Below are positions 1 to 64,000 of a stretch of DNA of 64,000 bases, one piece after another. Source of the stretch: a virus; the IMG/VR virus record IMGVR_UViG_3300032245_000473, positions 1 through 64,000 of that record. One strand, written 5' to 3'. The notes below the pieces were generated by a model that was not told the DNA's origin, did no database searches, and saw only the letters and a program-made list of their open reading frames with translations. The stretch's first letter is position 1. Each line of letters starts with the position of its first letter. The translations under genes were made by a program, and so were the position numbers.

Positions 1-116
1 AGTAATTTAGTTCTTGCCGATGGCACTGGATTAGCTTCTAACTATACTGTTGTTAATCCTGTATTTGCTACCACAACCATTACACCTGCACCGCTTACGA
101 TTACTGCTAGCAATGA
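1..116 (+). other. Unrelated left-end segment (bacterial adhesin-like repeat), probable chimera
   Basis: Frame 1 is open from base 1 into the terminase region and reads like an MBG/YDG-type repeat of secreted bacterial adhesins: it contains NYTVVNP and TITPAPLTITA. By hand count the first 120 bases are about 42% GC, while bases 121-180 are about 67%. The phage terminase frame has a TGA at 114-116 and is open only from 117. Nothing in the adhesin-like part matches a phage packaging gene. The simplest reading is a chimeric contig end or a library artefact; a real host-phage junction is possible but less likely. Confidence 0.6.
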
Positions 117-365
117 CAGCAAGTTCTGGTCGTGTACCCGGCCCATTCCAAGGCCCGCCGTACCCGGGTATGGCGGCGGTTCCGGCAGCAGATGATCGAC
201 GTGGAGAAAGTCATGAAAGGCCAGTACCTGCTGGTGCAGGCCCCAGAGGGGGAGCGAGAAGCCCACGATGACTTCGTGGACTCGTTGGCGCTGGCGTGTA
301 TGTGCAGCCAGATTGAGGCCACCCCCACTGTGGAGGTCTACGACTCGCCCTTCTACAGGGGCTAG
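117..365 (+). CDS. terL: Terminase large subunit, C-terminal fragment
   Basis: This is the last 82 codons of a terminase large subunit, the ATPase-nuclease that cuts and pumps phage DNA into the prohead. The visible part is the end of the RNase H-like nuclease domain: after the strand QVLVVYPAHSKAR comes a helix and then HDDFVDSLALA, the acidic motif near the C-terminus of many TerL proteins that helps bind the catalytic metals. The ATPase domain and the first nuclease acid are missing because the frame is cut by the foreign segment at about 114-122. A GTG at 132 could be taken as a start but is very unlikely to be the native one. Confidence 0.75.
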   Translation, partial: QQVLVVYPAHSKARRTRVWRRFRQQMIDVEKVMKGQYLLVQAPEGEREAHDDFVDSLALACMCSQIEATPTVEVYDSPFYRG

Positions 366-368
366 TGT
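363..368 (+). promoter_or_regulatory. Candidate leaderless -10 element (TAGTGT)
   Basis: TAGTGT lies exactly 6 nt before the ATG at 375, and there is no well-placed Shine-Dalgarno sequence for that ATG. The same arrangement recurs at several other gene starts in this window. No clear -35 is seen. Confidence 0.35.
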
Positions 369-374
369 TGTGTC

Positions 375-770
375 ATGACCGACGGTGATCGCCCCCTGCC
401 CGGAACTCGGGTCTACCCGGCGGCGTCAGATCGGGATTGGTATGACGCTGTGGCAGAACTTGGCCATTCTCAGACAGTCATGTTCGACAGTGTTCATGAA
501 GAAGATGACCTTGATGGTCCTGCGAAGGGCTACGTGGTTCCTCTTTCACTTCGGTCCAGCGACCTCGGTGAATCCGTGACGAGTTACGTGCAGGATATTC
601 TCAAGTTCGGCCATCGCCCGAACGCTGCTTGGCTTCCTACTCACCGAGGCGTACCGATGACTCAGCATTTCAAACCGAAGAACCGGCTTGATGCCGTTCC
701 CGAAGCGGTGTCAAGTTCTCCGCAGTTTCATCGGCTCTACGACATTCAGATACCGGGTCTGGAGGACTGA
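375..770 (+). CDS. Unknown protein downstream of terminase
   Basis: A 131-residue protein I do not recognise. It has no membrane segment, signal peptide or obvious catalytic motif; the C-terminal end is rich in prolines and charged residues. It sits 9 bp after the terminase and its TGA overlaps the next ATG (TGATG), so the next gene is probably coupled to it. The ATG has no clear ribosome binding site but is 6 nt after a TAnnnT hexamer, consistent with a leaderless message. Its place next to terminase suggests a packaging or head role, but that is position only. Confidence 0.6.
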   Translation: MTDGDRPLPGTRVYPAASDRDWYDAVAELGHSQTVMFDSVHEEDDLDGPAKGYVVPLSLRSSDLGESVTSYVQDILKFGHRPNAAWLPTHRGVPMTQHFKPKNRLDAVPEAVSSSPQFHRLYDIQIPGLED

Positions 771-1060
771 TGGACCTATCCCGTGAGGAATACATTCGCG
801 GCGAGATAACCAAGAACCGCATCCGCAAACAGGTGAACCCTGAACCCACTGGGCAGATGGAACTTCCCGGCATTGTCAATGACGAGCCGTTGCCGCTAGG
901 CCCCAATTACCAACTTTCGCCCGAGCAGATGGAGATCAACCGTAAGGGCATGGAAATGGTGCGGGGAATCCTTAGCCGTCGCAAAGCATTCACAGAGGGG
1001 CAGACTCCTGCCCCGTTGACCATTCACCACGAAGGAGAACCGCCCTGCATCGGGTGTTAG
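770..1060 (+). CDS. Unknown small protein
   Basis: A 96-residue soluble, charged protein with a basic N-terminal part (MDLSREEYIRGEITKNRIRK), a proline-rich middle and a C-terminus ending PPCIGC. It is coupled to the upstream gene by TGATG and ends 7 bp before the endolysin start. I do not recognise the family. The two C-terminal cysteines are too few to call a zinc site. Confidence 0.6.
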   Translation: MDLSREEYIRGEITKNRIRKQVNPEPTGQMELPGIVNDEPLPLGPNYQLSPEQMEINRKGMEMVRGILSRRKAFTEGQTPAPLTIHHEGEPPCIGC

Positions 1061-1067
1061 GAGAACC

Positions 1068-1859
1068 ATGGAAGCGACTGAATACTTCAACTGGCAGAAA
1101 GCCACCACTGCTCATCCGCTGTACGGAAAGGGACCGTCTCCTGCTCTGATCAGCATTCGTGACTTCTTGATGTCACGATATGGTGGTATCAATCTCGGCA
1201 TTTACGGCGTTCGGGATGTGCGTGGCGGCGGTTCGCTCTCAAGCCACTCTTTCGGTGCTGCCCTTGACTGGCGGTACATGAGCGCCGATCAGACCGGTCT
1301 GGTTGGTCGGGCCAAGATGCTCTATGAAGTTCTGCCCATCCTCATCGACCACAGCAAGGAACTGGGAATCCAGTTGATCGTGGACTACGTCGGATGTCGT
1401 ACGTGGAATGCTTCCCGTAGCGCCGACCAGTACAACGGATGGAAGCCCGCCACCCCGAGCCAGTACGGCGAAGGTCAGCCGTGGGCTGGTTGGCTGCACA
1501 TCGAAGTCAATCCCACCCAGTGGAGCGATGGCGCTTCGGTGGTTCAGAAGTTGGGCGTTGTCCCTCCTCCCGGCACCCCGCCTCTTCCTCCCGTGAACTT
1601 TCCGATGCTCCAGTTTGGGCTTACCGTACTGGTCCCCTTCCCCCAGCGTCCCACTCTCAAACTCGGTTCCACCGGTTCGTGGGTGCAGTTCGTTCAGGCG
1701 GCATGCAAGAAGGACGGATTCGGCATCACCATCGACGGAAACTTCGGCACGCAGACGAAGTTGATCGTCCAGCACTTCCAGACGAAGCATGGTCTTCTCG
1801 CTGACGGAGTCGTCGGCCAGAAGACGTGGCCCGTACTAAATGCGGTCGCTGCTCGCTGA
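1068..1859 (+). CDS. Endolysin: M15-type peptidase with peptidoglycan-binding domain
   Basis: A 263-residue lysis enzyme that should cut stem peptides in host peptidoglycan at the end of infection. Residues about 1-155 look like an M15 (VanY/D-Ala-D-Ala carboxypeptidase-like) domain: SSHSFGAALDWR near 54-66 supplies the zinc His and Asp, and WLHIEV near 141-146 supplies the second His and the Glu region. After a proline-rich linker (about 165-180), residues about 197-260 form a PG_binding_1 domain, with LKLGSTGSWV, DGNFGTQT and ADGVVGQKTW. No signal peptide is present, so a holin should be needed; a candidate lies at 62852-63040. The start has a good site (AGGAGAACC). Confidence 0.85.
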   Translation: MEATEYFNWQKATTAHPLYGKGPSPALISIRDFLMSRYGGINLGIYGVRDVRGGGSLSSHSFGAALDWRYMSADQTGLVGRAKMLYEVLPILIDHSKELGIQLIVDYVGCRTWNASRSADQYNGWKPATPSQYGEGQPWAGWLHIEVNPTQWSDGASVVQKLGVVPPPGTPPLPPVNFPMLQFGLTVLVPFPQRPTLKLGSTGSWVQFVQAACKKDGFGITIDGNFGTQTKLIVQHFQTKHGLLADGVVGQKTWPVLNAVAAR

Positions 1860-1892
1860 TTGACACACTGCGGCACTCCGTACGTGTAACAT
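1860..1892 (+). promoter_or_regulatory. Candidate promoter before 1923
   Basis: A perfect TTGACA (1860-1865) directly overlaps the endolysin stop. GTGTAACAT at 1884-1892 offers a -10 (TAACAT, or TGTAAC with a 19 nt spacer). The same 9-mer occurs at 13995-14003, also about 30 nt before a start codon. The spacer is longer than ideal, so confidence is moderate. Confidence 0.4.
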
Positions 1893-1922
1893 CGCTATCA
1901 CACCCCTCAGGAGGATTCTGCT

Positions 1923-2288
1923 ATGGCATACCCGCCGCCCGAAGTCCAGTATGAAGGCGCAATCGCCGTCAACAACATCCGTCGTGGTCCGCTCCGCTTT
2001 GAGGAAGGCGTGGCCACTGACACCGACATCCCGGTCGAGTTCGGCCTTGGTGCCTACGGGGACACCGCAGGTGATGCGCGTGGCCGTAGTTTCACCGTCC
2101 GCAAGGACCCGATGCAGACGACCCGTGAGCGGGTCCATGTCGGCTCGGCCACGTGGATTGAGGCTCCCGTCATGCTTCAGGATTTCGTGTACGGCGTGAC
2201 CGCCGCTCACGGTATGCCCGAGTTTGAACTGGAGTACGGCAGCGAGATGCGCCTGTACCGCCCGAACATCGCCTCCGTGCAGGACTGA
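1923..2288 (+). CDS. Unknown protein of the head region
   Basis: A 121-residue soluble protein with no motif I can name. It has many beta-prone stretches and C-ending codons like the capsid gene, which hints at good expression. The ATG follows a strong ribosome binding site (AGGAGG, 1909-1914) and a 5' leader with a possible promoter at 1860-1892. Its position between endolysin and portal suggests a virion or packaging protein, but this is only context. Confidence 0.65.
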   Translation: MAYPPPEVQYEGAIAVNNIRRGPLRFEEGVATDTDIPVEFGLGAYGDTAGDARGRSFTVRKDPMQTTRERVHVGSATWIEAPVMLQDFVYGVTAAHGMPEFELEYGSEMRLYRPNIASVQD

Positions 2289-2295
2289 GGTCGCC

Positions 2296-2724
2296 ATGAC
2301 TTTCCCTAATGGTGGACAGCGAGACGAAGGCAACCCCAATCGCAAGGTGGCCCCGGCGTGGGGGACCGGTAGGGGGGAGCCGCCCGACCTGTCGTTCAGG
2401 GGTGCCCAACGTCATAACGAGCGAGCCGCTGCCACTCCCGCAGGAGGTCACTGGACCGAGGGCTTTGTCGGCACTTACCACGGCTCTGACGCAGGTCATT
2501 CGTATTTCTCGGCAGACGCTACCGGTGGTGGATCAACGGATTCTCTTCTGGTCCCTGAGACGGCATGGAAAGGCAGCAAATGGCAGGTCGGTAAATCGTT
2601 TGCTTTCATGCCCCATGAAGGCTCCACAAACGTCAACGAAGGCATGAGCGGGTGGATGTTGAGTGGCGCTGAATCGGACAAGCATTACTCAAACCTCCCC
2701 GGTTTCAAGCCAATAACCAACTGA
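2296..2724 (+). CDS. Unknown protein with Gly-rich start
   Basis: A 142-residue protein I do not recognise. The N-terminal 60 residues are polar and disordered-looking; the rest contains GTYHGSDAGHSYFSADATGG and aromatic-rich beta-like segments. The YHGS sequence resembles the His-Gly start of some ADP-ribosyltransferases, but the other motifs of that fold are not visible, so I do not assign it. ATG 2296 is preferred because GAGGT lies just upstream; the in-frame start at 2224 would overlap the previous gene. Confidence 0.55.
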   Translation: MTFPNGGQRDEGNPNRKVAPAWGTGRGEPPDLSFRGAQRHNERAAATPAGGHWTEGFVGTYHGSDAGHSYFSADATGGGSTDSLLVPETAWKGSKWQVGKSFAFMPHEGSTNVNEGMSGWMLSGAESDKHYSNLPGFKPITN

Positions 2725-2729
2725 AACCC

Positions 2730-3026
2730 TTGTTTCAGCACCCAGCACTCCGAGGCGCAGCCCAGACGCTCAAGCAGTTTCAGACGGCCCCAGCGGGCCG
2801 TCCGGTCAGCAATACGCGTCCTCTCATGCTGCGGTCTACGGATCGGCTGGCGAGTGGGTTCACCTTCCTGAACGACACCCCAGCACCGATTCAGGCCGCA
2901 ATGGACAAGTACATCAAGTCAGCCAGTCTCCCCCCGGGACTGGCCCCCAAGTCTGCTGCCGTTCTGGAGAAACATCGCGCCGCCCAGATCAGCAAGGGCT
3001 GGCGTAATCCGAAAGGTCACTACTAA
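2730..3026 (+). CDS. Unknown small protein, uncertain start
   Basis: The frame is open from 2673 to 3026 and its only start codon before residue 33 is the TTG at 2730, which has no ribosome binding site; an ATG at 2826 is an alternative. The 98-residue product is basic with no membrane segment. Its TAA overlaps the next ATG (TAATG), which supports it being translated. Function unknown. Confidence 0.5.
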   Translation: MFQHPALRGAAQTLKQFQTAPAGRPVSNTRPLMLRSTDRLASGFTFLNDTPAPIQAAMDKYIKSASLPPGLAPKSAAVLEKHRAAQISKGWRNPKGHY

Positions 3027-4585
3027 TGGCAACAACCCGTCGTACGCCGTTGATGTGGAATGATCCTGCCCTGACTGGTCATCGGCAGGCTGTTGAAGCG
3101 GCGTTTGCTGACCTCGGTAACGTCCGTTCCAACGCAGCACGTAGTATCTCTGCTCACCAGAAGACCCTTGACGCTGCCGCCGCTGGGAAGGAATTGAAGC
3201 CCAAGACGGTTTCGGACGCTCAAGACAACATTGCTCTTCTGAACCACATGTTGGCCAATAATGTTTTGGTTGACTCCCCGATGACCTTGAACAACATTGC
3301 CAAGCATGCCAACGCTACGTTTGGAAGAGCGGTAGGAGAAGCAAGGGCTATCCACGAAATGACCGGGGTGAAAGTTCCGCCCCGTGGTTCAGCGTGGTAT
3401 TTCAATCACCATGGCGAACTCCTCGCCGCTCAACCGGATACCGGTAACCCGAACATTTCCCGTGAGCGGTTTGCCCTCATGGCGGCAGCAGCCAGCCCTT
3501 CAAACACCCCTGAGCGGGAAAGAATGGTGGCGGCCTCTCTCTCGGAAATGCTTCACCCTGAGCGTGCCCATACTGTGCGGCTTACCCCTCAAGGGGTTCA
3601 GGCGGTCAGTCAGCGCCTTGGTACTCCCACTTCCCTTGCTCCAAACGTGAACCACCCTGTAAGTGGGCTTTCAGCAGCAGAGATTGCAGCGATTGCTTCG
3701 CATGCTGCTGAAGAACATGGCGCTATCAAGGCAGGAACTTTGCCGAGTAGTTCCGCCACGGTGCATTCAACTGGTCCTATTGCATCATCCGGTCTGGCCG
3801 CGCAGCGACAGGTAGAGGTGGCTGCTGGCCTTGCTCTTGGGCACGAAGGCGTGGACCCAATGTCCGAATATGACCCCGTGTCGAAGCCGAAGACGTGGGC
3901 GCACGGCAAGATGACTGGTGAGTCCATCCCCGGTTCCGCCGAACACATTGACTACATGAACATTGCCATGCATCACACCTATGGTGATCCTAATCAAGGA
4001 ATGTTGATGTTTAGCCAATCAGCCCCGGCTGAACGGGCAAGCGGAATTCCTAACGGCACGCAACTTGCGTGGCCCTTGCGGCAGAACGTACCGGTCGCAG
4101 CCGATACATGGTGGCGGGGTATTTCTTCGGGACAGCCTCTGAAGGCCACCCGTCCTGTTGAACTGACTGTGAGAGGCAGTACCGTCAGTAAGAATCAGCC
4201 TTACTCTCCTGCCAAGCGAGTGGCTTCTGACAAGAAAGACCCTGTTGCCCCTGAATGGACTACCAAGGAAGCAATAGGTCTTCCCGAAGACCCAACCATC
4301 AGCCGTGAGGGTCTGATGCATGCCTACATTGACGAAGGAATTCGTCGCGCTGCGGCCAGCCATGGCCCCATTTCATTCAACCAATTCGGCGAAAACATTC
4401 ACATGCCCATCTCTCTCATGCACGAAGTCGGGTGGACACAAGGTCGTGCCGAGGCTGGCGAAGACCCTGATTACAACCGTGATGTGCGCGAGTACGTCAG
4501 CGAGGCCAAGGCTGAGGAAAAGCAGCGAACTGCCCAGCAGAAATTCATGGAAAAAGTACAACTCACCCTGCCGGGAATTGACTGA
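3026..4585 (+). CDS. Large unknown protein upstream of portal
   Basis: A 519-residue soluble protein, mostly alpha-helical by composition, with many Ala, His and Glu residues. Recognisable sequence landmarks are AWYFNHHGELLA near 126-137 and MAAAASPSNTPERERM near 152-167, but I cannot tie them to a named domain. It starts in a TAATG overlap and ends 3 bp before the portal, so it belongs to the packaging/head operon. Phages often put capsid-internal or ejected proteins at such positions; that is a guess here. Confidence 0.65.
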   Translation: MATTRRTPLMWNDPALTGHRQAVEAAFADLGNVRSNAARSISAHQKTLDAAAAGKELKPKTVSDAQDNIALLNHMLANNVLVDSPMTLNNIAKHANATFGRAVGEARAIHEMTGVKVPPRGSAWYFNHHGELLAAQPDTGNPNISRERFALMAAAASPSNTPERERMVAASLSEMLHPERAHTVRLTPQGVQAVSQRLGTPTSLAPNVNHPVSGLSAAEIAAIASHAAEEHGAIKAGTLPSSSATVHSTGPIASSGLAAQRQVEVAAGLALGHEGVDPMSEYDPVSKPKTWAHGKMTGESIPGSAEHIDYMNIAMHHTYGDPNQGMLMFSQSAPAERASGIPNGTQLAWPLRQNVPVAADTWWRGISSGQPLKATRPVELTVRGSTVSKNQPYSPAKRVASDKKDPVAPEWTTKEAIGLPEDPTISREGLMHAYIDEGIRRAAASHGPISFNQFGENIHMPISLMHEVGWTQGRAEAGEDPDYNRDVREYVSEAKAEEKQRTAQQKFMEKVQLTLPGID

Positions 4586-4588
4586 CCA

Positions 4589-6256
4589 GTGAGCGGCATT
4601 TCCTTTCAGTCTCCGTCATACCGGGCATCGCAGTCCGACCTGACTATTGCCATCAGCCCGTTGGGCTTGGTGGAACTGGCTGACGAGGAATTTGAGGTCC
4701 ACGGTCCTCGCCTGAACCGATACGCCAGTAACTGGGCTTGGTATCTCGGTCATCACTGGGCATACCGTCGTGAGGCTGGCGAGCCGCAGTTGACGTTCAA
4801 CTGGATCAAGGCATTCAGCGATTTCCTTGTCAACTTCTCGTTCGGCAAGGGCGTGAATTTCCACAGTCCTGAGGCCACCTCTGCCATCATTCCGCATGCT
4901 CTAAAGCGGGTATGGGAGATCGACAACAACAAGTCGGCCGTCATCATGGAGATTGGTCAGTTGGGGTCGGTGTCTGGCGATGTGTTCGTCAAGGTCGCAT
5001 GGGAAGAACCGTACGTGGACGCCACCGGCCTTCCCATCGACGGAAAGATTCGCATCCTTCCGCTCAACCCGGCTTTCTGCTTCCCCGAGTTTCACCCTCA
5101 CGACCGGACCCGGCTCATCCGCTTCAAGTTGAAGTACAAGTTCTGGGGCACCGCTGGTGACGGCACTCGTCAGGTATTCACCTATGTGGAACTGATGACC
5201 GAGGACACGATTGAGGAATACATCAACGACGAGTTGATCGACGCCCGACCCAACCCCCTTGGCGAGATTCCCATCGCCTTCTGCCCCAACTTCCCGGTCG
5301 CCAGCAGCCCGTGGGGACTTTCGGACATTCAGGACATCATCGGACTGAACCGTGAGTACAACGAGAAGGCCACGGAAATCTCCGACATCATCAACTATCA
5401 CGCCTCTCCGGTGACAGTGATTATCGGTGCCAAGGCGAGCAACCTTGAGAAGGGTGCCAAGAAAGTTTGGGCCATCGGTAACAAGGACGCCAGCATCCAG
5501 AACTTGGAGTTGCAGACGAACTTCACCGGCCCGCTTGGGTACATGGAACTGCTAAAGCAGGCTATGCACGAACTGACTGGCGTTCCCGGTGGCGCACTCG
5601 GCCAGTTGCAGCCCATCTCCAACACTTCGGGCACAGCCTTGCAGTTGCAGTATCAGCCATTGATGCTGAAGCACGACCGCAAGAAGGTTCAGTACGTGAA
5701 GATGTTTGAACACATCAACACTCTGATCATGAAGCACGCTTTCCTGTATGCCCCGCACCTGACGGAGTACAACCCCTACATCTCTGGTGTGATGCTGAAG
5801 CCCGACCAGTACCCGAAGTTGGACCCCCGGGACCCGCTTTCATACCGGACTTACGTGGACTGGCCGTCGCCCATGCCGATGGACACGCTCATCAAGATCA
5901 ACGAGATTCAGGCAAAGATGGCTATGGGACTGGAATCCAAGCGTGGCGCTTTGCGTGACCTCGGCACGCAGTTTCCCGATCAGAAGATGCAAGAAATCTT
6001 TGAGGAGATCGTGGAGGATGCCAAGGAGCAGGGTGCCCTCGGCCTTATCCAAGCGCAGATTGCTCAATTCACCATGCAGGCAACCGGTATGACCCCAGAT
6101 GGACAGCCGCTGGTGGTGCCGGGACAGGTGGACGAGAATGGTAAGCCGATGGGTCCTGCACCCATGGTCGACCCTGCCCTCGCTCAGGAAATCATGGCAA
6201 GGGCCTACCAGCCAATGCCGCCAGAAGTGGTGGACTTTGAGGCAGGCGACCCGTGA
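4589..6256 (+). CDS. Portal protein
   Basis: A 555-residue protein of portal size and organisation. The portal forms the dodecameric ring at the head vertex through which DNA passes. Features that fit: an N-terminal wing with VKVAWEE and LNPAFCFPEF, the conserved SDIQDIIGLNREYNEKATEI stretch near residues 246-265, the clip/stem region with TGVPGGALGQL near 328-338 followed by SNTSGTALQLQYQPL, and a Gln/Met/Pro-rich C-terminal tail. It resembles the SPP1 gp6-like portal class. It starts with GTG and its stop overlaps a small downstream gene. Confidence 0.8.
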   Translation: MSGISFQSPSYRASQSDLTIAISPLGLVELADEEFEVHGPRLNRYASNWAWYLGHHWAYRREAGEPQLTFNWIKAFSDFLVNFSFGKGVNFHSPEATSAIIPHALKRVWEIDNNKSAVIMEIGQLGSVSGDVFVKVAWEEPYVDATGLPIDGKIRILPLNPAFCFPEFHPHDRTRLIRFKLKYKFWGTAGDGTRQVFTYVELMTEDTIEEYINDELIDARPNPLGEIPIAFCPNFPVASSPWGLSDIQDIIGLNREYNEKATEISDIINYHASPVTVIIGAKASNLEKGAKKVWAIGNKDASIQNLELQTNFTGPLGYMELLKQAMHELTGVPGGALGQLQPISNTSGTALQLQYQPLMLKHDRKKVQYVKMFEHINTLIMKHAFLYAPHLTEYNPYISGVMLKPDQYPKLDPRDPLSYRTYVDWPSPMPMDTLIKINEIQAKMAMGLESKRGALRDLGTQFPDQKMQEIFEEIVEDAKEQGALGLIQAQIAQFTMQATGMTPDGQPLVVPGQVDENGKPMGPAPMVDPALAQEIMARAYQPMPPEVVDFEAGDP

Positions 6257-6465
6257 CGACCAACACCCAGCGGTTCAACGGAACTCCACTAAACACCACC
6301 GTCAGCCCATCCCGTTCCGGCTCATCGGCAACGGCAGGACGTGGCAAGGTCATTCCGTCACTGTTTCCGGGCCTAACCGATGCGGACCTTTTGGCTGGAA
6401 AGTACCCCGGGCGGCGTTCCCGTGACGCCGAGACAGAGGCGCGAAGGCGCGGCCTCAAAGGGTAA
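6253..6465 (+). CDS. Small basic protein overlapping portal end
   Basis: A 70-residue protein starting at a GTG that overlaps the portal stop (GTGA). The N-terminal half is Ser/Thr-rich and the C-terminal half is Arg/Lys-rich (RRSRDAETEARRRGLKG). No domain is recognised. The tight overlap and lack of a conflicting frame support it being a real gene; function unknown. Confidence 0.55.
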   Translation: MTTNTQRFNGTPLNTTVSPSRSGSSATAGRGKVIPSLFPGLTDADLLAGKYPGRRSRDAETEARRRGLKG

Positions 6466-6476
6466 ACGATGTGGGT

Positions 6477-6508
6477 TTGCGTGTACCCCTGTCACGATGT
6501 GATATAAA
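6477..6508 (+). promoter_or_regulatory. Weak promoter candidate before scaffold gene
   Basis: TTGCGT (6477-6482) is followed after 18 nt by GATATA (6501-6506), part of GATATAAAC. The next gene starts at 6549 behind AAGGAACAGG. The intergenic position before the scaffold-capsid pair fits a promoter, but neither hexamer is close to consensus. Confidence 0.3.
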
Positions 6509-6548
6509 CACGATTACCGGACAACACACCGATCAAGGAACAGGAACA

Positions 6549-7367
6549 ATGGGAAATCAAGGAGACAACGGCACCGGCTTCATTGTCGGCGCAGACCCCG
6601 CACAGCCGCGTATGGCCAATGACTGGCCGACGCAGAATGCCTCTCAGGCGGTGTCACAGCCCGCAGTGGTTGTGCCCAATGACTACGGTCAGGGAATGCC
6701 GACTGGGCGGTTCTTCACCGAAGAGGACCTGAACAAGGCCCGTCAGCAGGAGAAGGACAAGTTGTACCCCCGCATCGAAAGCATGGACGCCCAGTTGAAG
6801 GCGCTTCAGCAGGAGCGGGAGTCCATGGAGACTGCACGTCAGGCGGAAGCCGACCGTATGGCCGAAGAGGCAAAGAAGAAGGAAGAGGACGCCCTCTCCG
6901 TGCGTGCCCTGCTGGAGAAGAAGGAACGGGAGTGGAATGAACGCTTCCAGACCATCGAACAGCAGCGTGAGCAGGACCGGGCCGTTTTTGAGATGGAGCG
7001 GAAACTGGCTGAGACTGAGCAGTACAAGTTCGCCCGCCTCCAGCAGGAGCAGGAATTCATCCTTCCCGAACTGCGTGATCTGGTGAAGGGCAACGACCCC
7101 ATCCAGATTGACGCCGCCATTGAAGAGATGAAGGCACGCACTAATGCCATCATGGGCAACGTGAGTGCAGTAGTATCACAGCAACAGCAACCGCCGCAGG
7201 TCTATCGTGGGGCTAGCCCTACCGCACCTCCGGTCGGTCCTATGGAACAATTGTCGACTACACAACGGCTTACACCGGATGACATCCGGTCAATGGACAT
7301 CGAGACGTACAAGAAGTATCGGGACAGCCTCTTGGCTTCGGCCAGTCAGCAGTACCGGGGTCGTTGA
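6549..7367 (+). CDS. Capsid scaffolding protein
   Basis: A 272-residue protein whose middle (about residues 65-200) is a long, highly charged Glu/Gln/Arg coiled coil with runs such as EEAKKKEEDA, as expected for a scaffold that guides shell assembly and then leaves the prohead. Both ends are flexible and rich in Pro, Gly and Gln. It lies directly upstream of the major capsid gene, the usual scaffold position. I chose ATG 6549 because AAGGAACAGGAA precedes it; the longer in-frame start at 6471 would add residues unlike the rest. Confidence 0.75.
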   Translation: MGNQGDNGTGFIVGADPAQPRMANDWPTQNASQAVSQPAVVVPNDYGQGMPTGRFFTEEDLNKARQQEKDKLYPRIESMDAQLKALQQERESMETARQAEADRMAEEAKKKEEDALSVRALLEKKEREWNERFQTIEQQREQDRAVFEMERKLAETEQYKFARLQQEQEFILPELRDLVKGNDPIQIDAAIEEMKARTNAIMGNVSAVVSQQQQPPQVYRGASPTAPPVGPMEQLSTTQRLTPDDIRSMDIETYKKYRDSLLASASQQYRGR

Positions 7368-7425
7368 CCCCAAATCCATCCACCGGGGCCTAACCCCCGT
7401 CCCAGCGTCTTGAAGGAGACACAAC

Positions 7426-8736
7426 ATGGCAGTCGGAGACGGCCTCGGAGGCCAACTTCCCAACACTTCCGGTATCACGGGCACCACCCGTGTCGGTACC
7501 GGCGGTGCCAACAGTCAGTACACCGCAGCGGTCGGCTATAACGCCAGTACCGGCTTCGATGGCACTGGCGTCGGCAACTCGGCAGGTATCACCACCGGCA
7601 CCAGCATGATGGGTCCGGCGATCCAGACCATCTGGTCGAAGGAAATCCTGTTCCAGTCGATGCCCGTTCTGCGGTTTGAGCAGTTCGCTGTGAAGAAGAC
7701 GGAACTGGGCGTCATGCCCGGTTTGGTCGTCAACTTCATGCGATACAACAACCTGCCGGTCCCGGCGGGTCCGCTGGTGGAAGGCATCCGCATGCGGACG
7801 CACGCCATCACGGCAAACCAGTACAGCATCACCGTGCAGGAGCAGGGCTTCGGCGTGGCAGTCTCGGAACTGCTGCTCAATGCCTCGTTCGATGACGTGA
7901 TGGCCTCGGCCAGCCGTCTGCTCGGTCGCAACATGGCCCTGTACATGGACACGCAGGCTCGCCAGACGCTCCAGCGTGCGTCGTCGGTGGTGTTCGGTCG
8001 TCAGAAGCCGACCGCCATCAACACCGGCTACGGCGTGTACGAGCCGGGCACGGCTGCTACGACGGTTGCTGCGGTGACCGGCGGCACCGACTACTACCTC
8101 CACCCGCACTCGGTGAAGGACGCTGTCGAGGTGCTGTCCAGCAAGAACATCCCGCGCCTTGGCGAGACGTACGTCGCCTTCATTCACCCGCACCAGTCGC
8201 GTCGTCTGCGTGACACCCCCGAGTGGATCGAAGTCACGAAGTACGCCGCCCCCGGCAACTTCATGCTCGGTGAGATCGGTCGCCTTGGCGATGTGGTGTT
8301 CATCGAAACCACGCAGATCGGCGCACCGCTCGCTACCACCATGGATACCGATGACTCGGCCACCCTCCCCGGTGGTAAGACGGTGGAGCCGAGCCAGACC
8401 AACCCCGATTTCCGTACTGACGTGACCGGTACGGCTACGGATGGTTCGGACATCACCCAAGTCCCCGCAGCGTGGCAGGACGGTCGTGCCGACGCCCTCA
8501 CTGGTGTCGACGGTGTGGCCACCCCCGGCTGGGGTCAGGCGTGGGTGCCGAGTGGCACGGCCTACGAGGCCATCATGCTCGGTGACAACGCCTTCGGTCA
8601 GGCTGTGAGCCTCCCGGTGGAACTCCGTGACGGTGGCGTGCTGGACTTCGGTCGTGAGCATGCCCTCGCTTGGTACTCCATCTGGGGCTGGGGCCTCATC
8701 ACCGAGTCGGCGGTCTGCAAGATCGTCACCAACTGA
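7426..8736 (+). CDS. Major capsid protein (N4 gp56-like)
   Basis: A 436-residue shell protein. The pattern VLRFEQFAVKKTE, then VVNFMRYNNL, then TVQEQGFGVAVSELLL and LLGRNMALYMDTQARQTLQ fits the N4 gp56-type HK97-fold capsid proteins as I know them. Codon choice is strongly biased to C and G at third positions compared with neighbours, as expected for the most abundant protein. It has a strong site (AAGGAGACACAAC before the ATG) and is followed by a hairpin terminator at 8756-8779. The long open frame on the opposite strand is a side effect of this codon bias. Confidence 0.85.
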   Translation: MAVGDGLGGQLPNTSGITGTTRVGTGGANSQYTAAVGYNASTGFDGTGVGNSAGITTGTSMMGPAIQTIWSKEILFQSMPVLRFEQFAVKKTELGVMPGLVVNFMRYNNLPVPAGPLVEGIRMRTHAITANQYSITVQEQGFGVAVSELLLNASFDDVMASASRLLGRNMALYMDTQARQTLQRASSVVFGRQKPTAINTGYGVYEPGTAATTVAAVTGGTDYYLHPHSVKDAVEVLSSKNIPRLGETYVAFIHPHQSRRLRDTPEWIEVTKYAAPGNFMLGEIGRLGDVVFIETTQIGAPLATTMDTDDSATLPGGKTVEPSQTNPDFRTDVTGTATDGSDITQVPAAWQDGRADALTGVDGVATPGWGQAWVPSGTAYEAIMLGDNAFGQAVSLPVELRDGGVLDFGREHALAWYSIWGWGLITESAVCKIVTN

Positions 8737-8755
8737 GCACCGCTCATCGGAATTG

Positions 8756-8794
8756 GGTGGGGGGTTTCGGCCCCCCACCTCTTCGATCTTCTCA
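8756..8794 (+). terminator. Terminator after the major capsid gene
   Basis: GGTGGGGGG (8756-8764) pairs perfectly with CCCCCCACC (8771-8779) around a 6 nt loop, and the next bases are T-rich (TCTTCGATCTTCTC). It may cut transcription down after the capsid gene. Confidence 0.6.
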
Positions 8795-8808
8795 AGGAGA
8801 ACCCCCGT

Positions 8809-9012
8809 ATGAGCATTGTTGCAGTCCATGGCCCCACCACTTGGGGTGACCCCACTGACCAAGCCAATGACCCTATTGGCATGGCTACCGCTGGCGCTTC
8901 GGTCGGTACGGCATATGATGCCACCACGACTAGCACCGGCACTGCGGCTCTTGCCGTGATAGCGTCGGCCTCGTCTGAGGCGCTCCAGCCCACCCGAGTT
9001 ACGGGCTACTGA
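8809..9012 (+). CDS. Small unknown protein after capsid
   Basis: A 67-residue Ala/Thr/Ser-rich protein with no charged clusters, no membrane span and no named domain. It has a good ribosome binding site (AAGGAGAACCCCCGT before ATG) right after the capsid terminator. Its composition (low complexity, small residues) is like short virion surface or decoration proteins, but nothing proves this. Confidence 0.6.
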   Translation: MSIVAVHGPTTWGDPTDQANDPIGMATAGASVGTAYDATTTSTGTAALAVIASASSEALQPTRVTGY

Positions 9013-9018
9013 CGCACC

Positions 9019-9039
9019 CGTCACCGTGCTACGGTGACG
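9019..9039 (+). promoter_or_regulatory. Perfect 9-bp inverted repeat over a -10-like element
   Basis: CGTCACCGT (9019-9027), a 3 nt spacer and ACGGTGACG (9031-9039) form a perfect palindrome. A TACGGT hexamer (9030-9035) sits inside it, about 32 nt before the next start codon. It could be an operator over a promoter or a short hairpin. Confidence 0.4.
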
Positions 9040-9067
9040 CACCGATACACACGAAGGAGAACACATC

Positions 9068-9337
9068 GTGGCAAAGAGCCAGACCCCAGAAGACAACGAA
9101 GTCACCACCATGGCCGACCTCATGGGCAATTCCCGTGAGATCGTCGTGGACAGCATCACCGAGGTTCCCGATAGCGGACCCCGTTCGGATATGCAGATCA
9201 TCCGCATGAACACCACGCTGGATGACTTCACGTACGGCAACCCCCACGTGCATTACAAGTTGGAGGCGGGAAAGCGGTACCGCATGCCTCGCCACATCGC
9301 CAGTTACTTGGACGGTCTCGGCTACGTTTGGCACTGA
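9068..9337 (+). CDS. Small unknown head-region protein
   Basis: An 89-residue acidic-to-neutral protein starting with GTG behind GAAGGAGA. The C-terminal half has the pattern IIRMNTTLDDFTYG followed by YKLEAGKRYRMPRHIASYLDGLGYV. I have seen similar proteins just after capsid genes in other phages, where they are unnamed. A capsid-associated role fits its place; no enzymatic motif is present. Confidence 0.65.
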   Translation: MAKSQTPEDNEVTTMADLMGNSREIVVDSITEVPDSGPRSDMQIIRMNTTLDDFTYGNPHVHYKLEAGKRYRMPRHIASYLDGLGYVWH

Positions 9338-9378
9338 GGCTCTAACCGGCCTATCAAACGCAGGAGAGTGAGAAGTCG

Positions 9379-10935
9379 ATGACGACAACGCATGGTGGGT
9401 TCCTCATCCCAAATGCTGACGGCGTGTTCAGCACGAAGATGTCGGAACCCGACCAGATCGACTTCAACATCCTCGGCAACTCCCGTTGGGGCGTGGTCTA
9501 CGGCTGTGAGGTAACCGTATCGGGAACGGTTGCCTCCACAGCCGTGGGTTCTAACGGTGTTGCCCTCGTCAACGGCACTGTTGTCGCCATGACCGGCGGG
9601 CAGAGCGTGACGTTGGGGGCGGGCGGATCGCAGCCGCGATTCGACCTCATCGGTGTGAATATCGGTGGGACGCTTGTGTCGGTCCCCGGTAATCCCGCTG
9701 CCGATCCCCTGTTTCCTGATGTTCCTGCGAACATCACCGTTCTAGCGGCGGTGTATGTACCCATCGGAAGCAGCCAGTTTGAGTCGACGTATACCGACAA
9801 GCGGAACATGCTTCAGCCGGTATTCGTCGCCACGGTGAACGGCGACGGGCCAGTCCTTCTCAACCGTTATGCCGGTAACGACGTGTTCCGCATCGACGGT
9901 AACGGCCGTTTGGAGTGGAATAACTCCGACACGTATCTGTACCGCTCAGGAGTGGGGACCTTGCGCCTCCACTCTTCTTTCGTCATCGACAGCGGACTCA
10001 ACGTCGGTTCCGACGCTGTAGTCGCAGGTGACGCCCTCATCAGTGGGGACATGCGCTCGTATAACCTCCGCAAAGAGGCTTCTTTCCCCTCAGCCCCCAA
10101 GGGAACAATTCTTCAGTACACGGGTGGCGGGGCAAACGAGGGCAGGGTCTACATCCAGACATCGTCCACTGTGACGATGAACTGGGAGGAAATCAGTACC
10201 GCTTCCAACACCAACCAGCCCGGTGACATCAAGCAGTCCATGCGCTCCGCAGCGCAGATGCCGGGATGGATTCCTCTTGCTGGTCAGCGGGTTACTGAGG
10301 ATCAATACCCGCTGCTGTTCCTTGTGGAAGGTCTTCAGCCCTACATCACTAACGCCAGCCCCCGGTACATGGACCTTCCTGACGCCACTCAGCGCACGCT
10401 GATTGGTTCTGTCACTCCCGGCGTGGTTGGCGGGTCGAATACCGTAACTCTCTCCATCAGCAATCTCCCGTCACACTCTCACAGCGTGTCAGTAAACGAT
10501 GCTGGCGAGCATGACCACACCGCTACTTCCAGCCCATCTGGAGGGCATTCGCACGGGACGGTGGACGGCGGGACACATGACCACAAGGTCATCGACAATG
10601 GGCATAAGCACGGCCCCGCAGTTATTGGTCAGGGATACATCATGGTCGATGTGCTTGGTGACTCTAACTTGGACAGCGTCCAAGCAGATATGTCGCATTC
10701 ATGGAGAACTAAGCCGTGGGAGTACACGGCCCCCGCAAAGACCGGTATCCAAATCGACAGTTCGTCGGGGTCCCACGACCATGTCACGACAAACGAACCA
10801 AACCACACTCATACCTTGACAGTGGACGCCACCCCGGCTCATAGCCACACGGTCAACGAATCGACCGTCGGTAACGGCGCACCCGTCAACATCGTTCCGA
10901 AGTACCTGACCGTCTACACCTACATCAAGGTGTGA
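9379..10935 (+). CDS. Tail/collar fibre with His-rich metal-binding tip
   Basis: A 518-residue fibre. Residues about 1-280 are beta-rich, including an intramolecular repeat-like shaft. Residues about 280-350 resemble a phage collar domain (PGDIKQSMRS, PGWIPLAGQRVTEDQYPLLF). The C-terminal 160 residues are packed with His-x-His pairs: HSHS, HDHT, HSHG, HDHK, HKHG, HDHV, HTHT, HSHT. In T4 gp12 and similar short fibres such pairs bind iron along the receptor-binding needle, so this protein probably contacts the host surface. It is unusual to find it inside the head/neck gene block rather than after the baseplate genes. Confidence 0.8.
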   Translation: MTTTHGGFLIPNADGVFSTKMSEPDQIDFNILGNSRWGVVYGCEVTVSGTVASTAVGSNGVALVNGTVVAMTGGQSVTLGAGGSQPRFDLIGVNIGGTLVSVPGNPAADPLFPDVPANITVLAAVYVPIGSSQFESTYTDKRNMLQPVFVATVNGDGPVLLNRYAGNDVFRIDGNGRLEWNNSDTYLYRSGVGTLRLHSSFVIDSGLNVGSDAVVAGDALISGDMRSYNLRKEASFPSAPKGTILQYTGGGANEGRVYIQTSSTVTMNWEEISTASNTNQPGDIKQSMRSAAQMPGWIPLAGQRVTEDQYPLLFLVEGLQPYITNASPRYMDLPDATQRTLIGSVTPGVVGGSNTVTLSISNLPSHSHSVSVNDAGEHDHTATSSPSGGHSHGTVDGGTHDHKVIDNGHKHGPAVIGQGYIMVDVLGDSNLDSVQADMSHSWRTKPWEYTAPAKTGIQIDSSSGSHDHVTTNEPNHTHTLTVDATPAHSHTVNESTVGNGAPVNIVPKYLTVYTYIKV

Positions 10936-10937
10936 CG

Positions 10938-11531
10938 ATGGACACCACCTCCGCAACCGCAAGTGCGGTAGCGATTGGTGCCGCAGTTGTAGCCAAGGAC
11001 GGCTACAAGGTCACTGGTCGAACCGGCTGGGGTGGGTACACTCGCATTCAGAGTTCCACAGTCCAGTGGACAGAGGTAGGTGACACCTTGCCCGGCCAAC
11101 CGGTCTACGATACGCCAGTGCCCTTCTACGTGTCCCCCTCTTCCCTTACCGCAATTACGATTGTGGGCGGAAGAACTTTCGACGTGATCATGACGATCAC
11201 TTCCGTGCCTTCGCTGGTGGGCGGAGAAATCGTTGCTCAGGTGCGCGCCGATAACCAGTACGGAATGCTCTTGGCGACCATGCATGCTGAAATCATGGAT
11301 GCCACACATGTTCGGTTCTGGCTGTCCCCTTACGAGACGCAGGTTGCCACGTCGTATGGAACCACCAGAGGCGTCTGGGATGCGGAGATTCGTCAGAACG
11401 GCACCGAGGTCACCATCATTCCTCAAAGCCGAGTAACCCTTCAGCAGGGCGTGACCCAACTGAATGGCAGTTACCCCATCCCGACCGATGGAACCGGTTA
11501 TGCCTATAACGCTGTGGTGGTGACTTCATGA
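10938..11531 (+). CDS. Unknown virion protein
   Basis: A 197-residue protein with mostly beta-prone sequence and no named domain. ATG 10938 is preferred over the overlapping GTG 10932 because AAGGTG is then correctly spaced. Its stop overlaps the next ATG (ATGA). It follows the collar fibre and precedes head-completion candidates, so a structural role is likely but unproven. Confidence 0.6.
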   Translation: MDTTSATASAVAIGAAVVAKDGYKVTGRTGWGGYTRIQSSTVQWTEVGDTLPGQPVYDTPVPFYVSPSSLTAITIVGGRTFDVIMTITSVPSLVGGEIVAQVRADNQYGMLLATMHAEIMDATHVRFWLSPYETQVATSYGTTRGVWDAEIRQNGTEVTIIPQSRVTLQQGVTQLNGSYPIPTDGTGYAYNAVVVTS

Positions 11532-11932
11532 AGTACATCGCCCTACGCAGTCTTCTTGCGACCGGACTGTTGGACTGGGCTACGGCACGTGTCTTTGCCG
11601 TTGCTGTGGGTAACCACACTTTCAACGAGACAGATACAAACCTGTTCGACATGCAACTGGGCGGCGTTACTGTGCTTTCCGTCGCCCCTCTGATGGGCAA
11701 GGAAGTAACCACTGACGGTTGGGCTTCTTCTCAGCCGGTCTTGCTACCAGTGGTGCAATCTGGCGGACCCTATGACTTGATCCTTTTCTTGGATACCAAC
11801 GGCGACCGAAGTGGATACGCCCCCCTTGTCTGCTTCGATAACGCCATCACTACTGCTACCAACGGGGATGTGATCGTTCGTCCTGAAGGATTCATGGCGA
11901 CAAACAACACCGGAAAATGGTTTCAGTTCTAA
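11528..11932 (+). CDS. Unknown protein
   Basis: A 134-residue protein coupled to both neighbours (ATGA at its start, TAATG at its end). The first 28 residues are moderately hydrophobic (LLATGLLDWATARVFAVAVG) but hold charges, so I do not call a membrane segment. The remainder is beta-prone. No family recognised; context suggests a structural part. Confidence 0.6.
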   Translation: MKYIALRSLLATGLLDWATARVFAVAVGNHTFNETDTNLFDMQLGGVTVLSVAPLMGKEVTTDGWASSQPVLLPVVQSGGPYDLILFLDTNGDRSGYAPLVCFDNAITTATNGDVIVRPEGFMATNNTGKWFQF

Positions 11933-12798
11933 TGTCTGCTACCGCTCCCACTCTGGAAGGAATTGTCCTGTCGGCACGAAACCTGCTGCGCGACTTTCCT
12001 CTGTTCTTTGAAGTAGACCTTGGACCTCTAAGGGTTAGCACTATCCGTCTTCCCCACCCGAACGTGGAAGGCGACACTCTTCAGGTTTATACCGCAGCCC
12101 AACCGGGTCCGAACGCTGTTGATGCAGAACACCTTGTCATGCTTCCGGTTACAGCGTGGACAGTTGACGAGAGAAACGGGCTGTTGAAGTTCTCTTCGAC
12201 GGAATACCAAGGTCAGCGTGTGTTCGTAGCCGGGTATCACTACGAGTGGTTCTTGAACGCTGACCTTGCGTTCTACGCTTCGGCCACTGTCGGAGAGCAT
12301 TTCTTTCAGCGCCACGACCAGAACTTGTCCTCAATCAGTACGGTTGAACTGGATGTGATCGCTATGGGCACCGTGGTCCGTGCCCTTTGGTCATTGGTAA
12401 CTGAGTTCAGTACTGATATTGATGTGAACAGCCCTGAGGGCATGTTCATCCCAGCCCGTCAGCGGTTCCAGCAGGTATGGCAAATGTTGGAGTACTGGGA
12501 GAAGCAATACGACGAGAGGGCAAAGAGCCTCAATGTTGGGCTTCAGAACATCGACATCTTCAACCTGCGACGGGTTGCGAAGATGACTGGAAGGTTCGTC
12601 CCGATGTACAAGGACCGGGAATACGACGACCATAACCCCCCGACTCGCGTGTACCAGAACATCCCTGACCTGTCTACGCACGACCCCGGCCCCGGTGTCG
12701 GTGGAACCCCAGTAGCAACAGTGGAAGAGATCGGCCGTGAGTCCGCTGACCTTGGGTTTGGTGGCTGGCAGTCCGGTGGAACCAACGGGGGCATCTAA
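11932..12798 (+). CDS. Head-tail joining region protein, unknown
   Basis: A 288-residue soluble protein. The middle is alpha-helical and aromatic (residues about 150-220, with RQRFQQVWQMLEYWEKQYDE), the C-terminal end Gly/Pro-rich. Start ATG 11932 sits in a TAATG overlap; the 5 codons further upstream lie inside the previous gene. Its size and place before two other neck-region genes fit a connector or adaptor, but I see no diagnostic motif. Confidence 0.6.
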   Translation: MSATAPTLEGIVLSARNLLRDFPLFFEVDLGPLRVSTIRLPHPNVEGDTLQVYTAAQPGPNAVDAEHLVMLPVTAWTVDERNGLLKFSSTEYQGQRVFVAGYHYEWFLNADLAFYASATVGEHFFQRHDQNLSSISTVELDVIAMGTVVRALWSLVTEFSTDIDVNSPEGMFIPARQRFQQVWQMLEYWEKQYDERAKSLNVGLQNIDIFNLRRVAKMTGRFVPMYKDREYDDHNPPTRVYQNIPDLSTHDPGPGVGGTPVATVEEIGRESADLGFGGWQSGGTNGGI

Positions 12799-13157
12799 TG
12801 TCCCGGTTGGCGCTGTTCCACGGAACAGCAAACTGGTTCCTTCCCGGCGCAAAGGTTGATCCTTCTTGGCACGGTCTTCTTGGCGTTACACCGAAGAGGG
12901 TGCTTGGGCGCAATATACAACCTGCTGCTTGGGGGTCCACATCCTTGGAGGGTGCGGCAAGGTACTCCGCAGCCAAGGGTGAGCGATCTGCACAGCCTCC
13001 TCTCTTCTCCCCGGTGTACGAGGTAGAGCCAACTAGCCCTAAAGAAGATTTGAAGCGAATCAACTGGGATACCGGAGAGTCTTACGTGGGCGACCCTCAC
13101 GGGATGACTGTGAAGCGGCTGGCTGGTTACGCCGATTACAACGGGGAGGTGATGTGA
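12798..13157 (+). CDS. Arr-like ADP-ribosyltransferase-like protein
   Basis: A 119-residue protein with the layout of small Arr-type (rifampin) ADP-ribosyltransferases: LFHGTANWFLPGAKV (residues 6-20) gives the His-Gly-Thr of the NAD site, WGSTSLEGAARYSA (45-58) matches the second strand and helix, and VYEVEPTSPKEDL (73-85) is the Arr-like VYEVEPTG segment, followed by GMTVKRLAG near 102-110. Known Arr enzymes attach ADP-ribose to a small molecule; phage relatives could act on a host protein or RNA. It is coupled to its neighbours by TAATG and the next ATG, in the middle of the head-neck operon, so it may be made late and packaged. Activity is inferred. Confidence 0.6.
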   Translation: MSRLALFHGTANWFLPGAKVDPSWHGLLGVTPKRVLGRNIQPAAWGSTSLEGAARYSAAKGERSAQPPLFSPVYEVEPTSPKEDLKRINWDTGESYVGDPHGMTVKRLAGYADYNGEVM

Positions 13158-13777
13158 TGGCTATCGACCCTCGTCGTGAGGCCGGGCACGTCGCCCGAGA
13201 ATTCACTCGGTACCAGAACACAGTTGGCGAAGCCGTGCTGTGGTACGTGTTTGACACGGTCAACAGCCAGTATGACTCGGTGTACGACGAGGGATACCGT
13301 CGTTACGAACTGCCTCTAAGAGTTCCAGTACTTTGGACTGACCAGCAGGAAGCCGCCGAGGATTACTCACCGGAAGGCCGTCGACCCTCCCAGCGACTAC
13401 GTTTCGCTGTCGGAGCGAGGCAGTTGTTTGAGCAAGGAATCTCGGTTACCGAGGCCCATGGGAACAGGATTTCTGATACTCAGGTATCACCTGTGTGGAA
13501 GGACGACCGACTCAACGACCTCATCTTCTACGACGGCAGGTTCTACGAGATCAGCAACTTCCAGATTCGTGGCCGTCTACAAGGTGAAGATGTGGTCATC
13601 GGTGTGTCTTGTATCGAGACGAAACCTGCGGATGAGTTGAACTTGGATAACGTCCCCGACGCTTGGTTCCCGGTTCCCCCGTTGAACCCGACTACCCCAA
13701 CCACTCCTGAAGTGGTTCTCGGTCCTACTGCCCCCACCAATCCTCAGGTGGGAGACATCTGGCTGGATACGCAGTGA
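13157..13777 (+). CDS. Head-tail connector candidate
   Basis: A 206-residue protein. Residues about 1-165 are a compact mixed fold with DYSPEGRRPSQRLRFAVGARQL near 68-89, and the tail after 170 is a Pro/Thr linker ending VGDIWLDTQ. I place it as a neck or head-completion protein from its position and size; the sequence alone does not prove it. ATG 13157 is chosen over GTG 13154 because GGGGAGG lies correctly upstream. Confidence 0.5.
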   Translation: MAIDPRREAGHVAREFTRYQNTVGEAVLWYVFDTVNSQYDSVYDEGYRRYELPLRVPVLWTDQQEAAEDYSPEGRRPSQRLRFAVGARQLFEQGISVTEAHGNRISDTQVSPVWKDDRLNDLIFYDGRFYEISNFQIRGRLQGEDVVIGVSCIETKPADELNLDNVPDAWFPVPPLNPTTPTTPEVVLGPTAPTNPQVGDIWLDTQ

Positions 13778-14019
13778 AACATCTCCTCTTCGTAGGACAA
13801 ACATTTGGGAGGGGAATTGTCACCTCAGTCGGACGACGAAATGGGAAACGTGGTGCCACTCTTCGCTGCACGTGCGGCAAGGAGTACTGGACTCAAGCGT
13901 CCAACCTATTCCGAGAGCCGGGTACTGTCTCTTGCGGATGCTATAAAGCGGAGAGAGCAAGAAACTCCCGTATCCACCACAGCACCGATGCATGGTGTAA
14001 CATTGTCGTTGGATACTGA
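13774..14019 (+). CDS. Small zinc-binding protein (HNH-associated type)
   Basis: An 81-residue protein with GQTFGRGIVTSVG followed by LRCTCGKEYWTQASNL and TVSCGCYKAE. This pattern of CxC and CGC with a leading GxxFG strand is a zinc-binding module often found in phages alone or next to HNH/AP2 homing endonucleases. Here no nuclease domain is attached. Starts with a GTG that overlaps the previous stop (GTGA). Confidence 0.6.
   Translation: MKHLLFVGQTFGRGIVTSVGRRNGKRGATLRCTCGKEYWTQASNLFREPGTVSCGCYKAERARNSRIHHSTDAWCNIVVGY
13995..14003 (+). promoter_or_regulatory. Candidate -10 region (GTGTAACAT)
   Basis: The 9-mer GTGTAACAT is identical to the one at 1884-1892 and sits 28 nt before the ATG at 14031, behind which a ribosome binding site (GAGGAAATC) is found. 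No -35 is clear. Confidence 0.3.
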
Positions 14020-14030
14020 TTGAGGAAATC

Positions 14031-14381
14031 ATGAGTAACGCATCGGGACATAGCGCAGCCTTCAACGCCGGGATCGTGGTCCGCATGGACACCAACTGGC
14101 AATGCAATTCCTGTGGGATGCAGCACGTCGAACCGGCAAGGGCCGAAGTCATCACTCCCATGCATGCATGTGGCGGGATGGCGGGGGCTTGGGTGCCGTT
14201 CGTACCCGCAAATTCGACTGCTCGCTTGCGAGTGGAAGAACGGCAGGATTACATCGGCAAAGACACTCCATTCTTGGATGCCAAAGGCCGTCCGATCATG
14301 TCGGTTTACACAATGCGGGAGGATGGCGAGGATTGCCATATTCTCGCCCCCGCCGTCAACCTGAACATCCAAGCCTCATAA
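14031..14381 (+). CDS. Zinc-ribbon-like unknown protein
   Basis: A 116-residue protein with a likely metal site: WQCNSCGMQHVEP near 23-35 and MHACGGMAG near 44-52. The C-terminal half is a beta-rich stretch with no known domain. It sits between a second zinc protein and the abundant structural gene at 14394. Function unknown. Confidence 0.6.
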   Translation: MSNASGHSAAFNAGIVVRMDTNWQCNSCGMQHVEPARAEVITPMHACGGMAGAWVPFVPANSTARLRVEERQDYIGKDTPFLDAKGRPIMSVYTMREDGEDCHILAPAVNLNIQAS

Positions 14382-14393
14382 GGAGACAACACC

Positions 14394-14867
14394 ATGGCGT
14401 TCACCGCCTCCGCAATTTTCCGTCAGATGGTCGCCGATACCTTCGCTGGTACGGCGGTCTTCGACCTCAACGCCCCCACCGATGTCTACAAGGTGGCCCT
14501 GTACAACAACACCGGCACCCCTGACAAGGACGCTACCGCTGCTTTGTCGACGTACGCCGCTGCTACCAGCGCATGGGTCACCGGCAACGAGGTCAGTCAG
14601 GCCGTGACGTGGCCGGTCGGTGGCGTTACCGCTGCCTCGCTGACGATCACGACCCCGTCCTCGGGCGTCATCATGTTCGACGCCGCCGACACTGCCTCGG
14701 GCGCTTCGGCCACCCTGTCGAACGTGTACGGCAGCCTCATCTACAACGACACCAAGAGCCCCAAGCAGGGCGTCTGCTACAACTACTTCGGTGGTGCCAA
14801 CAGCGTGACCAGCGGCGTCCTCACCGTGGTGTGGAACGCCAACGGCATCTTCCGCATCACCGTCTGA
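14394..14867 (+). CDS. Probably abundant virion protein (fibre/decoration type)
   Basis: A 157-residue beta-rich protein. The pattern VYKVALYNNTGTPD, then EVSQAVTW and GVIMFDAADT resembles a broad family of small phage tail/decoration proteins that start with a 'LYN/LYT' strand. Its codons are as strongly G/C-ending as those of the capsid gene, the site is strong (AAGGAGACAACACC) and a textbook terminator follows, so the protein is probably made in large amounts. Whether it coats the head or forms a fibre cannot be read from the sequence. Confidence 0.7.
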   Translation: MAFTASAIFRQMVADTFAGTAVFDLNAPTDVYKVALYNNTGTPDKDATAALSTYAAATSAWVTGNEVSQAVTWPVGGVTAASLTITTPSSGVIMFDAADTASGASATLSNVYGSLIYNDTKSPKQGVCYNYFGGANSVTSGVLTVVWNANGIFRITV

Positions 14868-14885
14868 CCTGCCCCCACAGGAGAG

Positions 14886-14923
14886 AAGCCCGAGGGGTTC
14901 CTATCCCCCTCGGGCTTTCTCAT
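14886..14923 (+). terminator. Rho-independent terminator
   Basis: AAGCCCGAGGGG (14886-14897) pairs with CCCCTCGGGCTT (14906-14917), 12 bp with an 8 nt loop, and runs into a T-rich end (TCTCAT). It closes the transcript of the abundant protein at 14394-14867. Confidence 0.8.
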
Positions 14924-14951
14924 ACCCATCGTCATACCTCATCGGAGAATC

Positions 14952-15110
14952 ATGGACATCCCGTACAACTCTGAGCAAGTCATCCAGTTGCTGGCTGACC
15001 AAATCGCTGCCTTGACGCGTGACAACGCCATCCTTCTTTCGGCGTTGCAGGTCGCCCAATCGGTTCAGCAATCGCAGTACGATTCAGGAGAGAATACGCC
15101 TCCCGCATAG
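14952..15110 (+). CDS. 52-residue helical protein
   Basis: A short gene with ATG at 14952 behind CGGAGAATC and a TAG ending at 15110. The product is amphipathic alpha-helix (SEQVIQLLADQIAALTRDN, then LLSALQVAQSVQQSQ), likely a short coiled coil. Similar tiny helical proteins are common in phage tail-fibre blocks. It is the first gene after the terminator. Confidence 0.6.
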   Translation: MDIPYNSEQVIQLLADQIAALTRDNAILLSALQVAQSVQQSQYDSGENTPPA

Positions 15111-15130
15111 TCGGGTTAGAAAGGACACCC

Positions 15131-15514
15131 ATGGCTACTGGACTCGCACCCGCAGGGGCAAACACACCGCTGGACGCAATCCGAACGGACACGCCGTTCA
15201 TTCAACTTCATGTTGGTGACCCCGGTGTAAGTGGTGTCGCTAATAAGGCGACCGAAGTCACCCGTAAGGCGGTGACGTTCGGCGCAGCCACCAACTCTGC
15301 TGGCACGTCCACCATGACGAACACGGCGCAAGTGCAATGGACGAACATCGCCGGTTCGCAGGATGCGACGCACTTCACGATCTGGAACACCGCTACGGAC
15401 GGCACTGGTACCTTCAAGTTCTCTGGCACCATCACCGCCAACCCGTACACGGCCGGTGACACGTTCACCGCTGCTGTGGGTGCCATCGTTCTCACTATCA
15501 CAACGGCAGGCTGA
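15131..15514 (+). CDS. Small tail-fibre-type protein
   Basis: A 127-residue protein with the pattern FIQLHVGDPGVSG, TRKAVTFGAATN, VQWTNI and THFTIWNTATDGTGTF. This is a widespread phage family (often called tail fibre or minor tail) with a short beta fold: 'LH-GDPG', 'R-AVTF', 'W' and 'H--IW' are its fixed points. It leads a chain of small beta-rich genes. A role in the host-contact apparatus fits but is not shown. Confidence 0.65.
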   Translation: MATGLAPAGANTPLDAIRTDTPFIQLHVGDPGVSGVANKATEVTRKAVTFGAATNSAGTSTMTNTAQVQWTNIAGSQDATHFTIWNTATDGTGTFKFSGTITANPYTAGDTFTAAVGAIVLTITTAG

Positions 15515-15519
15515 TCTAG

Positions 15520-15942
15520 ATGGCACTCGGATTCTCCACCACGCTCCGCAACAACCAACTGGATCAGATCACTAGCGCAGCGGGCGCAGCAGCCAAACTC
15601 CAGTTCTACGATGGCGGTTCCACACCGTTGACGCTGGGACAGAGGCCCGCCACCGGCTTGACGCCGCTCACCGGCTACACCAAGTTGGCTGAACTGACTT
15701 GCAACGCCACGTTTGCGCCGTCAGCGACAGGTGGTGTGTTGACATTGAACGCTGTTACTAGCGCAGCAGCGTTGGCGACCGGCACCGCCATCTGGTTCCG
15801 CATCACCACCTCGGGTGGCACGTTCGTGATGGACGGCACCGTGGGTCAAAGTGGCCAAGACCTCAACATGTCCACAACCTCGTTCGTGCAGTCGGCAACG
15901 ATCAGCGTAACCTCGTTCACCATCACGGCAGGCAACCCGTAA
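15520..15942 (+). CDS. Small conserved phage fibre-block protein
   Basis: A 140-residue protein with LRNNQLDQIT, AAKLQFYDGG, LAELTCNATFAPSATGGVLTL and TAIWFRITTSGGTFVMDGTVG. This family (LRN-x-LD at the N-terminus and GTA-WFRI in the middle) is seen in many phages and prophages without an assigned function. It is coupled to the next gene by TAATG. Confidence 0.65.
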   Translation: MALGFSTTLRNNQLDQITSAAGAAAKLQFYDGGSTPLTLGQRPATGLTPLTGYTKLAELTCNATFAPSATGGVLTLNAVTSAAALATGTAIWFRITTSGGTFVMDGTVGQSGQDLNMSTTSFVQSATISVTSFTITAGNP

Positions 15943-16286
15943 TGGCAGTCACCCTTGCTGCGGGCAACACCTACACGGCAACCACAGCCTCACCCGGCAC
16001 CGCCGTTCACACCGTCACCACCGCAGGCACGTTCACGTTCCACATCGACCTGACCACTATGGCAGCAGGTGACGTAGTGGAACTTCGCATCTACTCCAAG
16101 GTGCTAACCGGCTCAACACCGCGTGTCGTGTATTACCAGCAGTACCGCAACGCCCAAGCAACAGACAACGCCGTCCAGATCAGCGTGCCAATCTCCAACG
16201 ATCTTGTAGAAGCAAACGCACTCCAGTTCTACGTCTATCAAAGCGTGAACCGAAGTTTGCCGTGGAAAGTATTGCAGTACGTCTAA
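15942..16286 (+). CDS. Small beta-rich fibre-block protein
   Basis: A 114-residue beta-sandwich-like protein (TYTATT, TFTFHIDLTTMAAGDVVELRIYSKVLTG, RVVYYQQYR). It is coupled on both sides by TAATG. The repeated 'AGDVVELRIYSKV' look is shared by small phage proteins next to fibre genes. Function unknown. Confidence 0.6.
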   Translation: MAVTLAAGNTYTATTASPGTAVHTVTTAGTFTFHIDLTTMAAGDVVELRIYSKVLTGSTPRVVYYQQYRNAQATDNAVQISVPISNDLVEANALQFYVYQSVNRSLPWKVLQYV

Positions 16287-16927
16287 TGGCATGGTGGCCC
16301 GGAGAGAACCTCCAAGTCTCAGGAGGCAACGTCTTTGTCGGGCCAATGTCCCCACAAGGCAACATTCCTGACTTCCTCAACCTGTTCGGTAACGGCTTCA
16401 CCAGCGCAAGCGCAATCAACGCAGACACCTCATACGTTGCGTTGCCGTTCGATCTCCAGAACTGGACACGCGTGGAACGCGTATGGGGACGCGTACTCAC
16501 CAACACCGCCGTCAGCACCACGCTCACCTACCAGTTCGGCATCTATGACGAAGGCACATGGAACGGCACCACATGGGTGTCCACCCTGCAATGCGCCACA
16601 GCAACCGGCCTCACCCCAGCCAACTTCGGCAACAACAGCACCATCGGTGGCAGCGCACCATTCAGCAGCCCCACGCTGCTAGCACCCGGCGTCTACTACT
16701 TCACTCAACAGATCAGCAACGCCACCGCCACCGGAGCAACCGCCACACCCGGCGCAACCACCGTCGGCAAGAACCGTGTCATGGGAGTCCGTGAAGCCGT
16801 GTTCAACTCCGCACCCAACACGGGCACCGCGATGCCTGCGACGATCACATGGCGCGCACCCGGTTCCATGACATCGACATGGAATCCGGTCACCAACTTC
16901 ACCATCGTTGGAACGGTCGTGACCTAA
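16286..16927 (+). CDS. Fibre/adhesin paralogue 1
   Basis: A 213-residue beta-rich protein, start ATG 16286 in a TAATG overlap. It shares with the next gene the plan: strand-rich N-terminus, FGIYDEG, LLAPGVYYF, VMGVREAVFN, then PATITWRAP near the C-terminus. These look like paralogous lectin-like or fibre-tip domains. The product may be one of a set of interchangeable host-contact proteins. Confidence 0.6.
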   Translation: MAWWPGENLQVSGGNVFVGPMSPQGNIPDFLNLFGNGFTSASAINADTSYVALPFDLQNWTRVERVWGRVLTNTAVSTTLTYQFGIYDEGTWNGTTWVSTLQCATATGLTPANFGNNSTIGGSAPFSSPTLLAPGVYYFTQQISNATATGATATPGATTVGKNRVMGVREAVFNSAPNTGTAMPATITWRAPGSMTSTWNPVTNFTIVGTVVT

Positions 16928-17538
16928 TGCTGTATCCCGTCCCGTATCAGTCACCGGCACCTGTCGTGTTTGGGCCGTTCTCCTCGGACAACATGGGTGA
17001 GTACGCCCTTATCCAGTCGTGGACATGGACCACCGGGACGAGTACACAGAATAATCCGTTTTTGTACGGTATACCGTTTACTTTGCAATCTCCTGTTTTG
17101 GCACAAAGAATATCGGCATCAACCGCTAGTCCGAGTGTCACATATGATTACATCTTTGCCATTTATGATGATCGTGGCGTATTGCAAGCCCAGACACTTG
17201 CATATGGTCTTTCCTCAGGAAATCCACGACCGGGAGGTGGAGCACTCTCAAACGTAACCGCAGGTCTTTTTCCGCTCACCTCGGCTACCACTCTTATGGC
17301 AGGTAATTATTACCTGTCATTTATTGCGTATATGGGAGTGGGAACAGGAGGAACTGGACTAAATGCCGCTTCTACGTCCACACCCATTCAGACCAACGTC
17401 GCTCTCGGCGTGAAAGAAGCCGATGTTGCATGGAATCCGGGTACGTCGACATCACTACCGTCTACCGTGACATGGCGTACACCAACCATCACCCAATGCG
17501 CCCTAGTTCAGATTCAGGGAATCGGGGTGAGCATCTAA
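16927..17538 (+). CDS. Fibre/adhesin paralogue 2, low GC
   Basis: A 203-residue protein with the same plan as its upstream neighbour: FAIYDDRG, LMAGNYYLSF, VALGVKEADVAWN, PSTVTWRTPTI. Its DNA is clearly AT-richer (about 42% GC over 17041-17220 by hand count) than the paralogue (about 58% at 16501-16560), which suggests recent acquisition or swapping. TAATG junctions on both sides keep it in the operon. Confidence 0.6.
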   Translation: MLYPVPYQSPAPVVFGPFSSDNMGEYALIQSWTWTTGTSTQNNPFLYGIPFTLQSPVLAQRISASTASPSVTYDYIFAIYDDRGVLQAQTLAYGLSSGNPRPGGGALSNVTAGLFPLTSATTLMAGNYYLSFIAYMGVGTGGTGLNAASTSTPIQTNVALGVKEADVAWNPGTSTSLPSTVTWRTPTITQCALVQIQGIGVSI

Positions 17539-18116
17539 TGGACTTCCCCGGAATTTGGGTACAGCCCCTTATGGTATCCACAATGGGGCGTTATGGCACG
17601 CTAGAACCTGCCATGTCGATGCTAAACGGCCCTGTCTTACCCGCAAGCGGAACATTCGGGGCTGCTACGGGTGACGCTGTTCTAGCACCGTTCACCATCC
17701 CCGGCCCATGCCTCATCTCGTCAATGTGGTGGTACAACGGCACCACCTCAGCAGGAAACATCGACGTAGGCATCTACACGGTCAACACGGGCGGCACCAC
17801 CGTCACCCGGCTTTGCTCCACGGGTGCAGTCGCACAAGGCACCGTCAGCATCTTGCAATCTGCCAACATCACCGCAGGCAACATCCGGTTAGAACCGGGC
17901 ACCTACTATTTGGCGATTGCCAACTCGTCTACCGGAACCTTATTCGGGAGAGTCGTCCCAACAACAGCGGCCAACGCACAGTATGCGTTCGGTTGGCAGA
18001 CAGCAGCAACAAGCGGCGGCACAGGCACCCTCGCCACCACCCTTACCGCAGCCACATGGACAGGACTACGGTATCCCGTGTTCGGGTTCAGCCGCCTGCC
18101 GTCCGGTCAATACTAA
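17538..18116 (+). CDS. Fibre/adhesin paralogue 3
   Basis: A 192-residue protein starting MDFPGIWVQPLMVSTMGRY. It is clearly paralogous to the next gene, which starts MDFPGEWVQPLMISSLGRY, and shares with it NIDVGIYTVN, GTYYLAI and WTGLRYPVFGFSR at matching places. Beta-rich throughout. Likely a small host-contact or virion-surface protein. Confidence 0.65.
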   Translation: MDFPGIWVQPLMVSTMGRYGTLEPAMSMLNGPVLPASGTFGAATGDAVLAPFTIPGPCLISSMWWYNGTTSAGNIDVGIYTVNTGGTTVTRLCSTGAVAQGTVSILQSANITAGNIRLEPGTYYLAIANSSTGTLFGRVVPTTAANAQYAFGWQTAATSGGTGTLATTLTAATWTGLRYPVFGFSRLPSGQY

Positions 18117-18119
18117 GGT
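18114..18119 (+). promoter_or_regulatory. Candidate leaderless -10 element (TAAGGT)
   Basis: TAAGGT lies exactly 6 nt before ATG 18126. The AAGG inside it could also act as a weak ribosome binding site, so this case is ambiguous. Confidence 0.25.
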
Positions 18120-18125
18120 TGCGGC

Positions 18126-18683
18126 ATGGACTTCCCCGGTGAATGGGTACAGCCCTTGATGATCTCGTCATTGGGCCGGTACAGCAACTTCGGCCTCTCC
18201 TACACCGCCCTGTCTGCTCCTGCCGCACCCGCATCCGGTGCCATGCAATCCGTCAACGGGCAAACCTGCCTCATTGGTTTCACACTTCCCGGCCCGTACA
18301 CCATCCGCGCCTTCTGGGTTTACAACGGTGCCACCGTCAGCGGCAACATCGACCTCGGCATCTACGTCACCAATCCCGGCCAAACCACCCTCAGCCGCAT
18401 CCTGTCCACAGGCGCAACCGCCCAGTCAGGCGGCAGCACGGTGCAAACCGTAACCTGCACTGCCACCCGTCTAGACCGTGGCACCTACTACATGGCGTTG
18501 ACCGCATCCGCTTCTGCGGCCACGTTCTTCAGTATCACCCCGACGTTTGCGTTGGCTGGCGGCATGGGTTGCCACATTGCGACCACCGCAGGCTCGCTGC
18601 CGACCACGATCACACCGGCCACATGGGGGCTGCCCACCTATCGCATCCCGTGGATGGGTTTCTCTAGGAACACGACGATATGA
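18126..18683 (+). CDS. Fibre/adhesin paralogue 4
   Basis: A 185-residue paralogue of the preceding gene: MDFPGEWVQPLMISS, NIDLGIYVTN, GTYYMAL and TYRIPWMGFSR align with its motifs. The tandem copies are well diverged between these anchor motifs, as expected for diversifying surface proteins. Its stop overlaps the next start (ATGA). Confidence 0.65.
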   Translation: MDFPGEWVQPLMISSLGRYSNFGLSYTALSAPAAPASGAMQSVNGQTCLIGFTLPGPYTIRAFWVYNGATVSGNIDLGIYVTNPGQTTLSRILSTGATAQSGGSTVQTVTCTATRLDRGTYYMALTASASAATFFSITPTFALAGGMGCHIATTAGSLPTTITPATWGLPTYRIPWMGFSRNTTI

Positions 18684-19957
18684 GGGGTTACTCAACTCGC
18701 ACATTCGTTGTTATTGTCATTGGCACACCGTCAGTCGGTACAGCCGCTGTCACCCTCCAGAACGCCACCTCAGCCGCTAGCGGCGGCGTCACCATTACCG
18801 GCAGCGCAGCCGTCACGCTCACCAACCAGTTCGCTACCGCAACCGCACAAGAAATCTTTGCGGCGTCAGGTGCTCAAACGCTGGCCTCGCAAACCGGCAG
18901 CGGCACCGGCCTAGAAACCATCGCAGGTGCAGGTTCACAAAACCTGACCGGCGCAAACTCACAAGCCTCGGGCACCGTCACCTCCGCAGTCACCATCACC
19001 GGCAGCGGCTCTCCCACCCTTGGGAACTTCACCTCTACTGCGACCGGCACCTCCGCAGTCACCATCACCGGCACCGGCTCCCCAACCCTCGGGAACTTCA
19101 CTTCCACCGCAACCGGCACCGCTACTTCCGCCTCCGCCATTACATTTACGGCTGCTGGATCGTCGTCTTCCTCGGGAACACTTTCCGCACTAGTTGAACA
19201 CACCGCCTCTCTTTCCGGTTCGGCGGTCAGTACCGGGGCAATTACCGCACTAGTTGAACACACCGCCTCGCTCTCGGGCGCATCGACCACAACGGGGACC
19301 CTCACCGCATCGGTCGAACACATTGTCTCCTCTGCTGGATCGGCGGTTGGCAACGGAACAATTGCTGCACTAGTCGAACACATCGCCTCACTTCTGGGGG
19401 CCTCGACAACTTCTGGCGCTGCTTCCTTCACGTCTGGCACTGTCATTTCCCATACCGCCGTATTGAATGGTTCTAGTGGTTCCGCTGGATCATCCACCGT
19501 CTCCGTAGAACACGTCGTCACGATGGCCGCTGTTTCTGTGGCAGCGGGAACGGCGGCGCTGGTGGTTTCTCGCCAGTGGACGGCAAGTGGTTCCAGCCTT
19601 ACCGCAGGAACTGTCACAGCCTCCCCTGCGGTGCAAATCTCGTTCACCGCACAAGGCCAGTCACAGACTTCCGGCACTATCAAGACAAAGGCAAATGTTG
19701 CCAACATCTTGTGGGCCATTCCCACCAAGTACACGGCCAAGAAATGGAGTGGGTCTGCTTGGGTGGTTAGTCCGCTGGAGCGCCCCTTGTCCTACGCCCC
19801 TACGGGGAGTTGGTCCACAGAGAAAGTGTGGAACGGTACAGAATGGGTGGCTACTCTTCCCTCAAAGACACCCGCTGAACCGTCGGGAACTTGGGCGGTC
19901 AAGCGCAAGTGGAACGGAACCGAGTGGGAAGTACTGAGCCGTGAGTGGGTTTCGTAG
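18680..19957 (+). CDS. Repeat-rich fibre protein
   Basis: A 425-residue Ser/Thr/Ala/Gly-rich fibre. Two 23-residue repeats (about 102-147, SAVTITG...GNFTSTATGT) are followed by four 20-residue repeats (about 170-249) with the core ALVEHTASLSG. The C-terminal 70 residues change character, with three W-x-G-x-x-W units (WSGSAWVV, WNGTEWVA, WNGTEWEV) like a small tip or attachment domain. Start ATG overlaps the previous stop. Probably an elongated virion fibre. Confidence 0.65.
   Translation: MRGYSTRTFVVIVIGTPSVGTAAVTLQNATSAASGGVTITGSAAVTLTNQFATATAQEIFAASGAQTLASQTGSGTGLETIAGAGSQNLTGANSQASGTVTSAVTITGSGSPTLGNFTSTATGTSAVTITGTGSPTLGNFTSTATGTATSASAITFTAAGSSSSSGTLSALVEHTASLSGSAVSTGAITALVEHTASLSGASTTTGTLTASVEHIVSSAGSAVGNGTIAALVEHIASLLGASTTSGAASFTSGTVISHTAVLNGSSGSAGSSTVSVEHVVTMAAVSVAAGTAALVVSRQWTASGSSLTAGTVTASPAVQISFTAQGQSQTSGTIKTKANVANILWAIPTKYTAKKWSGSAWVVSPLERPLSYAPTGSWSTEKVWNGTEWVATLPSKTPAEPSGTWAVKRKWNGTEWEVLSREWVS
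18983..19120 (+). repeat. Tandem 69-nt repeat, two copies, in fibre gene
   Basis: Two in-frame copies (18983-19051 and 19052-19120) each encode SAVTITG(S/T)GSPTLGNFTS followed by TATGT. They differ only at a few third positions and one residue. Confidence 0.7.
19187..19426 (+). repeat. Tandem 60-nt repeat, four copies, in fibre gene
   Basis: GCACTAGTTGAACAC-type blocks recur at 19187, 19247, 19307 and 19367, an exact 60-nt period, encoding ALVEHTASLSG-like units. A weaker copy (SVEHVV) follows near 19500. Such repeats can change fibre length by recombination. Confidence 0.75.
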
Positions 19958-19985
19958 TAATCTTGCCTCATAGGAGGGTATGACA

Positions 19986-20915
19986 ATGCCGGGTGCAACG
20001 CTTCCGAGTACTGACTCGCTGGTCACTTGGACCGACAACACTGATAACTGGCGAGCGCAAGATGCTGACTTCCTTCAGCGGCGGTCCATTCTTCGGTTCT
20101 CAACATCGTCGGCAAAGATCACGGCCCTCGGGCCGTCGCTGTCGATCCCCTCGCCGTCCGCCGGTCAGGCAGTGTTTGTCTCTCAGACAAACTCTCTGGA
20201 ATACCTTGACTCCACTTCTACGTGGCGAACTGTCAATGCATTCAAGAACGCCACGTTTGATGACACCAGCACTTCTTTCGGTGTCCGCCTTAGCAGTGAC
20301 GCTACTAACCCTTTGACACTGGAGTCGGGGAAGGTTGTGTTGGGTTCCAACCGTGGTCTTGTTGTTACCGGCTCTTCCGTGCAGATCAAGACCGGTTCCG
20401 CAACTGCTACGTTGACCACGAACAGCACGACTTTGCTGTTTGATACCCCCATTTCAGTTCCTTCTGCCTCACTAGGTGCGGTGACAGCGACCGGTGTAAA
20501 CGCTGGGTCGGGGGCGGTTTCGTCGGGAACACTCTCCGTCACAGGACAGGCCACCGTTGGATCGCTGACAAGCGGGGCTACAACGCTCGGAACAACCACG
20601 GCTGCGTCGGTATCCGCCGCCAACCTGACCGCTACCACACTGCTCACGGCTACCACGGGGAGACTGGGGCAGTTGGAAATGTCCTACTCCGCCTCTACCG
20701 GGTCGTCCATTGCGCCGATTGGCTCCACTGTTTGCAACGTACGGTTCCTCTCCAACGAGGTCACAGTGGCAGGTAACAAGATCACTCTCGCTCCTACATC
20801 TGCAACTACGGCAGTACTTCACGGCAATGGGCTGCCCTTTGCGACCGTGCTGGTGTCAACTGTTACCCCCGTTGCAGCGCAGTATCCCGAGGGAACTATC
20901 TGGGTACAGCCGTGA
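19986..20915 (+). CDS. Fibre-like protein
   Basis: A 309-residue Ser/Thr/Gly-rich protein with hexapeptide-like beta repeats in the middle (GAVTATGVNAGSGAVSSGTL and following) typical of long beta-helical fibre shafts. The C-terminus is compact (TVAGNKITLAPTSATTAVL, YPEGTIWVQP). ATG 19986 is chosen over 19980 because the TAGGAGGG site is then 8 nt away. It is coupled to the next gene (GTGA). Confidence 0.65.
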   Translation: MPGATLPSTDSLVTWTDNTDNWRAQDADFLQRRSILRFSTSSAKITALGPSLSIPSPSAGQAVFVSQTNSLEYLDSTSTWRTVNAFKNATFDDTSTSFGVRLSSDATNPLTLESGKVVLGSNRGLVVTGSSVQIKTGSATATLTTNSTTLLFDTPISVPSASLGAVTATGVNAGSGAVSSGTLSVTGQATVGSLTSGATTLGTTTAASVSAANLTATTLLTATTGRLGQLEMSYSASTGSSIAPIGSTVCNVRFLSNEVTVAGNKITLAPTSATTAVLHGNGLPFATVLVSTVTPVAAQYPEGTIWVQP

Positions 20916-22522
20916 CCGGTATTTACCGCAATTATGGGGGTGACTGGATTGCCGTAGCAGACGGCTCACTTCTGTACAGGGACCGAGTCCCTGATAGGTA
21001 CCGACCTCTTCTTCCGGGTACCTCTCCCCCGACATCCCTTGTTTCAAGTTTCCCGACTCGCCCCCTGTTCGTTACGCCGAGGAAGGTGTACGTACGGAGT
21101 TCTGGGGATAACCCGGTATGGATTGACACCGGTTACAAGTGGGCGTTGGCTAAACCCGGTACCCCATTGCTGAGGGTGGTAACTGAACAATCGCCCGGAG
21201 CCATGACCGTCCTTGGCGTGACATGGGCTGATTCCACGCAGGGAGTCGCCCCTACTGAGTACTGGGTGACCCTGTATGACTCCGCAGGCACGCTCATCCA
21301 GCGAAAGAGTGTTCTCTACGTTGAGAGGCCCATCGTTTCCAGCGAGCCATACAACAACTCCGTAGAGTTCTCGCTGTCCTTTGCTTTCGACACCAATTAC
21401 TACGTTGACGTAACTTCCGTCCGAACAGGGTTTACCAACGTCAAGAGTGCGCCCACCAAGTTCCGCACAGGGCACCCGGCTGTAACTGGCTCTCAGGCTG
21501 TGTACGGATGGGGCGCAGAAACTTCCACTCACCCCACGTTGCTGGCGACGACTTCCCAGCAGGATTCCACTCACTCAGGAAGTTCCGCCGTGGATTCCAG
21601 CGTGGACCTCACCGCCCTGTTCAGTAGTTGGGTATCCGATTACCACACTGCCAGTACAAGTTCTTCTAAGCCTCATACCTTCTGGGAAGGGATCAACTTC
21701 ACCATCCCTACCAGTACCGGGAAGTTGACCAAGATTCAGGTCATTGCTGATCCTGCTCAGACCATGTATCTCGGACTCAATAAGAACGGGTCTTGGCTCG
21801 GCGCTATCACCCCCGCCTCGGCAGGTATCGCAACTACGGGATACCGAAACACCGGTTACGGGGAGATTCTGAACCACACTCATGCCGCCGTTCACGCCGA
21901 TCACACCACAAATATCAAGGTGTTCGACGTGTCGTCGTTTGCCTTGGAGTTCAAGGACATTGAGAAGTTCTCACTGGCAGTTACGAACTTCATCGCTCTC
22001 GGCTCCATCGGCGGCTCGGCCGGTACTCCGGTAACGACGACCATTACTCCTGCTGTTCCGTCTGTGAATATCCCGACGAACGCTCAGATTATGGTCTTCA
22101 ACGCCCAGTACAACAACCCTCACGTGCAGTTCTACAACCCAACCACTGCTTCGTATGTAATGAACTCACAGGGTCTGATCGTGACCGCCCCGGTTACCTA
22201 CATCTCCGGGTACCGGCCCGCCACCAATGCTACGAAGGACTTGGTTCGTTGGGAAAGGATCACGAACCCGTCGACCTACCACTTGAGTTCCAACGGGTCA
22301 GTTACCTCTGTTTCCCTTGCCTCGTATCGCGCATGGCTGAACAAGGCGGGATCAGCGGCAGTCACTTCTACTACTTATGTAGGCGGGTCGCCCCCAACGC
22401 CAACATGGCGTGCCCGGATTCAGGATGTCACGCTCTTCTACCAGCCCTACACAATCATCCGTTATGACACTGTGATAGTGACGCCATCTGTGGCTGTAGA
22501 AATCGGCCCGGACGCTTGGTAA
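20912..22522 (+). CDS. Large fibre/adhesin protein
   Basis: A 536-residue beta-rich protein. The first 70 residues resemble an attachment segment (MTGIYRNYGGDWIAVADGSL), and residues about 85-190 look like a fibronectin type III-like domain (TVLGVTWADSTQGVAPTEYW, VDVTSVRTGF). Later parts hold long beta stretches with repeated TYxSGYRP and W-rich segments. It ends the fibre block. Probable host-contact protein; no enzymatic motif seen. Confidence 0.6.
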   Translation: MTGIYRNYGGDWIAVADGSLLYRDRVPDRYRPLLPGTSPPTSLVSSFPTRPLFVTPRKVYVRSSGDNPVWIDTGYKWALAKPGTPLLRVVTEQSPGAMTVLGVTWADSTQGVAPTEYWVTLYDSAGTLIQRKSVLYVERPIVSSEPYNNSVEFSLSFAFDTNYYVDVTSVRTGFTNVKSAPTKFRTGHPAVTGSQAVYGWGAETSTHPTLLATTSQQDSTHSGSSAVDSSVDLTALFSSWVSDYHTASTSSSKPHTFWEGINFTIPTSTGKLTKIQVIADPAQTMYLGLNKNGSWLGAITPASAGIATTGYRNTGYGEILNHTHAAVHADHTTNIKVFDVSSFALEFKDIEKFSLAVTNFIALGSIGGSAGTPVTTTITPAVPSVNIPTNAQIMVFNAQYNNPHVQFYNPTTASYVMNSQGLIVTAPVTYISGYRPATNATKDLVRWERITNPSTYHLSSNGSVTSVSLASYRAWLNKAGSAAVTSTTYVGGSPPTPTWRARIQDVTLFYQPYTIIRYDTVIVTPSVAVEIGPDAW

Positions 22523-22605
22523 TGACACATTGCCAACCAGCGATGGGGTACGATAAGCCCACTGCTGGATGAGCGTCCAGTGGTTACATCTGCACAGGAG
22601 GAACG

Positions 22606-22989
22606 GTGGCCGAAGGCTTCCGCATCGAAGCATCATGGCTTGATGCACTCGACCGTTATGTCGAGGGCCTGAAGGAAGACGCTGCCGCTGCCGCCGAATC
22701 TGCTGCGGAATTCACACACGATGCCGTGATCTCGTACGCTCAGTCCAAGCCTGCATGGGTTGGGTTGGCCGACAACATTCAGAAATGGTCGGTTGACGGA
22801 CGACTGATGGTCGGATTCCTCGGGAATGAGATGGCCTCGCAGGCCGAAGCCTTGGAGTACGGCGACCTGACCACTCCCCCCGACTCGCTCTTCCGCACCA
22901 TGGACCACATCGCCATCATGGCGCAGGACCATTTCAACACCGCTATGCAGGCACGTAGGCCCATCGTCATTCCGGGGGTCAAGGTATGA
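22606..22989 (+). CDS. Tail completion protein candidate (HK97 gp10-like)
   Basis: A 127-residue protein with an N-terminal amphipathic helix (RYVEGLKEDAAAAAESAAEF), then SYAQSKPAWVGLADNIQKW and ALEYGDLTTPPDSLFRTM. The order helix, 'W' region, then 'AE-LEYG---PP---R' is like HK97 gp10-type head-tail joining proteins. It precedes the tail genes, the usual place. GTG start behind AGGAGGAACG. Confidence 0.5.
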   Translation: MAEGFRIEASWLDALDRYVEGLKEDAAAAAESAAEFTHDAVISYAQSKPAWVGLADNIQKWSVDGRLMVGFLGNEMASQAEALEYGDLTTPPDSLFRTMDHIAIMAQDHFNTAMQARRPIVIPGVKV

Positions 22990-23837
22990 GCGGTGTTCGC
23001 GCACCGATGCTTGGCACCCCCGATATGGCCACCCATACGGGGTTCATCTTGGCCGAGGACGCTGCCCTGCATACCTACCTATCGGGTCTTGAAGTGCCCA
23101 ACCGCCCCGGAGACTCAAAGATGACCGAGGTTGGCGTGTGGTTCCGCTTCCCTGAGGGTGAGCGGGCCATCAAGTACCCCTTCATCACCATCGACCTCAT
23201 CGACGTTTCCCCGGCCTATGAGTTGTGGACGAGCGAATACATCATGTCCACGGACGGGTTGTACCAGCCTTCGGTCAGTCCCACGATGCCTGTTCCCGAC
23301 GCCAACATGAACTTGGACGTGAGGAACTTCCTACCCTTCAAACTGACGTATCAAGTTTCTGTGCATTGCCGATCCTCTCTGCACGACCGGTACTTGATGA
23401 GCCATTTCTTCACTGACGTGTTCCCTCCCCGCCCCTTCTGGATGGGAGTGGACGCTGACAACACGTGGAGGCGCGTCGAACTGGTGGACTCAGCACAGGC
23501 TGACCTCATGGAAACTACTGAAAGTGGTAACAAGCGCATCTTCCGCAAGGTCTACACCATCAGCATGTTGGCGGAAGTCCCGCAGGAGTCGATCCGTCAG
23601 GCTTGGCAGGTGCTGCGTGTCTACACCCCCATCGTGGATCGTTCCTACGTGGACGACTTTCTCTACAACGTCCTTACCTACCCGAATACTGGGGAGAGCG
23701 TCTTGGGCTTGCCCGATTCTGTCCCGTCTGATTTCCGCGAGCGCCATGGCGAGTACGCCACTGCAATTGCTGACTTCGCCCACGTCTATCCCTCTACCGC
23801 TTCTGCCACTGCTTTAGCATCGGCAGCGAATTCGTAA
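22986..23837 (+). CDS. Tail terminator/completion candidate
   Basis: A 283-residue soluble protein coupled to the previous gene (ATGA) and lying 68 bp before the sheath gene. A mixed alpha/beta core contains YPFITIDLIDVSPAYEL near 60-76, LPFKLTYQVSVHCRS near 115-129 and KVYTISMLAEVPQE near 189-202. In contractile phages the gene just before the sheath is often the tail terminator; I infer that here from position and from the strand pattern. Confidence 0.5.
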   Translation: MSGVRAPMLGTPDMATHTGFILAEDAALHTYLSGLEVPNRPGDSKMTEVGVWFRFPEGERAIKYPFITIDLIDVSPAYELWTSEYIMSTDGLYQPSVSPTMPVPDANMNLDVRNFLPFKLTYQVSVHCRSSLHDRYLMSHFFTDVFPPRPFWMGVDADNTWRRVELVDSAQADLMETTESGNKRIFRKVYTISMLAEVPQESIRQAWQVLRVYTPIVDRSYVDDFLYNVLTYPNTGESVLGLPDSVPSDFRERHGEYATAIADFAHVYPSTASATALASAANS

Positions 23838-23905
23838 CGCCGTCTGGCTCGTAACACTCCCCCGTTTACCCCATCGTTTCCACGTCTACAAAGGGAGTCC
23901 CCTAA

Positions 23906-25564
23906 ATGCCGCTTCTTTACCGCCGCCCCGGCGTCTACCTTGAGGAGAGTTTGCTCTCGTCAGCAGGTGATGTCTCCAACGCAACCAGTGTCGCCGTCTT
24001 CGTCGGTGCCGCTCCTAAGGGTCCGTTCAACTCGGGCAACATTCCTGTGCCTGTCCGTATCGAAACGTGGGGCGACTATGTCGCTCAGTTCGGCGGGTTT
24101 GATCCCGTTCCGACCAACACGTCCGGTGTCTGGGCCAAGTCGTACCTTCCCTACGCCGTGTACTCGTACCTCCAGAATGGTGGCCGTACGGCGTATGTCG
24201 TCCGCTCGGTTTCGGCCTCGCTGAACGGTGCCGCATCATCCAAGGTCGTGACTGGTGTGCAGTTCAGCAATGGCACGACTGCTGGCAACGCCTTCACCAT
24301 TTCGGCCAAGAGTGCCGGTGTGTGGGGCAACCGCCTGTCGTACACGCTGCGTATCTCGTCCACCGTTCCTTCAGCGGCTCCGTACACCGAAGTGCTGTAC
24401 ACCCTCCAGATTCTGCTTACCACCAACGGTGTTACCGAGATTGTGGACACCTTCAATGTGTCCGCTGCTGGCACCGTCTCTGGGGTCCCGCTGCTGGCTG
24501 ATGCCGTCAATGACCCGGTTCGTGGCAGCACCTATGTAACGGTGTCGAACGTCCGCACTGACATTGTTCCCACCGAGGCTTTGACCGCTGTGGCGCTGAC
24601 TGGCGGTACTGACCCGAACCTTCCCGGGGCCAGCGAATTGCGTGATTCGGCCATCAAGTCAGTTCCGCAGTTGGAAGGTCCGCTGATCCTCAACATCTCT
24701 GGATACATCAGCAACCAGAACAGCGTCAACACCTCTGACTGGGCTAGCAACTACATCGGTGCGACCTGCTCCAGCAGCGATTTCAGCGACCGTCAGGACG
24801 TGTTCGTCGTCAACGACAACTGCACCCCTCGTCTTTCTGGCGTCACATCCTTGGCGTACGCAACGTCCATGCAAAGCACCTCGGCCTTGGGAGCCAATTC
24901 GGGAGATTCGTACTGCGCTTCCTACGGGCCGTGGCTGCTGATCAACGACCCGGTGAAGTCCACCACCATCACCGCTATCCCGCCGGGAGGTGCGGTGATC
25001 GGAATGATGGCCCGCATCGACGCAACCATCGGTGTGTGGCGCGCACCGGCCGGTGTGGTTGCTGGACTGAACAACGTGGTTGGCGTTCAGACAAAGTTCA
25101 GCGATAGCGAACTGGGAACCCTGAACAATGCCAACGTCAACATCATCCGTCCGGTGACCGGCGCAGGTATCGCAGTGATGGGTGCCCGTACCCGGAAGTC
25201 GTACAACGCTGACCGTTATGTGTCGGCCCGCCGTACCCTCATCTACATCCGTGAAATCATGCGGCGGTCGACCCAGTACGCCGTCTTTGAGAACAACGAC
25301 AGCCGCTTGTGGTCGTCGCTTCGGATGACCGCAGACCGCATCCTCCGCCCCATCTGGGAAGCAGGCGGCTTGCGGGGAGCGAACGCTGCTCAGGCGTACT
25401 ACATCCGTTGCGACGAGACGACCAACACCACGGCAGTCATTCAGGCTGGCGAGGTCCGCATGGAAATCGGTGTGGCCTTGGAGTACCCCGCTGAGTTCGT
25501 GATCATTCGCGTGTCGCAGTTTGACCGCAGCCAGACCACCACCGAAGTCACCACGACCAACTGA
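23906..25564 (+). CDS. Tail sheath protein
   Basis: A 552-residue contractile sheath subunit. The start LLYRRPGVYLEESLLSS is the typical sheath N-terminus, followed by SVAVFVGAAPKGPFN and WGDYVAQFGGF. The C-terminal domain that interlocks subunits is clear from about 420 on: RRTLIYIREIMRRSTQYAVFE, LRPIWEAGGLRG, IEVGVALEYPAE-like YPAEFVIIRV. The sheath shortens and drives the tube through the host envelope. Codon use indicates high expression. Confidence 0.9.
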   Translation: MPLLYRRPGVYLEESLLSSAGDVSNATSVAVFVGAAPKGPFNSGNIPVPVRIETWGDYVAQFGGFDPVPTNTSGVWAKSYLPYAVYSYLQNGGRTAYVVRSVSASLNGAASSKVVTGVQFSNGTTAGNAFTISAKSAGVWGNRLSYTLRISSTVPSAAPYTEVLYTLQILLTTNGVTEIVDTFNVSAAGTVSGVPLLADAVNDPVRGSTYVTVSNVRTDIVPTEALTAVALTGGTDPNLPGASELRDSAIKSVPQLEGPLILNISGYISNQNSVNTSDWASNYIGATCSSSDFSDRQDVFVVNDNCTPRLSGVTSLAYATSMQSTSALGANSGDSYCASYGPWLLINDPVKSTTITAIPPGGAVIGMMARIDATIGVWRAPAGVVAGLNNVVGVQTKFSDSELGTLNNANVNIIRPVTGAGIAVMGARTRKSYNADRYVSARRTLIYIREIMRRSTQYAVFENNDSRLWSSLRMTADRILRPIWEAGGLRGANAAQAYYIRCDETTNTTAVIQAGEVRMEIGVALEYPAEFVIIRVSQFDRSQTTTEVTTTN

Positions 25565-25580
25565 TCCGTAGGAGGAAATC

Positions 25581-26210
25581 ATGCCCACTCTCATTGACAA
25601 CAGGACTCGCGCTCACGCCGATCCGGTTCGCAACTTCAAGTTCCAAGTTCAACTGTTCCACCCGAACGGTGCCTTTGACAAGGGCATTGCAGAGATGGGA
25701 TTCATGACCGTCGAAGGTCTGGCGATGAACACGGAAATGGTGCCCTACCGTGAAGGCGGCTGGAACACCAACCCCCACAAGTTGCCGGGCCAGACGGACT
25801 TCGCTCCGCTCACCCTCAACGCTGGTGTGTTCCACACCAAGACCGGCATGTGGGACATCGCCAAGCGCATGTTCAGCGTGCAGTGGGGTCAGGGCGATCT
25901 GGCCATGGGCGATGAGTACCGTTACGACATGGCCGTTCGTATCTTGGATCACCCCGTCACCATGGGGTCGCAGTCCGGTACGGGTGGCTCGGCAGATGGT
26001 GCCATCTTGGCCTTCGTCTTCTACAACTGCTGGACGGCCAGCATTGGCTTCAATGGCCTCAATGCGCTGGATAACGCCATCCTCGTTCACCAGATGACGG
26101 TGCATCATGAGGGCTTCGACGTGTTCTTCGGTAACACGGAGGCGAAGAATCTTGCCCATAGTTCGGGCACAGGCGGCGCAGGCGGCGGCGGTCGTCTGCT
26201 CATGTCCTGA
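25581..26210 (+). CDS. Tail tube protein (T4 gp19-like)
   Basis: A 209-residue protein with FKFQVQLFHPNG near 14-25, MTVEGLAMNTEMVPYREGG near 37-55 and KLPGQTDFAPLTLNAGVF near 62-79, the pattern of T4 gp19-type tube subunits that stack inside the sheath. It directly follows the sheath and has an excellent site (AGGAGGAAATC). The C-terminal end is a Gly-rich tail (GTGGAGGGGRLLMS). High-expression codons. Confidence 0.85.
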   Translation: MPTLIDNRTRAHADPVRNFKFQVQLFHPNGAFDKGIAEMGFMTVEGLAMNTEMVPYREGGWNTNPHKLPGQTDFAPLTLNAGVFHTKTGMWDIAKRMFSVQWGQGDLAMGDEYRYDMAVRILDHPVTMGSQSGTGGSADGAILAFVFYNCWTASIGFNGLNALDNAILVHQMTVHHEGFDVFFGNTEAKNLAHSSGTGGAGGGGRLLMS

Positions 26211-26240
26211 AGAATCCACAACTGAAACGGAGAACACACT

Positions 26241-27101
26241 GTGTCAACCACCGGAAACACCGCTGAGGCGTTTGACCTCTCGGTACTGGAAACCCCCACG
26301 GACTCGAGCCAGAAGAAATCGCAGCAACTTGCTGCGGCAAAGGCGGCTATCGCAGGGTCCACTCCACTCATCCCCGATGCACCTAACTGCATCGTGAACC
26401 TCCCCCGTGGTTTGTACCAAGGCGGGTCGTGGAAAACAGAAGCCGAAGTGCGTGAGTTGAACGGAGCCGATGAAGAGGCTTTGGCACGCGCTAAGGAATC
26501 TGTCGACTTCTTCGACCTCGTCTTGGCCCACGGGGTGGTTCGGGTGGACAACATCAACCTCTCTGGCATGGCGGTTCCCGACCGTCAAGCAGCCCTTCGG
26601 GAGTTGCTGGTTGGTGAACGGTCACAGTTGCTGTTGGCGATTCTTACCGTCACCTATGGCAACGAGAAGATTCTCAACCTCACGTGCCCGCATTGCGAGA
26701 TGGAGCAGGAAGCCACCCTGCTCCTCAAGGAAGACTTCAAGCCCAAGGCTGTGGAAGATGTGCATGCTTCGACCTTTCACTACACCTCGGCCAAGGGTGA
26801 TGACATCGAATACCGACTGGTCACTGGCGCAGATCAGTTGGAAGCCCTCAAGCGCAAGGGTGCCACTACTGCTGAACAGAACACTCTCATCCTGTCCCGC
26901 TGCATCACCAAGGTGAATGGCGCATTGGTCGTCAGCCCTACCGAGTTCGCTCGTAACTTGGGTATGAAGGACCGAACCGCCATGCTCACAGAAATGGTCA
27001 GCAAGCAACCCGACATCGACCTGTCGGTACAAATGGGATGTCTGGGCTGCGGGGGTGACATCATCCTCGCCCTTGGGTGGGGTGATTTGTTTCGCGCTTG
27101 A
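26241..27101 (+). CDS. T4 gp51/gp26-like tail assembly protein with zinc ribbon
   Basis: A 286-residue protein. After a polar N-terminus, the central domain has LLVGERSQLLLAILTVTYG and a split zinc ribbon: CPHC near 149-152 and CLGCGGDIILALGW near 269-282. This is the layout of the T4 baseplate gp26/gp51 family, used for hub assembly or as tail chaperone in contractile phages. It lies between tube and tape measure, the chaperone position. Starts with GTG behind CGGAGAACACACT. Confidence 0.65.
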   Translation: MSTTGNTAEAFDLSVLETPTDSSQKKSQQLAAAKAAIAGSTPLIPDAPNCIVNLPRGLYQGGSWKTEAEVRELNGADEEALARAKESVDFFDLVLAHGVVRVDNINLSGMAVPDRQAALRELLVGERSQLLLAILTVTYGNEKILNLTCPHCEMEQEATLLLKEDFKPKAVEDVHASTFHYTSAKGDDIEYRLVTGADQLEALKRKGATTAEQNTLILSRCITKVNGALVVSPTEFARNLGMKDRTAMLTEMVSKQPDIDLSVQMGCLGCGGDIILALGWGDLFRA

Positions 27102-27102
27102 C

Positions 27103-27246
27103 ATGCAGACCCTCTATCTGGAGTACGACATGCTCGCCATGACGTACAGCGGATGGGGACTGAATGAGTTGAAATCGCTGACATACCGTGAGCGCCAGTA
27201 CTGGAAACGATTGAACTCTTGGAGGAGGGAGCGAAATGGAACCTAA
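27103..27246 (+). CDS. 47-residue partner of tail assembly chaperone
   Basis: A short basic protein (MQTLYLEYDMLAMTYSGWGL, then YRERQYWKRLNSWRRERNGT). Such 'YL-YDML---Y--W' plus 'YWKRL--W' peptides often sit after the tail chaperone gene and can be fused to it by frameshifting. The frame is already open from 27055, so the two frames overlap by at least 47 nt. There is no ribosome binding site for this ATG; the stop TGA lies only 2 nt upstream (TGACATG), so re-initiation is the simple option. It overlaps the tape measure start. Confidence 0.55.
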   Translation: MQTLYLEYDMLAMTYSGWGLNELKSLTYRERQYWKRLNSWRRERNGT

Positions 27247-30200
27247 TGCCGCTGGCGGCGGGGCATACGAAACCTCCTCAAGAGGAAAGGGCAATGGCCC
27301 TTCCAAGGTAGTCAACCCCGGTATCGCTTCGTTTGCCTTTGAAATTCCCGGCATCGGGGACACCACCCACAAGGTCAAGCAGTTGACTGATGCTTTGCAT
27401 GGCTTCAAGTCAGCCTTGGCAGGGATGTCGTCGTCCTTCCTTTCGGGTGCCTTCACTAACATCCTGTCTCAGATCAGCCGTGCTTCGGCTACGGCCACTC
27501 AGAATCTGAGTGGTCTGGCCGCTGCATCCCGTGGAGCAGGTGGCGGCGGCGGTGGTGGTGGCGGTGGCGGTGGCGGCGGTCGTTACGGGGGGTTCTCACC
27601 TAGCACCTCCTCAAACGCCGGTTTCGCCCAGAACTGGTCACGCTCCGCAGGAGGCGGCAACACCACTGGTGGTTCCGTGGGCGGAGCCGCAGCAGCCAAC
27701 ATGGGGACCACCATCGGTGGGGCGATCAACGACGTGACCAGTGGCTTCATTGAGGGCCTTCCCATCATCGGCTCCATGGCTAAAGGTGTATTGGACTTCG
27801 CTGGTGACATGGCGATGTTCCCACTGCGATTCGCCAGAGAGCGAATCAACACCAACCGAAACGCTGCTGCGAGGATGACAGCAGACCTCACGCCCTACCA
27901 GTGGCAGGGCGGCGGTAAGAAAGAGATGGACGCCATCCTCAGTTCCATCAAGAACATCCCCGGCAATATGAAGGGGGACGTTACTGACATCCTCAACGCT
28001 CTAACGATAGGTCGCCAAAGCGGTGCCATGGCCCCCCTTGGGGGAAACCTCGGTCAGGATAAAGCCAGCCAGTTCTACAACATGATTGGCCAATTTCAGA
28101 TGATGACTCCCGGTAAGGGAGCCAGTGAAGTGGCCAAGGTAGTTGGGTCCCAGATCAGTAATACACAGGCCAACCAGACAGCGGCCTTCTATACCGGTGG
28201 TACCTTCTCCCTGCTCAAAATGGGCGGGGGAATGAAGTCTGCGTCCGAATGGGCACAAGGCATCATGAACTGGCTGAAGAATCAGCGACCCGGCAAGGAC
28301 AGAGGGAAGGTATTCAACTACGGTGAATTGCTGGCGCAGAACTTCCCCGGCTCAAACATCAACGCTTGGTTCGACCAAACCGGGGTTAGCCCGGAGATGC
28401 GTGATTACTGGTGGTCGTGGGCGCTTGCCTCAACGAACACCGGCATGGGCGGAGAGAAAATCTTTGACTACATGGGCGGTAATAGCGACGCAGAGAAACT
28501 TGCGAGCAACCAAGCATGGCGAAAGGCTGCTGCCACTACTGCTCTGACCCGCAACGAGTTCGGACTGGCTGGGCAGATGACTGGCCAGTATGCCACGCGA
28601 GAGCGGTCTAACCAGTGGTTCAACCAAGCGATGGGCGCAGCGGTCAACCGGTTGGTCCCCGGTATGGCTAAGGGCGCTCTCGGGATGATCCAGTACATGC
28701 CCGATGAAGTCGAACAATTCCTATGGAACATCCTTGAGTCCTCCGGCCCCCTCGGCCAAATCGTTGGTGGCGGTATCGGATGGACTGCCGCAGCAACGGC
28801 CGCAGCAACGGCTGGTGGTATGACCCCCCCCGGAGGTAGTGGGTCGCCAATTGTTCCTAATTCTGATGGGACTTCTTCTACAGGGGACATTGGCGATTAC
28901 GGTGCTTACGGGGGTTCCAGTACTGCTGGTCTGCACCCCGATATGCGCCGAAAGGTAGACCGGATGATGCGGGATAACCCGCGTTTGAAGGTGACATCCG
29001 GCCTTCGTGACGGATACACACAAGCCAAGTTGAAAAAGAAGGGCATTGGTAACTTTGGTTCAGGCGCACCATTCATCGGTGATTTGGGTGATAACGGGGT
29101 AAATGGCCACGGCCAGCACTCTGGTGGGTGGGCAGCAGACCTCGGACCACGTTCGGAGTATGGGTGGATTGCTGCTAATGCTCATAAGTACGGCCTAGAA
29201 ACTGGTGGACGCCATGGTGAGCCGTGGCACGTTCAGGCTGCTGGAACAGTTGGTGGGTTCTCCAAGCGCCGACGCCGGGGCACGGGCGACATTGGTGACT
29301 TGGGAGGGTGGCTTAGTGACACAATTTCCTCCATTCCCATCGTTGGTACGGCATTCGATATGGCTGGCGGGATCATGGACGGTATTGAGATGATCGCAAA
29401 GACCTTGGGAGTGATGTTCAAGGGAATCCAGACGTTGGTTGGAATGTCGACCGGTGGGGGACTTCTTGACATGTCCAATCCCGATCCTTCACAGGTAGCA
29501 GCGAAGTCTCAGCAGTACATGAGTCTCATGGGGTTGGGGTCAGGAGCAGGCGTAAAGGCGGACGTGGTCCTCCCTTACGACGCTGCGTTCGGTCGCGGAT
29601 TGCCCACTCAACTAAACCTGTCTAACTCATGGCAGGGAACTTCCGGCTCTACTAGCGGCGGGGTTGGTAGCGGCGGGGTTGGTAGCGGCGGGGTCGGTAG
29701 TGGAGGCGGTGGAGGCGCATCGGGTTCAATGCCCGGGTCCGCCAACGTGCAGCGAATTCTTCAGAAGTACGCCGGGGGGACGTCGAGTGTCAACGCCAAG
29801 TCCGCCGACGCTGCTACTAGGCAGCGTATGGAGGTCGCCTTGCGTGCCGCCTCAGAAGCAGGGTTCTCTGGAGATGAACTGGTAGCCATCGTTTCACTTG
29901 CTGGGCGAGAATCAAATTTCCGCCCTGAGGCGTACAACGGAAACCTTGGTACTGGCGACAACTCGTACGGTCTGTGGCAGATCAACACCCTCAACGGTAT
30001 GTGGGAGAACATGAGAGGCCCTCTTGGCCTGACTGACAAGAACCAGTTGAAAGACCCGATGATCAACGCCCGGGCCGCAAAGTACTTGTTCGATCAGAGC
30101 AGGACTCCGTTCTTCGCATGGGGTCCATACCGGGGAGATGCCCCTCTTCATGGCGGAGCAGAAGATTGGGTTCCGACGGTGTACTCCGTGGCCAAGGCTG

Positions 30201-30403
30201 ATGGGTACGTGGGCGACATTGGTGATCTTGGTGATTACTCGCAACGCTCGCAGATGAGCAGCAACATGACCATTCAGTTCAACAACCAGTTCCACCTGAA
30301 CACGCAGGGTATGACCGGAGGCATGGACATCGGACGCCTTGTTCCGATCATGGCTGACCGGTTGGAGGAAGAAATGCGTAAGCGGTTGGCGGTACGTAGA
30401 TGA
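27236..30403 (+). CDS. Tape measure protein with M15-like and transglycosylase-like domains
   Basis: A 1055-residue protein that sets tail length and enters the cell envelope on ejection. Its N-terminal part has a Gly run at about 101-116 and an amphipathic/hydrophobic middle. Residues about 575-670 form an M15-type peptidase: VTSGLRDG, GQHSGGWAADLG (zinc His and Asp near 626-633) and EPWHVQ (His near 664). Residues about 870-985 form a lysozyme-like transglycosylase with LAGRESNFRPEAY (catalytic Glu near 890) and SYGLWQIN. So the virion carries two wall-cutting domains in one protein. GDIGDLG-like motifs separate the domains. Start has GGAGGAGGG upstream. Confidence 0.85.
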   Translation: MEPNAAGGGAYETSSRGKGNGPSKVVNPGIASFAFEIPGIGDTTHKVKQLTDALHGFKSALAGMSSSFLSGAFTNILSQISRASATATQNLSGLAAASRGAGGGGGGGGGGGGGGRYGGFSPSTSSNAGFAQNWSRSAGGGNTTGGSVGGAAAANMGTTIGGAINDVTSGFIEGLPIIGSMAKGVLDFAGDMAMFPLRFARERINTNRNAAARMTADLTPYQWQGGGKKEMDAILSSIKNIPGNMKGDVTDILNALTIGRQSGAMAPLGGNLGQDKASQFYNMIGQFQMMTPGKGASEVAKVVGSQISNTQANQTAAFYTGGTFSLLKMGGGMKSASEWAQGIMNWLKNQRPGKDRGKVFNYGELLAQNFPGSNINAWFDQTGVSPEMRDYWWSWALASTNTGMGGEKIFDYMGGNSDAEKLASNQAWRKAAATTALTRNEFGLAGQMTGQYATRERSNQWFNQAMGAAVNRLVPGMAKGALGMIQYMPDEVEQFLWNILESSGPLGQIVGGGIGWTAAATAAATAGGMTPPGGSGSPIVPNSDGTSSTGDIGDYGAYGGSSTAGLHPDMRRKVDRMMRDNPRLKVTSGLRDGYTQAKLKKKGIGNFGSGAPFIGDLGDNGVNGHGQHSGGWAADLGPRSEYGWIAANAHKYGLETGGRHGEPWHVQAAGTVGGFSKRRRRGTGDIGDLGGWLSDTISSIPIVGTAFDMAGGIMDGIEMIAKTLGVMFKGIQTLVGMSTGGGLLDMSNPDPSQVAAKSQQYMSLMGLGSGAGVKADVVLPYDAAFGRGLPTQLNLSNSWQGTSGSTSGGVGSGGVGSGGVGSGGGGGASGSMPGSANVQRILQKYAGGTSSVNAKSADAATRQRMEVALRAASEAGFSGDELVAIVSLAGRESNFRPEAYNGNLGTGDNSYGLWQINTLNGMWENMRGPLGLTDKNQLKDPMINARAAKYLFDQSRTPFFAWGPYRGDAPLHGGAEDWVPTVYSVAKADGYVGDIGDLGDYSQRSQMSSNMTIQFNNQFHLNTQGMTGGMDIGRLVPIMADRLEEEMRKRLAVRR
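27538..27585 (+). repeat. GGC/GGT run encoding polyglycine
   Basis: A run of GGN codons encodes about 14 consecutive glycines in the tape measure N-terminal region. It is a simple-sequence tract that may be a flexible joint and a slippage site. Confidence 0.7.
29652..29700 (+). repeat. 15-nt tandem repeat in tape measure gene
   Basis: AGCGGCGGGGTTGGT occurs three times in tandem (third copy with one change), encoding SGGVG units before the transglycosylase-like domain; a flexible linker. Confidence 0.7.
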
Positions 30404-32061
30404 TCAACGCCGGAAATACCAACAACTATGTGGCCTTGGTGTCTGCTCCCTATGGGTTTACCGGGGCCGCTCCTTACAACCAGTCTGATGTCCCCTCCCA
30501 TTGGGCATCCAATAACGCCCTTTCACCGCAGCAACTAGAGCAGAAACTGGCGTATGAATGGCTGAACAGCCATGAGATCAGCGGCGAGGACTCAAACCCA
30601 CCGTTTACGTCAGGCGCATCGGGCCGGTTGATCCCCGGACTCAATGGCGGGCAGCGGATCGTGCGAGGGTACATCCGCAGGGCTAACTACGAAGCCAACG
30701 ATGCCACAAGCAAGAAGCGGCTCTACTTCATGTATAACCCTGAGACGATTGTCAGGGATTACGTGTCGTACTTGGACCAAGCCGCCTTGGACCCCTTCAA
30801 CACCGTCTACGGTTCCAAGAACCTCGTCGCTCCCCCCTCGTTCATGAACTTCCGGTTCGACTTGTTCTTCGACCGGCAGGATGAAGTGTCGCAAGACATG
30901 AATAACCCCGGAGTGTTCGCTGACTACCAGTTCTTCGATCTTGTGGTCCGCAATGTCATACCCTCAAACCCGAATTCGGTCAGCAACCAGATTCCCGATA
31001 ACGGTGTAATGATGGTGAACCCCCGTGACATCACGGTGGTGTTCAGCCCGCAACTGTCTGTGCAGGGTCGCCCCATCAACGCACAGGTGGTCTTTGAGAA
31101 GTTCTCCAGTCGCATGACCCCTATCCGCATGCGGATCAGTCTTGAAATGCGTGTCGTCTACATCGGCCCCATGAGGGAGTTCTCTGAGTACACGATGGAA
31201 GCAGCGGTTACCAGCACTTCCGATACTGTCGCCGCTGACGATTCCGCAAACTTTACGCTTACGTACAACACTGTGGTGGCCGCTTCTGGCGCTAACTCCG
31301 GTATCGGTGCTTACACCCCGAGTGCGAATCCCCAGACTCAGTCAAATCTTGTCAATGTAGGCAACTTGGCAAATATCGGTAACACCGCTGATGGAACCGG
31401 TGGTACCGCAAGTTCTCCTAATGGAAGGGTTCGCAGTAACGCCCTTCAATGGGCGATCAACCACGTAAAAGAGGGATACACCCTCTACGACAACAACTTC
31501 GGGTTCCGTGGTAATGGCGTGGACCCGTCGGGGTTCCTGCGCTACGCCGATTGCTCCTCACTTGTGTGGTGGGCATACCGCAGTATCGGTATGTCCGAGA
31601 GAATGGGCTGGGGGAAGAACACCCCGGGGAATGTCCAGAGCATGCTGGACGCTATGATCAAGAACAACACCGGCTTGGTACTCCTTTCGTGGGACCCTGA
31701 ATCTGCTGACCTAGCCAGAACTTGGTTCTCCGTCAAAGCCAACCGTGACAAGATGCTTCCCGGTGACCTCATCATCCGCGATAAGCGACTTGTGCCCGGT
31801 GCGCGCACCAGTCACGTAGCGTTCTTCAACGGATGGGCGGACAACGAAGGGAATTTCTTCAATGTCTTTGATGCCGCTGGTCAATCCAAGACTCCGCAGG
31901 TGGGCCACCGTAAATCTGGACATCTCGGCTGGAACCACAGTTCACTGCTGAACTTTGAGAATGGTGCCGGTGCTACGCACATTGTTAGGCCCATTCCGCT
32001 TGGAGCATCCTCCGTCACTACATACAGCACTAACAGTCCTTACGCAGGGATTAGGTACTGA
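30400..32061 (+). CDS. Baseplate/tail-hub protein with NlpC/P60-like domain
   Basis: A 553-residue protein. Residues about 95-260 are a tail-hub-like beta domain (YFMYNPETIVRDY, NPRDITVVFSPQL, FEKFSSRMTPIRMRISLEMR). The C-terminal domain (about 345-530) looks like an NlpC/P60-type peptidase: ADCSSLVWWAYRSIG has the catalytic Cys near 385, and TSHVAFFNGW has the His near 472; GDLIIRD between them fits the fold. It would be a third wall-cutting activity in the tail tip. ATG overlaps the tape measure stop. Confidence 0.7.
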   Translation: MINAGNTNNYVALVSAPYGFTGAAPYNQSDVPSHWASNNALSPQQLEQKLAYEWLNSHEISGEDSNPPFTSGASGRLIPGLNGGQRIVRGYIRRANYEANDATSKKRLYFMYNPETIVRDYVSYLDQAALDPFNTVYGSKNLVAPPSFMNFRFDLFFDRQDEVSQDMNNPGVFADYQFFDLVVRNVIPSNPNSVSNQIPDNGVMMVNPRDITVVFSPQLSVQGRPINAQVVFEKFSSRMTPIRMRISLEMRVVYIGPMREFSEYTMEAAVTSTSDTVAADDSANFTLTYNTVVAASGANSGIGAYTPSANPQTQSNLVNVGNLANIGNTADGTGGTASSPNGRVRSNALQWAINHVKEGYTLYDNNFGFRGNGVDPSGFLRYADCSSLVWWAYRSIGMSERMGWGKNTPGNVQSMLDAMIKNNTGLVLLSWDPESADLARTWFSVKANRDKMLPGDLIIRDKRLVPGARTSHVAFFNGWADNEGNFFNVFDAAGQSKTPQVGHRKSGHLGWNHSSLLNFENGAGATHIVRPIPLGASSVTTYSTNSPYAGIRY

Positions 32062-32393
32062 TGATCACTCCCGATTCCCGCTATCAAGATGCCACCAAGA
32101 CCTTTACCGTGGGCCACACCTACGACGAATACGGTCGCATCTATCTGGATGGTGATGAGCCGACCCCGGTGCCGAAGACTGTCTCCCATGAGACATTGTT
32201 TCGTCTGACTACTCCCGCTCCTACCCCAGTCTCTCCTGTTACTTACATGGTCAAGGACGGTGAAGACCTGTCATTCATCGCTTGGAAACTGACCTCGGCG
32301 CATAACAATTGGTGGCGCATTGCGGAAGCCAACCCGTCCATTTGGTACCCCTTGGACCTCACCACTGGTACGGCCCTAAAGGTTCCACTCTGA
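32061..32393 (+). CDS. LysM-like baseplate protein
   Basis: A 110-residue protein; the last 50 residues are a LysM-like unit: VTYMVKDGEDLSFIAWKL, WWRIAEANPSI and LTTGTALKVPL. In contractile tails such small LysM proteins (like T4 gp53 or P2 gpX) sit between hub and wedge and may fasten parts of the baseplate. TGATG couples it to the previous gene; the next gene starts 1 nt after its stop. Confidence 0.75.
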   Translation: MITPDSRYQDATKTFTVGHTYDEYGRIYLDGDEPTPVPKTVSHETLFRLTTPAPTPVSPVTYMVKDGEDLSFIAWKLTSAHNNWWRIAEANPSIWYPLDLTTGTALKVPL

Positions 32394-32394
32394 T

Positions 32395-33612
32395 ATGGCT
32401 GTCAACGCCTCCTTCGATGCTCAATTTCTCAACATCCCAATCCGTTCACTGTTCATCAACGGTGATGTGTTTCCTGTCGTAATCCGTGAGGTGACAATTG
32501 ACAGGGGTCAAGGGGTCCACGACTCGGTCACGATGTCGGTGTTGATCCCCGGGGAAATGACCTTCAACGGAAATATTCGTATCCCATACGACGATCCGAC
32601 CTCCATATCACGGACTAGGGACGTGTCGGTATCGTCCTTGACCGGGCAGGCAGTCAACTTCACCTTCGGTATTTCCCCCAGTGTGGAACAGTTCTTTGGG
32701 TACGTAATTTCAATTACCCCTGACCAGCAATTCAAGCAGGGTTTGAACTACGTGATTCAGATGGTCGGCAGCACGCTGATTACACAGATACTGAACCGAA
32801 GGTTCTACACCAACATCACTGCTTCGCAGGTAGCCAAGAAATGCACGGATCGCTCACGTCTTGGATACCAAGGTGTTTCTACCTCTTACAGATGGCCTGC
32901 AATCGGGGTAACCAACGACACCGACTGGACTGTCCTCAACGCCATGGCTTCTGTAAGCGGCTGCATTCTCTTGAATTGGGCAGGGGTGGTGAGGATGGTC
33001 GACCCCTTAGAACTGTTCCGTGAGTATCCGTTCACCACTCTGGTGCAGAGTGATGAGATTCTGGAATCCGACCGCAAGTTGATGGACTTCAAGCCTACGG
33101 AACACACAATTCGACAGGTCAGTAAGGCTCCTCAGCAGTTCTACTTCTTCGATGCTGGCGGCGGAGTGGTGTCTCATATTCAGCCCACTGCCTCAAAGGC
33201 TGACCCAGTGCCTTGGTTCAAGAGTCCTGTCCGTAGCCGGGAAGAAGCCGAGGTGTATGGAAACGCCTCCGTCAGGAGCCTGTCCCGGTGGCTTCAGGAT
33301 GCTTCTGCGCGTATCAAGGGAGACGCTTCGATCTACCCCGGGGTGACCGTGGATGTGAACACCGGCACACGTTCATCCAGCGCAAAGTTCAACGGTAGGT
33401 GGTTGGTAACCCACGTAAAGCATTCAATGAAGCGTGACGCTTACGCTACCGAACTAACGCTCACCCGACCCGGAGCCAGTATCCCCGCTCTGACTAAGTC
33501 GTCCTTTGAGCATTTCTGGCGTAACTCTCCGAAGGCCCGCCCCTCGCTTAGTCTTCGTAATGGCCAATGGGTGTCATCATGGGCAGACCCATTTGTGGAG
33601 GTAGCAGTCTGA
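32395..33612 (+). CDS. Baseplate hub protein (gpD/VgrG-type)
   Basis: A 405-residue protein of the size and place of the P2 gpD / T4 gp27-type hub that joins tube and spike. Beta-rich N-terminus (PVVIREVTIDRGQG, DSVTMSVLIPGEM), a central part with YVIQMVGSTLITQIL and an alpha segment (ASQVAKKCTDRS), and a C-terminal beta unit with YPGVTVDVNTG and GRWLVTHVKHSM, the usual late-control-D end. I infer the role from the order LysM protein, hub, gp25, J, I. Confidence 0.7.
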   Translation: MAVNASFDAQFLNIPIRSLFINGDVFPVVIREVTIDRGQGVHDSVTMSVLIPGEMTFNGNIRIPYDDPTSISRTRDVSVSSLTGQAVNFTFGISPSVEQFFGYVISITPDQQFKQGLNYVIQMVGSTLITQILNRRFYTNITASQVAKKCTDRSRLGYQGVSTSYRWPAIGVTNDTDWTVLNAMASVSGCILLNWAGVVRMVDPLELFREYPFTTLVQSDEILESDRKLMDFKPTEHTIRQVSKAPQQFYFFDAGGGVVSHIQPTASKADPVPWFKSPVRSREEAEVYGNASVRSLSRWLQDASARIKGDASIYPGVTVDVNTGTRSSSAKFNGRWLVTHVKHSMKRDAYATELTLTRPGASIPALTKSSFEHFWRNSPKARPSLSLRNGQWVSSWADPFVEVAV

Positions 33613-34013
33613 TGCAAGCAATCAAGTTTCCGTTCTCTGTTTCAAACGGTCGAACCGTTCAGTCCACGTCGTCCTACGAGGAAATCGTGCGCGGCCAAGT
33701 CGTTGACGCTCTCATGACCAACCAAGGGGACCGCGTTTCTCGAGCCAACTACGGCTGCGACATCCAGTCAGCCCTCTTCGACCCGTCAGACGAACTGGTC
33801 AGGGCCGACGCCGGTGCCTACATCAAGGATAAGTTGCAGAGATTTGTTCCTAGGTGCGTGGTCAACTCGGTACGCATTGAATCACCGGACAATGAGGCTG
33901 GAGTAATCTACATCTCGGTGGCATACCAGACCTCGGTGTATCAGAACGAGCAGACTTTGAGGGTGCCCGTGAGTAGCGAATTCATTCAGCGAAGCATTGG
34001 GGGCACGGTATGA
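33612..34013 (+). CDS. gp25-like baseplate wedge protein
   Basis: A 133-residue protein of the T4 gp25/P2 gpW family, a wedge part joining the baseplate to the sheath. Fits: IVRGQVVDALMTNQGDRVSR near 29-48, GCDIQSALFDP near 51-61, IKDKLQRFVPRCVV and VIYISVAYQ. ATG 33612 is in a TGATG overlap; the longer ORF reading would lie inside the hub gene. Confidence 0.8.
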   Translation: MQAIKFPFSVSNGRTVQSTSSYEEIVRGQVVDALMTNQGDRVSRANYGCDIQSALFDPSDELVRADAGAYIKDKLQRFVPRCVVNSVRIESPDNEAGVIYISVAYQTSVYQNEQTLRVPVSSEFIQRSIGGTV

Positions 34014-35737
34014 CCGACCAAGGTGTAATCATCACATCGGAGGATTTCCGAAAGACCCGAAGCCGGGCTGTGCTGGACTACACCTCCAGAGACTTCGCCG
34101 CCATTCGCGCCCAGTTGGTTGGACTCGCCAAGGGATTCATGCCTGAGTGGGAGACGGTCGGGGAAGCCGGTGACTTCGGAACCCTTCTGCTGGAACTGTT
34201 CGCCTACATGGGCGATGTCATGCACTTCTACATTGACCGAACCGCTAGCGAGGCGTTTCTTGGAACCGCAGTGCGTCGTCAGAGTGTGCTGTACATCGCT
34301 GACATGTTGGGATACAAGCCCATTGGGCAGCAGGCAGCATCGGTAATCCTTACTTTTTCCATGGCAGACGCTGCCGCTCTGGAGACTGCGCTGGGTCTGA
34401 CCACGGCTGAGGCGCTGGATTATTCGGTCACTATCCCTGCTGGAACCCGGGTTACAAACAGCACAAACACTGCCGACTCGCAGGCAATCTTTGAGACGGA
34501 CTACGAGTTCACCTTGACCCCCGGAACCTCCTTGGAAGTGTTCGCTACAGAGGGTGTGACCATCAGCAACGAAGGTCTGGGTAACTCCAAGGGCACGCCG
34601 AACGCCACCTATCTGGTTCCCAACACCGGGGTCATCAGCAACTCGGTGGAGATCACTACGCGTGAAGGAGGGAACAACATTCGGTGGACGTATGTATCCG
34701 AAATCTCCTTGGCTCGTCCGACCCAATCCGCATTCACCACCTACTTGGACGATGAAGGCCGCACCTTCTTGGTGTTCGGGGACAATTCCGCCGGGCGAAT
34801 CCCGCCGTTCGGCTCTGAAATCTTTGTCAGTTATCGGTATGGCGTGGGCGCTTCAGCCAACGATTTGTCCCTAGGGTCGCTCACTGTTCTGGTCCCCCCT
34901 ACCGGTGTGGACATCTACGGCATCTTTGTCACCAACGGTGCGCCGCCGATTGGTGGCGCAGACCATGAGTCTGTTGAAAGCATGCGGTACTCCATTCCAC
35001 GTTCTACTGGTCGGCTGAAGTCACGCGCCGTAACTCTCAACGACTACGCCGACCTCGCTTTGCAGGTCCCCGGCGTAGCCAAAGCCGTATCATTCGGCAC
35101 GTTGTACACAGCCGTACATGTCCGTGTTGCGCCCGTCGGCGGCAACGCCAATGACGCCTACATGGCTCGGCTGAACGCCGCAGTTGAAGATCATTTGAGG
35201 GACAAGGTTCTGGTAGGAACCCATATCTATTCAGAACCAAGTACCGCTGATGACTTGTGGCTGGACGCTTACCTGCGTATCACGGTGCATGTGCAGCCTG
35301 CGTACAACAAGACGCAGGTGCGTAAGGCTGTGGAAAACTCTGTGAGAAGTCTGTTCGCCTTTGACAATGTGGATTTCGGCACCCGTATCTCGCTTGGTCA
35401 GGTATACCGGGCCTGCCTTACTGTCCAAGGCGTCGAATGGGCAGAGATTCGGTGGTTGGATTCAGTTGCCCCTTCCAATACGTCAATGGAAGTAACGCTG
35501 GACCAAGACGACGATGTCCGCAAGATTCAATCGCAGGGGTTGGCTCCTGACGAACTGCACATCGTCCGCATCAAGACTTTCGTTGTGGACGCCGCCCTGT
35601 TGGCTCGGTACCCAGATTCCACACTGGGAGCCACGAATGTTGTGGAGTCGGCAGCATATTGGCCTGACCTTTCGCTGGACGAACGCACCCACGATGGTCT
35701 GTGGGTAAAGGCTGATGGAGGGTTGGTCGGGACATGA
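34010..35737 (+). CDS. Baseplate J-like wedge protein
   Basis: A 575-residue protein of the P2 gpJ/T4 gp6 class. The N-terminus has LDYTSRDFAAIRAQL and the strong block FGTLLLELFAYMGDVMHFYIDRTASEAFLG (residues about 61-90), followed by a beta domain and then RLKSRAVTLNDYADLALQVPGVAKA near 337-361, both typical of this family. It forms the iris of wedges around the hub. ATGA overlap at the start. Confidence 0.85.
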   Translation: MTDQGVIITSEDFRKTRSRAVLDYTSRDFAAIRAQLVGLAKGFMPEWETVGEAGDFGTLLLELFAYMGDVMHFYIDRTASEAFLGTAVRRQSVLYIADMLGYKPIGQQAASVILTFSMADAAALETALGLTTAEALDYSVTIPAGTRVTNSTNTADSQAIFETDYEFTLTPGTSLEVFATEGVTISNEGLGNSKGTPNATYLVPNTGVISNSVEITTREGGNNIRWTYVSEISLARPTQSAFTTYLDDEGRTFLVFGDNSAGRIPPFGSEIFVSYRYGVGASANDLSLGSLTVLVPPTGVDIYGIFVTNGAPPIGGADHESVESMRYSIPRSTGRLKSRAVTLNDYADLALQVPGVAKAVSFGTLYTAVHVRVAPVGGNANDAYMARLNAAVEDHLRDKVLVGTHIYSEPSTADDLWLDAYLRITVHVQPAYNKTQVRKAVENSVRSLFAFDNVDFGTRISLGQVYRACLTVQGVEWAEIRWLDSVAPSNTSMEVTLDQDDDVRKIQSQGLAPDELHIVRIKTFVVDAALLARYPDSTLGATNVVESAAYWPDLSLDERTHDGLWVKADGGLVGT

Positions 35738-37794
35738 GTGACCTCTGGAATGAGGTAACGCCCCCGGCGTTCACCGTCCAGCGTGTCACTACTGATGGCA
35801 CAGGCGGTGACTTTGTTAGGGGCCGCCCTGCTCGTCAGAATGCTCTTCGATACAGGGCTAAGAGCATCACCACAAACACAGCCAGCGACAAGATCGCCGT
35901 CAAGTCGTCAATGACGGCGGTTCCCTCTGACTACGGAGTGATTGAACTGTCGTGGGCTTGGCCAGCGGCGTACAAGGATTGGTCAGAGGTAGCCATCGTC
36001 CGGTCAGGTATGGGACACCCCAGCACCGTCAACGACGGGGTTACGGTGTTCATGGCGCATAGCGCCACCACCATCGTGAACGAGTTTGACTATCAGTTCT
36101 ACGACGAAGAGGGTAACCCCCTGACCATCACTATCGAAGACCGGGACTTGCAACCCGGTCGTTGGTACTACTACACACTGTTCTTCCTCACCACTTACTG
36201 GGAGCCTGTGATGTTTGCGGAGGCGTTGACGCCGCGCAACTTCGGCCACTTCGACCACCTCTTCTCCCGAGTTCCTGAGTATTACCGGTGGGTCGACGCA
36301 CGATTCCGTGGGGAACAGGGTTACCTTCAGCAGTTCCTCAAGTCGTTCGGCTTTGAACTGGACTTGACTCGGGAATATGTTGAGTCTTGGCAGGACACGT
36401 ACCACTTTGACAACAGCCCTTGGCCGCTTCTCTATCAAGTGGGCCTCAACCTCGGTGTAGGTAGGGACGACGGTCTTGGGGAAGTTCGGTCACGGTCACT
36501 GATCAGCCAGATCAATACTCTGTACGACAAGCGTGGAACCACCGCTGGGATCAAGGGAGTCATCGAAGCGGCCTCCAAGTATGAGGCTGCTCTCAGCAGC
36601 GGACGGAATCTGATGCTGCTCCCCGATGACAGCGAGTTCGTACAGGGCTATGGAAACTGGCTCCTCAGCGAGTTTGGTCTTCCTTACACCGCTCACCATG
36701 TGAGCGCCCTCGCTCGGGCAAGGGCCTTCAATGCCCTAGTAACAACGACCTACATCACGTACAACATCACCAACGTATCGCTGACTAGTAACGTGGCTGA
36801 GGTCACTACCTCAACCGCCCACAACTTCTCAGTCGGCAACATCGTCACGGTGTTTGGTGTCGACGCCTTGTTCAACGGAACCTTTACGGTCACTGCCACG
36901 CCAACGACAACCACGTTCAGGTACGCATTGGTTAGTGCAAATGTTGCATCCACCTTGGCCTCGGGCGAGGCACACGCTGAACGCAACACATTGGCCACAC
37001 GCACATCGACCTATGCCGATGCTGCCAGCGTGGCATACGACGCTTTCATTCGCACCACTCCTCCCGACACTCGCCATGTCGCCTTGACCACCCTGTCATC
37101 GGTTGGAACCGTGTCCAGCGGAATCACGGTGTTGGACGTAGCACCAGAATCCGGTGTTGGAGTTCTGGCGGTCAACGTAAGTGACACGTTCGGCACCGGT
37201 GATGTCTCATTGACGTGCGGAATAGGGACCGCCGATAACGGCGTAGAGATGTCCCCCAAGTACAACGGCATTCCTGTGGAGCCAAATATCCGGTACGGCT
37301 TTACGTGTCAGTACAAGTATGGCTCCAACGGGTTCATTGGTGCAGTGAACACCAGTAGTTCTGTAACTGTAGGGATTCTCTGGTACGACCGAAATGAACT
37401 GTTGATTGGGTCTGACTGGTACACCGTTCCTGTAACCGGCGGGTGGCAGGAACTTGTCGTTTACGGGGTAGCCCCTTCCACCTACACCAGTGTTTCCTTT
37501 GGTGAGGCAGTCGGTGCAGCGTTTGATGCTCGTACCACAGGTACGTTGATCGCCGTGGCTCCTGCACCGATCAATGCCTCACTGCGGTATAACGCCCCTA
37601 CGGAAGCGCAGTATGCCATTCCCTACATCACCGTGGCAGAACGAAACAGCGGTGATGACTTCCGAATGATGGGCTGCATGTTCTACGCCGCTGGTAAGGC
37701 GGGTGAAGCGGCACCGCTCGCCCCGGACATCTACCTCACGCTGGGCACCGATGAACTCATTGGTGTCGCCTCTGGAAAGGTGATCGGCGGATAA
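35734..37794 (+). CDS. Tail protein I-like wedge with C-terminal extension
   Basis: A 686-residue protein. Residues about 165-330 match the P2 gpI type (FSRVPEYYRWVDARF, LQQFLKSFGFELDLTREYVE, YQVGLNLGV, LISQINTLYDKRGTTAGI). A beta-rich extension of about 350 residues follows, including VEMSPKYNGIPVEPNIRYGF and carbohydrate-binding-like stretches, so it may link the baseplate to a fibre or bind the host. ATGA start overlap, TAATG at its end. Confidence 0.75.
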   Translation: MSDLWNEVTPPAFTVQRVTTDGTGGDFVRGRPARQNALRYRAKSITTNTASDKIAVKSSMTAVPSDYGVIELSWAWPAAYKDWSEVAIVRSGMGHPSTVNDGVTVFMAHSATTIVNEFDYQFYDEEGNPLTITIEDRDLQPGRWYYYTLFFLTTYWEPVMFAEALTPRNFGHFDHLFSRVPEYYRWVDARFRGEQGYLQQFLKSFGFELDLTREYVESWQDTYHFDNSPWPLLYQVGLNLGVGRDDGLGEVRSRSLISQINTLYDKRGTTAGIKGVIEAASKYEAALSSGRNLMLLPDDSEFVQGYGNWLLSEFGLPYTAHHVSALARARAFNALVTTTYITYNITNVSLTSNVAEVTTSTAHNFSVGNIVTVFGVDALFNGTFTVTATPTTTTFRYALVSANVASTLASGEAHAERNTLATRTSTYADAASVAYDAFIRTTPPDTRHVALTTLSSVGTVSSGITVLDVAPESGVGVLAVNVSDTFGTGDVSLTCGIGTADNGVEMSPKYNGIPVEPNIRYGFTCQYKYGSNGFIGAVNTSSSVTVGILWYDRNELLIGSDWYTVPVTGGWQELVVYGVAPSTYTSVSFGEAVGAAFDARTTGTLIAVAPAPINASLRYNAPTEAQYAIPYITVAERNSGDDFRMMGCMFYAAGKAGEAAPLAPDIYLTLGTDELIGVASGKVIGG

Positions 37795-40700
37795 TGGGAT
37801 TCTTCTCCACCTTTCTCCTAGAGAATGCCGTTACCGCTGCCGCCCCTATCACTACGGGGCCGGTTGATGTAACGCTCATGCTGCTGGCTCGCGCCCCCGA
37901 GTTGGAAGACGTAGAGACTAGATACGCCTTCAAGGGCGTGACCACCCCTGAATCGCTGGTGGCTCTGGATGGGTGGGAAGAAATCTCCGCCCCCGGGTAC
38001 AGCCGTCAGGTCAACGCCGGATGCACCATTTACACAAAGGGTTCAAACCAATATTTGATTCCTAAGACTGACATCCTGACGTTCTCCCTGTCTGCCGATA
38101 CTCAGGTGGAGGCTCTTGCTCTGCTGGTAGACGGAACGAAACTCGGGGGGTCAGCGGGTGCCCGTGTCATCTGCGTGACCACTACACCGTTTGCAAAGGA
38201 CCCGATACTTCGGGACGGGGACCGAATCACCGCCCTAACGGACAGCACTATCGGGAAGAAGTGGTACGTCGGGTGGTCCACCACGGACGTACTTCTACCG
38301 GTACCTGCCACGGTGTTCAAGAACGCAGCGGAAGGAACCACGGTTCTGTGGCAAGGACCTCCCAAGTTTGAGTCCTCTCGTATCCAACATGTGTGGCTTT
38401 CCCCCCAGCGAGTGAACTTCATCGCTAATCCCTCATTTGAATACACCCAATCCGTGTCTCCCCCTGCGGGCATGGTTATTGCAGCAGTTGGCCGTGAAAT
38501 CGCCCCAGCGATTGGAAAGGCCATGGATGCGGTGGTGTGCCTTGCTAACGTGCCCACCCCCATTTCTGCCAATGCATATGGGTCCGCTTTCAACGCTACT
38601 GTCACCCCCGCCAACAACAAGTTGGCTGGATACTGGCAGACCAACTCATATCCTCTCCGACTCATTCAGGGAGAAGAATGGGCTGGGTATGGCTCCATCA
38701 ACTGGCCCTCTCCGAAGTTGTCTGCCAATGCACAGAAGATGTCAAGGTACGTTCCTCAGTACGACCCTGAATCCCGTCTGTACATCAAGTCATCTCCCTT
38801 CTACCCCACCGGTCATAACTTCACCTTCCAATTGCTGGCCAAGGGCCGTGGGATTGCACGTGTCGGGTTGGCGTATTACGCACGTGATTACGTGGTGGAA
38901 AGTGCCGACTGGGGAATGCAGGACAATCTTGTGTTTCAAGAGTGGACGCTCTCCAGCGATCACTACACCTCGTTGAGGGGTCTTCGCTTCACGGATGACC
39001 GTGCCTATGAGGTGGCGCTCATTATTGAGGTGCGCGGGTATCTCACTAACCCGGACAACCCCAGTACTTACGTCACCCCGGAAATCATTCTGGACAATTG
39101 TCTCGTTGAGGAAGGCGAACTTCTGGACTGGCCGTACTTTGACGGCGACAGTACGTACGCAGCGCCCGGGGACTATTCATGGTACGGAGGAACGAGTCAG
39201 GCCGGGAAGTCGTACAGCCTGTGGTACAACAACCGTAAGTCTGTTTCGGCCCGCCTGTTCGGCAGGTTTGTTGATGATGACGCCCTCTACACAAACCGTG
39301 ATGAGCAGTTGGATAGCCTCCTATCGGAGTGGGTACCCACCGGCACACAAATTGTTCCCCACTGGGATGTCCTCAAGCCCGGTGACACTCAACTTCTTCC
39401 CGAAAACAGGGCCTCGGTTGTTCTTCCTGCTTCTCTCTGGCCGGAACAGTCGCAGAAGTTCTCCATTTACAATGTGGAGTCAGATACCGATTCCGCTGTA
39501 ATTCAGGTAATCGGTGAGGGAGCCTTTCCGGTTACACGGGGGTTTGTATACACAGAAGGCAGTACTTCGGTCCAGCCTCTGACTATCGCACCTCGCCCTT
39601 GGGAAGCGCCCGGTCTACGTCAGTACCAAATTGACGCCTTGAAATCGCAACTGTATGACTTGTCGGTGGCGCAGGAAATTAGTGTTTCATGGGCAGGAGT
39701 CCCGGCCTTCTCTACTAACCATGTCTACTTGGAGCGAGGCACTTCTTCATCCCCTCAGTCATGGGCATCGTTTACCCTCGTCGCTACCGCTGCTGCTGGC
39801 TATGACATTGCCGAGGGTATTGCGTACAGAGCAACCGCCTCCGTTTCTGCTCCGGTCAGTACTACATCCGTTACAGGTACGGCACTGGATGCAGTTGCAA
39901 GAACTTCCTTTGCTGCTGGACTCGCCTCCGGTTCTGCCCAAGCCTTTAGCCCCGGTTGGGATAACGCCACCAGTGGACAGGTACTGGCTAGTTCGACCGC
40001 TTCAGCCTTTGATGCCGTGGCCAACACTGCGATTGAGGTTGTGACAGCGGTCGCCTCTGCAACAGGAACTGCGTACAACAGCGGGGCAAACTCTTCCCCG
40101 ACAGCGGACAGCGCAGCGGGTATTGGTACTGCACTCGACGGCTCTACAAATCTCCTGAGGCTTGCCCCAGCAGAAACTGCCGTAGCGGTCGCCGCCACAG
40201 GAGCAGCGGGCGCTGCCGCCGATGTGAACATCGACATGGCGGCAACTACCGGTACCGGCTACACCGGTTCGACCGCTATTGGTGCGCTAGCGGAGCAGTC
40301 GGCAGCGACAGGTGCCGCTTACGACGTGTCGCAGTCGGTGGCCAACACTGCGGATTCGGCCTCTGCTACAGGTTCCGCTGCCGACGCCCAGTCCAGCATC
40401 ACGTTCTCTGTCGGTTCTGCCGCTGCTACTACCGCTGCCGCCGACGCTCAGTCCAATCTCGCACCGCCAGTTGAGACGGCCGCAGCATCTTCTACGGCAT
40501 ACGACATTGTGGACGAAATCGACGCCGTTTCGGCCGGTGTGGCCGACAGTGTTGCTACCGCTTACCAGCCCAATACCAGCGTTGTTGTTACATCCCTAGA
40601 AACGGCTACGGCATCCTCCACCGCATATGACCTTGTGGATGAGACAACTGCCCTTACTGCTGAGACAGCGACTGGCGTTGCTATCGGTTACACCCCCGGG

Positions 40701-41705
40701 ACTAATGCTGATACCACCATTCCGGTCGCAAGTGGTAGCGGTACCGCTGTCAACCCGGCGTCTCAAGTTGACACCAGCAGCACCACGGGAATCGGCTCCG
40801 GTCAATCGTTCAGCGTGTCGTTCGACACTGTCATTCCTACCCCGACCATCATCTCCTTCCAGCCCGAAACCTCCTACGGACAGATGGTCCTGCGGTGGAC
40901 AAACGGCACCGATGTCCAGACATATCTGGACACCGTGTTGGTGGAGGCTTCAGACAATGGGACGACGTGGACAACAGTGGCCAACTTCACCGCCGACGGC
41001 GCTGACACGCTCGCAGGGTCTGCCATGTCCATCGTTGTCGGTACTTACGCCGCCCCTGCTGCGGGAACATCGGACGACAAGTACGCCCGTGTGACCTGCA
41101 CTGACAAGGCCGGTAACTCGGCGTCAAGCACGGCAAGTTACGTGTTGATTCCGTCCCCGATCAACGTGGTCGCCACCGCCACCAACTCATGGCGAAACAC
41201 CAACGGCGGCGAATGGAACTCTCAGGCCAACAACCGGGTGTACCAGTGGTACTTCACCAACGCTGCTTGGAACGCAATCGGCTGCTACTTCTACGACAAC
41301 AACATCTCTAAGTGGCAGACGACCTACAACGGGACCGCAGCAACAGCGTCGCACGGTGTCCGCACAGCCTCTACCATGCGAATTCTGTTCACCCGTGACA
41401 ACGTCACTGGTTCTTCCGTAGGCCATGAACCGGTCATTCGCGCACACAAGATCGTTTCCAATCCCGGCAACGTGACTGGGTATGCAGAGCCGACCCTCTA
41501 CGACACGGAAACCAGTACGGGGCTGTCCCTTGGTCTAAACACCAATGGGTTCTACACGCTTCCGGCCTCGTATAGAGATGGTTTGTTCAATGGCACTTAT
41601 GAAGGCATCGCCCATCGTGACACCACTTCCGGTGTGTATGCGGCGTACTACGCCGTTTCTGAGAATGCCTTGTCTGGCATGATCGAAATCAACCATCTGG
41701 GGTAG
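37794..41705 (+). CDS. Large tail fibre protein (1303 residues)
   Basis: The largest gene here, last of the tail operon. Residues about 1-120 look like an attachment domain, about 200-460 are CBM-like beta sandwiches (NFTFQLLAKGRGIARVGLAYYA), and about 680-1015 is a long Ala/Ser/Thr-rich run of 20-30-residue units (TATASSTAYDLVDE, SASATGSAADAQSS). A fibronectin-like domain follows (about 1018-1125, LRWTNGTDVQTYLDTVLVEA) and a beta tip. The shape is that of a long host-binding fibre. TAATG overlap at its start. Confidence 0.75.
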   Translation: MGFFSTFLLENAVTAAAPITTGPVDVTLMLLARAPELEDVETRYAFKGVTTPESLVALDGWEEISAPGYSRQVNAGCTIYTKGSNQYLIPKTDILTFSLSADTQVEALALLVDGTKLGGSAGARVICVTTTPFAKDPILRDGDRITALTDSTIGKKWYVGWSTTDVLLPVPATVFKNAAEGTTVLWQGPPKFESSRIQHVWLSPQRVNFIANPSFEYTQSVSPPAGMVIAAVGREIAPAIGKAMDAVVCLANVPTPISANAYGSAFNATVTPANNKLAGYWQTNSYPLRLIQGEEWAGYGSINWPSPKLSANAQKMSRYVPQYDPESRLYIKSSPFYPTGHNFTFQLLAKGRGIARVGLAYYARDYVVESADWGMQDNLVFQEWTLSSDHYTSLRGLRFTDDRAYEVALIIEVRGYLTNPDNPSTYVTPEIILDNCLVEEGELLDWPYFDGDSTYAAPGDYSWYGGTSQAGKSYSLWYNNRKSVSARLFGRFVDDDALYTNRDEQLDSLLSEWVPTGTQIVPHWDVLKPGDTQLLPENRASVVLPASLWPEQSQKFSIYNVESDTDSAVIQVIGEGAFPVTRGFVYTEGSTSVQPLTIAPRPWEAPGLRQYQIDALKSQLYDLSVAQEISVSWAGVPAFSTNHVYLERGTSSSPQSWASFTLVATAAAGYDIAEGIAYRATASVSAPVSTTSVTGTALDAVARTSFAAGLASGSAQAFSPGWDNATSGQVLASSTASAFDAVANTAIEVVTAVASATGTAYNSGANSSPTADSAAGIGTALDGSTNLLRLAPAETAVAVAATGAAGAAADVNIDMAATTGTGYTGSTAIGALAEQSAATGAAYDVSQSVANTADSASATGSAADAQSSITFSVGSAAATTAAADAQSNLAPPVETAAASSTAYDIVDEIDAVSAGVADSVATAYQPNTSVVVTSLETATASSTAYDLVDETTALTAETATGVAIGYTPGTNADTTIPVASGSGTAVNPASQVDTSSTTGIGSGQSFSVSFDTVIPTPTIISFQPETSYGQMVLRWTNGTDVQTYLDTVLVEASDNGTTWTTVANFTADGADTLAGSAMSIVVGTYAAPAAGTSDDKYARVTCTDKAGNSASSTASYVLIPSPINVVATATNSWRNTNGGEWNSQANNRVYQWYFTNAAWNAIGCYFYDNNISKWQTTYNGTAATASHGVRTASTMRILFTRDNVTGSSVGHEPVIRAHKIVSNPGNVTGYAEPTLYDTETSTGLSLGLNTNGFYTLPASYRDGLFNGTYEGIAHRDTTSGVYAAYYAVSENALSGMIEINHLG
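39838..40830 (+). repeat. Degenerate Ala/Ser/Thr repeats in large fibre
   Basis: About a dozen related units of 20-30 residues with the core (S/T)A(T/S)(G/S)(T/S)AYD. Two of the clearest, TAAASSTAYDIVDE and TATASSTAYDLVDE, are about 44 residues apart. Confidence 0.6.
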
Positions 41706-41708
41706 AGG

Positions 41709-41714
41709 TACAGT
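41709..41714 (+). promoter_or_regulatory. Candidate leaderless -10 element (TACAGT)
   Basis: TACAGT lies exactly 6 nt before ATG 41721; a GAGG lies 12 nt from the ATG, too far for a good ribosome binding site. Start of the non-structural region. Confidence 0.45.
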
Positions 41715-41720
41715 CTCGGC

Positions 41721-41978
41721 ATGGATTACGTGCTGTCGAGTTTCGCTGTGTTCTTTGTCTACTCTCTGCTGAACTCATACCTTGGTTTGCCGGGGTGGGC
41801 TTGGCGTGTAACTCTGGTTGCGTTGTCTGCTGGCGCATGGTGGGCGGTCGGCCCCCAAGGCTGGTGGCGTATCCCGATGATCGCCGGGGTTACAACGATC
41901 ATCAAAGGTACGGAAGCCTTGTTGTTAGTAACTCAGGACCGTGCTACAGTCGACCTCCTCCGCAGCCAGCGGAGGTAA
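41721..41978 (+). CDS. Small membrane protein
   Basis: An 85-residue protein with two or three hydrophobic segments: FAVFFVYSLLNSYLGL, TLVALSAGAWWAVG and MIAGVTTIIKGTEALLLVT, then a charged tail (RATVDLLRSQRR). Size and layout would suit a holin, but it is far from the endolysin and heads the DNA-metabolism block, so this is not certain. Confidence 0.6.
   Translation: MDYVLSSFAVFFVYSLLNSYLGLPGWAWRVTLVALSAGAWWAVGPQGWWRIPMIAGVTTIIKGTEALLLVTQDRATVDLLRSQRR
41922..41975 (+). promoter_or_regulatory. Promoter and start-site hairpin before 41996
   Basis: TTGTTA (41922-41927), 17 nt, TACAGT (41945-41950) is a good promoter lying in the end of the upstream gene. Just after it CCTCCGC (41957-41963) pairs with GCGGAGG (41969-41975), a 7-bp hairpin near the predicted transcript start. 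Confidence 0.5.
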
Positions 41979-41995
41979 CACCGGAGGAATGCATC

Positions 41996-42808
41996 GTGAC
42001 CCTGTATGTGGTTCTGGGCGACGGCGAGATGCCGTCCAAGGAAGTGCCCCATCAACTGGAAGACCTGTGGGACAAGGCTGAGGCGGAGGACCAGAATTTC
42101 TGGTTCGCTCTGCTGGCCAAGGAACACCCCACCGCAACCGACTTGGAGTTGGTCAAGTTCTTCAACGCCAACGCCGTCCACTACGCCCTCATCGTGCCCG
42201 CAGATATGCAGGCACCCGACCTCTACACCGATGTCGCTGAGTACTTGGACGTGGACACCCCCAAGACCGGGGTGGACTTCGCCCTCAGTGAATTGGCTGA
42301 ACAGGGCGAGAAGACCGTCGCTCTGGCGCTCTTCAGCAACTTGGAAGAAGACGACCCGGCTGACGCCGAACTCATCGACTACATCGCCGCCGCTCTGGAG
42401 AAGGGTCGTGAGGTGTACGCCCTCAACGATTCCATGGAGCCGGTGGAAATCCGCACAGAAGAAGTGGCCCCGATGCCTGAGGCAACCGTGGTCCCGAAGC
42501 AGGAGGACCCCGTGGAATCAGCACCGGAAGTGGAAGATGCCCCCGACTTGGAGCCGTTGGACAAGCCCTATCTGGAGGGCCTGACCACGGCTGAATTGAA
42601 GGAACTGTGCAAGGGGATGGGCATTCCATACACCACTAAGGCTGCGGCCGTGGAAAACATCCTCGCCTACGAGGCTGCACCAGCCACAACCCACCCCGAA
42701 ATTGAGCGGATGTTGGACGAGCAGGATGAGATGGTCTTGGTGGTCATCCACTATCCCACCAGCATGGTGTCGAAGTGGGTCCCGGCTTCCGCTGTGGCAG
42801 GTCTGTGA
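41996..42808 (+). CDS. Acidic protein with C-terminal SAP/HeH-like motif
   Basis: A 270-residue, strongly acidic protein. Residues about 15-130 are alpha-helical and low in basic residues, and about 150-195 are a Glu/Pro linker. LTTAELKELCKGMGIPYTTKAA near 198-219 resembles a HeH/SAP-like (Rho N-terminal type) helix-extended-helix that binds nucleic acid. GTG start with GGAGG 8 nt upstream. The acidity could mean DNA mimicry or just a charged scaffold; not known. Confidence 0.6.
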   Translation: MTLYVVLGDGEMPSKEVPHQLEDLWDKAEAEDQNFWFALLAKEHPTATDLELVKFFNANAVHYALIVPADMQAPDLYTDVAEYLDVDTPKTGVDFALSELAEQGEKTVALALFSNLEEDDPADAELIDYIAAALEKGREVYALNDSMEPVEIRTEEVAPMPEATVVPKQEDPVESAPEVEDAPDLEPLDKPYLEGLTTAELKELCKGMGIPYTTKAAAVENILAYEAAPATTHPEIERMLDEQDEMVLVVIHYPTSMVSKWVPASAVAGL

Positions 42809-43287
42809 TGCAGACATTCGTTCCATACGGTGACGACTTTGAGCGCACCGCTCAGGTGCTGGACCGCCAGCGGCTGGGGAAGCAGCGAGTCGAAGCCTTC
42901 CAGATCGTCAAGGCTCTCACAGAGCCGACGTACGGGTGGAAGAATCACCCTGCCGTGAAAATGTGGGATGGGTACGTCGAAACGCTGGCGCAGTACGGCA
43001 TCGTCATGTGTCGTGAGTGGATTGGGCGGGGGTACAAGGACACGTTGCTGGAGCGGTTCTATCCGTACGCACCGTCGATGCAGTCGGACTGGCCTGAATG
43101 GCTTGACCGACCTGACGTGATGATCTCACACCGGTCGAACCTCATTCGCAAGCGCCCTGACATCTACCAGTCCGTGTGGCCCGATGTTCCCGGTGACCTC
43201 CCTTACGTCTGGCCAACCATGGAAGAGGAGAGTCATGCGAGGCCGACCGTGACTGACCAACTAGACCAAGCAGAGGAGAAACAATGA
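42808..43287 (+). CDS. Pyrimidine-dimer DNA glycosylase-like protein
   Basis: A 159-residue protein of the Pyr_excise type (the family of T4 DenV). Fits: MQTFVPYGDDFERTAQVLDR, LGKQRVEAFQIVKAL, YGWKNHPAVKMW, YGIVMCREWIGRGY and the C-terminal ISHRSNLIRKRPDIY and LPYVWP. The enzyme would cut UV-damaged pyrimidine dimers and nick the DNA. A phage of sunlit water or soil would benefit. TGATG overlap with the previous gene. Confidence 0.75.
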   Translation: MQTFVPYGDDFERTAQVLDRQRLGKQRVEAFQIVKALTEPTYGWKNHPAVKMWDGYVETLAQYGIVMCREWIGRGYKDTLLERFYPYAPSMQSDWPEWLDRPDVMISHRSNLIRKRPDIYQSVWPDVPGDLPYVWPTMEEESHARPTVTDQLDQAEEKQ

Positions 43288-43523
43288 AGACAGAACAGCA
43301 GACCATCCGCATCGTTCGGACGAAGGCCGACGCCATCATGTGCCGTAACGCAGGGGAGAACGTCCTGTGCGTGGAAGAGGCCGCTGAGGCACTTCTGGCC
43401 TTCGGTGGTGCCGCCGACAAGATTGAACGGCTGCGTCCGTCGTGCGCCGCTCTCGCCGCCTATGAGGCAGCACGCCTGCTGGCCAAGATCTTCATCGACG
43501 ACAAGGAGGCCGACCGTGGCTGA
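43284..43523 (+). CDS. Unknown small protein
   Basis: A 79-residue helical protein with two cysteines, coupled to the glycosylase gene by ATGA. The middle is Ala-rich helix (EEAAEALLAFGGAADKIERL and following). No family recognised. Confidence 0.5.
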   Translation: MKTEQQTIRIVRTKADAIMCRNAGENVLCVEEAAEALLAFGGAADKIERLRPSCAALAAYEAARLLAKIFIDDKEADRG

Positions 43524-43668
43524 GGAAGAGAACCCCCTCAAAGTGGTTGGGTGGTCAATCGCTATCGCTTGCGTTCTTGGGCTGATGATCCGTAGTTGCG
43601 ATCAAGAGCGGATACCTGACTATGGGTGTATCGAAGAGGTCACCCCATGGGGCGTAGAGTGCGCCTAA
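43516..43668 (+). CDS. 50-residue membrane protein
   Basis: GTG 43516 behind AAGGAGG gives a 50-residue protein with one transmembrane helix (VVGWSIAIACVLGLMI, residues about 10-25) followed by a Cys-containing outer part. It overlaps the previous stop. Function unknown. Confidence 0.55.
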   Translation: MAEEENPLKVVGWSIAIACVLGLMIRSCDQERIPDYGCIEEVTPWGVECA

Positions 43669-43671
43669 ACT
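43666..43671 (+). promoter_or_regulatory. Candidate leaderless -10 element (TAAACT)
   Basis: TAAACT lies exactly 6 nt before ATG 43678, which has no Shine-Dalgarno sequence. Confidence 0.45.
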
Positions 43672-43677
43672 TCGGAT

Positions 43678-44028
43678 ATGTTTGACTATCGCGCAGCAGT
43701 AGTACATATCACTGATGGCGATACCATTCGCCTTCTCATCGACATGGGGATGTATGTCCGCACTGAGCAGGCCATTCGCCTTCTCAATGTGTACGCCCCC
43801 GAGTCATCCACTTCCGAAGGAAGAATCGCCAAGGTTCAATTGACGAAGTGGGTCACCGACCACAACCATGGTGAAACGTGGCCTTTGCAGGTTGTGACAC
43901 AGAAGGACAAGCAGACCTTCAACAGGTACATCGGAGAGGTCACTTGCCTAAAGTGCCACGACGTACTGAACAACCACATGCGTTTCTTGGGCTACACAAA
44001 CCAAGGGACTGGCGCACCGACCACCTGA
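43678..44028 (+). CDS. Staphylococcal-nuclease-like protein
   Basis: A 116-residue protein with the SNase pattern VVHITDGDTIRLLIDMG (the TDGDT calcium site) and AIRLLNVYAPESS (the RL-NV-APE segment that holds an active-site Arg). The family's later Arg/Glu parts are less clear, so activity is not certain. It would cut DNA or RNA. Leaderless start likely; a strong hairpin follows. Confidence 0.65.
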   Translation: MFDYRAAVVHITDGDTIRLLIDMGMYVRTEQAIRLLNVYAPESSTSEGRIAKVQLTKWVTDHNHGETWPLQVVTQKDKQTFNRYIGEVTCLKCHDVLNNHMRFLGYTNQGTGAPTT

Positions 44029-44041
44029 GCGTGTAAAAAGC

Positions 44042-44078
44042 GGAACGCCGTGGGGGTGCGGATACCCCACGGCGTTCC
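44042..44078 (+). terminator. Strong 14-bp hairpin
   Basis: GGAACGCCGTGGGG (44042-44055) pairs perfectly with CCCCACGGCGTTCC (44065-44078) around a 9 nt loop. There is no T-tract, so it may end transcription weakly, protect the RNA, or work on both strands. It separates the nuclease gene from the initiator gene. Confidence 0.6.
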
Positions 44079-44155
44079 AGAACAACCCCGTCCTAGGAGC
44101 CGAACATGTCATACCGTACCAACCTGTACCTCTCAGTGCAACTACTGGAGGACAG

Positions 44156-44971
44156 ATGAGCATTCAAGCAATGTCCGAATGTTGGGGTCCTGACTTTCCC
44201 GTAACCACTGACCTACCGCTTGCCGAATCAACGATTCGACTAGTCGCTCTGGCAGTGGCCGATGTAGTCAACGACCTTTACGGCAACGAGTTCTTCAGTT
44301 CAGTTACCAAGTTGGCTACGAAAGTTGGCCTCAGCCGAGAGACGGTAGGACTGGTGCTGAGGCACTTGTGTGATACCGGAGTATTGGTGTTGGTAGAGAC
44401 TCGACCCGGCGGAACGACAAGATACCGATGGGTAGGGGTGACGGATCATCCGTCAGGTAGTTATCCACAACCTGTCGGAACCATCCGACAGGAGGTGACG
44501 GATGATCCGTCAGGGGGTGTCGGAACCATCCGTCACTATCCCAATAGAACCCAAGAGAGAACACAAGAAAGCCAACTACCGGCTGCGCCGGTCGTGGTAT
44601 CTCACTTCGGTAGTGATGGAGAAGAGAAGAACGAAGAACGTGATCCCGCTCCTGCCAGAGTCGTGGTCGACCAGTTTGAAGTTCTGTGGGGTCCGGTGGT
44701 GAGCCGCCATTCGGAGTACTGGTCCTACCCGGTGGTACCCCATCGGGTCGCCGCCTATTCATGGCTCAACAATCAGTACTTCAAGAACAAGAAACTTCCC
44801 GCCCGACCGGTGTCGCAGATGTTGGACTTGGTGAACTCGTTCATGCGGATGGTCGACACCGACCAGATCACACCAAAGCAGGGTTACAGCATCTGGCAGT
44901 GCTTCGTGGCGAACGTCGCCAAACTGGATGACACGACCTTCACCGCCCCAGCGCGTGAAATCGTGTATTGA
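44156..44971 (+). CDS. Replication initiator candidate (winged-helix, O-like)
   Basis: A 271-residue protein. Residues about 20-100 contain a winged-helix motif: SSVTKLATKVGLSRETVGLV is the helix-turn-helix and TRPGGTTRYRWVG the wing. A polar linker (about 100-145) is encoded by the iteron region, and the C-terminal part (about 160-271, EYWSYPVVPHRVAAYSWLNN) would contact the helicase loader. The layout with a DNA-binding N-terminus, origin in the middle of the gene and loader gene next in line is that of lambda O. Start has GGAGGAC. Confidence 0.7.
   Translation: MSIQAMSECWGPDFPVTTDLPLAESTIRLVALAVADVVNDLYGNEFFSSVTKLATKVGLSRETVGLVLRHLCDTGVLVLVETRPGGTTRYRWVGVTDHPSGSYPQPVGTIRQEVTDDPSGGVGTIRHYPNRTQERTQESQLPAAPVVVSHFGSDGEEKNEERDPAPARVVVDQFEVLWGPVVSRHSEYWSYPVVPHRVAAYSWLNNQYFKNKKLPARPVSQMLDLVNSFMRMVDTDQITPKQGYSIWQCFVANVAKLDDTTFTAPAREIVY
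44439..44535 (+). other. Putative replication origin: inverted iterons
   Basis: Four inverted repeats with the half-site TG(A/T)CGGA: 44439-44455, 44471-44492 (9-bp arms), 44496-44512 and 44518-44535 (one mismatch), so eight half-sites. Spacings of left half-sites are 34, 23 and 22 nt, about two helix turns for the last three. A perfect DnaA box lies between the first two. They are inside the initiator gene and encode repeated VTD-PSG and VGTIR peptides. An A-rich stretch (44536-44580) follows and could unwind. Confidence 0.6.
44461..44469 (+). promoter_or_regulatory. Perfect DnaA box
   Basis: TTATCCACA matches the consensus DnaA box exactly and lies between iteron pairs, as at many origins that use host DnaA. 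Confidence 0.6.
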
Positions 44972-44997
44972 CATCTGCACCCCTACTGTCGTATCTT
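44968..44997 (+). promoter_or_regulatory. Promoter before helicase-loader operon
   Basis: TTGACA (44968-44973), 18 nt, TATCTT (44992-44997). It lies directly after the initiator gene stop and drives the leader with two hairpins. Confidence 0.65.
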
Positions 44998-45020
44998 CCC
45001 CTTGTCCTACCGGACATCCT

Positions 45021-45079
45021 CCTTCCCACGGGGTGGGCCATCGCCCCGTGGGAGGGGTCCCGGTAAGGACGGGACCCCA
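45021..45079 (+). promoter_or_regulatory. Structured 5' leader with two overlapping hairpins
   Basis: Hairpin 1: CCTTCCCACGGGG (45021-45033) with CCCCGTGGGAGGG (45044-45056), 13 bp including one G-U. Hairpin 2: GGGGTCCCG (45054-45062) with CGGGACCCC (45070-45078), 9 bp. Bases 45054-45056 are shared, so full pairing of both is impossible. The ribosome binding site (AAAGGAGAACC) follows at once. This could be an attenuator, a stability element or a translation switch. Confidence 0.6.
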
Positions 45080-45090
45080 AAGGAGAACCA

Positions 45091-45639
45091 GTGCCTGACT
45101 TCAGCGCACCCCGACAACAGATCGTTGACGACTTTATTGACGGGCTTTACGCCGATGGCCCTCGCTGCTTGTGGCTCTATGGCCCTCGCCAGTCCGGTAC
45201 CAGCACTTTGGCTCATCATGTCGCTCTGACCGTCAATCAGCATCTCATCGAAGGACGGCTTCTTTCCCTCCTGAACTACCCCCCGGGCGCACAGGTGAAG
45301 GCGTTTGAGTTGGAGGGGTTGCAGCGGGACATCTGGAAGTCCGAGTCCATTCTCCGTGTCAATGGCAATGACATCGGTTTGTGGGAAGAAGATCGGATTC
45401 TCAATGAACGGTGGGAGACTCTGATGGACTGCGACATTCTGTTCATCAACCAGTTGATTCAGCCGAACGTGGAGTTCTGGAAGAAGCACCTTCTTCTGTG
45501 TCTGGACAACCGTGTGAAGTCCGACCGTGTCACCCTTATCGCCGGTACCACTCCCCCTGAGGCGTTCGGCCCCGACTGGACCACCGGCTTCAATGCTCAG
45601 TGCATGGTTCGTAGGTTCGGTGCCCGTGGAGAAGGGTGA
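45091..45639 (+). CDS. AAA+ helicase loader (DnaC-like)
   Basis: A 182-residue ATPase of about the usual phage loader size. LYGPRQSGTSTLA near 29-41 is the Walker A, CDILFINQLIQP near 111-122 the Walker B (with Asn in place of the usual second acid), and SDRVTLIAGTTPPEAFG a sensor-1-like segment. It would place the DnaB-like helicase (next but one gene) on the origin. GTG start. Confidence 0.65.
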   Translation: MPDFSAPRQQIVDDFIDGLYADGPRCLWLYGPRQSGTSTLAHHVALTVNQHLIEGRLLSLLNYPPGAQVKAFELEGLQRDIWKSESILRVNGNDIGLWEEDRILNERWETLMDCDILFINQLIQPNVEFWKKHLLLCLDNRVKSDRVTLIAGTTPPEAFGPDWTTGFNAQCMVRRFGARGEG

Positions 45640-46051
45640 TCTGTCGGCTCACGCCACGCCCCGAATGGTGGCCGTGCTGGAGGGTGTCCTTGTGGATGTG
45701 GAGACAACCACGGAGAAGAAGGGACTGTTCGGGCGGGAGAAGGTGACTGGCGTGAACTGGTCGTGGCTGGACTTGCCGCTGAAGAATCTCGTCAGTATCA
45801 AACGACGGTTTCCTGACGTGGCCGTGGACGTGGTGACTTTCATGGGTGACGAAGCCGCCGAGCGGGCCAGCACCTTCTTCAACAAATACGGCATTGATGA
45901 CTTCAATGATGTCTACGCTGCCGACTTCAAGGAGTGGTGCTGGTCACTCTCCTTCCGACCCGAGATTGTGCAGGTGTACGACAGCGATATGGAACGCCTG
46001 TATCACTACGGCCAACGTGGGTTTGCGGTGGTCAAGGGGGCTGCTTTCTGA
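45626..46051 (+). CDS. Possible HAD-like fold protein
   Basis: A 141-residue protein; start GTG 45626 (14 nt overlap) is uncertain. MVAVLEGVLVDVETT, VVTFMGDEAAERA and VYDSDMERLYHYGQRGFAVV resemble HAD motifs I, II and IV, but the usual nucleophile Asp pair of motif I is replaced (LEGVLVD). If so it may be inactive or a binding version. TGATG links it to the helicase gene. Confidence 0.4.
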   Translation: MEKGDLSAHATPRMVAVLEGVLVDVETTTEKKGLFGREKVTGVNWSWLDLPLKNLVSIKRRFPDVAVDVVTFMGDEAAERASTFFNKYGIDDFNDVYAADFKEWCWSLSFRPEIVQVYDSDMERLYHYGQRGFAVVKGAAF

Positions 46052-47343
46052 TGGCGGACATTCAGCACGGCGCTCTTAGCAAGATGATTGTGGAGGGTGA
46101 CCTCCGCACTTTCATCGACGCCCGTATCACTGTTGACTTCTTCCCTGACGAGAAGTGGCGCAAGGTCTACCGATTCCTGCTGGACCATTGGAGGAAGTAC
46201 TCCACCCCTGCCACTACCGATGAGGTTCGCCGCTCCTACCCCACATACACGTGGGTGGAGGACGACCCTCAGCCCAGCCAGTACTACGTCGATGCTCTCC
46301 GTGAACGGCGCGAGTACGCCATCTACGTGGACGCCATCCAGCGTGCCAGCAACGCCGTGTTGGATGATGAGGAACCTGACAAGAACGTCATCATCCGTAG
46401 GCTTCTGCATGACGCCATCGTGCAGGCCAATACCGAAGCCAGTGCCAGCAGCGATGTGAACATTGTTGCTTCGTACACCGACATCCTGTACCGGCTGGGT
46501 CAGCGCCGAGACAATCCCGGCATGCTTCGCGGCATCACGACCGGATTCGACGGTATCGACTTCGTCACAGGGGGGTTACAGCCCGAACAGTTCATCGTGA
46601 TCACCGGTGTCCCGAAGAGCGGCAAGTCTTCGTTCCTGCTGTACATGGCTCTCAAAGTATTCATGGCGGGAAAGGTCCCGCTATTTGTCGGGTTTGAGAT
46701 GAGCAACGCCGAGCAGCAGGACCGCCTGACCTCCTTGATGAGCGGGGTTAGCCTGACCAATCTTTTGAACGGCACCACCACTCGCTCTGAGTGGCGCAAA
46801 GTCAACTCTGCATACAAGGCCCTTCATGGGATGCAGCCGTTCATCTTCTCGGCCGACGCCACCTCCAGCACCACGGTGTCATCCGTGCAGTCAAAGATTG
46901 CCGACCTGCGTCCTGACGTGGTCTTCGTAGACGGCATCTACATGATGGAATCCGACCGGCTGGACCCAAAGCAGTATCCCAAGGGGTCACCGCAGGTGCT
47001 GACTGACATCAGCCGTTCCCTGAAACAGTTGGCTCAATCGGCCAAACTTCCTATCGTGGTTTCGACGCAGTCGCTGGTGTCCCGTGCCAAAGGAGGACTG
47101 ACCCTGTCCAGTATCGGCTACACCAGCGCCTTCGGTCAGGACGCCGATGTGATTCTTGGTGTGGAGCGGCAGGCTGACAGCAACATCAGCAAGTTCCATG
47201 TCATGGAATCCCGTTCCGGTCCCCGCAAGGATGTGTATGTGGAGTGGGACTGGACCCGTGGTTACGTGGGTGAAATCGACTCCGCCATCTGGACCCCTCA
47301 GTCCCGAGCGCAGAACCAAGGTAAGAACTTTGGCACACCTTGA
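46051..47343 (+). CDS. Replicative helicase, DnaB-like
   Basis: A 430-residue RecA-fold helicase. The N-terminal 150 residues are helical; LRGITTGFDGIDFVTGGLQ near 158-176 begins the ATPase, ITGVPKSGKSSF is the Walker A near 183-194, LFVGFEMSNAEQQDRL the H1a-like Glu region near 212-227, and DVVFVDGIYMME the Walker B near 289-300. LPIVVSTQSLVSRAKG matches the segment with the conserved Gln. It would unwind the fork with the primase next door. Start in a TGATG overlap. Confidence 0.75.
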   Translation: MADIQHGALSKMIVEGDLRTFIDARITVDFFPDEKWRKVYRFLLDHWRKYSTPATTDEVRRSYPTYTWVEDDPQPSQYYVDALRERREYAIYVDAIQRASNAVLDDEEPDKNVIIRRLLHDAIVQANTEASASSDVNIVASYTDILYRLGQRRDNPGMLRGITTGFDGIDFVTGGLQPEQFIVITGVPKSGKSSFLLYMALKVFMAGKVPLFVGFEMSNAEQQDRLTSLMSGVSLTNLLNGTTTRSEWRKVNSAYKALHGMQPFIFSADATSSTTVSSVQSKIADLRPDVVFVDGIYMMESDRLDPKQYPKGSPQVLTDISRSLKQLAQSAKLPIVVSTQSLVSRAKGGLTLSSIGYTSAFGQDADVILGVERQADSNISKFHVMESRSGPRKDVYVEWDWTRGYVGEIDSAIWTPQSRAQNQGKNFGTP

Positions 47344-48265
47344 CGTAGCCGCAGTTCTCGCCCAAGCCGGTGTCCGCAACATTCGTGAGGGCCAGAAGGA
47401 AATCACCGGGTCTTGCCCCATGCACCAGCAACGTGTAGGGAAGTCGGACGCACATGCTTCATGGTCGATGAACCGCCACACCTTCGTGCATCACTGCTTC
47501 TCCTGCGGGTATGCAGGGACTCTCACCGGCTTGCTGATCGACTTGCAGGGCTACGCCCCCGACGACATTGAAACCATGGTCAAGGCTTCCACCTTGGCCA
47601 GCAACATCAAGAAGATTGAGCAGAAGCAGGAGGAACCGGAACGGCGTGCCGCTACCGAGTGGGAAATGGCCAATGTTCTCACCGATGTTCCCGAGCGTCT
47701 GCTTTCCTTGCGCCACCTTTCATTGGAAGCAGCCAACACCTACGGTGTCCGTTGGGATAGCACGCTCAGGTCGTGGGTTCTTCCCATCCGTGACCCACAG
47801 GGAACCCTGCTGGGGGCGCAATACCGTCAGAAGGGGAACGTACTCAACCTCCCGCAGGGGCTGGAGAAGAGTGTGACCTTGTTCGGGTTCTGCGAGATGC
47901 GGCACCACAACCGTGTGGCCTTGGTGGAATCCCCTCTGGATGCGGTGCGTCTGTACGGGCTAGGTATCCCTGCTGTTTCATCCTTTGGTGCGTGGGTATC
48001 ACCCACCCAAGTTGAGTTGTTGGCGCGCAACTTCACTTCCGTAGTAATGATGTTGGACAACGATAAGGCCGGTAAGGAAGCCACTGCTCACACGGCAGAA
48101 GCACTTCGTCGACGTGGTACTGTTGCAATCCCTTTCTCATACCGTGGTATGGACGCCAAAGACCCCGGTGATGTCGAGGACGACAGCATGCTCCTCGCCA
48201 ACTGGGAGTGGTCGTTGTCCAACCTTCGTTTCATCGCCCCGCCCCCGAAGAAGATGAAGCGATGA
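47330..48265 (+). CDS. DNA primase (DnaG-like, zinc finger plus TOPRIM)
   Basis: A 311-residue primase. TTG 47330 is the best start (AAGGT upstream, 14 nt overlap). Zinc finger: GSCPMHQQ (CPMH) and HHCFSCGYAG near 49-58. TOPRIM: RVALVESPLDAVRLYGLG near 193-210 (the Glu) and VVMMLDNDKAGKEA near 239-252 (the DxD). Together with the helicase it makes the primers of lagging strands. TGA overlaps the next ATG. Confidence 0.75.
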   Translation: MAHLDVAAVLAQAGVRNIREGQKEITGSCPMHQQRVGKSDAHASWSMNRHTFVHHCFSCGYAGTLTGLLIDLQGYAPDDIETMVKASTLASNIKKIEQKQEEPERRAATEWEMANVLTDVPERLLSLRHLSLEAANTYGVRWDSTLRSWVLPIRDPQGTLLGAQYRQKGNVLNLPQGLEKSVTLFGFCEMRHHNRVALVESPLDAVRLYGLGIPAVSSFGAWVSPTQVELLARNFTSVVMMLDNDKAGKEATAHTAEALRRRGTVAIPFSYRGMDAKDPGDVEDDSMLLANWEWSLSNLRFIAPPPKKMKR

Positions 48266-49815
48266 TGTTTGAGTACCGCCCGTACCAGTTGGAGGGAATC
48301 GCCAAAGGGGTGGAACGGGGCAACCAGTTGCTGGCAATGACCATGGGGTCGGGCAAGACCGCCACCTCTATCGGCACCGTCATGGAACTGCGGCGCCAGA
48401 AGAAGGTGGTCAGCGGGCTGATCCTCGCCCCTAACAGCCTCAAGTTCCAGTGGCAGCGTGAACTCCGCAAGGTCGACCCCACGGCCCGTTCCCTTGTCAT
48501 TGATGGAACCAAGGCCCAACGAACCTCCCAGTATCGACATGCCAAGCGGTTCCACTACGTCATCGCCAACTACGAGTGTGTGGTCAATGACTGGGAATTG
48601 TTCATCAAGATGGTTCCGCTGGACTTCATCATCGCTGACGAGGCGACGGCCATCAAGAGTTTCACCTCCAAGCGCAGTAAGCGTGTAAAGGCTCTGGCCA
48701 AGCGGTGTCAACATCGTTTTGCCCTCTCTGGCCAGCCTGTGGAGAACAAGCCAGAAGAACTATTCAGCATCATGGAGTTTGTGGACCCCGAGGTGCTGGG
48801 AGACTTCCGCAAGTTTGACAACTGTTTCATCGAACGGGACCACTGGGGTCGGCCAAAGAAATACCGGAACCTTCACCTGCTCCATGACGCCATCAAGCCC
48901 GCCATGTTCCGAAAGAGTCGTGCCGATATTGCCGAGTGGCTACCTGTGGTCAACTCCATTGAGGTTCCGGTTCCCTTGGACAACTCCATCATGCGGCTCC
49001 ATGACCTCATCAAGGCTGACCTGCTTGACGCATTGAACAAGGCAGTAGCGCAAGGGGGAGGCGGGTTCGATCTAGCAGCGCACTACGGCAAGGGGGTGAA
49101 CCAAGACCCCACGCTCAAAGGCGAGGTCATGGCTCGCCTCCTTGCCATGCGTATGCTGGCCAGCCATCCGTCACTACTTCTTGCTTCCGCTCACGACTTT
49201 GACGACGCCTCCACCAAGAGCGGCAGCAAGTATGCGTCACAGTTGAAGTTGTCCGGTGCGTTAGATGGGTTAGGAACTACTAGTCCGAAGATGGACGCCC
49301 TCATGGAGATGATCGAAGAGATTGTCGAAGAGGACCCGCTCAACAAAGTCGTGGTGTTCTCGTTCTTCAAACCCATGTTGCAGATCATTGAGCAGGCTCT
49401 TGCAAAGAGGGGTATCGGGCATACAAAGATCACGGGTGACGTGTCCACCGGTGATCGTGACAAGCGGATTCGCACCTTCAATGAGAATCCCAACTGCCGG
49501 GTGTTCTTGTCGTCGGATGCCGGTGCCTATGGTGTGGACTTGAACCGAGGCTCCCATCTCATCAACTACGACCTTCCTTGGTCGGCAGGTGTGTTATCAC
49601 AGCGTGTAGCGCGTATCGACCGGACTTCTTCTTCGTTCACCAACATCACCCTGACCTATCTCTTTGGGCAGGACACCATCGAAGAGCGAATGCTGCGGAT
49701 GTTGAAGGACAAACTGGCAGTGGCTGGTGCCTTCTTGGACGGCAAGTATGACTTGGAGTCCGGTTCTCTCCCGTTGGATTTCCAGTCCCTCAAACAGTTT
49801 CTTGTAGAGGGCTAA
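48262..49815 (+). CDS. SNF2-like DNA helicase/translocase
   Basis: A 517-residue superfamily 2 ATPase. Motifs: YRPYQLEGIAKGVERG, I AMTMGSGKTATS, Ia LILAPNSLKFQWQREL, II DFIIADEATAIKS, III HRFALSGQP, then VFSFFKPMLQIIEQAL, V AYGVDLNRGSHLINYDLPW and VI SQRVARIDR. A 'DEAT' box replaces DEAH. Roles in recombination or replication restart are likely. ATG 48262 lies in an ATGATG overlap with the primase end. Confidence 0.8.
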   Translation: MMFEYRPYQLEGIAKGVERGNQLLAMTMGSGKTATSIGTVMELRRQKKVVSGLILAPNSLKFQWQRELRKVDPTARSLVIDGTKAQRTSQYRHAKRFHYVIANYECVVNDWELFIKMVPLDFIIADEATAIKSFTSKRSKRVKALAKRCQHRFALSGQPVENKPEELFSIMEFVDPEVLGDFRKFDNCFIERDHWGRPKKYRNLHLLHDAIKPAMFRKSRADIAEWLPVVNSIEVPVPLDNSIMRLHDLIKADLLDALNKAVAQGGGGFDLAAHYGKGVNQDPTLKGEVMARLLAMRMLASHPSLLLASAHDFDDASTKSGSKYASQLKLSGALDGLGTTSPKMDALMEMIEEIVEEDPLNKVVVFSFFKPMLQIIEQALAKRGIGHTKITGDVSTGDRDKRIRTFNENPNCRVFLSSDAGAYGVDLNRGSHLINYDLPWSAGVLSQRVARIDRTSSSFTNITLTYLFGQDTIEERMLRMLKDKLAVAGAFLDGKYDLESGSLPLDFQSLKQFLVEG

Positions 49816-49882
49816 ACGGCGTAGGTACCCGGCATGAACCTCTAATACGGGTTACGATTCTCTCTGTGTGAAGGAGGGACGG

Positions 49883-50113
49883 ATGAGCCTGAATAACCGG
49901 ATAGATACCGCACGTGATAACGAACCGAGAGTTAGCAGCGAGTGTTCCGTCTGCTGGGTCCTAAAGAAACTTGGCGACGAGGACAGGGCCGCTCTTGAAC
50001 GGGCGCTTGATTCACTCATGTCAAGCACCTACCTGTCCAATGTCCTTGCTGAAGAAGGAATCACTGTTTCCAAGTGGGCAGTTCAGCGCCACAGAAAGCA
50101 TGTGCGTAAATGA
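49883..50113 (+). CDS. Small DNA-binding-type protein
   Basis: A 76-residue protein; ATG 49883 is chosen since GAAGGAGGG precedes it. The end, LSNVLAEEGITVSKWAVQRHRKHVRK-like, has the layout of a helix-turn-helix with a 'V--HR' recognition helix, seen in small phage regulators and terminase-small-like proteins; the last 20 residues are ITVSKWAVQRHRKHVRK. Coupled to the next gene by ATGA. Confidence 0.5.
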   Translation: MSLNNRIDTARDNEPRVSSECSVCWVLKKLGDEDRAALERALDSLMSSTYLSNVLAEEGITVSKWAVQRHRKHVRK

Positions 50114-51264
50114 GTCTGTCTGACCGTCTCGCCTCCATCCCGGCAGTTCCTGCAAATCTGGGTAGGTTCGCCGAACTCCTAGAGAGAAGCGGAGTCTCCG
50201 TTGATGACATCGGCAAGATTGAGCGGATGAACCTGTGGCAGATGGGGTACGTCGACAGGGAGACGGGCAGCGCCCAGTCGATGGACCTCGTTGGCGTGTC
50301 GCTCTCCCCGGCTTGGGAACAAGACCCTGCTTGGCCTGTCGTGCAGCCTGCAAAGCCGGTTATCGCCAAGCCAAGGCCCGCACCAAAGACCCGTTCCGGC
50401 GATGTGATCATCATCGCCCCTGATCCGCAGATTGGTTGCCGCCGTTACGAGAACGGGGAACTTGAATGGTTCCAAGATGACAGGGCAATCGACCTACATC
50501 TTCAGATCATCCGTGATGCCAAGCCCACGCAGATTGTGAACCTCGGTGACACTCTTGACTTTGCGGAGTGGAGCGACAGGTGGGCCATCCATCCTGAGAT
50601 GGTGATGACGACCCAGCCGACTATCGACCGGGCGCACCGGCACATTGCGGAACAGATCACCGAGGCACCGGACGACTGCACCGTCACGGTTCTGGAGGGC
50701 AACCATGATGCCCGCCTTGGCAAACTCATCCTGAAGAATGCCATGGCTGCGCTGCGGCTTCGGAGGGCTAACGCTCCCGAAGAATGGCCGATCATCTCAG
50801 TCCAAAATCTCCTGCGACTAGAAGACTTTGGCAAAGACAAGGTCAATTACGTAGACGGATACCCCGCCGGGCGTGTCAAACTGGCCGCTGGTTCCGGTGA
50901 CCTCACACCGCTCTATGCCATCCACGGTGAGCGTCTCTCTGTTTCGGCGGTGGCCAAGAACGAGAGACAGTCGTACGTGCAGGGCCATATACACCGCATT
51001 GCCGATTACTACGAGACGTATGAGTTGGACAACGAGCGTGTGTACGTGAACGCTTGGTCGCCCGGTTGCTTGTGCAGAACGGACGGCGTGGTCCCCAGTG
51101 CGCGTGGGGGAACAAAGGCCAATGGTCGCCCGGTGGCACGCCAAGAACTTTGGCAGCAGGGCGTCGGCATCATCACGGTCATGGATGACGGTACTTGGGC
51201 CAAGGAGATTGTCCCCATCATCAACGGGCGTGCAGTCTGGCGAGGCAAGGAATACGTGGCGTGA
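50110..51264 (+). CDS. Calcineurin-like metallophosphoesterase
   Basis: A 384-residue phosphoesterase. Metal motifs: IIAPDPQIGC near 101-110 (Asp, with Gln for His), NLGDTLDFAEW near 144-154, LEGNHDARLG near 198-207 (GNHD), YAIHGERL near 273-280 and VQGHIHRIADYY near 295-306 (GHxH). This is the family of SbcD/Mre11-like nucleases and phosphatases. The first 90 residues are an extra N-terminal part. Confidence 0.75.
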   Translation: MSLSDRLASIPAVPANLGRFAELLERSGVSVDDIGKIERMNLWQMGYVDRETGSAQSMDLVGVSLSPAWEQDPAWPVVQPAKPVIAKPRPAPKTRSGDVIIIAPDPQIGCRRYENGELEWFQDDRAIDLHLQIIRDAKPTQIVNLGDTLDFAEWSDRWAIHPEMVMTTQPTIDRAHRHIAEQITEAPDDCTVTVLEGNHDARLGKLILKNAMAALRLRRANAPEEWPIISVQNLLRLEDFGKDKVNYVDGYPAGRVKLAAGSGDLTPLYAIHGERLSVSAVAKNERQSYVQGHIHRIADYYETYELDNERVYVNAWSPGCLCRTDGVVPSARGGTKANGRPVARQELWQQGVGIITVMDDGTWAKEIVPIINGRAVWRGKEYVA

Positions 51265-51659
51265 ACTACGCTCCTGTTTCCGTCAAGTGGTCCGACGCCC
51301 ACGCTGACCGTCTTGCCACGTCATGGACTGACCCGAAACAGATTGAAGACACCGGTCCCTACATCATCACCACCGTGGGGGTGCTTTTGGAGGGTCTGAA
51401 GGAAGGGCACGTGAGCGTTGCTCAGTCCTATGACCGGGAAACTAATGTGGACACCGTTCTACACATCCCTACCGATATGGTCAAAGAGATCGTCTTCTTG
51501 ACGACAAACGAGAGCCAAGGTTATGCCATGACGCGCCGAGACATGGAAATCATCCTGTACTTCCTTGAGAGGGTTGTGCCCAAGGGTCGGGAAGAAGAGA
51601 GCAAACTCTCACGGATCATTGCCCTGCTCAACAAGAAGGCCAAGAACGCTACTGAATGA
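51261..51659 (+). CDS. Unknown protein
   Basis: A 132-residue soluble protein, GTG start in a GTGA overlap with the phosphoesterase. Helical C-terminus (RRDMEIILYFLERVVPKGRE and following). I do not recognise the family. It ends 24 bp before the convergent minus-strand gene. Confidence 0.6.
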   Translation: MNYAPVSVKWSDAHADRLATSWTDPKQIEDTGPYIITTVGVLLEGLKEGHVSVAQSYDRETNVDTVLHIPTDMVKEIVFLTTNESQGYAMTRRDMEIILYFLERVVPKGREEESKLSRIIALLNKKAKNATE

Positions 51660-51683
51660 TGGAGGTTGGAATGGGAAGCACGG

Positions 51684-52115
51684 TCATCCCTTGGTAGATG
51701 CAGTGAGGAACCACGCCCATTTCTGATGGTGGTCGATTCGGTCAGCCAAGAAGTTGGCGATCCCCTGCTGCTTCTCTTCCGTGGCCTCATCAAATGCGGT
51801 GTTCATCGTCTTGAGGACGCCTTCGTTCAACTTTAGCAGAGCGCGAGCCATGGCCTGCGGTTCCTTCTTCGTGGTAGGGAACGACACAGTCCGGTTGTCG
51901 ATGAAGGTCTGGAGATTGAAGTGGGCGTACTCACCCAACTTCCTCAGGTTTTCTGCGATGGGGTCGATACTCCCGTAAACATCGTCGTAGATGTCTCCAA
52001 ACAGAGAGTGGTACTGATTGAAGTCCTGACCTTCCACGTTCCAGTGATACCCGTGAGCCACGAAGTACATGGTCACTACGTCGGCAAGCAGGGTGTTCAG
52101 GGTCTTCTTGAGCAT
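51684..52115 (-). CDS. dps: Dps-like ferritin
   Basis: A 143-residue protein of the Dps family: LLADVVTMYFVAHGYHWNVEG near 9-29 with the ferroxidase His, FLADRIDHHQKWAWFL near 123-138 and the HFNLQTF segment. Dps forms a 12-mer that binds iron and DNA and protects from peroxide. It is the only minus-strand gene of the window and sits opposite a strong plus-strand promoter, so it is a separate unit, perhaps picked up from the host. ATG 52115 start; no strong site visible. Confidence 0.75.
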   Translation of the reverse strand: MLKKTLNTLLADVVTMYFVAHGYHWNVEGQDFNQYHSLFGDIYDDVYGSIDPIAENLRKLGEYAHFNLQTFIDNRTVSFPTTKKEPQAMARALLKLNEGVLKTMNTAFDEATEEKQQGIANFLADRIDHHQKWAWFLTASTKG

Positions 52116-52185
52116 GCACCAACCGTACCCGATACCCCGGTATCGTTTCCGCCTCCTCCCGATAAAAAAACTTGCTAGGAACTAG

Positions 52186-52214
52186 TTGACATTCTCTCAA
52201 CGGTTCGGTACCTT
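52186..52214 (+). promoter_or_regulatory. Strong sigma-70-type promoter, leaderless
   Basis: TTGACA (52186-52191), 17 nt, TACCTT (52209-52214). ATG 52223 follows after 8 nt with no ribosome binding site, so the message is probably leaderless. An imperfect inverted repeat (GAAC at 52179 and GTTC at 52203 with TTGA/TCAA inside) spans the -35. Confidence 0.65.
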
Positions 52215-52222
52215 TACCGTCA

Positions 52223-52681
52223 ATGGCTCGACAGATCACCCCGCCCGCCGCATGGGACGCCATGGTGCGTGCCTATGCCCAGTTCCGAACTCTTCGTGAG
52301 AAAGGTCAGACTGAAGAGGACAAGGCCAAGAAGGACATCTTGGGTTACCTCGCTGACCGGGGACAAGAGACGCCAGAGGGCCACCGAGTACTCGCTTCAG
52401 AGCGAGTGAGAGTCGGCAAGAAGTACATCATCGGCTTCAAGCGCCAGCGTCGTGTCTCCTTGGTCTTGGATCAAGACAAGGCCATCGCATGGCTGGAAGC
52501 CCACGGGCTGCTCGCTGAATGTCAGGTCACGGAAACGGTGACCTACTTCAACGAGGACGCCCTCATCGGACTCAACTTCTCCGAGAAGATTCCCGACGAC
52601 GTGTTCAAGGGTTTCTACACGGAGAAGGAGAACTTCGCCCTCATCTTGGAGGAAGACCCCGACGATGACGAGGACGAGTGA
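52223..52681 (+). CDS. Acid-tailed unknown early protein
   Basis: A 152-residue protein. The first 130 residues are mixed alpha/beta with RVGKKYIIGFKRQRRVSL; the last 12 are almost all Asp/Glu (EEDPDDDEDE). Gam-like or ssDNA-related roles would fit the acidic tail, but I cannot assign it. It starts the right-hand DNA-metabolism operon from a strong leaderless promoter. Confidence 0.6.
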   Translation: MARQITPPAAWDAMVRAYAQFRTLREKGQTEEDKAKKDILGYLADRGQETPEGHRVLASERVRVGKKYIIGFKRQRRVSLVLDQDKAIAWLEAHGLLAECQVTETVTYFNEDALIGLNFSEKIPDDVFKGFYTEKENFALILEEDPDDDEDE

Positions 52682-52725
52682 CTGCTGGAGAGACAGCATT
52701 ACACGTGACAACACATGAGGAACCA

Positions 52726-52986
52726 ATGAACAGAACAATGGCCTACGAGGCCCACTTGGAGCAGATCAACGATTTGCGCCGCAGGTCCATCGACGCAGCG
52801 ACCCTCGCACGGGCGTTCGATGACTACGCCGAGAACCTGACTCAGATCAAGACCAAGGGCGACATCGCTGATCTCGCCGCTATGGACTTGAAGACCCACG
52901 CCCACAAGCGCGCAGAGCAGGTCCGTCGATTCAGCCAGTCCTGCATCGAACGTGCGGATGCCATGGAGCGGGAGGGTCTGGCGTGA
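52726..52986 (+). CDS. Unknown helical protein
   Basis: An 86-residue protein (ATG 52726 with GAGGAACCA upstream; GTG starts at 52678 and 52705 also exist). Charged alpha-helix with heptad-like Leu/Ile spacing, so a coiled coil is likely. Coupled to the next gene by GTGA. Confidence 0.55.
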   Translation: MNRTMAYEAHLEQINDLRRRSIDAATLARAFDDYAENLTQIKTKGDIADLAAMDLKTHAHKRAEQVRRFSQSCIERADAMEREGLA

Positions 52987-53312
52987 CCGACCTGACCAAA
53001 CTCCCCCACTCCTACATCCGCTGCCGCACGCTGGGACACGCTTGGGACGATGTGGAACCCACCGCTGAGGAGATTCAGGATGCCGATCTGATGTGGCACG
53101 GCTACTCGTTGCTGGCGACCTGTTGCTCCCGCTGCTACATGCGCCGCATGGACATCGTCACCACTGGTGGCGCACTCCGCACTCGCCGGTACAACTACCC
53201 GGTTGGGTACCTCATCGCCAAGGGTGAACACCGCCCGAAGCGCATCGAGTTCCGCAAGCAGTTGATCGCCAACCGCATCTTCCAGATGAAGGCAAAGCGG
53301 GGTAAGCAGTGA
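52983..53312 (+). CDS. Conserved small zinc-type phage protein
   Basis: A 109-residue protein with LPHSYIRCRTLGHAWDD near 7-23, LATCCSRCYMRRMDI near 45-59 and RRYNYPVGYLIAKG. This pattern ('LPHxYIxCRxxGHAW', CxxC and 'YPxGY') is common in actinophages and probably binds zinc. No role is known to me. GTG start. Confidence 0.65.
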   Translation: MTDLTKLPHSYIRCRTLGHAWDDVEPTAEEIQDADLMWHGYSLLATCCSRCYMRRMDIVTTGGALRTRRYNYPVGYLIAKGEHRPKRIEFRKQLIANRIFQMKAKRGKQ

Positions 53313-53689
53313 CCGAGTCAGAACTGAAGAGCGTGTATCACGCCGCCATCGTCGCCGGTACGTCCCACATCTGTTGCCCCGATTGTGGGAAGACTGTCCA
53401 ACGCAGGTCCTTCCGCAACCATTGTCGCAACGTGCATGGTGCCAACATCAGCAGCGGCCCCGGCCGAATCGCAGGCATCTCCACGAAGCGGAAGGCCAAG
53501 AAGGCCAAGAAGCAGCAGGTCATCGTCCCCGTGGAAAGCACTCCTTCGTGGGTGATTTCCCCCGATGAGTTCATGGACTTGACCGTTGCCGTTCTGTACT
53601 GCGACGACGAAACCATGCCCATCCGTCATCTGCCCCACATTTCCAAGTTCCGAACTCATGTCGAAGAATTGTTGGCGGCATTGAAGTGA
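53309..53689 (+). CDS. C2H2 zinc finger protein
   Basis: A 126-residue protein with ICCPDCGKTVQRRSFRNHCR followed by NVH, a C2H2-like finger near 19-43, then a Lys-rich stretch (KRKAKKAKKQQV) near 60-75. Probably binds nucleic acid. GTGA overlap on both sides. Confidence 0.6.
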   Translation: MTESELKSVYHAAIVAGTSHICCPDCGKTVQRRSFRNHCRNVHGANISSGPGRIAGISTKRKAKKAKKQQVIVPVESTPSWVISPDEFMDLTVAVLYCDDETMPIRHLPHISKFRTHVEELLAALK

Positions 53690-54132
53690 GTGATTGGCTT
53701 TCCCAGTTTGACAGCCTTGACTACCCCGGTAGGCGTAAGCCGGTAAACCGTGTTACACCCAAGGTGCATACTGAAGCCGTCGATTGGGCATCGAAACCAA
53801 TCAAGTACATGGTCGCTGGTGAAGAGCGAGAGTTCTACACCATTGGCCACCTCGCCCGGGCTTTGGGATATTCGGTCCAAAGCATCAGAGCATGGGAGAA
53901 CACACAGTTGCTCCCGAAATCCCGGTATCGGTCGCCTAACCAGCGTCGTGCCAATCAGCCAGAGCATCTAACCAAGGGCAAGCGGCTCTGGACGCGTGAA
54001 CAGATTGAAGGTATACTTCGCATCGCTTCCGAAGAGGGTGTCATCCTCAACAAGAAGCCTCCGACCCCGAGGTTCGCCTCACGGGTACAAACACTTTTCA
54101 ATGAACTGTTCCACCCTCAACAACAGCCCTAG
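53686..54132 (+). CDS. MerR-like helix-turn-helix protein
   Basis: A 148-residue protein with FYTIGHLARALGYSVQSIRA and WENTQLLPKSRYRSP near 50-85, the MerR-type winged helix start; RLWTREQIEGILRIASEEG near 99-117 completes it. It may bind DNA or help terminase-like functions. GTGA start overlap. Confidence 0.6.
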   Translation: MSDWLSQFDSLDYPGRRKPVNRVTPKVHTEAVDWASKPIKYMVAGEEREFYTIGHLARALGYSVQSIRAWENTQLLPKSRYRSPNQRRANQPEHLTKGKRLWTREQIEGILRIASEEGVILNKKPPTPRFASRVQTLFNELFHPQQQP

Positions 54133-54155
54133 ACACTTACAAGGAAACACACAGC

Positions 54156-54875
54156 ATGAACATCTCCCGACGACCCGTTCGCCGCACCGATGGCCCCTTT
54201 GACGATGAGCAGCCCACAGCGCCTCCCGTCCCGAGCGCCGATGCCGACCCCGACGACGCACCCTTGATGCAGTTGCGTGGAGGTTGGTCGGCAGGGAAGC
54301 AGCAGGCTGAAGCCACCAGCGAGTACGCTCAGGCATTCAAGCCCGAGGTCAAGAGCCAGATCATCAAGTTCTTGGAAGACGCCCCTTACGTCAACTTCCG
54401 TCGTCACTGGATTGAGCGGAACGGCCTCGCTGGTGTGGTGAAGCGCCCTTACGTCTGCCCCCAGTCCGTGGGCAAGACGTGCCCGATCTGCAACCTTGGT
54501 GACAAGCCGCAAGCCGTGTCCTCTTTCAACGTGGCCCTCATCGGTGACGACGGCGTTCCTACCCTGAAGACGTGGGACCTTGGCGTCAAGTTGTTCAACG
54601 TGCTGGCTGGGTACGCCGAAGACCCGAAGGTCGGCCCCCTCACGCGTGGCTACTTCGCCGTGTCCGTGTCCAGCGGAGGTGCTGGTTCCCGCAAGGGCGG
54701 CACAACGCAGACCAACGTCAATCCGGTGAAGCCCTCGCAGTTGGATGAGTGGGGCACCATCCCTCCCAACCCGAAGGAACTGGAAGCCTTGGGCCTCTAC
54801 GACGCCAGCATCATCAAGTTGCCCAAGCCGGGCGAGTTGGAAGAGATCGCTGAAGAGATGGCGTCCGAGTACTGA
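54156..54875 (+). CDS. Single-stranded DNA-binding protein (gp32-like)
   Basis: A 239-residue protein. FLEDAPYVNFRRHWIER near 73-89, then CPQSVGKTCPIC near 101-112 (a likely zinc site), FNVALIGDD and the C-terminal acidic end EELEEIAEEM-like (PGELEEIAEEMASEY) match phage ssDNA-binding proteins of the gp32 type. The acidic tail would hold partner proteins. G/C-ending codons show high expression, as expected for a protein needed in bulk. It directly precedes the polymerase. Confidence 0.7.
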   Translation: MNISRRPVRRTDGPFDDEQPTAPPVPSADADPDDAPLMQLRGGWSAGKQQAEATSEYAQAFKPEVKSQIIKFLEDAPYVNFRRHWIERNGLAGVVKRPYVCPQSVGKTCPICNLGDKPQAVSSFNVALIGDDGVPTLKTWDLGVKLFNVLAGYAEDPKVGPLTRGYFAVSVSSGGAGSRKGGTTQTNVNPVKPSQLDEWGTIPPNPKELEALGLYDASIIKLPKPGELEEIAEEMASEY

Positions 54876-54876
54876 C

Positions 54877-56898
54877 GTGACCGATACAGGGGTAACGGAT
54901 AGCCCGGTGGTTCGCCACCGGGCTGTTCCCCATCTCATCACGACGGTGGAGGAACTACGGGAGGCAGTCGCCTACCTACTGACACAGCCCCACTTCGTTA
55001 TCGACGTGGAGACAACTTTCGGCAACGCTCACACCAATGAGGTGCTGTGGGTAGGTCTGGGTGCCCGTGCAGCGGTGTACCTCATTCCTATCAACCACCC
55101 CATTGGGTACGTGGATGTTCCTGAGCATGTGGAGATGCGTATCCCCCCTGAGAACGAGCGCAAGGTCTTGGCTAGTGGTGCCCTGAGCAAGGCCAAACGC
55201 CGGTACAAGGTTCCTACCTCATTTACCGAACGGCTAGACCAACTACCCCCCGGTGTGGTGTTTGCCGAGTTGGAACCACTGCTCTTCTCAGACCGAGGAA
55301 AGATTGGGCAGAACACCAAGTTCGACCTCATCAGCGTGTCCAAGTACTACGGCGGGAACATCCCTCCCGGCCCGTACCACGACAACATCGTCATCACGCA
55401 TCTGCTGGATGAGAACCGGATGAAGTACGACCTGAAGACGGTCACCATGGACTGGTTGGATGTTCCTCAGCCCCAGCGTGCCGCTTTCTACCCCAACTTG
55501 GGGCGCTCCGGTATTGAGATAGAACCTGTGGATGCTGTAGCCCGGTATCTTGCCAAGGACATTCGCTACACGTGGTTGTACTTCCGCAATCAGTTCCCCC
55601 GCCTCGCCAAGCAGGGTTTGACCGAAGCGTACAAAGTGGAAATGGACCTGTATGGCGTCCTCATGCGTATGGAATGCAACGGATTCCCTGTCGACGGCAA
55701 GCGTATGGACGTGGTGAAGTCCGAGTTGGAGGAGGAACTCCGTTCGGTTGCAGGAGAAGCATGGTCCATAGCCGGGTATCAGTTTGAGATGACGAATCTC
55801 AACATCAAGCGTGACCTGCTCTTCAACCCGAAGAAGTTGGGAGGTCAGGGACTGAAACCCAAGTCGTACACCGAGAAGACCAACACCGCTCAGTTGAACA
55901 AGGCCACGTTGGAGTACTACGCAGAGCGTGGGAACCGGCTAGCGCAGGTGTTCCTAGAGTTCTCTGCCCTAGAGAAACTTCGGGGCACCTTTATTGAGGG
56001 ACTTGGCAAGCACCTCATCGACGGTCGAATCCATACTTCGTTCAAGCAGCACGGCACTGTGACCGGGCGATTGTCCGCCCACCAACCCAACCTTCAGCAG
56101 ATTCCTGCCCGAGGTGACGGCGCAATTATTCGTGAGATGTTCGTTGCGCTCCCCGGTAAGTCGTTGGTCGTAGCCGACTATGACCAAATCGAACTGAGGT
56201 GCGCCGCCTTCTTGTCCGGTGATACCGCCATGATGGAAGTCTTCAAGCAGGGGCAGGACATTCACCGGGCCGCTGCTGCTGCCATGTACACCGTCGACAT
56301 GGACGAGGTGACAAAGGAGCAGCGGCAGGCAGGTAAGGGACAGAACTTCCTGACCCTCTACGGTGGTGGCGCAGCCAAATTGGCGCGCACCGCTGGCGTT
56401 GACGTTCCGACTGCGGAACTGTTCATCAAGCGGTACTACCAGCAGTTCCCTCACCTTGGTGCGTGGAAGGACAGCCTTGTAGAGGCCGCTCAAAGAGCGG
56501 GGCGACGAACCGATCCGTTCCGATACCCGCCTTACGTCCTTATTCCCCCCTTCAACCGTCGCCGGAGGATTCCTGACCTTTACTCTCCGCATGAGTACGA
56601 CAGGTATCGGGGAGAACGTCAGGCTGTAAACGCTGTCGTGCAGGGGTTTGCTTCGTACGTCATGAAGTTGGCCCTCATCGAACTGGACAGGCAGTTGCCA
56701 TCTCTTGACGCTGTGATGTTGGTCACAGTGCATGACGAAATCGTCGTGATGTGCGATGTTGATACGGCGGTATCCGTGAAGGACACGGTGTCCGCCATCA
56801 TGGGTTCCGTCACGCTTGCTGGAGAACCTATCCTTGGTGAGGTACCGCTTGTTGCTTCGGCAGACATCGGGCGCACTTGGGCAGAAGCAAAGGGGTAA
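54877..56898 (+). CDS. Family A DNA polymerase with 3'-5' exonuclease
   Basis: A 673-residue replicative polymerase. Exonuclease: FVIDVETT near 39-46 and KIGQNTKFDLIS near 147-158. Polymerase: HGTVTGRLSAHQPNLQQIP near 391-409, motif A VVADYDQIELRCAA near 431-444, motif B QAGKGQNFLTLYGGG near 483-497 (Phe at the position that selects against dideoxynucleotides) and motif C VTVHDEIVVM near 615-624. No 5' nuclease domain. GTG 54877 is 1 nt after the previous stop. Confidence 0.85.
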   Translation: MTDTGVTDSPVVRHRAVPHLITTVEELREAVAYLLTQPHFVIDVETTFGNAHTNEVLWVGLGARAAVYLIPINHPIGYVDVPEHVEMRIPPENERKVLASGALSKAKRRYKVPTSFTERLDQLPPGVVFAELEPLLFSDRGKIGQNTKFDLISVSKYYGGNIPPGPYHDNIVITHLLDENRMKYDLKTVTMDWLDVPQPQRAAFYPNLGRSGIEIEPVDAVARYLAKDIRYTWLYFRNQFPRLAKQGLTEAYKVEMDLYGVLMRMECNGFPVDGKRMDVVKSELEEELRSVAGEAWSIAGYQFEMTNLNIKRDLLFNPKKLGGQGLKPKSYTEKTNTAQLNKATLEYYAERGNRLAQVFLEFSALEKLRGTFIEGLGKHLIDGRIHTSFKQHGTVTGRLSAHQPNLQQIPARGDGAIIREMFVALPGKSLVVADYDQIELRCAAFLSGDTAMMEVFKQGQDIHRAAAAAMYTVDMDEVTKEQRQAGKGQNFLTLYGGGAAKLARTAGVDVPTAELFIKRYYQQFPHLGAWKDSLVEAAQRAGRRTDPFRYPPYVLIPPFNRRRRIPDLYSPHEYDRYRGERQAVNAVVQGFASYVMKLALIELDRQLPSLDAVMLVTVHDEIVVMCDVDTAVSVKDTVSAIMGSVTLAGEPILGEVPLVASADIGRTWAEAKG

Positions 56899-56901
56899 GG
56901 A

Positions 56902-57291
56902 ATGTCATCGGATTGGTACGCCCGTCGGCTTGGTCAGCAGCAGCCTCAGTCTCAGCCTCAGGCCCGTCAATGGACACCCCCTCCCCCTCAGTATGTTCCT
57001 CAGCAGCCGAACTACCAGCAGCAACCTGCTCCGGGGCAGCATCAGATGCCGCCGCAAACGCCACCCCCCGGTTCGGTGAATCATGAGAACTTCATGCAGA
57101 TGGCCAGTATGTGGCGAGGTGGCCCTGCCATGAAGTCCGACCCCGGTGGGTGCCCTCAGTGCGGTAGCCCCCGGTACTACAGCCGTTCAAAGTCGGTGAG
57201 CCGTGGCCCTGCTCCTGCTCCGCACTGCTTTGACTGCGGCTTCAACGGCTTATTCGACCAAGGTGATCCTGCGACATGGGGGGCAATGTGA
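56902..57291 (+). CDS. Gln/Pro-rich zinc-ribbon protein
   Basis: A 129-residue protein. Residues about 10-60 are a Gln/Pro-rich flexible stretch, and the C-terminus has GGCPQCGSPRYYS and PHCFDCGFNGLF, a four-Cys zinc ribbon. Similar proteins are frequent in actinophages near recombination genes. Its TGA overlaps the RecA-like start. Confidence 0.6.
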   Translation: MSSDWYARRLGQQQPQSQPQARQWTPPPPQYVPQQPNYQQQPAPGQHQMPPQTPPPGSVNHENFMQMASMWRGGPAMKSDPGGCPQCGSPRYYSRSKSVSRGPAPAPHCFDCGFNGLFDQGDPATWGAM

Positions 57292-58301
57292 CAGCGTTAG
57301 ACGAACTAATCGCTAAGACCAACAAGAAGGCCGGGGGGACGCTGATCGTGCGTGGCTCTGACCTCAAAGACACGACCATTCCTCGTATTACGACAGGGAG
57401 TCTGGCGTTTGACCTCATGCTCGGTGGCGGTTGGCCGCTCAACTGCTGGAATGAGGTGATCGGTAACGAGAGTAACGGCAAGACCGTGATGGTCCTGAAG
57501 ACCATCGCTGCCTGTCAGGCCCAGAACCCTGAGCATGAGACGCTATGGATTGCCAGTGAGGACTTCGTTCCTGATTGGGCGGAAACACTGGGAGTCAATC
57601 TGGACAAGGTGGCAGTCGCATCCACAAAGGTAATGGAAGAGGCGTATCAACTGGTCATTGACGCCATCGACGGTCGGGCCGTGGACGCCGTGGTCATCGA
57701 CTCATACCCGGCTCTCATCCCTACGGTTGAGGACGAGAAGACCATGCACGAAATGAGTGTTGGTCTAGGCGCACGGCTTACCGGACAGTTCATGCGGAAG
57801 TCCAACAAAGCCCAACGACGGTCATTGGATGAGGAAGACCGCCCCTGCCTTGGCATCATCATCAACCAGTGGCGAGAGAAGATTGGTGTGATGTATGGCG
57901 ACCCACGAACGACCCCCGGTGGTAAGGCCAAGAACTTCTCGTACTTCACTCGGGTTGAAGTGACTCGAGATGACTGGGTGGAGCGTGGTAATTCAAAGGT
58001 CGGTATCAGCATCAAGGCCAAGACGATCAAGAACAAGACTGCTCCCCCGCAGCGAACCGGCTTGGTTGACTTCTACTTCCAAGACTCCAGCCCTTTCCAT
58101 CAAGGTGAGTATGACGCTGTCAAGGAGGTGTCATCCATCGCCATCAGTCTGGAAGTGGTGTCCCGTCGCGGTGCCATGTACCACTTCGGTGAGCAGAAGT
58201 GGCGTGGTAAGGAAGAGTTCTTGGATGCACTCCGACAAGATTTGGACCTTCAGCGTGACATTGCTGACCAAGTAAAGCGCATGGTGATCCCCAATGGATG
58301 A
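57288..58301 (+). CDS. RecA-like recombinase
   Basis: A 337-residue strand-exchange ATPase. NCWNEVIGNESNGKTVMVLK near 49-68 holds the Walker A (GNESNGKT), LWIASEDFVPDWAETLG near 82-98 the catalytic Glu region, VDAVVIDSYPALIP near 131-144 the Walker B, and ARLTGQFMRKSNKAQR plus IIINQWREKIGV the loop regions with the conserved Gln. GTG 57288 (ATGTGA) is preferred; an ATG lies at 57276. It works with the polymerase and nucleases of this operon. Confidence 0.8.
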   Translation: MTALDELIAKTNKKAGGTLIVRGSDLKDTTIPRITTGSLAFDLMLGGGWPLNCWNEVIGNESNGKTVMVLKTIAACQAQNPEHETLWIASEDFVPDWAETLGVNLDKVAVASTKVMEEAYQLVIDAIDGRAVDAVVIDSYPALIPTVEDEKTMHEMSVGLGARLTGQFMRKSNKAQRRSLDEEDRPCLGIIINQWREKIGVMYGDPRTTPGGKAKNFSYFTRVEVTRDDWVERGNSKVGISIKAKTIKNKTAPPQRTGLVDFYFQDSSPFHQGEYDAVKEVSSIAISLEVVSRRGAMYHFGEQKWRGKEEFLDALRQDLDLQRDIADQVKRMVIPNG

Positions 58302-58608
58302 GAGAATCCTGAAGTCTCGTTCTCAGGAGAAGAGGATCGCCCGGAAAGTTGGTGGCACTCTGAACGCAGGGTCGGGCAACGGTAATAGGAAAAACGATGT
58401 CCGCCAGCGGGGAGAAGTGTTGTGGGAGATGAAGAGAACCGACGCCAAAACAATCACCATCCGAGCCACCGACCTTCGGGACTTGCGAAAGAATGCCTCC
58501 TTGGAGGGACGACTCCCCGTCATGCACATCGAATTAGGCGGTCGTCGGTACGTTGTCATCGAAGAGGACGACTTCTTGTCGTCAGACTTGGCGAAGGGGT
58601 TACTGTGA
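58294..58608 (+). CDS. Possible small nuclease (PD-(D/E)XK-like)
   Basis: A 104-residue protein: SRSQEKRIARKVGGTLNAGSG then RKNDVRQRGEVLWEMKRTDA, and a C-terminal beta part. The order Glu, Asp, then E-x-K (WEMKRTD) looks like a small PD-(D/E)XK/resolvase core. Many actinophages carry this family unnamed. It overlaps the RecA end by 8 nt. Activity not certain. Confidence 0.5.
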   Translation: MDERILKSRSQEKRIARKVGGTLNAGSGNGNRKNDVRQRGEVLWEMKRTDAKTITIRATDLRDLRKNASLEGRLPVMHIELGGRRYVVIEEDDFLSSDLAKGLL

Positions 58609-58673
58609 GTCTTGTAGTGACCCTGCTTATTTTTGCCGCCTTGGCGTTCATCTTCTCTTGGCGTATCCGATGA
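58605..58673 (+). CDS. 22-residue membrane micropeptide
   Basis: GTG 58605 to TGA 58673 encodes MSLVVTLLIFAALAFIFSWR plus IR, a single transmembrane helix with a basic end. GTGA joins it to the previous gene and its stop overlaps the next ATG, so it fills the junction exactly. Chain coupling suggests it is translated, though such short genes need proof. Confidence 0.45.
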   Translation: MSLVVTLLIFAALAFIFSWRIR

Positions 58674-59653
58674 GACAAATCAGCAACAAGGTGTTGGACG
58701 CCCACAAGGAATCCTTCAAGGGAAACCAAGGGTACTTGCTGCCCCCGATGCGTCGGTACGTGGTACGGAAGGTGACTGAGGATGCCGCCGAGTCCAACCG
58801 CCGTACCGACATCATGCACCCCAGCGAGATGTGTAAGCCGGGTTGGTGCCAGCGCAAAGACTACTATCGGATCACTCTTGGGGTACGGGAAGAACTTGCG
58901 GCCCAGTTCAGTAGCGAGTTGATCTTTGCCGAGGGCCACACCATCCACGACAAGTACCAGCGTTGGCTGAGTGCCATGGGATTGCTCTATGGAAGGTGGG
59001 TATGCAAGGCCGACGGTCACTCGTTCTTCGGTCAGTCCCCCCGCACCTGCCCCGCTTGCGGCAGCGACAACCTCCGTTACAAAGAGGTACCGCTGGAGAA
59101 CAAGGACTACATGATTGCCGGTCACGCTGATGGGGCGGTAAATACTGGCAACGAGTGGCTGGAAGTGGATGAACCCTTCCTTATTGAGGTGAAGTCCATC
59201 GGGCTGGGCACAATCCGTGTCGAGAACCCTGAGTTGTACCGCAAGTACACCGACAATGAGTACGACCTAACCCGGCTTTGGCAGGAGATCAAGCGCCCGT
59301 TCTCTGCTCACATCCGGCAGGCCACGTTGTACTGCTGGCTGTCGGGCTACAAGAAGATGGTCTTCATCTACGAGAGCAAGTGGAATCAGCAGACCAAGGA
59401 GTTCGTGGTCACGCCAGACTTCAAGCACATTCAATGGATTCTGGATGGGGCCAAGGACGTGGCCCAATCCATCCGTCAAGGTATTGAGCCATACCGCCCC
59501 GGCTGGGCGAAGAAGGAACACAAAACGTGCAAGGCATGCCCCTACAAGGGTGAGTGCTGGGGAGAAACCGATGACAAGACAGATCAACCGAAGCCAGTCG
59601 CCGTCCGAAAGGCACCAGTTGCCCGACGACGAAAGGCTCTTCGCCCGTCCTAA
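58670..59653 (+). CDS. Cas4-like PD-(D/E)XK nuclease
   Basis: A 327-residue nuclease. MHPSEMCKPGWCQRKDYY near 48-65 has the N-terminal cysteines, YMIAGHADGAV near 142-152 the Asp, FLIEVKSIGLG near 165-175 the ExK, and the C-terminal CKACPYKGEC near 286-295 completes a possible iron-sulphur cluster. There is also an inserted zinc ribbon (CPACGS near 123-128). Cas4/AddB-like nucleases trim DNA ends for recombination; it fits with the RecA-like neighbour. ATGA overlap. Confidence 0.75.
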   Translation: MRQISNKVLDAHKESFKGNQGYLLPPMRRYVVRKVTEDAAESNRRTDIMHPSEMCKPGWCQRKDYYRITLGVREELAAQFSSELIFAEGHTIHDKYQRWLSAMGLLYGRWVCKADGHSFFGQSPRTCPACGSDNLRYKEVPLENKDYMIAGHADGAVNTGNEWLEVDEPFLIEVKSIGLGTIRVENPELYRKYTDNEYDLTRLWQEIKRPFSAHIRQATLYCWLSGYKKMVFIYESKWNQQTKEFVVTPDFKHIQWILDGAKDVAQSIRQGIEPYRPGWAKKEHKTCKACPYKGECWGETDDKTDQPKPVAVRKAPVARRRKALRPS

Positions 59654-60101
59654 CTTTGACATTCCAGAGTTGGACGGCAGCGATTTGACGATGGTGGCCG
59701 ACTCCACTCTCATGGAGATGTTCAGCAAGGCCGTGGCATGGCAGAACTTTGCCGACACGATTGCTACTGAGGCTGAGATCAAGGAGGCGGATTTCGCCGC
59801 CCGTGTAGAGCAGGCTGAATCTTCTGCTGTCCTTTGGGCATGGACCAACGCTTCTACGACCGTCGGTCCCCGTGGTGGGGTGAAGTCGGAATTCACCGCC
59901 ACCGTTGCAAAGGCGCAGCGTGATACGGACCCTGAGGTAGGGTTGTTGCGTGAGCAGTTTCGTCTCGCCAAAGCCGCACGTAAGCGCGCACAGACAGTAC
60001 GTGACAACAGTGAGCGGTTGGCTAACCTTCTGTCCAGAGAACTGTCTCGCCGTATCGGGCGGGACGGTGTTCAGCAACGAGCAGGACGGTTCGGAACGTG
60101 A
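59571..60101 (+). CDS. Unknown helical protein
   Basis: A 176-residue, mostly alpha-helical protein with a likely coiled coil (residues about 125-165, LREQFRLAKAARKRAQTVRD). ATG 59571 behind GGGGAGAAACC overlaps the nuclease gene by 83 nt; a shorter start at 59691 is possible. Joined to the next gene by GTGA. Function unknown. Confidence 0.55.
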   Translation: MTRQINRSQSPSERHQLPDDERLFARPNFDIPELDGSDLTMVADSTLMEMFSKAVAWQNFADTIATEAEIKEADFAARVEQAESSAVLWAWTNASTTVGPRGGVKSEFTATVAKAQRDTDPEVGLLREQFRLAKAARKRAQTVRDNSERLANLLSRELSRRIGRDGVQQRAGRFGT

Positions 60102-60250
60102 CACGTGATGTCAAGTGCAAGCAGTGCGGGTCCCGTATGTGGGATGACGAGGATGGAAAGTTGTACTGCCCATCGTGTGGATGGGAAAATGGAACACCAG
60201 TAGAGGACGCTGATGGCGAACAGGATGAAGTCCCTTGGGACGCAACATGA
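60098..60250 (+). CDS. 50-residue zinc-ribbon protein
   Basis: GTG 60098 (GTGA overlap) gives a 50-residue protein with CKQCGSRM and YCPSCGWENG, a clear two-knuckle zinc ribbon, followed by an acidic tail. Possible nucleic-acid or protein-binding part of the replication set. It overlaps the next gene by 38 nt in another frame. Confidence 0.6.
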   Translation: MTRDVKCKQCGSRMWDDEDGKLYCPSCGWENGTPVEDADGEQDEVPWDAT

Positions 60251-60647
60251 ATCCGCTATTCGTGATTGGCTAAGAGAACATGGGTGGCCGTTCGCTGATC
60301 GGCGCACCCAGAACGGGGCCAACGACCTTGGTGACCTGCGGTTGAGTGAACGCATCCCCTTTGTGGTGGAAGCCAAGACCGCTAAGTCCACTACTGAGCG
60401 AGCCTCTCTTGGCACCTTCGTAAAGGAACTGATGGCCGAGGTGCGTAACGACCATGCTGAGGCAGGCGCTGTCATCTTCAAGAAGCAGGGAACCACTGAT
60501 GTGGGCGAGTACTACGCCATCATGCCGGTGAAGTACCTCAACGTCCTTCTGGAGAAGGCATACGGCGAACGGGTAGAGGAACCTCTGGTTGTCAGGCGTG
60601 TCGTCGGCAGGAGAACGATCTCGCAAACCATCCCCCCTACTTCATAG
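60213..60647 (+). CDS. Holliday-junction resolvase-like nuclease
   Basis: A 144-residue protein: GTQHESAIRDWLREHGWPFADRR near 9-31, NGANDLGDLRLSERI near 34-48 and FVVEAKTAKST near 50-60, which gives the Glu, Asp, E-x-K core of resolvase-like PD-(D/E)XK nucleases (VRR-Nuc/Hjc class). It would cut branched DNA before packaging. The start lies within the previous small gene. Confidence 0.65.
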   Translation: MANRMKSLGTQHESAIRDWLREHGWPFADRRTQNGANDLGDLRLSERIPFVVEAKTAKSTTERASLGTFVKELMAEVRNDHAEAGAVIFKKQGTTDVGEYYAIMPVKYLNVLLEKAYGERVEEPLVVRRVVGRRTISQTIPPTS

Positions 60648-60690
60648 CCTGCTATCGTCTTCCTGTATCGGCATATCGGTCGGAGGAAAT

Positions 60691-60987
60691 ATGCAGGGCA
60701 CCGTTGGTATCACAAAGGAAGAGTTCCTGATGAGGGTGAGCGGAAGCAGCCCTGTTCAGGCTGTTGCCAACTCCATTGTCAAGTGCATCTTTGAGTCCAG
60801 TCACTTCCCCGTCATCCGTGCTATCGGTGCTGGGGCCGTTGCCCAGACCTGCAAAGCCATTGCCGTCGCTCGGGGTATTGTTGCTCCTAAGGGCATGGAC
60901 CTTGCCTGCGTCATCGGGTTCGACACGATCCGAGGTGACCAAGGAGAGGACATCAGCGCACAGATTTTCTACCTGTTTGCACGCTGA
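60691..60987 (+). CDS. SpoVS-like (Alba-fold) protein
   Basis: A 98-residue protein that follows the SpoVS plan: FLMRVSGSSPVQAVANSI near 12-29, IRAIGAGAVAQTCKAIAVAR near 42-61 and GIVAPKGMDLACVIGFDTI near 62-80. SpoVS is a small Alba-like protein found in sporeformers and other bacteria; it binds nucleic acid. ATG 60691 behind GGAGGAAAT. In phages its job is unknown; it may affect host gene expression. Confidence 0.7.
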   Translation: MQGTVGITKEEFLMRVSGSSPVQAVANSIVKCIFESSHFPVIRAIGAGAVAQTCKAIAVARGIVAPKGMDLACVIGFDTIRGDQGEDISAQIFYLFAR

Positions 60988-61670
60988 TGATTTATAGGGC
61001 CAAGGTGGTGCAGGGCTATGCCAATGGCTCCTGTCGTGCTGTTGTCCCCCAGATGTATGGGGAAACTGTCATCACCATTACCCGATTCGCTGGGTCTACG
61101 TACCCTGCTGTCCCTACTATGGGATGGGTGTCGTTTGAAGGTGGAGAGGCTTCTTTCCCTGTGTGGCTAGGGCCAGATGCGGTGATTGCCCCTGTTGCCT
61201 CTGGTCCTGTTGGGTATGGGGCATTCTCCGACTACACAAACCAGACCACAACCGCCAACACCGCCAAGGCCATGACGTTCAACACAACGGACGAAGCCAG
61301 TGGGGTCAGCATTGTTGGTGGATCGCGCATCACGTTCGCCTATGCGGGCACCTACAACTTGCAATGGAGCGGACAGTTTGAGAACGTCGGTATCCAAGAG
61401 CATGACGTGTCTGTATGGCTTCGCAAGAACGGAGTGGATGTTCCCGGCTCAACAGGATTCGTGGCAGTCGTGTCATCACATGGCGGCATCGCCGGTCACG
61501 CCCTGTCCAGTTGGAACTTCGTGTTCACCGTCGCCGCAAACGATTACTACGAACTGTGGTGGTCATCAACCGACGCTGGCGTCAGCATTCAAACCTATGC
61601 TGCAAGCACCGGCCCGGTTCGACCGTCTACCGCTTCGTTGGTGTTGACCGTTACCCCAGTAATTCGCTGA
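60987..61670 (+). CDS. Jelly-roll fibre-like protein
   Basis: A 227-residue protein. After an N-terminal domain (about 1-75), residues about 80-227 are a TNF/C1q-like jelly roll: ITFAYAGTYNLQWSGQFENV, HDVSVWLRKNGVDVPGST and WNFVFTVAANDYYELWWSS. This domain is common in phage virion proteins that trimerise and bind surfaces. TGATG links it to the SpoVS-like gene, which is unusual for a structural protein. Confidence 0.65.
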   Translation: MIYRAKVVQGYANGSCRAVVPQMYGETVITITRFAGSTYPAVPTMGWVSFEGGEASFPVWLGPDAVIAPVASGPVGYGAFSDYTNQTTTANTAKAMTFNTTDEASGVSIVGGSRITFAYAGTYNLQWSGQFENVGIQEHDVSVWLRKNGVDVPGSTGFVAVVSSHGGIAGHALSSWNFVFTVAANDYYELWWSSTDAGVSIQTYAASTGPVRPSTASLVLTVTPVIR

Positions 61671-61677
61671 CGTGGGG

Positions 61678-61683
61678 TAACAT
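61678..61683 (+). promoter_or_regulatory. Candidate leaderless -10 element (TAACAT)
   Basis: TAACAT lies exactly 6 nt before ATG 61690, which has no ribosome binding site. Confidence 0.45.
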
Positions 61684-61689
61684 GCCCTC

Positions 61690-61866
61690 ATGCCGTGGTC
61701 AGCGTCTGATTCCCCTCACAAGGACAAGGATGCAGACACGCCTGCCAAGCAAAGGAAGTGGGCGGGTACTGCCAATAGTGTTCGCCGTAAGGCGATGTCA
61801 CAGGGCATGAGCGAGGGTGCCGCCTCCCAGCGGGCGATCAAGGTAGCCAATAAGGTGGTGACGTAA
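61690..61866 (+). CDS. 58-residue conserved phage protein
   Basis: ATG 61690 to TAA 61866. The product starts MPWSASDSPHKDKDADTPAK and has KWAGTANSVRRKAMSQGMSE and AIKVANKVV. This 'MPW-A-DA', 'W---ANSV' and 'AI--AN-V' pattern is a known small phage protein type of unknown function. TAATG joins it to the next gene. Confidence 0.7.
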   Translation: MPWSASDSPHKDKDADTPAKQRKWAGTANSVRRKAMSQGMSEGAASQRAIKVANKVVT

Positions 61867-62450
61867 TGGCACAGTCTTTCAACCAGTGGCAGGGTCGTGA
61901 TTACCCCGCAGGTCAGGCACCTTTCCGCGCAGCGGAGACGATGGGTCCTCAGCCTGTGGCCCACGGTGATCTGGATGCTCTCCGTATGTCATGGCGACGT
62001 ACTCCCGAAGCCACGTATCCCGATGGATACCTTGGGACGATCAACACCCGTCGGCAGGATCGCCTGCTGGATGGCCTGAAGCAGCGTCAGTCAAACCGCC
62101 CTTACACCCGTGGCATTCACAAAGGTGAGCGAGTTGATGGTCGGGATTATTTCTGGCCTCCCGAGTTCAACCAGTGGACCGGACTTCAGACTCAAGATGC
62201 TGGGATTAGGTTTGCCCCTCCCGGTGTAGGGATGGAACTTCAGTACGAGCGGTACCCAACCGACCGAAAGGTTGGTCCCAAGCGTGTGCCCGTGGGGGGT
62301 CAATCCGACGGCACCGTGCAGTGGGGTCCCCGTCAGCAGCCCGACCGAGTCGGTGTTCTTCGACATCTGGCCCCCGGTTGGAGTAGCGGTCGTCGTGGTA
62401 ATCCCGGTATGGCTGTTCCGTACGTTCCGGTCGGTGCGGGCGGCGGATAA
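61866..62450 (+). CDS. Unknown protein
   Basis: A 194-residue protein rich in Gly, Pro, Arg and Gln with no hydrophobic core that I can see, so it may be largely disordered or depend on partners. Sits between the 58-residue protein and the membrane proteins. Function unknown. Confidence 0.6.
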   Translation: MAQSFNQWQGRDYPAGQAPFRAAETMGPQPVAHGDLDALRMSWRRTPEATYPDGYLGTINTRRQDRLLDGLKQRQSNRPYTRGIHKGERVDGRDYFWPPEFNQWTGLQTQDAGIRFAPPGVGMELQYERYPTDRKVGPKRVPVGGQSDGTVQWGPRQQPDRVGVLRHLAPGWSSGRRGNPGMAVPYVPVGAGGG

Positions 62451-62476
62451 TTCACCACTAATCGAATCTGTTGATA

Positions 62477-62482
62477 TACCAT
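62477..62482 (+). promoter_or_regulatory. Candidate leaderless -10 element (TACCAT)
   Basis: TACCAT lies 7 nt before the GTG at 62490, which has no ribosome binding site. Confidence 0.35.
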
Positions 62483-62489
62483 TATCGGC

Positions 62490-62843
62490 GTGCTGTTGTT
62501 CATTGACACCACTCTCGCTGACGGTGGTACCCTCATCATCCTCGGAGCCTTTACACTGATAGGAACACTGTTCGCTAGTTATATGGCGTACTTGTCCTCT
62601 AAGAATGCCAAAGGCGCTCGTAAAGAAGCAGCAGAAGCAAACGATGCTGTAAACCACCGGCACGCAGACCAGCCAAGACTGTTCGACGTGGTTCATTCAA
62701 TGCAGAGTCAAATCAGCGCCATGGACCGCAGGTTTGACAGGTACATGAACTCTGCTGCCGACAAGCATGAGGAAGTCATGAACTACATTCGTGATGTAGA
62801 TCGAAAGATCGCCCATCGTTTCCATCCTGCTAGTGATGAATGA
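62490..62843 (+). CDS. Membrane-anchored coiled-coil protein (DUF2746-like)
   Basis: A 117-residue protein. One transmembrane helix at about 13-33 (LIILGAFTLIGTLFASYMAYL) followed by a charged coiled coil with ANDAVNHRHADQPRLFDVV and YIRDVDRKIAHRF. Similar proteins next to the lysis region of actinophages are grouped as DUF2746. A role in lysis together with the next gene is plausible. Confidence 0.6.
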   Translation: MLLFIDTTLADGGTLIILGAFTLIGTLFASYMAYLSSKNAKGARKEAAEANDAVNHRHADQPRLFDVVHSMQSQISAMDRRFDRYMNSAADKHEEVMNYIRDVDRKIAHRFHPASDE

Positions 62844-62851
62844 GGAGAATC

Positions 62852-63040
62852 ATGTTGATCCAGAAACTGTTTGCTGGTGACGGAGGTGCAGCCGTTCGTG
62901 CCCTGTTCCGTGCGCTCATCGTGCTGCTCACGGCCTTCATCCTCAGTCTCACCCCAGAGCAGGTCGGTGCCATTCAGTTGGTGGCCGAAGCGGTGATCGC
63001 CCTGCTGGTGCGGCTGGTCCCGAACCCTCCGACCGACTGA
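62852..63040 (+). CDS. Holin candidate
   Basis: A 62-residue protein with two hydrophobic segments (LFRALIVLLTAFILSL about 17-32 and AIQLVAEAVIALLVRLV about 40-56) around a short polar turn, the layout of small two-helix holins that open the membrane for the endolysin. ATG 62852 with AGGAGAATC; an ATG at 62840 overlaps the previous stop. The endolysin is about 2 kb away across the genome end if the genome is circular. Confidence 0.6.
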   Translation: MLIQKLFAGDGGAAVRALFRALIVLLTAFILSLTPEQVGAIQLVAEAVIALLVRLVPNPPTD

Positions 63041-63041
63041 C

Positions 63042-63518
63042 ATGGGCTACCGAGGCTCCCACCAGCCTGACACGACGGATGACTCGCCCCGGTTCCATGA
63101 ACTGGACAAGGCGATGCCTAACTTTTATCAGCGGCCCCATGACTACGTGTGGCATCTGGATGACGAGGACCATTCGATCACCAAGCACCTCCACCCCGAT
63201 CAACTGGGTGGGGCTACGCAGGCTGTTCAGCAGGCTTTGCGGGCAAGGGGGAACCCCGATGCACGGGTGATGCTGTACCGGGCTGTCCCCAAGGGCGTGA
63301 CCGAGATCAACTCGGGCGATTGGGTCACCACGTCCCACCACTACGCCAGACAGCACGCTGCCTTGGACGATGACCCTCGGAACGACATGGATGTTCTGGC
63401 CAAGCAGGTGCGTGCGAACGAGATCACCTTTGGGGGTAACGACGCTTACGAGTTCGGATACGTCGGTTCCACAGTGAACGGGAGACGGCTCCCTCGTTCC
63501 CGCCGCCAGTCACGTTGA
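63042..63518 (+). CDS. ADP-ribosyltransferase-like protein (R-S-E type)
   Basis: A 158-residue protein with the R-S-E layout: VMLYRAVPKG with Arg80, SGDWVTTSHHYARQHA with the TTS at 96-98 and helix, and ITFGGNDAYEFGYVG with Glu127 and Glu137 as catalytic candidates. The 'YRAVP' and 'GDWVT-S--YA--H' words are typical of phage and MuF-type ADP-ribosyltransferase domains. It would transfer ADP-ribose from NAD to a protein. The gene follows the holin candidate by 1 nt and has no ribosome binding site of note. Activity inferred. Confidence 0.65.
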   Translation: MGYRGSHQPDTTDDSPRFHELDKAMPNFYQRPHDYVWHLDDEDHSITKHLHPDQLGGATQAVQQALRARGNPDARVMLYRAVPKGVTEINSGDWVTTSHHYARQHAALDDDPRNDMDVLAKQVRANEITFGGNDAYEFGYVGSTVNGRRLPRSRRQSR

Positions 63519-63523
63519 CGGAG

Positions 63524-63562
63524 TAGCATCAGACCATGGGCCAGTCCAAGGAGCAGTACTGA
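63524..63562 (+). promoter_or_regulatory. Leaderless -10 and 8-codon mini-ORF before ADP-ribosyltransferase gene
   Basis: TAGCAT (63524-63529) lies exactly 6 nt before an ATG at 63536 that opens an 8-residue frame (MGQSKEQY). Its TGA (63560-63562) overlaps the ATG of the next gene, and it contains AAGGAG, a possible ribosome binding site for that gene. It may be a leader that feeds ribosomes to the gene at 63562. Confidence 0.4.
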
Positions 63563-63990
63563 TGCGCGGTACTCGCCGCCTTGCCTACTACCACGGCACC
63601 TCTCTTCCCAATGCCATGTCGATCATGCAGGGGGGATTCAGCACTGATACCCCGGAATCAAACGGCAGGACGTGGGGTCCCGGTGTGTACTTGGGGAACA
63701 CCGACGCCATGGCACGTGGTTATGGGGACCATGTAGTTGAAGCGGAGGTCGATGATTGGGTTCACGACTTCTTGGCGCGTGAGCCTCAGCAAGAGCATTA
63801 CGCCGGGGACCCTCGGGCTACCCAGCCTTCTCCGTGGGGTGACCCGCCTATGGAACTGGAAGAAGTACTCAAGCGGGAAGGGTTTGAGGGAGTTCAGCAC
63901 CGAACTGGCGAGGGGCGGGACCTAGAGACAGTGGTCTTTGACCCTAAGAGGGTCAAGCCCGTTGCTATCCAAGGTCCTTCCTTTACATGA
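63562..63990 (+). CDS. ADP-ribosyltransferase-like protein (PARP/H-Y-E type)
   Basis: A 142-residue protein: YYHGTSLPNAMSIMQGGF gives the His-Gly-Thr (11-13), RTWGPGVYLGNTDAMARGYG has Tyr43 and the helix of PARP-like transferases, and the end (EGRDLETVVFDPKRVKPV) has the strand with a Glu near the third catalytic place. It differs from the transferase-like genes at 12798 and 63042, so these are not recent duplicates. Activity and target are not known. Last complete gene of the window. Confidence 0.65.
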   Translation: MRGTRRLAYYHGTSLPNAMSIMQGGFSTDTPESNGRTWGPGVYLGNTDAMARGYGDHVVEAEVDDWVHDFLAREPQQEHYAGDPRATQPSPWGDPPMELEEVLKREGFEGVQHRTGEGRDLETVVFDPKRVKPVAIQGPSFT

Positions 63991-64000
63991 AGGACCCGCA

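What the first reader, a model, noticed from the sequence alone, without database searches (positions are those of the whole stretch)
44439..44535. Replication origin built into the initiator gene
Eight TG(A/T)CGGA half-sites in four inverted repeats plus a perfect TTATCCACA DnaA box lie inside the gene of a winged-helix protein, which is followed by a loader, DnaB-like helicase and primase. The layout is that of lambda O but with inverted iterons alternating A and T at the third base and a host DnaA box. The gene must keep both a peptide repeat (VTD-PSG, VGTIR) and DNA sites.
Basis: partly seen in the sequence, partly recalled or inferred. Interest (0 to 1): 0.8.

Follow-up and report, generated by a model that had tools for sequence, protein, structure and literature searches.

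The report
Lambda-type phage origin inside initiator gene
This uncultured phage seems to start copying its DNA at a cluster of mirror-image sites hidden inside the gene for the protein that should bind them, as phage lambda does, and its relatives keep the sites' layout while changing both the DNA word and the protein letters.

Summary
Eight TGWCGGA half-sites (four inverted repeats, the fourth imperfect) and the only exact TTATCCACA in the 74-kb record lie in codons 95-127 of a 271-aa winged-helix protein that matches phage replication-initiator families.

A 63%-identical homologue keeps the same half-site spacing and the DnaA box, but with another half-site (TGACAAC) and another peptide. A 37-40% homologue uses TGACCC. 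A soil clade uses GTGCAGA or TGCAAA pairs. The palindromes exceed protein-preserving codon shuffles, and identical-residue codons are unusually conserved in the linker.

The hairpin's arms covary across relatives around a fixed C-TNC-G loop.

Array, A/T-rich tract and hairpin in the linker between a winged helix and a C-terminal domain is the lambda O/ori layout. Downstream lie an AAA+ loader-like protein without the Walker-A lysine, a conserved 141-aa ORF, a DnaB-like helicase and a primase.

I read this as a lambda-type origin, a new variant of a known kind. The peptide repeat is a by-product. DnaA use, binding and origin activity are untested.

The parts
44156..44971 (+). initiator gene, 271 aa (P0001): N-terminal winged helix, disordered linker, C-terminal helical domain
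   Evidence: PHROG replication-initiation / O-like families E 9e-6 to 4e-4; AlphaFold model; structure neighbours include phage replication protein O and replisome organizer entries
44162..44440 (+). winged-helix DNA-binding domain (residues about 3-95)
   Evidence: predicted elements H24-37 E45-49 H50-57 H61-73 E77-82 E87-92
44439..44455 (+). iteron 1, TGACGGATCATCCGTCA
44461..44469 (+). DnaA box TTATCCACA, in the place of one half-site
   Evidence: only copy in the record; kept with identical flanks in L004
44473..44490 (+). iteron 2, TGTCGGAACCATCCGACA
44496..44512 (+). iteron 3, TGACGGATGATCCGTCA
44518..44535 (+). iteron 4, TGTCGGAACCATCCGTCA (imperfect)
44533..44577 (+). A/T- and purine-rich tract, candidate unwinding element
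   Evidence: 58% A+T; only 1.2% of 45-bp windows in the window are as rich; same position in relatives and in lambda
44578..44592 (+). hairpin ACCGGC-TGC-GCCGGT
   Evidence: arms covary across relatives with fixed C-TNC-G loop; folds as ssDNA
44651..44929 (+). C-terminal helical domain (residues 166-258), presumed loader/helicase contact
   Evidence: the part kept in Streptomyces phages next to a DnaC-like loader
45091..45639 (+). AAA+ helicase-loader-like protein lacking the Walker-A lysine (GPRQSGTST)
   Evidence: hhalign with DnaC-like loaders prob 95, E 3e-8; Foldseek IstB, 'bacterial initiation protein' 5he8, DnaC
45626..46051 (+). 141-aa ORF of unknown function, just upstream of the helicase in nearly all relatives
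   Evidence: 122 ORF hits among the fetched loci
46051..47343 (+). DnaB-like replicative helicase
   Evidence: phrog_19 E 4e-56, DnaB_C E 5e-31
47330..48265 (+). primase (zinc ribbon + Toprim)
   Evidence: phrog_47 E 2.8e-28, Toprim_2

Best explanation
44439-44592 is a lambda-type replication origin inside the gene of its own initiator. Dimers of the winged-helix protein bind the four inverted repeats (iterons), which lie in helical register and should form one O-some-like complex. That complex strains and opens the adjacent A/T-rich tract. The protein's C-terminal domain recruits the AAA+ loader encoded next door, which places the phage's own DnaB-like helicase on the opened strand; the phage primase then starts synthesis. 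The hairpin after the A/T tract may form on the opened strand and fix the end of the bubble or aid helicase/primase loading. In this lineage host DnaA may help through the single box. Shown here: the sites, their conservation in layout but not sequence, the tract, the covarying hairpin, and the protein families. Inferred: binding, opening, loading and the hairpin's job.
For: Sites confirmed and non-random. Initiator family match and winged-helix / disordered-linker / helical-domain model, with the array starting where the winged helix ends. Relatives keep the layout with different half-sites and peptides; L004 has the same half-site spacing as the window. Half-site type follows the winged-helix type: L017/L027 and L009/L072 share both. 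L017 vs L044 share an 85% C-terminus and the hairpin but only a 29% N-terminus and no iterons. Linker codons are conserved beyond residue-matched expectation (0.869 vs 0.747, 3/20000 draws). A/T tract and hairpin in the same order in relatives. Lambda control: iterons at the matching place in O, then an A/T-rich purine tract, then an imperfect palindrome; published ori-lambda anatomy agrees (PMC6022878, PMC5043065). Loader, helicase and primase downstream.
Against: No binding, unwinding or replication data. The A/T tract is modest (58%). GC skew has no turn at 44.4 kb; its minimum is broad, 42-56 kb, lowest at 55.6 kb. Some relatives lack a clear array: L006 (initiator split), L079, several freshwater loci, and the Streptomyces phages, which keep only the C-terminal domain. 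The loader's P-loop lacks its lysine.
Confidence: 0.88

Rival explanations
1. The palindromes are operator sites through which the winged-helix protein represses its own gene or operon; they are not an origin.
For: Winged-helix dimers bind such palindromes; several structural neighbours are repressors.
Against: The sites lie about 280 bp inside the gene. An A/T tract and a covarying hairpin follow, in lambda order. Family matches are replication initiators and the neighbours are loader, helicase and primase. Binding sites of an initiator can also regulate, so the two do not exclude each other.
Confidence: 0.06
2. The repeats act in the mRNA as hairpins (attenuation, translation control or pausing).
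For: Arms pair in single strands and the segment folds strongly; the downstream hairpin covaries.
Against: Iteron spacing is in helical phase, which matters for DNA, not RNA. Half-sites are near identical between palindromes within a phage, which RNA pairing does not need. In some freshwater relatives the repeats are direct (GGGGCATACA x3), with no hairpin in the repeats themselves.
Confidence: 0.03
3. Low-complexity repeat in a disordered linker, produced by duplication and without DNA function.
For: Linker predicted disordered; the two halves of the array look like a duplication (D2 and D3).
Against: 0 of 300 synonymous shuffles reach the palindrome content. Relatives carry different words in the same layout, which duplication alone does not give. 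Codons are conserved in the linker.
Confidence: 0.02

Closest known systems
Phage lambda O gene / ori-lambda and the Stx-phage relatives (PMC6022878, PMC7466680, PMC5043065)
   Same: Origin in the linker codons of a winged-helix initiator; four 17-18-bp inverted repeats at about 20-34-bp steps; A/T-rich tract on the 3' side; an imperfect palindrome after it (visible); loader gene downstream.
   Different: Different half-site words; a DnaA box among the repeats; phage-encoded DnaB-like helicase and primase; AAA+ loader-like protein instead of lambda P; no BLAST-level similarity and only a weak O-like profile match; winged-helix domain and iterons exchanged between relatives.
Iteron plasmid origins with a DnaA box (general knowledge; reviewed in PMC4980987, not read in detail here)
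   Same: Initiator-bound repeats, A/T-rich element, DnaA box.
   Different: Their origins normally lie beside the rep gene, usually with direct repeats; here they are inside the coding sequence and inverted.
Replication modules of Streptomyces phages Alone3, BRock and pSt2308
   Same: Related helicase, primase and 141-aa ORF, and the C-terminal initiator domain next to a DnaC-like loader.
   Different: Only a 152-157-aa ORF with the C-terminal domain; no palindrome array found in that stretch.

Membership tests
lambda-type origin (ori-lambda) | origin lies inside the initiator gene, between DNA-binding and C-terminal domains | tested here: met
   array at codons 95-127; winged helix to residue 95, disordered 97-162, helical 166-258
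lambda-type origin (ori-lambda) | four inverted-repeat iterons of about 18-19 bp | tested here: met
   four of 17-18 bp, the fourth imperfect
lambda-type origin (ori-lambda) | A/T-rich tract of about 40 bp next to the last iteron | tested here: met
   44533-44577, 58% A+T vs 43% mean; relatives 56-64%
lambda-type origin (ori-lambda) | initiator dimer binds each iteron; O-some opens the tract | not testable with these tools
   needs purified protein
lambda O protein family | sequence homology to O | tested here: inconclusive
   phrog_391 O-like E 1.8e-4 over residues 1-91; no tblastn hit in 50,697 phage records
lambda-type module | helicase loader encoded next to the initiator | tested here: met
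   AAA+ fold related to IstB/DnaC/DnaI-type proteins, though not lambda P-like and without the Walker-A lysine
lambda-type module | uses the host DnaB helicase and primase | tested here: not met
   phage encodes a DnaB-like helicase and a primase; so it works like ori-lambda but is not filed as a lambda O-P module
DnaA-dependent origin | DnaA box required | not testable with these tools
   box exact and kept in L004 but absent inside the gene in nearly all other relatives

The most novel reading that the evidence does not exclude
These phages carry an exchangeable initiation cassette. The winged-helix domain and its iterons, being parts of one stretch of coding DNA, are swapped or changed together, while the C-terminal domain and a DNA hairpin with a C-GNA-G loop on the bottom strand stay. 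That hairpin is a single-strand signal for loading the phage's helicase or primase.
Probability: 0.35. Interest if true: 0.7.

Novelty: new variant of a known kind. Interest (0 to 1): 0.5.

Why it matters
It extends the lambda type of origin to a large group of uncultured phages that bring their own helicase and primase. It also gives a natural series in which the recognised DNA word, the binding domain and the peptide all change while the site layout stays. That makes the old question of how an initiator and its sites change together, inside one coding sequence, directly testable. It also points to a covarying hairpin of unknown use at the end of the opening region.

Tried and rejected
Family searches with a wrong primase start failed and were repeated; one paper query was malformed. 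Search of the initiator in solved structures by sequence: nothing useful. Close relatives in GenBank phages: none for the window initiator, the loader or the soil-clade initiator. Prophage relatives in GTDB genomes: none. Streptomyces phages as a source of arrays: first guess (the 324-375-aa gene) was wrong; the homologue is the 152-157-aa ORF before the DnaC-like loader, and no array was seen. GC skew as origin evidence: no sharp turn. A UNCG RNA tetraloop for the hairpin was rejected by inspection: the closing pair would be mismatched, so it is a triloop. Caveat: hairpin centres were found by requiring a TNC loop and 7-bp arms, or by eye for the window lineage; the first listing used no loop rule and gave the same hairpins in the soil clade. 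The residue-matched null treats codon columns as independent.

Full report
OBSERVATION. The window is part of a 74,076-bp IMG/VR virus record. In 44439-44535 there are eight TGWCGGA half-sites in four inverted repeats: TGACGGA-tca-TCCGTCA, TGTCGGA-acca-TCCGACA, TGACGGA-tga-TCCGTCA and the imperfect TGTCGGA-acca-TCCGTCA. TTATCCACA at 44461 is the only exact copy in the record. Counting the DnaA box as one slot, the start-to-start steps are 10,12,12,11,12,10,12,11 bp. This is the strongest 7-mer cluster in the record. Palindrome content exceeded all 300 protein-preserving codon shuffles in the window gene, L004, L005, L007, L009, L027 and L072. It was weaker in L017, L010, L016, L044 and L035: 4, 2, 19, 21 and 35 of 300 shuffles reached it.

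THE GENE. ORF 44156-44971 encodes 271 aa. PHROG matches are replication initiation and O-like families, E 9e-6 to 4e-4; Pfam gives only sub-threshold helix-turn-helix hits. The AlphaFold model (mean pLDDT 66, moderate) shows a winged helix to residue 95, a disordered stretch 97-162 and four helices in 166-258. The array begins at the last codon of the winged helix. Viral structure neighbours include replication protein O and replisome organizer entries; the PDB search gave no match at E 0.001.

RELATIVES. A scan with the helicase gave 80 loci. Profile iteration found the initiator family upstream of the helicase in the window group and a soil clade, and later a freshwater group. The names soil and freshwater are my labels for the groups of metagenome contigs, not checked habitats. 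In L004 (initiator 63% identical) the array has the window's layout with TGACAAC half-sites (one degenerate), and the stretch GTCAGGTAGTTATCCACAACCTG is kept, including the DnaA box; codons SGSYPQP are identical 7 of 7. The peptide around it changed (VTDHPSG to VTTTLSG, VGTIR to DNHAD). L005 (37-40%) has TGACCC/GGGTCA repeats and no DnaA box. Soil phages carry GTGCAGA-a-TCTGCAC twice 24 bp apart, or TGCAAA-type repeats. L016 has GGAACGTGGTTCC three times. L007 shows GATGCA repeats by eye. Some freshwater loci have GGGGCATACA three times, 12-13 bp apart. Half-site type follows the winged-helix type. Between L017 and L044 the N-terminus is 29% and the C-terminus 85% identical; iterons differ but the hairpin stays. 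The pattern suggests that binding domain and sites change together.

CONSTRAINT. In 14 soil-clade genes, identical-residue codons in the linker are the same in 0.869 of pairs against 0.747 expected from residue-matched codons elsewhere in the gene; 3 of 20,000 draws reached this (profile). A second peak at codons 207-237 is not explained.

A/T TRACT AND HAIRPIN. After the array comes a 45-bp A/T- and purine-rich tract (44533-44577, 58% A+T, as rich as only 1.2% of windows; relatives 56-64%, top 0.03-0.21% in their loci). Then comes a hairpin, ACCGGC-TGC-GCCGGT. In 11 distinct sequences 96.6% of cells pair (59.5% in shuffles), seven of eight pairs change on both sides, and the closing C-G with loop T-N-C does not vary. 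On the other strand the loop is G-N-A closed by C-G; from general knowledge such DNA triloops are unusually stable, and folding energies here favour the bottom strand only slightly. L005 has a hairpin in the same place with another loop.

LAMBDA CONTROL. In lambda the four annotated iterons lie at codons 117-144 of O, followed by an A/T-rich purine tract (76%) and an imperfect palindrome, GTCAGAG...CTCTGAC. Published descriptions agree: four 18-19-bp inverted repeats each bound by an O dimer, and a 39-40-bp A/T-rich region inside O (PMC6022878, PMC5043065). Stx phages have six iterons, and the two extra ones add 13 amino acids to O (PMC7466680), so linker peptide in lambda-type initiators is free to follow the DNA. 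The same is seen here.

NEIGHBOURS. 45091-45639 matches DnaC-like loaders of relatives (hhalign prob 95, E 3e-8) and folds like IstB, DnaI-type and DnaC AAA+ proteins, but its P-loop is GPRxSGTST without lysine in the whole window lineage. Then come the conserved 141-aa ORF, DnaB-like helicase and primase.

CONCLUSION. The refutation test offered came out opposite to refutation. What is new is the extension to the A/T tract and hairpin, the layout conservation with changing words, and the domain exchange. Origin activity, DnaA use and hairpin function remain inferred. GC skew gives no clear support.

Noticed in passing
window 45091-45639; L003-L006: AAA+ loader-like protein with the Walker-A lysine replaced (GPRxSGTST) in all members of this lineage, while soil, freshwater and Streptomyces-phage loaders keep GKT/RKT.
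   Followed up: partly
window 45626-46051: 141-aa ORF of unknown function directly upstream of the DnaB-like helicase in nearly all relatives, including Streptomyces phages; no family hit.
   Followed up: partly
L019 3946-3965, L009 4131-4150, L010 4172-4191, L027 3969-3983: A second GC-rich inverted repeat directly after the triloop hairpin in the soil clade (ACCGCGCC-NNNN-GGCGCGGT or CAGGGCGACGCCCTG).
   Followed up: no
L006 3050-4054: The initiator appears split into a winged-helix ORF and a separate C-terminal ORF, with a GC-rich repeat stretch between and no clear iteron array.
   Followed up: no
L010, L018, L044, L118, L120-L123: Initiators with an unrelated helix-turn-helix N-terminus but the same C-terminal domain and hairpin as the soil clade.
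   Followed up: partly
L017 4162-4254 (codons 207-237): A second stretch of high synonymous-site conservation in the soil-clade initiator gene, unexplained.
   Followed up: no
window 42775-43287: ORF matching pyrimidine dimer DNA glycosylase (PF03013, E 1e-24).
   Followed up: no
window 51684-52115 (-): Reverse-strand ORF that reads like a Dps/ferritin-like DNA-protection protein (by eye; not searched).
   Followed up: no
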